Virus record (IMG/VR): IMGVR_UViG_3300021138_000161
Coordinates: 1-24,831 of that record
DNA from: a virus
Length of the DNA stretch: 24,831 nucleotides
Strand: one strand, 5' to 3'
Made by a program: the position numbers and the translations under genes. Of this stretch, positions 1 to 24,831 are shown piece by piece; position 1 is the first letter of the stretch, and each line of letters starts with the position of its first letter. Below the pieces are notes generated by a model. It ran no database searches, was not told where the DNA came from, and saw only the letters and a program-made list of their open reading frames with translations.

Positions 1-699
1 AGCAGCCCAGGCAATAACTGCGGTTGTCTTACCAGGACCGGTTGGACCATAGATAAGAACCTCATAATGCTTTTTACGAGCATGATCGAAGGTTTCGAAG
101 TCTGTCTTACCGCCAGCTAACTTGCGGCTAACATACTTGCGAGCCATTTCGATTGGGGGAATCGTAGCCAAAGCAATTTTGAGCCGACCACCGATAGTTG
201 AGGGTTGTGCCTCAGTATCAGGGGCAGCGTCAGCGATTGTTTGTGTTGGCTCCGCTAATAGCGATTCATCATGAGAACCACGCTCACGACGTAGGTCGGT
301 CACATTGTTCTCCAACCGTTCGGAGTTGGCTGCAACCAAAGATGCAAGAGCAATGATGCGATGTTTAACATCGCCAATCTCTTCATCCTTAGGTGCTTTG
401 TTATATGCAGCCATGGCTTTGGTAGACAATACCGGAGACCAACCAGTCTCTTTGATTGCATCAAAGTCTGCTGATGTAACGCGCACACCGACAGGTGTAA
501 CAGTGATGTATTCATCAGGATTAAACTGAGGCAAGAGTTCATCGAGAGTTGTTTCTTCCCAACGATTGCCCTTACCAGCAGCACCGTCTGTGATTCGTGA
601 ATAGACTCGAACGCCACCATTGAAAGGAACAAGAAGTGTTTGACGCTTCTCTTCCCCCATGGATAGTTCATAAGTTTCTACGAACATCGCTATATTCAT
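1..699 (-). CDS. P-loop ATPase, N-terminal 233 residues (cut by window edge)
   Basis: The frame is open from an ATG at 699 to base 1, so the C-terminal part lies outside the window. The last visible residues contain a Walker A motif, GPTGPGKTT, at about residues 218-226, inside a beta-strand/loop context (VLIYGPTGPGKT). This makes it a P-loop NTPase, probably AAA type. The first 210 residues match nothing I recognise and include a linker with PTQT around residue 153. An AAGGGTAAGG Shine-Dalgarno-like stretch precedes the ATG. It is the most downstream visible gene of the leftward arm, preceded by 286 nt without a clear gene and with several dyads, so it may have its own promoter. A role in DNA replication or recombination is only inferred. 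Confidence 0.8.
   Translation of the reverse strand, partial: MNIAMFVETYELSMGEEKRQTLLVPFNGGVRVYSRITDGAAGKGNRWEETTLDELLPQFNPDEYITVTPVGVRVTSADFDAIKETGWSPVLSTKAMAAYNKAPKDEEIGDVKHRIIALASLVAANSERLENNVTDLRRERGSHDESLLAEPTQTIADAAPDTEAQPSTIGGRLKIALATIPPIEMARKYVSRKLAGGKTDFETFDHARKKHYEVLIYGPTGPGKTTAVIAWAA
238..249 (-). repeat. CAACACAAACA motif, copy 1 (inside ATPase gene)
   Basis: Reads CCAACACAAACA on the minus strand, the sense strand of the surrounding gene, where it encodes Pro-Thr-Gln-Thr in a linker. It is one of six copies of the 11-mer in the window. Confidence 0.7.
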
Positions 700-985
700 T
701 TGCCTTACCCTTCGTTTGATTTAGTTGCACGATTTGTACAACTAACAGGCAAGTCAGCAGGCTGACTTACCTGCTACTCGTACAAAGAGTAATGAGTAAA
801 GGCCGGCGCCGATAGCAGACACGCCGACCCTTACCCTACGACTGTATTGATTTGGTTAACTGGATAGGTTACTTCTAGTATCCGAACCAGGCCACCCCAC
901 GCGATAGAATCTATCTAGTCACCGATAAACAGACGTGCACTATGATAGGACCCGCAATGACTCGGCGGGTAGGGACTAGTTTCTC
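700..985. promoter_or_regulatory. Gap with dyad symmetries between leftward genes
   Basis: I see no convincing gene in these 286 bases. They hold four inverted repeats. One at 723-743 has 8-bp arms with one mismatch around GATTT. A second at 746-773 has 13-bp arms (AAGTCAGC core, one G-T) with a 2-nt centre. A third at 903-915 is GATAGA-A-TCTATC. A fourth at 950-970 is ACCCGC and GCGGGT with a 9-nt loop. The last lies just after the upstream gene and may end transcription. The first two lie 24-75 nt upstream of the ATPase start and could be operators or leader hairpins. No strong -35/-10 pair was found. Confidence 0.4.
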
Positions 986-1666
986 CTATAGAACCCTAAC
1001 CAATACAGAAGGCTTTACGATGGAATTAGACTTGATATCTAGCATCAATTCTTTTCCATCCCATTCTGTGGGGATTGCTTTATTACCCCATATAACTTTT
1101 CCTGTACCGGAACAGTTATTGCATTGCATTGACTCACGATGAGCCAATCCTTGTTTATCTGGGTCACCCACAGTACAGCTTTGTGGGAATACTTTCTTAC
1201 CCATTGTTGTTGATACGAGTCGATATTGATTTCGCATGTCGTATCCAGTGCAGGTATACACATGCTGACCTAAGCCAGCGCATGACCTACAACGTCTAGT
1301 TGAAGATGGTGTGCGTTCATCCATCGCTCTATAGAGTTGATATTTACCACCTGCATACTTTACGTCATCTATATTTGCATAGTCTCTAATGATTCGGCGT
1401 GTAGAGGGCTTCATAATGTAATAACGAGTTACATCTGGAAGGATAACTACATCACCTGGCTCATAGATAACTAAAGGGGATGAAGCGTAATACGCGATAT
1501 ATATTCTGAACATACGATCAGAACTTCGGTATACGTTCAAGCCCCTGTCATATAGAGGACGTTGATTAGGATCTCTACCTCCTTTTAGATATCGATCCGC
1601 AGAGTCATAATCCCATACATCTTTGTGATGATATGCATTGGGATTGAGTTCATGACGCTCTACCAT
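986..1666 (-). CDS. Unknown protein with two DnaJ-like CxxCxGxG motifs
   Basis: A 226-aa protein starting at an ATG preceded by GGAGGCAAC, a strong ribosome binding site. The C-terminal half has CRSCAGLG at about 126-133 and CNNCSGTG at about 182-189, with further Cys at 139 and 164. CxxCxGxG is the hallmark of the DnaJ (Hsp40) zinc domain, which normally has four copies; here there are two, enough for one zinc site. No J domain (HPD motif) is present. The N-terminal half is rich in Tyr, Arg and Asp and is not recognised. It follows the 162-aa unknown gene with a 31-nt gap that holds a CAACACAAACA copy. Function unknown; a zinc-dependent nucleic-acid or protein contact is plausible. Confidence 0.8.
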   Translation of the reverse strand: MVERHELNPNAYHHKDVWDYDSADRYLKGGRDPNQRPLYDRGLNVYRSSDRMFRIYIAYYASSPLVIYEPGDVVILPDVTRYYIMKPSTRRIIRDYANIDDVKYAGGKYQLYRAMDERTPSSTRRCRSCAGLGQHVYTCTGYDMRNQYRLVSTTMGKKVFPQSCTVGDPDKQGLAHRESMQCNNCSGTGKVIWGNKAIPTEWDGKELMLDIKSNSIVKPSVLVRVL

Positions 1667-1680
1667 GTTGCCTCCGGGTT

Positions 1681-1692
1681 TGTTTGTGTTGG
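1681..1692 (-). repeat. CAACACAAACA motif, copy 2 (intergenic)
   Basis: CCAACACAAACA on the minus strand fills the 31-nt gap between a stop codon at 1698 and the ribosome binding site of the next leftward gene. A hairpin (CTATAGC / GCTATAG, 1698-1717) lies immediately upstream in the transcript. Confidence 0.75.
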
Positions 1693-1697
1693 AACGC

Positions 1698-2186
1698 CTA
1701 TAGCAACGCTGCTATAGACGACACCATCTTTGCTGGGACTGTGTTATCCACAGCAAGTTCAAGGAACTTGATTGAACTATCAAGTACATCGATGTAGTCA
1801 TGATATTCTTTATTGACTATCACTCTACGTAAAGACTTTGGTGCTTCAGGAGGAGTAGGTCTTTCTGGTTTTTCACCAATCAACATTATTAATGTTTCTT
1901 CATCTAATGTGTGGATGATTGGTATCTCCCAAACTTTAGCGTCCCAATTCCATTGGGGAGTCTTGCCCCTATTATTGTATGGTCTAACTCCTCCCTCAGT
2001 TACGAGGGTGTCATAAGCAGCTTCTTGCCACTTACGTTCGTTAAGCTCATACTTTTCTAAGTCAAACTTATAGACAGCAAGCTCTTCGTTGTATTCTTTA
2101 ATTTCTTTAAGAGCTTCAGCTTGCTTTGTTTTTAATTGAGTCAAAGCAAGTTGTCTATCTATATTTATATCAGCCATTGTGGCCAT
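1698..2186 (-). CDS. Unknown 162-aa protein with N-terminal coiled coil
   Basis: Starts at the ATG at 2186, preceded by GAAGGGAAAGGTT. A TTG at 2201 is possible but would sit inside that ribosome binding site, and an ATG at 2177 is also in frame. The first 50 residues are Lys/Glu/Leu/Gln-rich and predicted to form a coiled coil. The middle has a Trp-rich stretch (PQWNWDAKVWEIP) and a Pro-rich turn (EKPERPTPPEAP). No family recognised. It lies 11 nt downstream of the WhiB gene, so the two are probably co-transcribed. Its last codons lie in the CTATAGC hairpin at 1698-1717. Confidence 0.8.
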   Translation of the reverse strand: MATMADINIDRQLALTQLKTKQAEALKEIKEYNEELAVYKFDLEKYELNERKWQEAAYDTLVTEGGVRPYNNRGKTPQWNWDAKVWEIPIIHTLDEETLIMLIGEKPERPTPPEAPKSLRRVIVNKEYHDYIDVLDSSIKFLELAVDNTVPAKMVSSIAALL

Positions 2187-2197
2187 AACCTTTCCCT

Positions 2198-2509
2198 TCA
2201 ATCTTCGCGTGGTTTAACACGGCGTAATTTGGCTAGCTCTTCTTGAGTTAGTCCACCCCAGATGCCATAGTCTTGCTTGGTATCTAAAGCAAACTGCCTG
2301 CATTGATATATAACAGGACAATTACCGCATACAGCGATAGCAGCTTTGATTCTTTTCTGCTTATCCTCACCCTTTTCTAAATCCGCATAGAAAAATAGGT
2401 CGGGATCAGTCTCCTTACACAATGCCTTCTCCTGCCAATTCCAGAAGTCTGGATTAGCAGGAGGCATGTTCTTGTAAGTAGCAGAGTTGACTTTATTCTT
2501 CGTAGACAT
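2198..2509 (-). CDS. WhiB-family iron-sulfur transcriptional regulator
   Basis: A 103-aa protein with the full WhiB signature: four cysteines at about 31, 61, 64 and 70 (C-x29-C-x2-C-x5-C) that ligate a [4Fe-4S] cluster, then the GIWGG turn at 82-86 and a basic tail (KLRRVKP). WhiB proteins are restricted to Actinobacteria and their phages, bind sigma factors and respond to redox or nitric oxide. The phage TM4 WhiB down-regulates host whiB2. The ATG at 2509 was chosen over the adjacent TTG at 2512. The gene overlaps the end of the upstream 89-aa gene by 17 nt, so translation is probably coupled. Confidence 0.95.
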   Translation of the reverse strand: MSTKNKVNSATYKNMPPANPDFWNWQEKALCKETDPDLFFYADLEKGEDKQKRIKAAIAVCGNCPVIYQCRQFALDTKQDYGIWGGLTQEELAKLRRVKPRED

Positions 2510-2762
2510 CAATCTCTAGTCTTAGGATATCTCTCAAGTCTTTTGCTTGGAATAACTTAAGAGCATCCTTAGTGTCCACGACAATGCCACCACCTTCGAC
2601 CCATCCGTATGGGGATACGAATAGGAACTCATGAGGGTCATCACATGACGGGGTGACAATACGTACATCGCCAATGTTATTAACATCAAGCGGTGTGTGA
2701 TAGTTCTTACCTGCTGTACGGATTTCTTTCAGCAAGCGTCGGCGTTTGATCGCTTTGAACAT
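2493..2762 (-). CDS. Unknown 89-aa protein upstream of WhiB
   Basis: Begins with a basic stretch (MFKAIKRRRLLKEI), followed by a beta-rich middle and an acidic end (LRLEIDVYEE). No family recognised. The start is an ATG at 2762. The nearest purine-rich stretch, GAAGGA, is about 12 nt upstream, so initiation may be weak. A 15-codon reading frame ends just before it. It overlaps WhiB by 17 nt, which suggests the two are made together. Confidence 0.7.
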   Translation of the reverse strand: MFKAIKRRRLLKEIRTAGKNYHTPLDVNNIGDVRIVTPSCDDPHEFLFVSPYGWVEGGGIVVDTKDALKLFQAKDLRDILRLEIDVYEE

Positions 2763-2847
2763 AGGGTTTATCGGTTCCTTCTCTTATAGTTGGGATAAGC
2801 AGTTTTAATAGACATGCTCAGGTCTTTTGACGTGGCGAGCCGCCGTG

Positions 2848-3018
2848 TCAATGTTTGTTGCGGCGAGACTCTATGATTATCCGAGTCTTGCGGTCTATTT
2901 CTTTTACTTGTTCTTCCATGAGTTCAACCTTTTCTTCCATGGAAGCCATAATGATATTAAGATCATTCTTAAGATCATTAAGTAGATTTGATAATGGGTC
3001 ATCACCTTGTTTAGGCAT
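2848..3018 (-). CDS. Unknown 56-aa coiled-coil protein
   Basis: A short frame with strong support: GGGAGG lies 8 nt before the ATG, and the ATG shares a base with the stop of the preceding 41-aa gene (TAATG). The product is mostly helical, with heptad-like Leu/Ile/Met spacing (LLNDLKNDLNIIMASMEEKVEL) and a basic tail ending RRNKH. Such short coiled-coil peptides are common in phage early regions. Function unknown. Confidence 0.7.
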   Translation of the reverse strand: MPKQGDDPLSNLLNDLKNDLNIIMASMEEKVELMEEQVKEIDRKTRIIIESRRNKH

Positions 3019-3143
3019 TAATCAGCCTCCCTTGTGATGAAGAGACTATCTCCCTGATAGGCACTACCGTAGCGATTGTTGAATCGCTTGAGTGAGCGTC
3101 TAATTTTGAAGAGGTAATAGACAGCACGAAATGCGTTATACAT
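3018..3143 (-). CDS. Unknown 41-aa basic protein
   Basis: Begins MYNAFRAVYYLFKIRR with GAGGGGGTGATTACAAC directly upstream, a very good ribosome binding site, and ends in TAATG coupling to the next gene. It is basic and aromatic. A longer frame on the same strand (3011-3205, 64 aa) starts at the TAATG of the upstream gene, but its residues look random (runs of Thr and Ser) and it would cover this gene completely, so I prefer the 41-aa product. Confidence 0.6.
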   Translation of the reverse strand: MYNAFRAVYYLFKIRRSLKRFNNRYGSAYQGDSLFITREAD

Positions 3144-3204
3144 GTTGTAATCACCCCCTCATTTATTGAGGTTGTGACATGAGTGCGTTTGATTGTTGTT
3201 GCCA

Positions 3205-3468
3205 TTAGACACGACCCACTGAAGAGGCTTGAGGATCAAAGACCTTGCCTGTCTTCCAGTGTGGTATTGATTTGTGGTCTGCACGACCACCAGCAGCCTT
3301 CCAAGCTTCACGCTTGGCATGGCTTGTAGCACTACGACCATTCACATGGATGAAGTTGGTCTTTTCCATCTGTGCTGGGCCTGGGTTTTGCTTACGAGCC
3401 TTACCGTTCTTACGGTCACCGGCTGTGTTTGCTTTAGGAGCTGGCGCTCCTCCTTTACCTTTTGCCAT
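3205..3468 (-). CDS. Unknown 87-aa basic protein
   Basis: Rich in Lys, Ala, Gly and Pro (MAKGKGGAPAPKANTAGDRK), with a flexible N-terminus. The C-terminal part, TSHAKREAWKAAGGRADHK, looks helical. The start is the ATG at 3468, with GAAAGGGG about 10 nt upstream. A nucleic-acid-binding role is possible from charge alone; no family recognised. It lies 23 nt after the preceding 127-aa gene. Confidence 0.75.
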   Translation of the reverse strand: MAKGKGGAPAPKANTAGDRKNGKARKQNPGPAQMEKTNFIHVNGRSATSHAKREAWKAAGGRADHKSIPHWKTGKVFDPQASSVGRV

Positions 3469-3491
3469 TGTAGTATGGCCCCTTTCGGAGG

Positions 3492-3875
3492 TTACTTACG
3501 ACGTGGGGAACTCTTCCACACGTGTTCATTTGCTGAGGCTACGCCTACTGAGGCAAGCCCCATCTCTACTAATACATCATCAATACGCCACTTGAGTTCT
3601 TCAAGAGCGGTAGGTGAGAAGAACATAAGAGACTCTTGCTTACCATCATTGATGAGTACGAAGGCTGTTCCTGAATCTTTACAGCCTATTGTGTATACCT
3701 GATCAACATCTGTAGTAATGCTACTGCTATGTGCATACAAGATGTTTTTACCTAGTAGACCGTGTCGTTGCCAAGCACCGATTACATCAGTCTTAGGCTC
3801 AACAACTGCTACAGGCTCAGATACAGGGGGCGGCGGTGTTTGTGTTGGCACCGCTTTCTTTTTGCGAGGCGCCAT
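3492..3875 (-). CDS. Unknown 127-aa protein with Pro-rich N-terminus
   Basis: Has a basic start (MAPRKKKAVP), a Pro-rich linker (TQTPPPPVSEPVAVVEP) to about residue 27, and a folded-looking remainder with alternating strands (VYTIGC, TAFVLIND, SLMFF) and a helix (TALEELKWRIDDVLVEMG). No family recognised. The ATG at 3875 shares a base with the stop of the upstream 33-aa membrane peptide (TAATG), so translation is coupled. The linker codons contain copy 3 of the CAACACAAACA motif, again encoding Pro-Thr-Gln-Thr. Confidence 0.8.
   Translation of the reverse strand: MAPRKKKAVPTQTPPPPVSEPVAVVEPKTDVIGAWQRHGLLGKNILYAHSSSITTDVDQVYTIGCKDSGTAFVLINDGKQESLMFFSPTALEELKWRIDDVLVEMGLASVGVASANEHVWKSSPRRK
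3837..3848 (-). repeat. CAACACAAACA motif, copy 3 (inside 127-aa gene)
   Basis: CCAACACAAACA on the sense strand of the surrounding gene, within its disordered Pro-rich linker. The flanking GGCACCGC resembles the GGCTCCGC beside copy 1. Confidence 0.7.
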
Positions 3876-3976
3876 TACTTACGACGTCCAGCAAATAATG
3901 CAATCAGCATGAATGCTATAACTGATGCAGACATGATGACTACCGTTGTTGTAGTTAAGTCCACGTTAATGGACAT
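3875..3976 (-). CDS. 33-aa single-pass membrane peptide
   Basis: ATG at 3976 with AAAGGAG nine bases upstream, one of the best ribosome binding sites in the window. The product is MSINVDLTTTT followed by about 19 hydrophobic residues (VVIMSASVIAFMLIALFAG) and a basic GRRK end. This predicts one transmembrane helix with the C-terminus in the cytoplasm. It could be a small holin-like or membrane-modulating peptide, but nothing identifies the role. It follows a structured non-coding segment (4000-4145) and is coupled to the next gene by TAATG. Confidence 0.75.
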   Translation of the reverse strand: MSINVDLTTTTVVIMSASVIAFMLIALFAGRRK

Positions 3977-3999
3977 GGGTATTGCTCCTTTCTATAGGT

Positions 4000-4104
4000 G
4001 GTAGAGATATAGATGTCGATAGGCCAAGGGTTAGTAGGTCGATCATAACTAATTTCGTTACGGAATCAACTTTGATGTCGAATCACCTCATATATATCTC
4101 TACC
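4000..4104 (-). ncRNA. Long-range hairpin with 12-bp perfect stem
   Basis: GGTAGAGATATA (4000-4011) and its exact complement TATATCTCTACC (4093-4104) enclose 81 bases with no open reading frame of note. The interior holds two near-direct copies of GATGTCGAT (about 4012 and 4073). It lies between the tRNA-like element and the membrane-peptide gene and is transcribed leftward with them. A folded leader or processed small RNA is inferred. Confidence 0.4.
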
Positions 4105-4106
4105 GT

Positions 4107-4145
4107 GCCCCGCTAGGAATCGAACCTAGATTAACCATTCGGGGC
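4107..4145 (-). other. Mini tRNA-like element lacking D and anticodon arms
   Basis: On the minus strand, GCCCCG at the 5' end pairs with CGGGGC at the 3' end, and a canonical T arm lies between them: CTAGG stem, TTCGATT loop, CCTAG. Only ten bases (AATGGTTAAT, resembling a D loop) separate the 5' strand from the T arm, so no anticodon arm is present. The 3' end reads A then CGG, with no encoded CCA. It may be a deleted tRNA, a tRNA mimic processed by RNase P, or the 3'-tRNA identity segment of an attachment site. Confidence 0.5.
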
Positions 4146-4150
4146 TGCTA

Positions 4151-4417
4151 TTACCAATTCCGTGAGTGGAATCGTTCCATAGCCTCTGACTCTGTCTCAA
4201 AGTAATGGCCTGTAAGACAACGACCACTATCGTGATTGTAAGTCCAAACCACATAGGGCTTGGCTGTGCTGTTTGGGGCATGGCATACGATTACAGAGTT
4301 AACATCATAGGCTAATGATGGCTTGCAATCAATCACCCTTGCTCCAGTTGATACGCCATTGTCACCCTGCAAAATAATGCCGGGGGCAAGCGTGTCTATG
4401 ATTGGATTATCTGTCAT
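4151..4417 (-). CDS. Unknown 88-aa protein
   Basis: ATG at 4417 with GAAGGGAAAGGT directly upstream, nearly the same leader as the 162-aa gene at 1698-2186. The sequence is mixed alpha/beta, with strands VNSVIVCHAP and PYVVWTYNH and a helical end (ETESEAMERFHSRN). No family recognised. It is the last gene before the tRNA-like element, whose 5' end lies 5 nt beyond the stop. Confidence 0.75.
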   Translation of the reverse strand: MTDNPIIDTLAPGIILQGDNGVSTGARVIDCKPSLAYDVNSVIVCHAPNSTAKPYVVWTYNHDSGRCLTGHYFETESEAMERFHSRNW

Positions 4418-4708
4418 ACCTTTCCCTTCATCTCTTCACCATGAAGAGTAAGAGACAGAGATAGTCATAGTCGGATCAGTCTATAGTCTTGTTTCGATGG
4501 CGATTATCGCGACGGTATTCCATCTACTCCCAGAAGTAACACTTAGACAGGCACATCCTCTCGATTTACCCGTTTTCACCACTCTTCCTTTTGCGTAACT
4601 ATAGTGGAGGACTACCCATAACTCCGTTATGGATAGAGTCGATAACTATCAACTATCTCTGCCTTTTACCCTGCATGGTGAGCGCGGGCGGGATTGTTTG
4701 TGTTGAAA
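4418..4708. other. Mostly non-coding gap with dyads
   Basis: No strong gene is visible. A weak leftward candidate (GTG at 4579 to stop at 4481, 32 aa, after AAGGAAG) is possible but unconvincing. A perfect dyad, CCATAAC-TCC-GTTATGG, lies at 4616-4632. GGGATTG and CAATCCC (4690-4720) flank a CAACACAAACA copy. A segment at about 4653-4695 is repeated imperfectly at 5124-5170. Confidence 0.4.
4695..4705 (-). repeat. CAACACAAACA motif, copy 4 (intergenic)
   Basis: Lies 4 nt after the stop codon of the 35-aa zinc gene, on the transcript-sense strand, inside a 7-bp inverted repeat (GGGATTG ... CAATCCC). Confidence 0.7.
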
Positions 4709-4816
4709 TTAAGCAATCCCACCTACGCATGATTTGTGCCAGTAGTTCTCACCTTCAGAACCATAGCGGTCGGTCTCGAGGTCAATATCGCTATTGCACA
4801 CGATACATGTCTCCAA
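4709..4816 (-). CDS. 35-aa zinc-finger-like protein, TTG start
   Basis: Starts at a TTG preceded nine bases upstream by AGGAGG. The product begins M-E-T-CIVCNSDIDLE and continues through YWHKSC to a GGIA end. The Cys/His pattern C-x2-C then H-x3-C suits a single small zinc site. It overlaps the last codons of the upstream IF2_N-like gene by 26 nt in another frame. The coding case rests on the ribosome binding site, the Cys/His pattern and the tight packing; the length alone would not support it. Confidence 0.6.
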   Translation of the reverse strand: METCIVCNSDIDLETDRYGSEGENYWHKSCVGGIA

Positions 4817-5042
4817 AGAACCTCACCTCCTCGCAACCAGCCATGCAATCCAAGAAGTAAAAGGCCTCAGTAAGTGAGACCTTGCTTGAGGCAGAGCGTT
4901 TGCCCTTTACGCCATAGTGATTGAGCCAACCAAGGACAGTCGGACTAGACAAACCAAGAACGATTCCCAGTTCATAGACGCGAGCACCCCGATCAACAGT
5001 CCACACCACTTTTTGGCGACCGTTTTTTCCTTCCTTGATCAC
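4791..5042 (-). CDS. IF2_N-like domain protein
   Basis: An 83-aa protein starting at GTG (5042), with GAAGGGAGAT six bases upstream. Residues 19-60 read GARVYELGIVLGLSSPTVLGWLNHYG followed by SASSKVSLTEA. This closely follows the IF2_N domain at the N-terminus of actinobacterial translation factor IF-2 (pattern ARVxELxxxLGxxSxxVLxxLxxxGxxxxSASS). The rest, with Cys at 66 and 70, is not recognised. No GTPase domain is present, so it cannot be a whole IF-2. It might contact ribosomes, the mRNA machinery or DNA. A generic helix-turn-helix regulator is the alternative reading. A hairpin (ACTCCC / GGGAGT, 5064-5082) lies just upstream. Confidence 0.75.
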   Translation of the reverse strand: MIKEGKNGRQKVVWTVDRGARVYELGIVLGLSSPTVLGWLNHYGVKGKRSASSKVSLTEAFYFLDCMAGCEEVRFFGDMYRVQ

Positions 5043-5063
5043 AGTATCTCCCTTCTGTTAAGG

Positions 5064-5082
5064 ACTCCCAAGAATAGGGAGT
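5064..5082 (-). promoter_or_regulatory. Leader hairpin before IF2_N-like gene
   Basis: ACTCCC-AAGAATA-GGGAGT is a perfect 6-bp hairpin 22 nt upstream of the GTG start. It may modulate translation or protect the transcript. Confidence 0.3.
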
Positions 5083-5175
5083 GAGAAGCAGACAGGAATA
5101 CATTTACATGGGCTCTCCAAGACCTATCTGCCTTTCACCCTCTACCCTGTAAAAATTGGGCGGGGGGATGCTTTT

Positions 5176-5472
5176 CTAACACATAATCTCAGGAGAACAA
5201 TCCTCCCTAGAGAGATTACACTCAGAGATAGAGTGCTCTAGACATACATAGCACTTGCTAGAGCAGATATGGGTTTGGACATAGTTTCTCTTCTCTATAT
5301 CCCAGAAGAAGGTTCTAAGGTCATCACACTCAGTGCATTGGAAGATAAAGCCATTGAACTCGGTGGACTTAGTCATCCTGTCCTCATTTATGCGGGGAAC
5401 GGTGCCAGAGGCTAACTTATTAAGAGAGCCACAATTCTCACAGTAGAAGTCAAGAACTATGGGAGCACCCAT
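5176..5472 (-). CDS. Unknown Cys-rich (zinc-ribbon-like) protein
   Basis: A 98-aa protein with ten cysteines. CENC at 11-14 and CTEC at 46-49 form a four-Cys zinc-ribbon pattern; C70, C74, C77 and C85 could form a second site, and C92 and C98 follow. The ATG at 5472 has AAAGGGGGTC upstream. The gene follows the parS-containing gap, so it may be the first gene of a leftward sub-operon with the IF2_N-like and 35-aa zinc genes. Function unknown; DNA, RNA or RNA-polymerase binding is typical for such ribbons. Confidence 0.8.
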   Translation of the reverse strand: MGAPIVLDFYCENCGSLNKLASGTVPRINEDRMTKSTEFNGFIFQCTECDDLRTFFWDIEKRNYVQTHICSSKCYVCLEHSISECNLSREDCSPEIMC

Positions 5473-5499
5473 GATAGACCCCCTTTCAAGAGGTTAAGA

Positions 5500-5514
5500 G
5501 GCTCAGGTAGAGCC
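5500..5514. promoter_or_regulatory. Small hairpin beside parS
   Basis: GGCTC-AGGTA-GAGCC, a 5-bp hairpin between the parS-like site and the Cys-rich gene. Confidence 0.3.
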
Positions 5515-5521
5515 ACATAAA

Positions 5522-5537
5522 TGTTCCACGTGAAACA
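5522..5537 (+). promoter_or_regulatory. parS: parS-like centromere site
   Basis: TGTTCCACGTGAAACA matches the bacterial parS consensus TGTTNCACGTGAAACA at every position. Its complement contains GTTTCACGTGGAAC, the 14-bp Streptomyces parS. ParB binds such sites, loads as a CTP-dependent clamp and spreads. The site is intergenic, between a likely terminator (5568-5610) and a 5-bp hairpin (5500-5514). A second dyad, CACTT-ATG-AAGTG (5536-5548), overlaps its edge. No parA or parB gene is visible, so host ParB or a phage ParB encoded elsewhere would be the reader. It is the only such match I found here. Confidence 0.8.
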
Positions 5538-5567
5538 CTTATGAAGTGCTACCTGATAATAGGGCGA

Positions 5568-5610
5568 GAGCCCCCTCCCAGGCCTGGTATTACAACCTGA
5601 GAGAGGGCTC
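5568..5610 (-). terminator. Strong hairpin, probable leftward terminator
   Basis: Two 15-nt arms (5568-5582 and 5596-5610) pair fully in the leftward transcript if two G-U pairs are allowed; in the rightward transcript the same positions are C-A mismatches. The loop is 13 nt. It begins 25 nt after the stop of the 193-aa gene. There is no U tract, which is common for actinobacterial terminators. Confidence 0.6.
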
Positions 5611-5635
5611 TGCCTATTAGCAGTGGCCTGCCAGA

Positions 5636-6217
5636 CTATCCGATGACCTTGGAGGCCTTCTGGATAATCTTCTTGAGAGCGTCTTTGGTTGCGTCATCGA
5701 CACTCTCCATGCCCAGTAGGGCGTTAAGCGTGGTGTTGAAGGCTGGATAGGTTGTATCGAACGCAACCTTTGCAGCCTTGTTGGCCTTGCGCTTAGACTC
5801 TGCAGCAAGGCGGTTGGTTTCTGACTTTGAGGAGACGAAGTCAATCATCTCGTCGTAGTCCATGGCAGAGGCTCTTTTGAGGTCTGTCCAGTCTACATTT
5901 GACCAGCCGGCAGCAATAACTGCATCAACCCCGAGGGAGATGATGTAGCCAAGCCACACTTGACGCTGATAGATGTTTGTGTTGAAACGCTTATCAACAC
6001 CCTCAACATCAGCCTTCTTACCCTCGGTGACGAGGGCAGACGCTACCTTCTCACGCAGAAGGTTGAGATACTCGGCTGGCTCAAGACCAGCAGAGAACAA
6101 CTCAGCCAACTTACGGCGAAGGTCTGGGTCTACGAGGTCCTTAGAACCTGCGTAGAACGCAGCATCAACGGCAGCAGAAACCTGCTCTTGCGTAACTTCT
6201 AGTGTCTTTGTGGACAT
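5636..6217 (-). CDS. Unknown 193-aa helical protein, first leftward gene
   Basis: ATG at 6217 preceded by AGGAACTTCA. The protein is largely alpha-helical and Ala/Lys-rich, with segments such as AAVDAAFYAGSK, LLREKVASALVTEGKKAD and DATKDALKKIIQKASKVIG. No domain recognised. It is the first gene of the leftward arm after the divergent control region and is followed by a strong hairpin, so it may form its own transcription unit. That position often holds an abundant early protein. Copy 5 of CAACACAAACA lies inside it, encoding Phe-Asn-Thr-Asn in a different frame from copies 1 and 3. Confidence 0.85.
   Translation of the reverse strand: MSTKTLEVTQEQVSAAVDAAFYAGSKDLVDPDLRRKLAELFSAGLEPAEYLNLLREKVASALVTEGKKADVEGVDKRFNTNIYQRQVWLGYIISLGVDAVIAAGWSNVDWTDLKRASAMDYDEMIDFVSSKSETNRLAAESKRKANKAAKVAFDTTYPAFNTTLNALLGMESVDDATKDALKKIIQKASKVIG
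5974..5984 (-). repeat. CAACACAAACA motif, copy 5 (inside 193-aa gene)
   Basis: The 11-mer on the sense strand of its gene, read in a different frame from copies 1 and 3. This argues that the DNA or RNA sequence is conserved and not the peptide. Confidence 0.65.
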
Positions 6218-6323
6218 TGAAGTTCCTAACTGGGATAGGGATACTCACACCCTGTGAGCGTAACCTAACCCGTGTCTAGTGTGGAATCGAACAGGCTGAA
6301 GGGTCAGCCCCATAAATGCACAT

Positions 6324-6353
6324 ACTATAAGTAGTCACCAGACCTAGACTAAA
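6324..6353 (-). promoter_or_regulatory. Probable leftward promoter
   Basis: On the minus strand, TTTAGT (6348-6353) and TATAGT (6324-6329) are separated by 18 bp. The -10 matches TATAAT at five of six positions; the -35 is weak. It would start a leader of about 100 nt before the 193-aa gene. Confidence 0.4.
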
Positions 6354-6402
6354 GGCAGGTAGCGTGGCTACACCCAATCCCGCACTCCCCGTGCTAAGGT
6401 GT

Positions 6403-6439
6403 CTGCGCTTTAATTATTTAAGCAATAAAAAAAGCGCAG
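6403..6439. repeat. 9-bp inverted repeat enclosing an AT-rich segment
   Basis: CTGCGCTTT and AAAGCGCAG are perfect complements, separated by 19 bases that are almost all A/T. It could be a terminator between the arms (the minus strand carries a run of T within it), an operator, or an easily melted site. Confidence 0.45.
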
Positions 6440-6524
6440 GCTAAAGTAGCCTACGCTGGGCGAGCCGTTCGTCATCGCCACACTAAATAGTAATGCTCTC
6501 CGAATACTGTCTCCTACGTCGCTT

Positions 6525-6553
6525 TTGTCCATAGTGACCCCTATGGGTTAAAT
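6525..6553 (+). promoter_or_regulatory. Possible rightward promoter
   Basis: TTGTCC, 17 bp, TTAAAT. Each hexamer matches the vegetative consensus at four of six positions. The long gap to the Hsp20 ATG would give a leader of about 180 nt. Confidence 0.25.
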
Positions 6554-6742
6554 GTCCTTTCTGTCCGGTATCGCCAGGTGAGACAGGCCATTGGGACCTA
6601 TGGAGGCTAGGCAGTGGCCAAAATTTTTCAAGGTCGGGGGGATCTGAGGCAGTGGCTGGGAATAAATTGCTCGGGGCCGGTGTTACTATTAGCTGTCCTG
6701 CCAATCGGGGGACACTAACTCATATCTCGTCTAAGGAGAGAA

Positions 6743-7180
6743 ATGGCTACTATGAACTATGTCTATACACAACCTACCACTATCAACACTATTTATCCTG
6801 GGTTCAATCGCTGGGCTATTGGATTTGATCCACTACTCAATACGCTGGGTCAGATTTCTCAAGCGAAGGATAACTATCCACCTTATAACATCCGCAAGGA
6901 CGGGGATAAATACATCCTTGAAATGGCCTGTGCGGGCTTCTCTAAGGATGAACTCTCGGTTACGGTCAAAGAGCTTACTCTGACTGTCTCAGGTACAAAA
7001 GAAGGCGAATCAGAGGACTACCTCTATCAGGGCATTTCAGCTCGCAACTTCTCTAGGAACTTCGCTCTAGCAGAATACGTCGTCATCAAGGGTGCAAAAC
7101 TTATTGACGGGCTGCTGACAATCACAATGGAACAAGAGCTTCCAGAGGAGAAGAAGGAGAAGACAATCACTATTAAGTGA
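6743..7180 (+). CDS. Hsp20/alpha-crystallin small heat-shock protein
   Basis: A 145-aa protein with an IbpA/Hsp20-type layout: a short N-terminal arm containing FDPLLNTLG, then the alpha-crystallin domain from about residue 48 (YNIRKDGDKYILEMACAGF, KDELSVTVKELTLTVSGTK, NFSRNFALAEYVVIKGAKL, DGLLTITMEQELPEE). It ends with an ITIK tail, where the I-x-I motif sits. These proteins hold unfolding proteins in large oligomers without ATP. Small heat-shock proteins occur in other phages, notably cyanophages. CTAAGGAG precedes the ATG. It is the first gene of the rightward arm and so is probably expressed early. Confidence 0.93.
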   Translation: MATMNYVYTQPTTINTIYPGFNRWAIGFDPLLNTLGQISQAKDNYPPYNIRKDGDKYILEMACAGFSKDELSVTVKELTLTVSGTKEGESEDYLYQGISARNFSRNFALAEYVVIKGAKLIDGLLTITMEQELPEEKKEKTITIK

Positions 7181-7195
7181 TATAGTTACACCCAC

Positions 7196-7316
7196 GTTCC
7201 AGGGTACCGCCGCGTAACGGAAGATCTGCAGGTCTAAACCGCTAAGGTAACTCCTCATAATTGACATAGAGGGGTCGTAAGGGAAATGTCCACCACGGGG
7301 CACTGGGCCCTGGAAC
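7196..7316 (+). ncRNA. Structured non-coding segment upstream of tRNAs
   Basis: GTTCCAGGG (7196-7204) pairs perfectly with CCCTGGAAC (7308-7316), closing a 121-nt element. Inside, ACTCCTC (about 7249) pairs with GAGGGGT (about 7269) through one G-U, and AGATCTGCAGGTCT is a near palindrome. No coding frame of note exists on the plus strand. It ends 4 nt before tRNA-Asn, so it may be a small RNA released by tRNA processing or a folded spacer protecting the transcript. Confidence 0.45.
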
Positions 7317-7320
7317 ATCT

Positions 7321-7393
7321 TGACCTTTAGCTCAGTTGGCAGAGCAAGGCACTGTTAATGCCTGGGTCCCTGGTTCGAGCCCAGGAAGGTCAG
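7321..7393 (+). tRNA. tRNA-Asn (GTT)
   Basis: A complete 73-nt cloverleaf: acceptor TGACCTT/AAGGTCA, D arm GCTC-AGTTGGCA-GAGC, anticodon arm AGGCA-CTGTTAA-TGCCT with anticodon GTT, T arm CCTGG-TTCGAGC-CCAGG and discriminator G. CCA is not encoded (CGG follows), so the host must add it. Confidence 0.97.
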
Positions 7394-7449
7394 CGGCGAT
7401 ACGTGTGATTCCGTATGAAAGATTACGATCTACGTGTCACCCCATTTAT

Positions 7450-7520
7450 TCCCGAATCGTATAACGGTAGTACAGGTGCCTCTGGAGCACTCAGTTGTGG
7501 TTCGAATCCATGTTCGGGAG
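7450..7520 (+). tRNA. tRNA-Gln (CTG)
   Basis: A 71-nt cloverleaf: acceptor TCCCGAA/TTCGGGA, D arm GTAT-AACGGTA-GTAC, anticodon arm GGTGC-CTCTGGA-GCACT with anticodon CTG, T arm TGTGG-TTCGAAT-CCATG with G-U pairs, and discriminator G. CCA is not encoded. It lies 56 nt after tRNA-Asn; I see no further tRNA in the spacer. Confidence 0.95.
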
Positions 7521-7542
7521 CTGGATAGGATAGGATCTATAT

Positions 7543-7722
7543 ATGAATGAACAAGAGAAAGAGCATGCTCGTAAGTTAGTCCAGCAGGCTAAGCAAGGTC
7601 TTAGCCAGTCAATTGATGCAACGCTGGCTGAGAACAAAGATATCTTAGATAAGCTTGGTTCAGACTTCGATGAGAATGGTGTACCCTACTGGTGGAAGTC
7701 TCAACAAGTGAGTGAGGATTAA
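7543..7722 (+). CDS. Unknown 59-aa helical protein
   Basis: ATG at 7543, 22 nt after tRNA-Gln, with AGGATAGGAT upstream. The product is charged and helical (NEQEKEHARKLVQQAKQGL, DATLAENKDILDKLG) with an aromatic end (GVPYWWKSQQVSED). No family recognised. It is followed one base later by the next gene, so translation is probably coupled. Confidence 0.7.
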   Translation: MNEQEKEHARKLVQQAKQGLSQSIDATLAENKDILDKLGSDFDENGVPYWWKSQQVSED

Positions 7723-7723
7723 T

Positions 7724-7894
7724 ATGTTCGCAGTACTAATCGGCGTCATCGTTGGCGTACTGACATCAAAACTCTTCGCGAAAGCGCGTCCGACTGTAGA
7801 GGATGAGGTTAAGATCCCTTGTTCTGCATGTGGTCGCACTTATTGGACTGGACGTCAGAACATTAGATCTCAAAACTACTGTGGGATCTGCTAA
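7724..7894 (+). CDS. Membrane-anchored small zinc-ribbon protein
   Basis: A 56-aa product from the ATG at 7724 (GAGG six bases upstream; a GTG at 7712 is possible but lies inside the previous gene). Residues 1-18 (MFAVLIGVIVGVLTSKLF) form a hydrophobic anchor. The C-terminus has CSACGRTYW and YCGIC, a C-x2-C / C-x2-C zinc ribbon. This predicts a ribbon held at the inner face of the membrane. The stop overlaps the next start (TAATG). Confidence 0.75.
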   Translation: MFAVLIGVIVGVLTSKLFAKARPTVEDEVKIPCSACGRTYWTGRQNIRSQNYCGIC

Positions 7895-8061
7895 TGCCTA
7901 CCTTTGATTATAAGTGTATGAAGTGTGATTCGGTCGTAGAGATGCACATTTCCTCCTCTGCAACCGATACGATCTACTGTACTAGCTGCCAAGGTGTCAT
8001 GACCAAGCAATACACCCCTCCCGCTGTGATCTTTCGTGGTGGTGGCTGGGGCGGTCAATAG
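7894..8061 (+). CDS. FmdB-like zinc-ribbon protein
   Basis: A 55-aa protein beginning MPTFDYKCMKC with a second pair CTSC and ending FRGGGWGGQ. This matches the FmdB family of small putative regulators (M-P-x-Y/F-x-Y-x-C-x-x-C, a second CxxC, and F-x-G-x-G-W near the end). The biochemical role of the family is unclear, but such ribbons often contact nucleic acid or RNA polymerase. The start is coupled to the preceding gene by TAATG. Confidence 0.85.
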   Translation: MPTFDYKCMKCDSVVEMHISSSATDTIYCTSCQGVMTKQYTPPAVIFRGGGWGGQ

Positions 8062-8106
8062 TCTGTATCTCTGCTAGACTATCAATAACTACTAGAGAGG
8101 GCTGTA

Positions 8107-8682
8107 ATGACAACTCTTGCCGCGTTTCAAGGTGATGGATGGGCTGTAATCGGAGCGGATTCACGAGCTACCGATGATTCAGGAGAAGTATTTGTTCTTG
8201 GAAACCCAAAAATATCTATCAATGGCCCTTACATATTTGCTGTAACCGGCGCTTCCCGTGGTGGAAACTTAGTTCAACAAGGTTGGGTCCCGCCAAAACC
8301 GCCCGCGACTACCGATGTGAACAAGATTGACATCTTTATGACGAGAAAATTCATTCCGTCGATGCGTAAGTTATATATGGATGCAGGTTATGACGCCAAA
8401 GATGATGGTGAGGCCGCATACACAGACTCTGCACTGCTCGTTGCAGTCAAAGGAATCATTTATCCGATCTTCCAAGACTATTCTTGGGACAGAGATGCCC
8501 GCCGAATTTATAACGGTGGCTCCGGTGGATCAATTGCACTAGGTGCTATGGTTGCACAAGGCATTGAAAAGGTACGTACACCTGAAGCCGCCGAAAAGAT
8601 TATTCGCAAATCAATTGAAATCTCCACTGAGTGGAATGCTTATTGCATGCCTCCAGTTATTACTCACATTCAGAGAGCGTAA
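8107..8682 (+). CDS. Proteasome beta/HslV-like Ntn peptidase
   Basis: A 191-aa protein beginning MTTLAAFQGDGWAVIGADSR. After removal of Met, Thr becomes residue 1. Asp then falls at position 17 (ADSR) and Lys at about 34 (NPKI, one residue off the usual 33), the catalytic set of proteasome beta subunits and HslV. A Gly-rich loop (VTGASRGG, 46-53) and GGSGGS (137-142, near the usual Ser129) also fit. No propeptide is present, so it would be active on folding, as HslV is. AGAGAGGGC precedes the ATG. No ATPase partner is adjacent; it could use host Mpa or ARC, or act alone. It may degrade host proteins or serve in virion maturation. Confidence 0.85.
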   Translation: MTTLAAFQGDGWAVIGADSRATDDSGEVFVLGNPKISINGPYIFAVTGASRGGNLVQQGWVPPKPPATTDVNKIDIFMTRKFIPSMRKLYMDAGYDAKDDGEAAYTDSALLVAVKGIIYPIFQDYSWDRDARRIYNGGSGGSIALGAMVAQGIEKVRTPEAAEKIIRKSIEISTEWNAYCMPPVITHIQRA

Positions 8683-8709
8683 TCACCTTTTCTCTGAGAG
8701 TATTCTCCT

Positions 8710-8973
8710 ATGGCACTTAACTATGATCAATTAAAGCATCCTAAGAAACGCCCTCCCGTTGTTATTGCTGGCGTCACTGTGCCAACCCTTTCTTCCTTTT
8801 GGACTACTGGACAAGCAATTGAAGGCTCAATGACAACCGCTACCTCAGGTGAGGAAGCAAATGAGGCGGGGGAATCCTCTGCCACGGAAGCTGGAGAAAC
8901 TAGTGCCCCCACTACAGGAGCCGCTAGCGCTGGAGGCGACGCCTCAGCAGGAGCAGCAGCGCCAGGAATGTGA
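8710..8973 (+). CDS. Unknown 87-aa protein with Ala/Gly/Ser/Thr-rich tail
   Basis: ATG at 8710. Residues 1-35 look folded (MALNYDQLKHPKKRPPVVIAG, then VTVPTLSSFW). The rest is low-complexity and acidic, ending GAASAGGDASAGAAAPGM. The upstream Shine-Dalgarno (GAGAG) is modest. The low-complexity tail is overlapped in the +1 frame by the next gene for about 110 nt, which may explain its composition. No family recognised. Confidence 0.65.
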   Translation: MALNYDQLKHPKKRPPVVIAGVTVPTLSSFWTTGQAIEGSMTTATSGEEANEAGESSATEAGETSAPTTGAASAGGDASAGAAAPGM

Positions 8974-9106
8974 CCGGTGCTCAGCTAGAGCGCTAGTCCA
9001 ATGCAACTTCCCATTTGGGGAGCTGTACTTTTGCATGCATCATTACAAAGACCTTGCTTCTGCCCTTACAGAACGCGGATGTATTGCTAAAATTCTAGAA
9101 TACTGA
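8861..9106 (+). CDS. DUF7455-like zinc protein
   Basis: The C-terminal half reads CDRCSARALVQ, then GELYFCMHHYKDL, the pattern of the actinobacterial DUF7455 family (CDRCxAxA, LPSGxELxFCxHH). Two CxxC/CxxHH pairs should hold one zinc. The start is uncertain: ATG at 8861 (after GAGGAAGCAA) or GTG at 8903 (after GGAGAAACTA), both inside the preceding gene in the +1 frame. The N-terminus is Pro/Gln/Glu-rich and probably disordered. A +1 frameshift fusion with the preceding gene is an alternative. A relative occurs at 14524-14865. Confidence 0.75.
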   Translation: MRRGNPLPRKLEKLVPPLQEPLALEATPQQEQQRQECDRCSARALVQCNFPFGELYFCMHHYKDLASALTERGCIAKILEY

Positions 9107-9124
9107 GAGTTAGGATTCGGGTAG

Positions 9125-9931
9125 ATGCCATATGGTAGCGGCGGCGGTCAGGACATGGTCCGGGCCTCAAGCAGAAGCGGCAATCTAGTAAGCGGCATTA
9201 TGGGCGCTGCACTAGGCGCCTACAAAGATGCTAACGAACGACTTGCAGATCGTCATGAATTTGATTACCGTCAAAACCGTCGTGATGACTCTATGATTAA
9301 ACAACGTGCTGCAGATGCTGCACTCCATCATATGAAGAACAATAGTGATTACTCTGTTGCAGATAAGTGGATGAAACAACATGGATCTGATTGGTCTAAA
9401 GATCCTGAAACAGGAAAATTAAAAAGAACAACCCGTCGTGGAGCAAAAGCAGGTAAGTTTGCTGCCGGTGGTGGTACAGGTTATTCTGCTGATCTTGTTG
9501 AAAACACTCGTTTAAAGAAAGAAATTCAAGAACTTAAATTTAAACAAAAGCAAAATGATGCAGCTGCTGGTATGGGTAATAAGAAAAAGGGTAAGGGTGC
9601 AGGAACAACACCTGCCACAAAAAACCCTGGATCAAACATTACTCCCCCTGTTGGTGGAAAGAAAACAAATAATAAAGCTAAAGGTCTTCCTGCTAAGAAT
9701 TCTGGAAAGATAACTCCCCCACCTGCAGAACCATCATCTCCTGGTTTTAATGGTGGGCCAACCTTCGATGGTGAAGGAAATAATACTCAAAGCGCTGCCG
9801 GTAAGGCGTACGCTAAGAAGAAAGCCCAAGCTGCGGGTAAGGTTACACTCCCCAAACCTGTTGCAGCAAAGAAAGCAACTACAGCTAAAAAAGCAACGAC
9901 TTCTAAGAAAAGCACCGGAGGAACAATCTAA
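9125..9931 (+). CDS. Unknown 268-aa protein with Lys-rich histone H1-like tail
   Basis: The N-terminal 75 residues contain a Gly-rich helix pair (SGNLVSGIMGAALGAYKDANER) and a charged helix. The middle is a coiled coil (NTRLKKEIQELKFKQKQND). The last 120 residues are Lys/Ala/Pro/Gly repeats (AAKKATTAKKATTSKKS) like histone H1 or AlgP tails. The start ATG at 9125 lies 19 nt after the zinc gene, with AGGATTCGGG upstream. The tail suggests DNA or RNA binding, perhaps condensation during packaging. The stop overlaps the next start (TAATG). No family recognised. Confidence 0.8.
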   Translation: MPYGSGGGQDMVRASSRSGNLVSGIMGAALGAYKDANERLADRHEFDYRQNRRDDSMIKQRAADAALHHMKNNSDYSVADKWMKQHGSDWSKDPETGKLKRTTRRGAKAGKFAAGGGTGYSADLVENTRLKKEIQELKFKQKQNDAAAGMGNKKKGKGAGTTPATKNPGSNITPPVGGKKTNNKAKGLPAKNSGKITPPPAEPSSPGFNGGPTFDGEGNNTQSAAGKAYAKKKAQAAGKVTLPKPVAAKKATTAKKATTSKKSTGGTI

Positions 9932-11949
9932 TGGCAAAAAGCGGCAACCGCGTAATGAAGCAAAAGACGGAGAAGGCAAAGGCGCAAGCACGTGATGCCT
10001 ATAAGGGTCGTCAGCTTGGTATGGCTGTTCCTGAAGACTATCGTAAAGAGTCTGTGCACGTATTAGAACGCCCATCTAAAGAAGAGCGCGAAGCTCAAAA
10101 TGAAGCCGATGCTATTAGCCGTAATAAAGCTGCAGAGGAGCTAAATGCTGCCGATAAAAGGGCTGCCAGAACTGTCTCAGGCAAAACGGTTAAAGCAAAG
10201 CCATTAAAGCTTGAAGAAAAAGATTATAAGCACAAGTCTAATGCGGATCACCAGTCTGTACTTCCTGTTGTAGAAAAGAAGGCAAAGCGTCGCCAAGCTG
10301 AAAAAGAGCTTGGAATGGGATTATCGCGTGTTACTAGAAGTGGCAGCATTCAACCCCTAGTAGGTACTGAAAAAGAAAAAGCTCAAAATATCCTTGTAGC
10401 TAACGATAAAGAACTTTTAAAGGAAACAGCAAAGCGTGCGGCTGCACGTGATGAAAAGGCCTCTAAAGTAGACCTTACCCCAAATCAAAAGAAAGAGCGT
10501 ACACAACGTCAATTAAAGCGTTTTGCAAAAGACTACGCTATTAAACAAGCTAGTGGTAAAAGCGTAAGTCTTCCCGCTGCTGAGTCTGGCACTGCTGCAC
10601 CTGGTCAGGCTCCAAAGAACAGAACAACTAAGTCTTTAAAGGTAAAAAAGACTTACAACAAAAAGACTGGAAGAACCAACGTAACATCAACTGGTGGCGC
10701 ACAGGTATTTCCTGGTGATGGTAAAGCTGGAATCTTAGATCTAGGTAATGTTGCTCCAGCAGTAGGCGCTGCACCGGCAGTTGGAAGTCGTAGAGAGAAG
10801 CAAGCTCGACGTCGTCAAGAATACCGTATTAAAAAGGGTGTTTTATCTCCTGAGCCTAAAAAGAGCAAAAATGGAAAAATTAGTAAAAAAGAGCGTGAAA
10901 GAGGGCGTGTTCGTAACAATTATGCAAAGCAGCTTGAAGGAAATCCGGCAGCAGCTGCCGCTGTAAATGAGCGTAAGCGTTCTAAGATTGAAAATACAGA
11001 TAAGCTTGCTAGAACTCGTGCGGGACGCATTGATGCTGAACGCGATATGTTGAAGGGCTCTTTGTTAGAAAAAGCAACTTCTATGGCTCCGGGAACTCCT
11101 GGTCGTGCAAAGCTTGCTGAAACAGCATTTAAATTAATTCAAGAACCTAAACAGACAAAGACTCTTAGAGAAGCTATTAAGTCTGGAGAAGGCGATTCTG
11201 CTCTAGATTCAAGAGTTGTATCTAAAGACGGTTCTGGTCTTGATAAGAAAGTCACATATCGTTCAGGGCCTAAATTTAGTAAGGTTGTTGGGGATGTAAA
11301 TAATCCAGATCTTACAAAAACCCCTAAAACTGTTAAGGCTGATATTGGTGCCCCACGTTTGACTGAACAAGTTCAGGCAGCAGGAAACCACCCAGTACGA
11401 TTAACTGGTCGCAAAAAGGATCCAGTCACTGGTGAACTTCGTGGAACAGGGCATATTGAGCTTCAGACAGCTAAGCAAGTTTATGAAACCCCTCAAAGCA
11501 TAAAGGGAACAGTTGAAGATAAGAAGTGGCATATTCAGCAGAATATCCGTGTAAAGCATGAAAAGGGTGATTCACCTATTGAGCCAAAGTACCTTAACAG
11601 CTATATTAAGGATTTTGCTCAAAAGAATAAGCTTGATCATAACACCGCTGTTCACGTAATGCGTATGGCACATTTAGAGCATCAATCTCACGAAGCTAGT
11701 GGTGGGAAGCGCGGAAATCCAAAGCCATGGCAGACGATTACTTCCGGAGCTATTGAGCATCGTAAGCGCCGTATCGGTACAGAAACTGAGATTAAAGAGC
11801 GCTCTACAGCTAAGCAGAGTATGAAGAAGGCAGAAGCCAAGGAGCAACGCGGTGGAGGCAATAACACCAAGAAGGTAAGAGCTGAGACTCTTGCTAATAA
11901 GGTGCTTAGTAAGTTTACTGCGGTAGACGATGGCTCCAAGAAAGCGTAA
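9931..11949 (+). CDS. Unknown 672-aa very basic protein
   Basis: The longest gene in the window. Nearly the whole product is rich in Lys, Arg, Ala and Glu, with few hydrophobic clusters (SKEEREAQNEADAISRNKAA, REKQARRRQEYRIKKG, SKKERERGRVRNNYAKQ). The C-terminal 170 residues seem more ordered (DKKWHIQQNIRVKHEKGD, YIKDFAQKNKLDHNTAVHVM). No catalytic motif is seen. The start is coupled to the previous gene by TAATG. It may be a virion-associated or DNA-binding protein, possibly working with the basic protein before it; this is inference from charge and position. Confidence 0.8.
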   Translation: MAKSGNRVMKQKTEKAKAQARDAYKGRQLGMAVPEDYRKESVHVLERPSKEEREAQNEADAISRNKAAEELNAADKRAARTVSGKTVKAKPLKLEEKDYKHKSNADHQSVLPVVEKKAKRRQAEKELGMGLSRVTRSGSIQPLVGTEKEKAQNILVANDKELLKETAKRAAARDEKASKVDLTPNQKKERTQRQLKRFAKDYAIKQASGKSVSLPAAESGTAAPGQAPKNRTTKSLKVKKTYNKKTGRTNVTSTGGAQVFPGDGKAGILDLGNVAPAVGAAPAVGSRREKQARRRQEYRIKKGVLSPEPKKSKNGKISKKERERGRVRNNYAKQLEGNPAAAAAVNERKRSKIENTDKLARTRAGRIDAERDMLKGSLLEKATSMAPGTPGRAKLAETAFKLIQEPKQTKTLREAIKSGEGDSALDSRVVSKDGSGLDKKVTYRSGPKFSKVVGDVNNPDLTKTPKTVKADIGAPRLTEQVQAAGNHPVRLTGRKKDPVTGELRGTGHIELQTAKQVYETPQSIKGTVEDKKWHIQQNIRVKHEKGDSPIEPKYLNSYIKDFAQKNKLDHNTAVHVMRMAHLEHQSHEASGGKRGNPKPWQTITSGAIEHRKRRIGTETEIKERSTAKQSMKKAEAKEQRGGGNNTKKVRAETLANKVLSKFTAVDDGSKKA

Positions 11950-12220
11950 ACCTGTAAGAAAGGGCATGTCCCTAGCTGTTCAAGCTGCTAATCAGGGTGA
12001 CTATGTATGGCACCCTGATGAGAAAGTACACAGCTGGACCTGTGATAAGTGTGGAGAAAAGATCAAAGCACGCCCAGATTTACATGATAGTCGCATTAGC
12101 TTAAGTCAATTTGCGATGGAGAATAACCTTAAAGTCATTGGCGCTAAGTCAGTTGACCACGTTCGCCGCAACTGCGGCCCAGAACCACGACCAGCGTATC
12201 GAAAGGATATCGATGGCTAA
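11930..12220 (+). CDS. Unknown 96-aa zinc-finger-like protein
   Basis: A basic start (MAPRKRKPVRKG) leads to WTCDKCGEKIKARPDL (C38, C41), and DHVRRNC (H77, C82) completes a possible C2HC zinc site. The gene begins 20 nt inside the end of the 672-aa gene and overlaps the HNH gene by 8 nt, so the three are co-translated. The Shine-Dalgarno is weak (GCGGTAGACG). Nucleic-acid binding is likely from the composition. Confidence 0.75.
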   Translation: MAPRKRKPVRKGMSLAVQAANQGDYVWHPDEKVHSWTCDKCGEKIKARPDLHDSRISLSQFAMENNLKVIGAKSVDHVRRNCGPEPRPAYRKDIDG

Positions 12221-12515
12221 GTCAAAAGAAAAAGTTGTAGGCGGTGGCAAGGTTTATAAGGGCTCTAAGCAAAATGGTGGGCGCCCTATAGTGGTAAAAC
12301 ACTATAAAGAAAATGGGGAATGGAAGACTACCACCACTAATGCAGCTCGCCACAAGGTTGAAAAGAGTCGTGGAAAGAAACTTTCACGTAATGTTGACGT
12401 AGACCATATTGATAACAATAAGAATAACGATTCTAGTGGTAATCTTAGGACCATGTCCCACGGCAAAAACGTAGCCAAGGAGAACAAGCGTAGAGCTGGA
12501 AAGAAGGCAAAGTGA
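12213..12515 (+). CDS. HNH endonuclease
   Basis: A 100-aa protein from the ATG at 12213 (AAAGGA five bases upstream). The C-terminal half carries the HNH pattern: VDVDHIDNNKNND (D64, H65), then GNLRTMSHGKNV (N77, H83, N86). HNH nucleases bind a metal and nick or cut DNA. In many phages one lies beside the terminase and is needed for packaging; here it is 3.6 kb upstream of the terminase, so it could equally be a free-standing homing-type enzyme. The N-terminus (VYKGSKQNGGRPIVVKHYKE) resembles the DNA-binding part of such proteins. It overlaps both neighbours. Confidence 0.88.
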   Translation: MAKSKEKVVGGGKVYKGSKQNGGRPIVVKHYKENGEWKTTTTNAARHKVEKSRGKKLSRNVDVDHIDNNKNNDSSGNLRTMSHGKNVAKENKRRAGKKAK

Positions 12516-12682
12516 AGTCTAATCCTCATTCTAACGTCAACCATCGTGCCTTTAGCATGGATGACCTTGAAGGTCTGAAAAAGGGTGAAGTTGACTGGAG
12601 CGCTATGGAAGCTGAAGCTAAGCGTGACCTAAGAAAAAATAAAAAAGCTATTGAAAAGAGTCCTGAAGACTACGAATACTAA
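12512..12682 (+). CDS. Unknown 56-aa charged protein, GTG start
   Basis: GTG at 12512 overlaps the HNH stop (GTGA), and AGAAGG lies just upstream. The product is charged and helical (MDDLEGLKKGEVDWSAMEAE, AKRDLRKNKKAIEKSPEDYEY). It resembles many short phage proteins with no known role. Coupled translation with the HNH gene is likely. Confidence 0.65.
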   Translation: MKSNPHSNVNHRAFSMDDLEGLKKGEVDWSAMEAEAKRDLRKNKKAIEKSPEDYEY

Positions 12683-12687
12683 GACAT

Positions 12688-12801
12688 ATGCCAAAAAATC
12701 CCTGGGTCTGTGAGATCTGTGGTAAATCGTATGTCGTTGCATCATTAGCACGATGGTGTGAAGAAAAGCACTTGGAGGAAGAATATGGCAAAAACAGCTA
12801 A
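12688..12801 (+). CDS. 37-aa C2CH zinc-finger peptide
   Basis: ATG at 12688, five bases after the previous stop. The product contains WVCEICGKSY, then RWCEEKH, giving C-x2-C-x12-C-x3-H, a classic small zinc finger. The ribosome binding site is weak, so re-initiation after the preceding gene is the likely route. Its last 17 bases overlap the next gene in another frame. Confidence 0.6.
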   Translation: MPKNPWVCEICGKSYVVASLARWCEEKHLEEEYGKNS

Positions 12802-13072
12802 GAAGGCGGCTGCAAAATCTCCAGCCTGGACACGTAAAGCTGGCCAAAATCCTAATGGTGGTTTAAATGCTACTGGCCGCGCTTCTGCTAAAAAAGAGGG
12901 GCATAACCTAAAACCTCCAGTAAAAAAGGAAGAAGCAGCAAAGTCTAAAAAGTCAGCTGCTCGTCGTAAGTCCTATTGTGCCAGATCTGCTGGTCAAGCA
13001 AAGATGTTTCCAAAAGCCGCTAAGGACCCAAATAGCCGTCTAAATAAAGCAAGACGTGCTTGGGATTGCTAG
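12785..13072 (+). CDS. Basic protein, DUF6321-like
   Basis: A 95-aa product from the ATG at 12785, chosen because GGAGGAAGAAT lies directly upstream. The pattern KSPAWTRKAGQNPNGGLNATG, GRASAKKEGHNLKPPVK, RRKSYCARSAGQ and a final RRAWDC matches a basic family seen in many phages (recalled as DUF6321: SPAWxRxxGKNPxGGLNxKGR, RRKSFCARM, LRKWNC). Its role is unknown; the conserved Arg, Cys and Trp suggest nucleic-acid binding. The stop lies in an 18-bp palindrome. Confidence 0.8.
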   Translation: MAKTAKKAAAKSPAWTRKAGQNPNGGLNATGRASAKKEGHNLKPPVKKEEAAKSKKSAARRKSYCARSAGQAKMFPKAAKDPNSRLNKARRAWDC

Positions 13073-13086
13073 ATAAACTTATCTAG
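13069..13086. promoter_or_regulatory. 18-bp perfect palindrome
   Basis: CTAGATAAACTTATCTAG has 8-bp arms around AC and covers the stop codon of the basic protein gene. TTATAAAC follows 26-33 nt downstream and could be a -10 region for the PASTA gene, with TTATCT inside the palindrome as a weak -35. A dimeric repressor site over a promoter is a reasonable reading. Confidence 0.4.
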
Positions 13087-13132
13087 TCCCTACGCGCATG
13101 GGATTATAAACTCTCTAGAGAAAAGGTAATAA

Positions 13133-13741
13133 ATGACACTCCCAGTAGATAATAGCGGAAACGTAGCCGTTGACTTTGTATGGGGTAACTTCCCTATCCA
13201 ACCAGATCAGGCCCGTACCGGATCCGGAGCTTCTGTAGTCGTTGCAAACAACGCAGCTCAGAACCACGGATGGTCAGGATACTCTGTATATCCAAGCTCA
13301 ACCCTTACAGAAAATAACACCACAGTAACTCTTAATCAGCTTTCCTACACTGTAGCCCCAGATAACCATGTTATTGCATATCAGGGCTGGAACTCGTACC
13401 CATCAACAGACGCACAGTCTGGTGTACTTCCAAGTCAGATGCCTTGGTCACCAATTACCTATGTAAGCGGTTCAGGCGTTGTTTCTGGTGCTTCATATGT
13501 AACTGTTCCAAACGTTATTGGAAATAACGTACAGGGTGCAGAAGATGCCCTACACGTTGCTGGCCTTGACGTAGTAATCGCTACTCGCACCTCTGGTGCA
13601 ACACTTGCAAACCACGACACTGTATACAGCCAGAGCATTGCGGCTGGTGCTTCTAGCATCGCTCAGGGCACTTCTGTTACAATCACAGTTTACAAGTTCC
13701 ACGATGCCTCAACTAACCCAGCAGGAAACATTAACGGATAA
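13133..13741 (+). CDS. Structural-type protein with C-terminal PASTA domain
   Basis: A 202-aa protein. Residues 1-120 are Asn/Ser/Thr/Val-rich and beta-like, with repeated Trp/Tyr (VDFVWGNFP, NHGWSGYSVYPS, AYQGWNSYPS), as in decoration or fibre proteins. Residues 122-188 form a PASTA domain (YVTVPNVIGNNVQGAEDALH, then AGLDVVIATR and GTSVTITVYKF). PASTA domains bind muropeptides and occur in actinobacterial Ser/Thr kinases and penicillin-binding proteins. AAAGGTAATAA precedes the ATG, and a strong terminator follows 16 nt after the stop. It may be an exposed virion protein that touches the cell wall. Codon use resembles that of the capsid gene. Confidence 0.8.
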   Translation: MTLPVDNSGNVAVDFVWGNFPIQPDQARTGSGASVVVANNAAQNHGWSGYSVYPSSTLTENNTTVTLNQLSYTVAPDNHVIAYQGWNSYPSTDAQSGVLPSQMPWSPITYVSGSGVVSGASYVTVPNVIGNNVQGAEDALHVAGLDVVIATRTSGATLANHDTVYSQSIAAGASSIAQGTSVTITVYKFHDASTNPAGNING

Positions 13742-13757
13742 TATCCGTAAAAAGAAG

Positions 13758-13784
13758 AAGCCCCCGAATATCGGGGGCTTTTTC
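13758..13784. terminator. Bidirectional rho-independent terminator
   Basis: AAGCCCCCGA-ATA-TCGGGGGCTT is a perfect 10-bp stem. The rightward strand continues TTTC, and the leftward strand continues into a T-rich run (CTTCTTTTT). It serves the PASTA gene and the converging lysozyme-like gene. Confidence 0.93.
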
Positions 13785-13786
13785 AT

Positions 13787-14305
13787 TTATACCGTCTTTA
13801 AGAAGGCATTAACGGCATAGTTGTCGGTTCTATACCGGTTGTAATAGTTAACGTGCCAAGGACTGAAGTCCTTGCCGTGACCACTCATGGAGTAGGCAAT
13901 CTCGGCGTTAACTAGGGGATTTTTTAAGGCATTCCTAGACTTTAAGCAATAGTAGGAAACCCGGTACTTTAAAGCACCGTATAGATTGATCTGAAATAGT
14001 CCATAAGAATCATCACCGGTTCTAGGGTTGAGATTGTGAGTTCCAGGATGTCCTTGCGACTCTTTCATAGCAACCCCGTAGGCAACACGAAGCGCTTGAC
14101 CTTTAAAACCCACATATTTGAGTAAATAAAGGAGCTGAGCTTTAGTTAGGGTTTTGGCCTTTAGTAAGGCTGTGATTGGATCTACGGCTACTTTATGGGC
14201 TACTGGTTTTACTACAGTAGCTGGTAAGGCGTATGCCGTATTTGCGATGCAGGTGAGTGCTGCAAAGATGAGACAAAATATTCTATTTTTTGCATTTATA
14301 AACAC
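13787..14305 (-). CDS. Secreted lysozyme/transglycosylase-like protein
   Basis: A 172-aa protein from GTG at 14305 (TAGGAG about seven bases upstream). Residues 1-26 form a Sec signal peptide (basic NAKNR, hydrophobic FCLIFAALTCIA, cleavage after AYA). The mature part has the lysozyme-fold pattern: VAYGVAMKESQGHPG with probable catalytic Glu82, then DDSYGLFQINLYG (about 99-111) and a Tyr/Asn-rich end with WHVNYYNRY. It should cleave peptidoglycan outside the membrane. It is the only leftward gene in the rightward arm, ends at a shared terminator and needs its own promoter. A signal-exported endolysin or a superinfection or entry function are options. Confidence 0.85.
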   Translation of the reverse strand: MFINAKNRIFCLIFAALTCIANTAYALPATVVKPVAHKVAVDPITALLKAKTLTKAQLLYLLKYVGFKGQALRVAYGVAMKESQGHPGTHNLNPRTGDDSYGLFQINLYGALKYRVSYYCLKSRNALKNPLVNAEIAYSMSGHGKDFSPWHVNYYNRYRTDNYAVNAFLKTV

Positions 14306-14523
14306 ACTATCTCCTAGGCTAGAGGACCAATCCTAACCACCCTATATCTTTCACCTATAGGAGGCAATTTAGCGTCTGTCTGCCAAATTCGGGCTGCAAT
14401 CCTTTTGTTACGTAGATGCGTGATGGCCCAGTTTCCCAGGCCATGGGTATACCGTAGCAGTAGTTACAGGGGTTCAGCAACCGTTATTATGGGTTAAAAT
14501 AGGTTAATCGAGAGGAAGTAAAT
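14306..14523. promoter_or_regulatory. Divergent intergenic region
   Basis: No gene is seen. The region must hold the leftward promoter for the lysozyme-like gene and perhaps a rightward one for the zinc gene at 14524. On the minus strand TTGCCT and TATAGG are 15 bp apart, a weak match. CTATAGGAGG at 14355 looks like a ribosome binding site but no start codon follows. ATGGCC and GGCCAT form a hairpin near 14422-14443. Confidence 0.4.
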
Positions 14524-14865
14524 ATGGACAAATCGGTCAAATGTAACATGTGTGATAGTAGAGCTATCTATGACGTCGCTAACCCTAGTGGTGCTGATCA
14601 GCAGTTTTGTGATCTCCACCTTCCATGGTTTATAAATAAGCGCACACTCCCAGATAACGTCTCATACCTCATTGACGAGCCACTTGATTGGCCTGAAGAT
14701 AAGCTTGAAGAACTTCGAGAATTGAGGAAACAAGATGCGAGTGGAACGAATAATAACGAAACAAGCACATCCAGTCCCAAGCCAAGTGCGCCCTCCACAG
14801 GGTCCGTTTCCACCGGAAGTACTGGCTCAACCAAAAATAATAAGGGAGTATCCAAGACAGGGTGA
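14524..14865 (+). CDS. DUF7455-like zinc protein with Ser/Thr-rich tail
   Basis: A 113-aa protein with GAGAGGAAG before the ATG. The N-terminus has CNMCDSRAIYDVANPSGADQ followed by QFCDLHLPWF, a C-x2-C / C-x2-H zinc site of the DUF7455 type, like the protein at 8861-9106. A helical middle (EDKLEELRELRKQDAS) and a low-complexity tail (SPKPSAPSTGSVSTGSTGST) follow. The tail overlaps the next gene by 131 nt in the +1 frame. Confidence 0.8.
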   Translation: MDKSVKCNMCDSRAIYDVANPSGADQQFCDLHLPWFINKRTLPDNVSYLIDEPLDWPEDKLEELRELRKQDASGTNNNETSTSSPKPSAPSTGSVSTGSTGSTKNNKGVSKTG

Positions 14866-14998
14866 TGACGGCAACGTCGCTGATTCTGTAGACGGTACTG
14901 CTCAAAATAACTTTAAACCTACCCGTTGGTTTCGTTGTAACGAATGTACAATGCTAGTTAGTGAAGCTCAACTAGAAACCCACATTTGTGAGGAATAA
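14735..14998 (+). CDS. Unknown 87-aa protein with C-terminal zinc finger
   Basis: ATG at 14735 with GAGGAAACAAG directly upstream, although it lies 131 nt inside the preceding gene in another frame. Residues 1-40 are Pro/Gln-rich and probably disordered. The C-terminus FRCNECTMLVSEAQLETHIC gives C-x2-C-x12-H-x-C, a small zinc finger. A start further downstream or a frameshift fusion with the preceding gene cannot be excluded. Confidence 0.7.
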   Translation: MRVERIITKQAHPVPSQVRPPQGPFPPEVLAQPKIIREYPRQGDDGNVADSVDGTAQNNFKPTRWFRCNECTMLVSEAQLETHICEE

Positions 14999-15000
14999 CA

Positions 15001-15630
15001 ATGACTGATTCATTAGCCGATAGAACTATGCGCTTGGCTCAAGAAGCCCTGGCACAAAACTCTTCGCGCATGAGTCAAAATGAGATCTTAGAGCAGGTTA
15101 GGGCTCAAACAGATCAGGTCCTTAGCACTCAGATGCAACGCCACATAATGAAGGGTAAAAGATACCTAACTGAGGCTGAGCAGACATTTGGTATGACAAA
15201 TCCTGGTCAAACAACAAATCTTATTGATGTTAGGTATGACCAAAGAAAATATTGGGCTGAAAACGCTGCTGACTTAATTGAAGGCGATGATGCAGAGCTT
15301 CATGCACCAGCAAACTTCTCCGGTGCAGATGTTCAAGCACCAACCCCTACCAGTAAAATTGATAGGCCAAGAACCATTGCCGCAGCTTTTGATGAAGAGC
15401 GCCAGGTTTTAACTATCATATTTAGTACTGGGGTTATCTATAACTACTACAGCGTTACTGTGGGGGAATGGATTACCTTCAGAAATCTATCTACTAAGTG
15501 GAGATATATTAGGGACGTACTTGATGGAAAGCCTAGAGGATACGCAAGTCAGGCAGATATTCCACCTCAGCTACAACATCTAGCTCATAGAGCCTATAGA
15601 ACTGCTCAGATTGGAAAAGCACTTAGCTAA
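15001..15630 (+). CDS. Unknown protein with KTSC-like domain
   Basis: A 209-aa protein with GAGGAATAACA before the ATG. The N-terminal 100 residues are helical (DRTMRLAQEALAQNSSRM, EILEQVRAQTDQVL). Residues about 120-180 (RPRTIAAAFDEERQVLTIIF, then TGVIYNYYSVTVGEWITF and KWRYIRDVL) resemble the KTSC domain, a small beta-rich module seen alone and in phage and lysyl-tRNA-synthetase-related proteins. It is the first of several coupled genes leading to the terminase, so it may belong to the packaging module; a small-terminase role is possible but unproven. Confidence 0.75.
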   Translation: MTDSLADRTMRLAQEALAQNSSRMSQNEILEQVRAQTDQVLSTQMQRHIMKGKRYLTEAEQTFGMTNPGQTTNLIDVRYDQRKYWAENAADLIEGDDAELHAPANFSGADVQAPTPTSKIDRPRTIAAAFDEERQVLTIIFSTGVIYNYYSVTVGEWITFRNLSTKWRYIRDVLDGKPRGYASQADIPPQLQHLAHRAYRTAQIGKALS

Positions 15631-15941
15631 TGGCACAGACACACGATATCGGCTCATTTTATTGGCACACTATAAATTATGGATTTAAGCCAAAAGAGCT
15701 ATGGGAAAAAGCTGAAAGTCAAGAGATCGATCCCCCATTTAGACATGGTAAGGGGATTGCTATTCGAGTTCCCTTTACAACAAGGGGGGTAGTTCTTGCT
15801 AAATGGAAAAAGACTGGTTTCAGTGAGGCAGAGGCCTTAACCTATGCAGTCAATGGACGGGGTTTAAAGTTGGATGAGGTAAACTGGGATACTATACGAT
15901 ATGGGGCAGAGGATGATAAGTCTAAAATTCAAGAGGCGTAA
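15630..15941 (+). CDS. Unknown 103-aa protein
   Basis: Start coupled to the KTSC gene by TAATG. The sequence is mixed, with an aromatic N-terminus (IGSFYWHTINYGFKPKELWE), a strand-rich centre (GIAIRVPFTTRGVVLAKWKK) and a helix (FSEAEALTYAVNG). No family recognised. It is close to the terminase large gene, so a packaging partner is possible. Confidence 0.75.
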   Translation: MAQTHDIGSFYWHTINYGFKPKELWEKAESQEIDPPFRHGKGIAIRVPFTTRGVVLAKWKKTGFSEAEALTYAVNGRGLKLDEVNWDTIRYGAEDDKSKIQEA

Positions 15942-16161
15942 GTCGGTAAAGCGCGAACTTAGCCGTATTCAAAAGCGAATTCAGTACCTTAGCAATGATG
16001 ATCTAGCTGCTTGGGCTGAAAGTTCTATCTATGACGTAGCACGCAATATCTCAGGTTGGCGTAAGCACCAAGATTCATTTCATTTAAAAGAGGCTACCAT
16101 GGCTGCAGAAGTCCTATTCGAGGCTCTAAATACCATTAGTCGGAGAGAAGAAAATGCGTGA
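15901..16161 (+). CDS. Unknown 86-aa helical basic protein
   Basis: Begins at ATG 15901 or, equally plausibly, at ATG 15913 (MISLKFKRRKSV); neither has a clear Shine-Dalgarno. The product is basic at the start (KFKRRKSVKRELSRIQKRIQ) and helical afterwards (DDLAAWAESSIYDVARNISG). It overlaps the previous gene by up to 41 nt and the terminase gene by 8 nt. A short basic helical protein directly before terL fits a small terminase or DNA-binding adaptor, but no motif proves it. Confidence 0.7.
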   Translation: MGQRMISLKFKRRKSVKRELSRIQKRIQYLSNDDLAAWAESSIYDVARNISGWRKHQDSFHLKEATMAAEVLFEALNTISRREENA

Positions 16162-17857
16162 GGATTTTGAATTTAATGACTTCGAAGAAGAGGACGACTC
16201 TTCCTCCGATTTTGACATGGAGAGCGTTTATGAATACGACGATGACGAAGAAGAAGAGTTCGATGACGAAGAAGATTTTGAAGATGATTTTGATTCCGAT
16301 GATTCTGACGATTCTGATGACTTCACTCCCCTTCATGAAGAAGACTTTGAAGAAGAAGACGATGAGCTTGATGAGCTATCTAGAGAGTTCGTTAATTCAC
16401 TTGTAGACAAAATCATGTCCTTTATGAAGCTTCTTGTAGGGCACGATCTTCATCCCTACCAAAAGCCTCTTGCTAGAAGAATTATTGAGTCTGTAATCAT
16501 TAATGACGGCGAGGAAGTTACTGCCCTTGCCTCACGTCAGTCTGGAAAGTCTGAAACTGTTGCGGATACCGTGGCGACTCTTATGGTGATCCTTCCACGC
16601 CTAGCCAAGATGTACCCAGATCTTTTGGGTAAATTTGGGGATGGCATTTGGGTAGGCATGTTTGCCCCAGTCCAGGCACAGGCAGAAACCTTGTATGCAA
16701 GAACAGTATCTCGGCTTACAAGTGAGCAGGCACTAGAGGTACTTGGCGACCCAGAAATTGATGACACTACGGCTAAAAGTCCGGGAGTTACTAGAAACAT
16801 CCGTCTAAAGAACTCAGGATCATCCCTAATGATGATGACCGCCAACCCACGAGCTAAGATTGAATCTAAGTCATTCCATCTCATAATTATTGATGAGTGC
16901 CAAGAAGCTGATGACTTTATCGTTTCTAAGTCAATTGCTCCTATGGGAGCTTATTACAATGCTACCTTGGTAAAAACTGGCACTCCAACTACCCATAAGA
17001 ACAACTTCTACCGATCAATCCAGTTTAATAAACGACGTCAGACTGGAAGAACTTCTAAGCAAAATCACTTCCAGTGGGACTGGAAAGACGTTGCAAAGTT
17101 CAACCCTAACTATGAAAAGTTTATTAAAAAGGAAATGCTCCGTATTGGTGAGGACTCCGATGAGTTCCAGCTATCGTACAACTGCAAATGGCTTCTTGAG
17201 CGCGGTATGTTCGTAACGGGTTCGGTTATGGATGACCTTGGAGATACTTCACAGGAGATCCAAAAGTCATACCACATGTCTCCGGTTGTTGTTGGAATTG
17301 ATCCAGCACGTAAGATGGACTCCACTGTAGTTACAGTCGTATGGGTTGACTGGGATCGTCCGGATGAATTCGGGTATTACGACCATCGTGTCCTTAACTG
17401 GCTAGAGATCCAGGGAGATGATTGGGAAGAGCAATACTTCCAGATTGTAAACTTCTTAGGAAACTACGATGTCTATGCTGTAGCGGTTGATGCCAACGGT
17501 GTGGGAGATGCCGTAGCCCAACGTTTAAAGATGCTTCTTCCTAGAGCTGAAGTTATGTCTATTACTTCTAGCCCTACCGAGCAATCCAAGCGTTGGAAAC
17601 ACCTGCAAGCCCTAATTCAACGTCAGCTAATATCCTGGCCAGCTCACGCTAAGACGCGCCGACTCCGTATTTGGAAGCGTTTCTACCAACAGATGACAGA
17701 TGCCGAAGTTCAATACAAGGGCCCTAACTTTTTGGTAGCTGCCCCAGAAGAGGCTCACGCCCACGATGACTTTGTAGATTCCTTGGCCTTGGCATGTTCC
17801 CTGACTCAAGAGTTGGTTATGCCAACTGTGGAAGTTAGCTCTTCTCCGTTCTTTTAA
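16154..17857 (+). CDS. terL: Terminase large subunit with acidic N-terminal tail
   Basis: A 567-aa packaging motor. The ATPase has a Walker A variant SRQSGKS at 128-134 and Walker B LIIIDE at 243-248, followed by the coupling motif TGTPTT at 275-280. The RNase H-like nuclease has GIDPARKMDS (D383), VAVDANG (D446) and HDDFVDSLALA (D538/D539). It cuts concatemeric DNA and pumps it into the prohead at the portal. Residues 1-75 are unusual: 46 of 75 are Asp or Glu with Ser spacers (DDDEEEEFDDEEDFEDDF), so the tail is disordered and strongly negative. GGAGAGAAG precedes the ATG. Confidence 0.97.
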   Translation: MREDFEFNDFEEEDDSSSDFDMESVYEYDDDEEEEFDDEEDFEDDFDSDDSDDSDDFTPLHEEDFEEEDDELDELSREFVNSLVDKIMSFMKLLVGHDLHPYQKPLARRIIESVIINDGEEVTALASRQSGKSETVADTVATLMVILPRLAKMYPDLLGKFGDGIWVGMFAPVQAQAETLYARTVSRLTSEQALEVLGDPEIDDTTAKSPGVTRNIRLKNSGSSLMMMTANPRAKIESKSFHLIIIDECQEADDFIVSKSIAPMGAYYNATLVKTGTPTTHKNNFYRSIQFNKRRQTGRTSKQNHFQWDWKDVAKFNPNYEKFIKKEMLRIGEDSDEFQLSYNCKWLLERGMFVTGSVMDDLGDTSQEIQKSYHMSPVVVGIDPARKMDSTVVTVVWVDWDRPDEFGYYDHRVLNWLEIQGDDWEEQYFQIVNFLGNYDVYAVAVDANGVGDAVAQRLKMLLPRAEVMSITSSPTEQSKRWKHLQALIQRQLISWPAHAKTRRLRIWKRFYQQMTDAEVQYKGPNFLVAAPEEAHAHDDFVDSLALACSLTQELVMPTVEVSSSPFF

Positions 17858-17946
17858 TTTACGGGGAGTTTAGGGCGAAAAATACACCAAATAGGTCCAG
17901 ACTTACACCTGAGGCCCTCAATCTCAACCCTATAGGAGAAATAAAA

Positions 17947-18351
17947 ATGGCAGAAAACATTGCCCCAACACCATCGTTCCCAGAGCGCCCTGGCAATACT
18001 TACGAGCGTAAGTTTAGCCCAGCGACACCTGGTCTACGTGGACCTCTTCGTTTTGAAGAGGGTGTAGCAACAGATACAGATGTACCTAATGACTTCCAGC
18101 TTGGAATTAACCAGGGATATGACACCCCTGCTGTTCGTCCTAACCACAACACTAACGTATTCGAGAAGCCGGCTGCAGAGACAATGGGCGAGCGCGCTCA
18201 CGTCGGTTCTGCTGCATGGGTAGAAGCACCTACCTACATCTCAGAGTATGAAGATGGCAGCTTCACTGATTACTCAGAAGCTACCTTCGATGAGGTTGTA
18301 CGTTCTGGTGGTCGCTATCAGCGTCCCAACCCAGCACAAGTTAACGACTAA
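17947..18351 (+). CDS. Unknown 134-aa structural-type protein
   Basis: Starts at ATG 17947 with CTATAGGAGAAATAAAA upstream. The product is rich in Pro, Gly, Asn, Thr and acidic residues, with few helices (PERPGNTYERKFSPATPG, EYEDGSFTDYSEATFDEV). It sits between terminase and portal, and its codon use resembles the capsid gene, so it may be a virion component such as a minor capsid or decoration protein. No family recognised. A hairpin follows its stop. Confidence 0.7.
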   Translation: MAENIAPTPSFPERPGNTYERKFSPATPGLRGPLRFEEGVATDTDVPNDFQLGINQGYDTPAVRPNHNTNVFEKPAAETMGERAHVGSAAWVEAPTYISEYEDGSFTDYSEATFDEVVRSGGRYQRPNPAQVND

Positions 18352-18374
18352 GTAAGATATACTTATAGTTGGTT

Positions 18375-18405
18375 CCCGGTCTTGTACCCCTTCTCCGAGA
18401 CCGGG
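18375..18405 (+). terminator. Probable terminator hairpin
   Basis: CCCGGTCT (18375-18382) and AGACCGGG (18398-18405) form an 8-bp GC-rich stem with a 15-nt loop, 24 nt after the stop at 18351. It is not followed by a T run, so termination may be partial. Confidence 0.55.
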
Positions 18406-18429
18406 GCCATCTATTAGGGGGAATAAAAA

Positions 18430-18678
18430 TTGGCAACAGCTTCAAATCAAAAACTTTGGAACCAAGTTCTTCGTGAAGCGAAGGCTAAGTATCCGCCTAA
18501 GAATCCTAAACACCCGATGAATAGAGCGGTTGCTAGTTGGGCTACAAAGGAATATGAACGAAGAGGCGGGACTTGGGGTCCTATAGAAATTCCAGATCCT
18601 AAGGCAGAAGCTCTTAAGAAACAAAAAGCTAAAATTGCAGAGAAAAAACGCGAAAAGAAGAAGGCAGGATTAGTTTAA
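18430..18678 (+). CDS. Unknown 82-aa basic protein, TTG start
   Basis: TTG at 18430 with AGGGGGAATAAAAA directly upstream. The first part (LWNQVLREAKAKYPPKNPKH, then ASWATKEYERRGGTW) resembles a small phage family annotated in some genomes as DUF5872 (VKAEVKRKY, V-x-KY-x-x-xGG). The tail is a Lys-rich helix (LKKQKAKIAEKKREKKK). It lies 3 nt before the portal gene, so the two are co-translated. Confidence 0.75.
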   Translation: MATASNQKLWNQVLREAKAKYPPKNPKHPMNRAVASWATKEYERRGGTWGPIEIPDPKAEALKKQKAKIAEKKREKKKAGLV

Positions 18679-18681
18679 TAA

Positions 18682-20400
18682 ATGAGCATTGACTTTAGTC
18701 CTCCGTCTTATAGAGCTGCGTCCTCTGACCTAACTATCTCTATTTCCCCACTGGGACTTGTAGAGCTTGCTGATGAAGAATTTGAAGTTCATGGTCCACG
18801 TCTAAATCGCTACTCTCTTAACTGGGCAATGTATTTAGGACACCACTGGCCCTATCGCCGCGAGCTTGGCGAATCACAGATGGTTTATAACTATTACCGC
18901 GCCTTTACAGATTACATAATTAACTTTACATTTGGACGTGGAGCAGCTTTCCGCAGCCCACATGCAACAGAGGCAATAGTTCCAGACATTCTAAAAAGAG
19001 TCTGGGAAGTAGATAATGATAAGCATGGCGTACTCTGGGAGATGGGTCAACAAGGCGGCGTATCAGGAGACTGCTTTGTTAAAGTAGCCTATGAAGAGCC
19101 TTTTAAAGATACCGTTGGTCGTCAGCATCCGGGTAAGGTACGTGTCCTTCCACTAAACGCTTCATTCTGTTTTCCAGAGTTTCACCCACATGATCGTTCA
19201 AGACTTATTCGTTTTAAGCTTAAGTACCGCTTTTGGGGCACGTCTCTAGAGGGAACTCGTCAGGTTTACACCTATACAGAAATCCTTACAGATGACCGCA
19301 TTGAAGAGTACATCAACGATGAGCTCATTGACTCACGTCCAAACCCAATTGGCGTAGTCCCAATTATTCATATCCCTAACGTACGTGTTTCAGGATCCCC
19401 TTGGGGACTTTCTGATTGCCATGACCTAATTGTTCTAAACCGTCAGTATAACGAAGTTGCTACTGATATCGCAGACATCATTAACTACCATGCGGCACCC
19501 GTTACAGTTATTACCGGTGCTAAGGCCTCGTCCCTAGAAAAGGGACCTAAGAAGGTCTGGGGCGGTCTTCCTAAAGACGCCCAAGTCTTTAACCTAGAAG
19601 GTGGCGGCCAAGGTCTAGAAGGCGCCATGAAATATCTAGAAACAGTTAAAAGATCAATGCATGAGATGATCGGTGTACCAGAAACTGCATTGGGTCAGAT
19701 TCAACCCATCTCTAATACCTCTGGAACCGCCCTTGCTATTCAGTTCCAGCCTTTGATGAATCGATACCAGCAGAAGGTAATTCAATATGGTGAAGGACTT
19801 CGTCGCATTAATGAGCTAGTTCTTTTAACCATTGGTCTTAAAGAACCTCAGCTATTTACATATAACCCAGATTTTAATGGCCCTATCCGTGGAGATCAGC
19901 TACCACAGCTTGATCCAAATGATCCTATGACCTATCAGTCGTATGTACATTTCCCACAGCCATTGCCTCTTGATAAGCTTATTGTTCTTAGTGAGATCCA
20001 GACCAAGATGTCTATGAACCTAGAGAGCCGTAAGGGCGCTCTACGTGCTCTTGGTGAGGAGTTCCCAGATCTTAAGCTTGAAGAAATCCGCACTGAGCTT
20101 ATTGAGGATGCCAAGTCTGACGGCGCACTCAACCTACTAAAGGCTCAAGTCAACGCAGCTATTGCATCTCTAACGGGCATCATGCCAGACGGTGGTGGAG
20201 AACTACCTCCTGGAGCAGAGCCTGGAGATGGAACCGGTCCTGGACCTTCTGGACAACCTGGAGTAATCACCCCATTTGAGGCGGAGACTCTAGACCAGAT
20301 GGCCAACGACTTGGTCACCAAGGCCTACGGAACAACACTTCCAAAGGCTAGAAGTGGCGAAGATGATACCAGTCAGGACTCTAAGTATCCTGAAGGGTAA
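18682..20400 (+). CDS. Portal protein
   Basis: A 572-aa protein of the SPP1-gp6-like portal type. Supporting features are MVYNYYRAFTDYIINFTFG (the early helix), QQGGVSGDCFVKVAYEEP, the crown/stem region with IPNVRVSGSPWGLSDCHDLI, and EMIGVPETALGQ with NTSGTALAIQFQPLM (the conserved GVPxxxLG ... SGxALxxxxxPL pattern). It forms the dodecameric ring at one capsid vertex that docks the terminase and later the neck. The C-terminus is Gly/Pro/Asp-rich. It lies directly before the scaffold and capsid genes, the usual order. Confidence 0.95.
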   Translation: MSIDFSPPSYRAASSDLTISISPLGLVELADEEFEVHGPRLNRYSLNWAMYLGHHWPYRRELGESQMVYNYYRAFTDYIINFTFGRGAAFRSPHATEAIVPDILKRVWEVDNDKHGVLWEMGQQGGVSGDCFVKVAYEEPFKDTVGRQHPGKVRVLPLNASFCFPEFHPHDRSRLIRFKLKYRFWGTSLEGTRQVYTYTEILTDDRIEEYINDELIDSRPNPIGVVPIIHIPNVRVSGSPWGLSDCHDLIVLNRQYNEVATDIADIINYHAAPVTVITGAKASSLEKGPKKVWGGLPKDAQVFNLEGGGQGLEGAMKYLETVKRSMHEMIGVPETALGQIQPISNTSGTALAIQFQPLMNRYQQKVIQYGEGLRRINELVLLTIGLKEPQLFTYNPDFNGPIRGDQLPQLDPNDPMTYQSYVHFPQPLPLDKLIVLSEIQTKMSMNLESRKGALRALGEEFPDLKLEEIRTELIEDAKSDGALNLLKAQVNAAIASLTGIMPDGGGELPPGAEPGDGTGPGPSGQPGVITPFEAETLDQMANDLVTKAYGTTLPKARSGEDDTSQDSKYPEG

Positions 20401-20517
20401 TAAATAGTTTAGCCAGACAAATACCGCAATATTTGAAAGGCTATACACCACTGAATCAATCCGCAGGTCATCGTGATACTCATTCGGACAACGACCTCTT
20501 AAACCTAAGGAATAACT

Positions 20518-21285
20518 ATGTCAGAACAGGCAACCGTTGTTGATACAGCTGTAGCACAAGAAGCCTTCCAGGCCGAAGTAACTTCAGCAGTAGAAAACAC
20601 TCAAACCGTTACACCCGTCCAATCACAGTCAGGAAAGTCATACACAGAGGAAGACCTTCGTAAGGTCCGTGAGCAAGAGAAATCAAAGCTCTACCCTCAA
20701 ATTGACTCGCTTAAGGAAGAACTAAATATCCTTAAGAAGGACCGTGAAGAACGACTCGCTGAGGCAGAACGTGCCCGTGTCGAGCAAGAAGCAGACGCCC
20801 GTAAGAAGGCAGAAGCTGAGATGGATGTCCGCAGTCTTCTCGAAACAAAAGAACGAGAGTGGGCGGAGAAGTTGGAAGCAGAACGCTTAGAGCGTGAAAA
20901 AGCTTTCCTACTCCTAGATCGTGAGCGTCAGTATTCAGAACTAACAGAATACCGCACTGCACGACTTCAACAGGAGCAAGATAATATTCTTCCTGAGCTA
21001 CTTGATTTAATCTCTGGAAATTCCAAAGATGAAATCGACCAGAGTATCTTAGGGTTAAAGGAACGATCAGCTCGTATCCTTGATTCAGCGCAAGCAGCTA
21101 CCCAGAGTTTGCGTCGAGAGATGACGGGGACAAGAACTACTTTGCCCCCTACCTTGGAAAACAACTCGGATCAACAACAGTTTACAGCGGAACAAATTGC
21201 CGCTATGTCGGTTGCTGACTATGCAAAATACCGTTCGCGTTTGATCCCAAATCTAAACGCAAACGGCAAGGGAATTTTTGGGTAA
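20518..21285 (+). CDS. Capsid scaffolding protein
   Basis: A 255-aa protein with a long central coiled coil (about residues 45-150, Glu/Lys/Arg/Leu-rich, for example EERLAEAERARVEQEADARK) and a C-terminal segment (DYAKYRSRLIPN) that would touch the capsid. Position (between portal and capsid), size and composition match phage scaffolds, which shape the prohead and then leave or are degraded. AAGGAATAACT precedes the ATG. The proteasome-like peptidase at 8107 could in principle remove it, but that is speculation. Confidence 0.9.
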   Translation: MSEQATVVDTAVAQEAFQAEVTSAVENTQTVTPVQSQSGKSYTEEDLRKVREQEKSKLYPQIDSLKEELNILKKDREERLAEAERARVEQEADARKKAEAEMDVRSLLETKEREWAEKLEAERLEREKAFLLLDRERQYSELTEYRTARLQQEQDNILPELLDLISGNSKDEIDQSILGLKERSARILDSAQAATQSLRREMTGTRTTLPPTLENNSDQQQFTAEQIAAMSVADYAKYRSRLIPNLNANGKGIFG

Positions 21286-21325
21286 GTAAGAAAACAACCA
21301 CTTATAACTAAGGAGTAAAACCGAC

Positions 21326-22402
21326 ATGGCATCAGCCGTAACAGGTACCGGCAATCTCGCCGCAGCACCTACAGCTTATTCTGGCGCTAACAGCCAGCTG
21401 ACTCAGGCGATTCAGACCATCTGGTCAAAGGAAATCCTTTTCCAGTCAATGCCTATCCTCCGCTTCGAACAGTTCGCTGTTAAGAAGACTGAGCTAGGCG
21501 TCGCCCCAGGTCTCCAGATCAACTTCATGCGTTACAACAACCTCGGATTCGCTTCAGCTCTTGTTGAAGGTGTCCGTATGTCAACTAACGCTTTGACAGC
21601 ACAGCAGTTCTCGATCACAGTTGCAGAACATGGTTATGCAATTGCAGTATCAGAGCTTCTTCTTAACGCATCATTCGATGACGTTATGGCATCAGCATCA
21701 CGTCTTCTTGGACGTAACATGGCTCTCTATCTTGATGGCCAGGCTCGTGACACCCTCATGGCTGCTTCTTCAGTCATCTACGGTTACGATCGCACAGGTA
21801 TCTCAGGTGTTAACAGCTGGTACGACAATGGAACCGCAGCAACATCACGCGCTTCATTGACCGGTTCTTCATACCTCACAACTGCGACAGTTAAAGACGC
21901 AGTAGAGACCCTCGCAACCAAGAACATCCCTCGGTTGGGCGAAACTTATGTTGCTTTCGTTCACCCTCACCAATCACGTCGTCTTCGTGACAATTCAGAA
22001 TTTATTGAAGTCACCAAGTACGCTGCTCCAGGAAACTTCATGCTCGGTGAAGTCGGCCGTCTCTATGACACCGTATTCATTGAGACCACTCAGGTCAAGA
22101 AGACCCCAGGTGGTGCTGGTTCAGGTTACACAACCGACACAGCAGTAGCTCCAGGATCAATCTCTTACCCAACTGGTGGAGGTTACACAACCCCAACAAC
22201 AGTTACCGGTAACGGTGCAGCAGATCGCTATAGCGCAATCTTCATTGGAGATAACGCATTCGGTCACGCTATCTCACTCCCAGTCGAACTCCGCGATGGC
22301 GGTATTCTTGACTTCGGTCGTGAGCACGCATTGGCTTGGTACGCAATCTATGGTCTTGGCCTTATTACAGATCAGTCTGTAATCATCGCAGAAACCAACT
22401 AA
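21326..22402 (+). CDS. Major capsid protein, N4-gp56 family
   Basis: A 358-aa protein with hallmarks of the N4-gp56 branch of HK97-fold capsids: an N-terminal arm (TQAIQTIWSKEILFQSMPIL), GLQINFMRYNNLGF, ALVEGVRM, and the late beta region TYVAFVHPHQSRRLRD. About 415 copies would be expected for a T=7 shell, but the T number is unknown. AAGGAGTAAAACCGAC lies upstream. Codons are strongly biased (CTC, CGT, TCA, GTC), as usual for the most expressed phage gene. A 10-bp hairpin follows its stop. Confidence 0.95.
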   Translation: MASAVTGTGNLAAAPTAYSGANSQLTQAIQTIWSKEILFQSMPILRFEQFAVKKTELGVAPGLQINFMRYNNLGFASALVEGVRMSTNALTAQQFSITVAEHGYAIAVSELLLNASFDDVMASASRLLGRNMALYLDGQARDTLMAASSVIYGYDRTGISGVNSWYDNGTAATSRASLTGSSYLTTATVKDAVETLATKNIPRLGETYVAFVHPHQSRRLRDNSEFIEVTKYAAPGNFMLGEVGRLYDTVFIETTQVKKTPGGAGSGYTTDTAVAPGSISYPTGGGYTTPTTVTGNGAADRYSAIFIGDNAFGHAISLPVELRDGGILDFGREHALAWYAIYGLGLITDQSVIIAETN

Positions 22403-22411
22403 TTAAATAAC

Positions 22412-22439
22412 TGGGGGAGGGCCTTGAAACCCTCCCCCA
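22412..22439 (+). terminator. Hairpin after capsid gene
   Basis: TGGGGGAGGG and CCCTCCCCCA form a perfect 10-bp stem with an 8-nt loop, 10 nt after the capsid stop. No T run follows; copy 6 of CAACACAAACA overlaps the right arm instead. It may attenuate transcription or protect the capsid mRNA from 3' decay. Confidence 0.6.
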
Positions 22440-22448
22440 ACACAAACA
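22437..22448 (+). repeat. CAACACAAACA motif, copy 6 (intergenic)
   Basis: The only copy in the rightward arm, and the only one on the plus strand, so again on the sense strand. It lies between the capsid-gene hairpin and the ribosome binding site (TTAGGAG) of the next gene, the same arrangement as copy 2. Confidence 0.75.
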
Positions 22449-22466
22449 CTTAGGAGAATAATAATC

Positions 22467-22832
22467 GTGGCAAAAGCAAAAGTAACAGATGTAACTGGAC
22501 GTCAGCGTGAGCAGCTTCTTAAGGACAACATCGAAGCTATTCAAAAGCGCTCAGAAGAAATGTCAATCGCTTCCCAAGTTGAAGCCCAGCGTCTAGAGAC
22601 AGAAGTCCTAGACTTGACAGCCGGTCCAGTACCGACAGTAGTAGACGAAGTGGAAAGCGTAGGAGTCGACCTAGCGGACGATTCAACCGTTATTAGAGTT
22701 GCAGAAGATTTAGATTTTGTAACAATTGGAGTAGGTAATCACTTCTCCTTTAAAGCCGGTCAGAAGTACAAAGTTGCTAAACATGTAGCTGAACACCTTA
22801 AAGAAAAAGGCTACATTTACGACCGCGCATAA
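22467..22832 (+). CDS. Unknown 121-aa protein after capsid gene
   Basis: GTG at 22467 with TTAGGAGAATAATAATC upstream. The N-terminal half is helical and charged (QREQLLKDNIEAIQKRSEEM). The C-terminal 50 residues are beta-rich and compact (DLDFVTIGVGNHFSFKAGQK, then KVAKHVAEHLKEKGYIYDRA), like small modules found just after the capsid gene in many phages. A head-completion or virion role is likely from position. A strong terminator follows. Confidence 0.75.
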   Translation: MAKAKVTDVTGRQREQLLKDNIEAIQKRSEEMSIASQVEAQRLETEVLDLTAGPVPTVVDEVESVGVDLADDSTVIRVAEDLDFVTIGVGNHFSFKAGQKYKVAKHVAEHLKEKGYIYDRA

Positions 22833-22848
22833 GCAACCCCACTAGAAC

Positions 22849-22895
22849 GCCCACTCCGACAACTGCCCTCCTGTCGGGGTGGGCCTTTACTTTTT
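22849..22895 (+). terminator. Rho-independent terminator
   Basis: GCCCACTCCGACA (22849-22861) pairs with TGTCGGGGTGGGC (22872-22884), with one G-U, and is followed by CTTTACTTTTT. This ends the capsid transcript. Confidence 0.92.
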
Positions 22896-22953
22896 AACCT
22901 GATTAATTATCAATAGTACGGCATCATACCTCTATAGCCTAGTTGGAGGATAA

Positions 22954-24054
22954 GTGGCAAATATTCAAACCCTGTCTAACAGGCTTAGAACAGAAATCGG
23001 TGACATCGGCCGATCCTTTATAGAACAATTTACAGGGGATGGCGTTACAAGCCAATTCCAGCTACCCTATGCTCCAGTCAAGGGAATAAGCCTTAGAGTT
23101 ACAGTTAATGGCACTGATGTGTCTAATACAACCTCCGTAGAAGAGGTAAGTGGGCTTTTCCAACTTGGAATTATTCCCAGCAATAATGCTGTAATTAAGG
23201 TTAGTGGAGTTGCATATAAGTACTTTACGGATACAGAAATCCAGTACTACATTAGCCAGGCTTTCTATGATCATTCGCACAATGCTACTGATAGCAATGG
23301 GGCTACAACAACCCTAGCTACCCTGCCTTTTGTGGAGGAATATCCACTTGTAATTTTGGCTACCTCAATGGCCTTGTACACCCTTGCTACAGACGCCGCA
23401 TTTGATATTGACATTATTTCTCCAGATGGCGTAAGTATCCCTCGTTCAGAGCGTTATCGCCAGTTAATGGAAGTTGTACAGCAACGAAAAGAACAATACA
23501 GAGAGCTTTGCTCACTTTTGGGTGTTGGTCTCTATCGCATCGAGGTTCTTACCCTACGTCGTATCAGCCGCCGTACAAATCGTTATGTACCTGTATACCG
23601 TCCACAAGAAGTGGACGACGGCTCTATACCGCAACGCGTCTATCTACCTGTTCCAAACTACGGAGATACGACACCACCAGGACCTGCAGAGCCAAAGGAT
23701 CTTGAGCTCATGTCCGGTGATGACTTCTACGAGTCCTTTAAGTTTGACATGGATCTTACAAACTGGACCCCTGCAGCACAGGTTCGTCTATTCCCTGAGA
23801 TACCTGCGGATCAGGTTGGCCCACTATTACTAGCTACATTTACGATTACTAAGAGTGCTTCAGTTACCGGTGGTATACTTGACACTCTAACCATTCACTT
23901 ACCTAGCTCCGTAACAACAGACCTTCCTCATACGGCATATTGGGATCTACAGCTTACAAGTAACGTTGATGGAACAGTTAAGACCTACCTTGCAGGTAAG
24001 GTCTTTACAAAAGCACAAGTAACTATTACTAACCCAGAGGATTACTATGGTTAA
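22954..24054 (+). CDS. Head-tail connector/baseplate-like structural protein
   Basis: A 366-aa protein from GTG at 22954 (TTGGAGGATAA upstream). Residues 1-60 begin with a helix ([14 protein letters not shown]) and a beta module ([20 protein letters not shown]). Residues about 95-190 are helical ([16 protein letters not shown] and [20 protein letters not shown]), like head-tail adaptors. The last 110 residues ([19 protein letters not shown], then [20 protein letters not shown]) resemble the immunoglobulin-like N-terminal module of tail and baseplate proteins. It may link the virion to the fibre encoded next. It overlaps the next gene by 8 nt. Confidence 0.75.
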
Positions 24055-24831
24055 TACACCAAACTTGATCGGTATGCCGTCTGACGATAGTAACGATCCT
24101 TCCGTATATCTTCTTGGAATTAATAACCAAAACGGTGCTACAGGTCCTACAGGAGCTGTAGGCCCACAGGGTGCTACCGGTCCTACAGGAGCCGCTGGTG
24201 CAACTGGCCCTACCGGAGCCAGCATTACCGGTGCAACTGGAGCTACAGGCTCTACTGGCCCAACAGGCTCTACTGGTCCAGCTGGAAATATGGGTCCAAC
24301 CGGTAATACTGGACCTACTGGTTCTCAAGGAAACATTGGTCCTACTGGAGCCACAGGTGCAACTGGTGCAACTGGTGCCGCCTCAACTATTCCTGGCCCT
24401 ACAGGTGCTGCAGGATCTCGTGGTGCTACAGGTGCCACAGGTGCGACCGGTGCCACCGGTGCTACTGGTGCATCTGGCTCTATCGGCGCTACTGGTGCTG
24501 GAGGTCCTGCTGGTGCGACTGGTGCACAAGGACCTACTGGTGCAACTGGTGTTGCTGGTCCTCAGGGTATTCAAGGTAATACCGGTGCGACTGGTGCAAC
24601 AGGTCCACAAGGTATTCAAGGTTCTATTGGACACACTGGTCCAACTGGCTCAACTGGTGCAACCGGTATTCAAGGAAACACGGGTCCTACAGGTGCTACC
24701 GGTAATGCTGGACCTCAGGGTGTAACTGGTCCTCAAGGACCTTTGGGTAATACTGGCCCGCAGGGTGTTCAGGGTATTCAAGGTATTGTTGGCCCTACTG
24801 GTGCAACAGGACAACAGGGTGCTGTAGGTCC
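24047..24831 (+). CDS. Collagen-like fibre protein (cut by window edge)
   Basis: ATG at 24047 with AGAGGATTACT upstream; the frame stays open for 261 codons to the window end. After 27 ordinary residues ([20 protein letters not shown]) it is an almost unbroken run of Gly-X-Y triplets dominated by GAT, GPT, GPQ and GIQ, interrupted near residues 64-65 and 112-115 (for example ASTIPGP). Such repeats form trimeric collagen helices that extend phage tail or head fibres. Thr is very common in the third position, as in other bacterial and phage collagens. The receptor-binding end lies outside the window. Confidence 0.92.

Follow-up and report, generated by a model that had tools for sequence, protein, structure and literature searches.

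The window analysed here, a stretch of 24,831 nucleotides of viral DNA (IMG/VR record IMGVR_UViG_3300021138_000161), carries a gene whose product, according to sequence comparisons and a structural model, belongs to the proteasome/HslV superfamily, as a virus-specific member with an N-terminal threonine. Its branch of that superfamily is confined to viruses and is common among those that infect freshwater actinobacteria, and codon comparisons indicate that the gene is under purifying selection and kept as an enzyme. We put at about one half the probability that the product is an unfoldase-independent peptidase ring resembling BPH, which would act as an accessory infection factor outside both the host proteasome and general head maturation.

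The open reading frame of 191 codons runs from ATG to TAA and its product begins with Met-Thr-Thr (Table 1). A scan for sigma-70 sites around the gene gave no more sites than were found in shuffled sequences. Residues 1-189 matched phrog_1040, 'peptidase HslV family' (E 3e-15), nearly over their full length, and both groups comprise phage-borne proteasome-like peptidases; however, the label is broad and implies an HslU-dependent enzyme, a dependence for which the window peptidase offers no support. Searched alone, the protein matched no Pfam or NCBIfam family, and 18 of 24 relatives matched PF00227 (Proteasome; best 1.6e-7). A profile built from 90 sequences, compared with solved chains, retrieved HslV (6e-11), BPH (1e-8) and bacterial PrcB (8e-5), with Thr2 aligned to mature residue 1 of the HslV and BPH chains. 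The curated HslV models TIGR03692 and NF003964 gave no match for the window protein, and phage relatives scored 15-30 bits against them, versus cut-offs of 137-158; the curated 20S_bact_beta model did not recognise the window peptidase either. Matches to FimD in a phmmer search of the PDB (E 0.04) were spurious and were ignored, and PADLOC returned no defence-family match.

The structure predicted by AF2 on a 90-row alignment had a mean pLDDT of 94.6 and a pTM of 0.90; a model built on the 24 close relatives only (pLDDT 59) was set aside in its favour. In Foldseek comparisons the top solved structure was BPH (5ovs; TM 0.76/0.78, E 4e-11), followed by HslV and 20S beta, and the best viral model reached a TM of 0.94. 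The comparison with 20S beta and HslV proposed in an earlier, sequence-only reading of this DNA thus placed the model within the Ntn-hydrolase fold. BPH has a long acidic pore loop and apparently no unfoldase (PMC5777263). The window model has a long helix H2 (residues 71-92) and, like BPH, a lengthened acidic pore loop that connects H2 to S7; in most of the 24 relatives this loop has 15 residues, with a median net charge of -4. The likeness to BPH comprises the best fold match, the pore loop and the lack of a known unfoldase, whereas the identity is about 20% and BPH is bacterial while the window family is viral. With HslV and 20S PrcB the peptidase shares the fold and the Thr/Asp/Lys active site, but it has no propeptide, and hslU, prcA and pup were not recognised nearby. 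PPH, the proteasome homologue of phages and their hosts, is also a viral proteasome-like protein; however, it has about 140 aa and no helix H2 (PMC8665760), unlike the 191-aa window peptidase with its long modelled H2, which we do not assign to PPH.

The predicted active site has the composition typical of the superfamily: an N-terminal Thr together with the equivalents of Asp17, Lys33 and Gly47, Gly48 (mature Gly47) occupying the oxyanion hole position. The sequence-only reading had located it correctly, with Thr directly after Met, Asp at mature position 17 and a GSGG loop; the Lys that it placed near 33 is residue 34 of the mature protein, a difference of one that this estimate allows for. 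It had also named loss of the catalytic residues in relatives as a result that would overturn its claim; on the contrary, Thr2, Asp18, Lys35, Gly48, Gly138, Gly140 and Gly141 were invariant in 85 of 85 family members. In the set of 90 sequences, which includes distant bacterial and phage homologues, the invariant residues were Thr2, Asp18, Lys35, Arg51, Arg87, Gly94, Asp124 and Gly138. Since relatives had been sought with patterns that included residues 1-8 and roughly 124-132 (the YxWDR stretch), the invariance of Thr2 and Asp124 was partly selected; that of Asp18, Lys35, Gly48 and Gly138/140/141 in the actinophage set was not. Among eight related phages the median dN/dS was 0.086 for the peptidase gene, compared with 0.105 for the portal gene, and positive selection as the source of peptidase divergence was rejected, the ratio being well below 1 in the pairs tested. 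Together with phrog_1040, the family profile and the predicted fold, these conserved residues bear out the original assignment to proteasome/HslV-like peptidases. The statement that the enzyme should be active without a propeptide holds in so far as no propeptide is needed; the expectation of activity itself was premature, because BPH, the closest solved relative, exposes Thr1 and binds epoxomicin, yet showed no activity towards standard peptides or casein (PMC5777263).

Relatives of the window peptidase are encoded in 455 viral-contig stretches (a redundant set), the best 80 of which were examined in detail. A scan of 84,980 species genomes with the family pattern and profile found none, its 24 pattern matches all being unrelated. 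When 90 proteins were placed in a tree, the window peptidase grouped with viral sequences only, in a clade of 24 members (SH-aLRT 99) that adjoins the DSL-LC01-type phage proteins and lies outside HslV and PrcB. This tree, which contained no BPH sequences, was made by a quick method and has long branches, so the precise order of the sister groups is uncertain. The earlier suggestion that the phage had captured a host degradation machine fits neither the all-viral clade nor the species-genome scan. Related branches are present in actinophages, namely DSL-LC01, Arthrobacter Hum25 and the Planktophila phages E7 and F5, and isolated, culturable phages with homologues include E7 and F5 as well as Arthrobacter Hum25 and Pitbull. 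The Planktophila phages LanE43AprE7 and F5 (OX376640 and OX376641) were isolated on a Nanopelagicales host (PMC10202952); the E7 homologue lies at 7500-8036 of OX376640, directly after the portal gene, but the E7 and F5 peptidases are only 31-33% identical to that of the window and form a long branch of their own.

The window clade is also distinct from a clade (SH-aLRT 100) that unites rhizobial, Azospirillum and Streptomyces homologues with phage sequences. From the published distribution, we infer that this other clade corresponds to AAH of Fuchs et al. (PMC8665760), a family that the 2021 survey found in no Actinobacteria-specific phage (PMC8665760). The window peptidase resembles AAH in its Met-Thr start, in its length (AAH has about 180 aa) and in its occurrence in many phages, AAH being found in bacteria as well, with about 19-28% identity; nevertheless the RADRK and FTSSFRMGQ motifs are missing from it, its residue 48 is Gly rather than the Ser of many AAH, a GWxPPxP loop and a YxWDR motif are present, and the tree placed it outside AAH. 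One AAH-type homologue, at 4001-4546 of locus L090 on a Sinorhizobium americanum plasmid, is flanked by nifQ on one side and by an iron-sulfur assembly/nifS cluster on the other, a neighbourhood that suggests a link of the rhizobial homologue with nitrogen fixation.

The window itself most likely derives from a BRock-like phage of an actinobacterium, since its sequence includes a WhiB gene and a terminase, capsid and scaffold like those of BRock and LuckySocke. This agrees with the actinobacterial origin supposed at the outset (terminase 52% and capsid 74% BRock-like). Several other genes were observed around the peptidase gene. A small FmdB-like gene also occurs in locus L034 (8484-8651), about 1.4 kb 5ʹ of the peptidase gene, and a member of the same cluster in L085. 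Shortly after the window peptidase gene, two lysine-rich, very basic proteins (pI about 10.2; 268 and 672 aa) are encoded at 9125-11949 on the plus strand, neither with a PHROG or Pfam match. A PASTA-domain protein at 13133-13741 (+) is related (33%) to proteins that L004 and L006 encode just 3ʹ of their peptidase genes, and a lysozyme-like (SLT_3) protein at 13787-14305 is encoded on the minus strand within an otherwise plus-strand late region. A long collagen-like repeat at 24041-24831 (+), whose frame is open past the window end, probably belongs to a tail-fibre protein. The repeat also gives rise, in another frame, to the 184-aa ORF listed at 24171, which is an artefact.

Table 1. Location of the peptidase gene, its predicted functional elements and other genes of the window.
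Feature	Position	Strand	Remarks
WhiB transcription factor, actinobacterial phage marker	2198..2512	-	homology
Hsp20 small heat-shock protein, 5ʹ of the peptidase gene	6743..7180	+	homology
FmdB-family zinc-ribbon ORF, directly 5ʹ of the peptidase gene	7894..8059	+	55 aa; ends GGGWGGQ
Ribosome-binding-like sequence (AGAGAGG stretch), 5ʹ of the peptidase ATG	8090..8106	+	read directly
Peptidase gene, N-terminal-threonine proteasome/HslV-like	8107..8682	+	191 aa; Thr2, Asp18, Lys35, Gly48, GSGG 138-141
Codon of Thr2, predicted nucleophile (Thr1 once Met is removed)	8110..8112	+	conservation, profile alignment
Codon of Asp18 (mature Asp17)	8158..8160	+	conservation
Codon of Lys35 (mature Lys34)	8209..8211	+	conservation
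Acidic pore loop, codons 93-107, helix H2 to next strand	8383..8427	+	15 residues, net charge -4
Terminase large subunit	16154..17857	+	50-52% identical to Streptomyces BRock/LuckySocke group
Portal protein	18682..20400	+	homology
Scaffolding protein	20518..21285	+	36% identical to LuckySocke gp77
Major capsid protein	21326..22402	+	72-74% identical to BRock group

In 56 of 84 relatives only 15-20 nt separate the portal gene from the peptidase gene that follows it, and these portal-adjacent relatives share a cassette in the order terminase-portal-peptidase-...-scaffold-capsid, related to that of Streptomyces Beephvirinae. In the window, as in L015, L034, L063, Hum25 and DSL-LC01, the gene lies in other regions, away from the portal. 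Portal and peptidase have dissimilar histories: the portals of L062 and L012 are 90% identical and their peptidases 52%, those of E7 and L062 are 83% and 31% identical, respectively, and for L003 and L062 the values are 70% for the portal and 80% for the peptidase. Compared block by block, the DNA of L062 and L012 is mostly about 80-90% identical through the portal gene, falls to 51-68% over a stretch that begins at the portal end, spans the peptidase gene and extends slightly beyond it, and then returns to 84%; the drop is centred on the peptidase gene. The lineage of the window gives a similar picture, as its terminase is 81-84% identical to those of L004 and L006, two IMG/VR virus contigs that both carry the peptidase gene, but the peptidases are only 57-59% identical. 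Judged from these sequences, at least three dissimilar peptidases have occupied the slot next to the portal gene, while the portal stayed alike. A host-facing substrate would account for repeated exchange in one slot better than a target among the structural proteins of the phage, and the independence of the exchange may speak against a tight fit to those proteins and for a substrate that is host-facing or general. Here our argument is weakest, as plain recombination in the absence of an arms race can also yield incongruent gene histories.

The adjacency to the portal gene first suggested a general head-maturation protease, and a peptidase of virion morphogenesis, which would trim portal, scaffold, ejection or other head proteins or be packaged in the particle, was weighed as the main alternative. 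The slot within the terminase-portal-...-scaffold-capsid cassette argues for such a role and thereby counts against an accessory factor, and a ClpP-type protease was found in none of 16 records, 15 of which also had no S78 prohead protease over the cut-off. However, head-maturation protease homologues coexist with the peptidase in two carriers, DSL-LC01 (phrog_18402) and an L015-type phage (phrog_3270 and phrog_80, just 5ʹ of its probable capsid gene), and the complete genomes of the Streptomyces phages FlowerPower and LuckySocke, whose capsids are homologous, lack the peptidase gene and gave no S78 or ClpP match. The gene is, moreover, away from the portal in the window and in DSL-LC01, Hum25 and L015/L034-type phages, and its versions were exchanged independently of the portal. 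Thus, in the relatives the peptidase neither goes with the capsid type nor serves as the sole head protease, and we conclude from them, the window genome being incomplete, that it is not a general head-maturation protease; removal of the scaffold, raised in the sequence-only reading, has to be given up as a general role on the same grounds. A part in virion assembly or in the particle is rather unlikely. The 'peptidase' gp42 of LuckySocke, considered as a counterpart, proved unrelated. In L300 (IMGVR_UViG_3300042549_001262), from an L015-type phage that carries the peptidase as well, a 613-aa protein at 740-2581 matches head-maturation protease families and lies just 5ʹ of a probable capsid gene.

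It is highly improbable that the protein works as an adaptor of the host proteasome, with subunits that would enter host PrcB rings, take their place, or bind to host Mpa/ARC. The superfamily is the same and some Actinomycetota do possess proteasomes, PF00227 being present in 131 of 296 sampled; but the window clade is separate from PrcB, on long branches, and no alpha subunit, Pup-like protein or ATPase was recognised in the 24.8-kb fragment. PF00227 is absent from over half of the sampled Actinomycetota, including all listed genomes below 1.6 Mb, and HslU was found in 1 of 296. None of 19 phage records had a Clp/HslU-type AAA_2 (PF07724) match over the cut-off. It is therefore unlikely that the peptidase forms mixed rings with the host particle or uses a host ATPase, as envisaged earlier. 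Weak, scattered AAA-family matches in 11 of the 19 phage records, together with the limited length of the fragment, leave room for a partner ATPase. A quality-control peptidase that clears aggregated or misfolded protein during infection together with Hsp20 is distinctly unlikely: an Hsp20 gene does lie 0.9 kb 5ʹ of the peptidase gene on the same strand, and L006 also has a homologue close 5ʹ, but blastp found a homologue of the window Hsp20 in only 1 of 84 related loci and there are no fused or overlapping genes. The superfamily also contains connectase (PMC8665760) and BPH is inert on general substrates (PMC5777263), which would suit a specific processing enzyme or protein ligase rather than a degradative one; the compact AF2 model, however, has no large connectase-type helical S3/S4 insertion, and we consider this very unlikely.

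In the BPH-like mechanism that we favour, removal of Met would expose Thr1, and Thr1, together with Asp17, Lys34 and the backbone of Gly47, would act as an Ntn-type nucleophile. By analogy with BPH, the subunits may self-assemble into a two-ring barrel, its entrance presumably lined by the long acidic loops, so that unfolded or specific substrates could enter without an AAA+ unfoldase. The particle would then degrade host proteins, such as defence or regulatory ones, or misfolded proteins during infection. A bolder version, in which an exchangeable viral particle of this kind, either produced in the infected cell or delivered to it, destroys specific host (e.g. defence) proteins and phages of freshwater actinobacteria trade its versions after the portal gene as hosts change, we regard as fairly unlikely in its full form.

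Phage homologues of the proteasome have been known by sequence, with no demonstrated function in the available published accounts. What is new here is a virus-only branch, common in virus contigs, with a fixed slot and exchanged versions. The versions exchanged at this fixed slot amount to natural swap experiments, and through the isolated phages the role of a free-standing proteasome-like barrel becomes testable in lytic infection.
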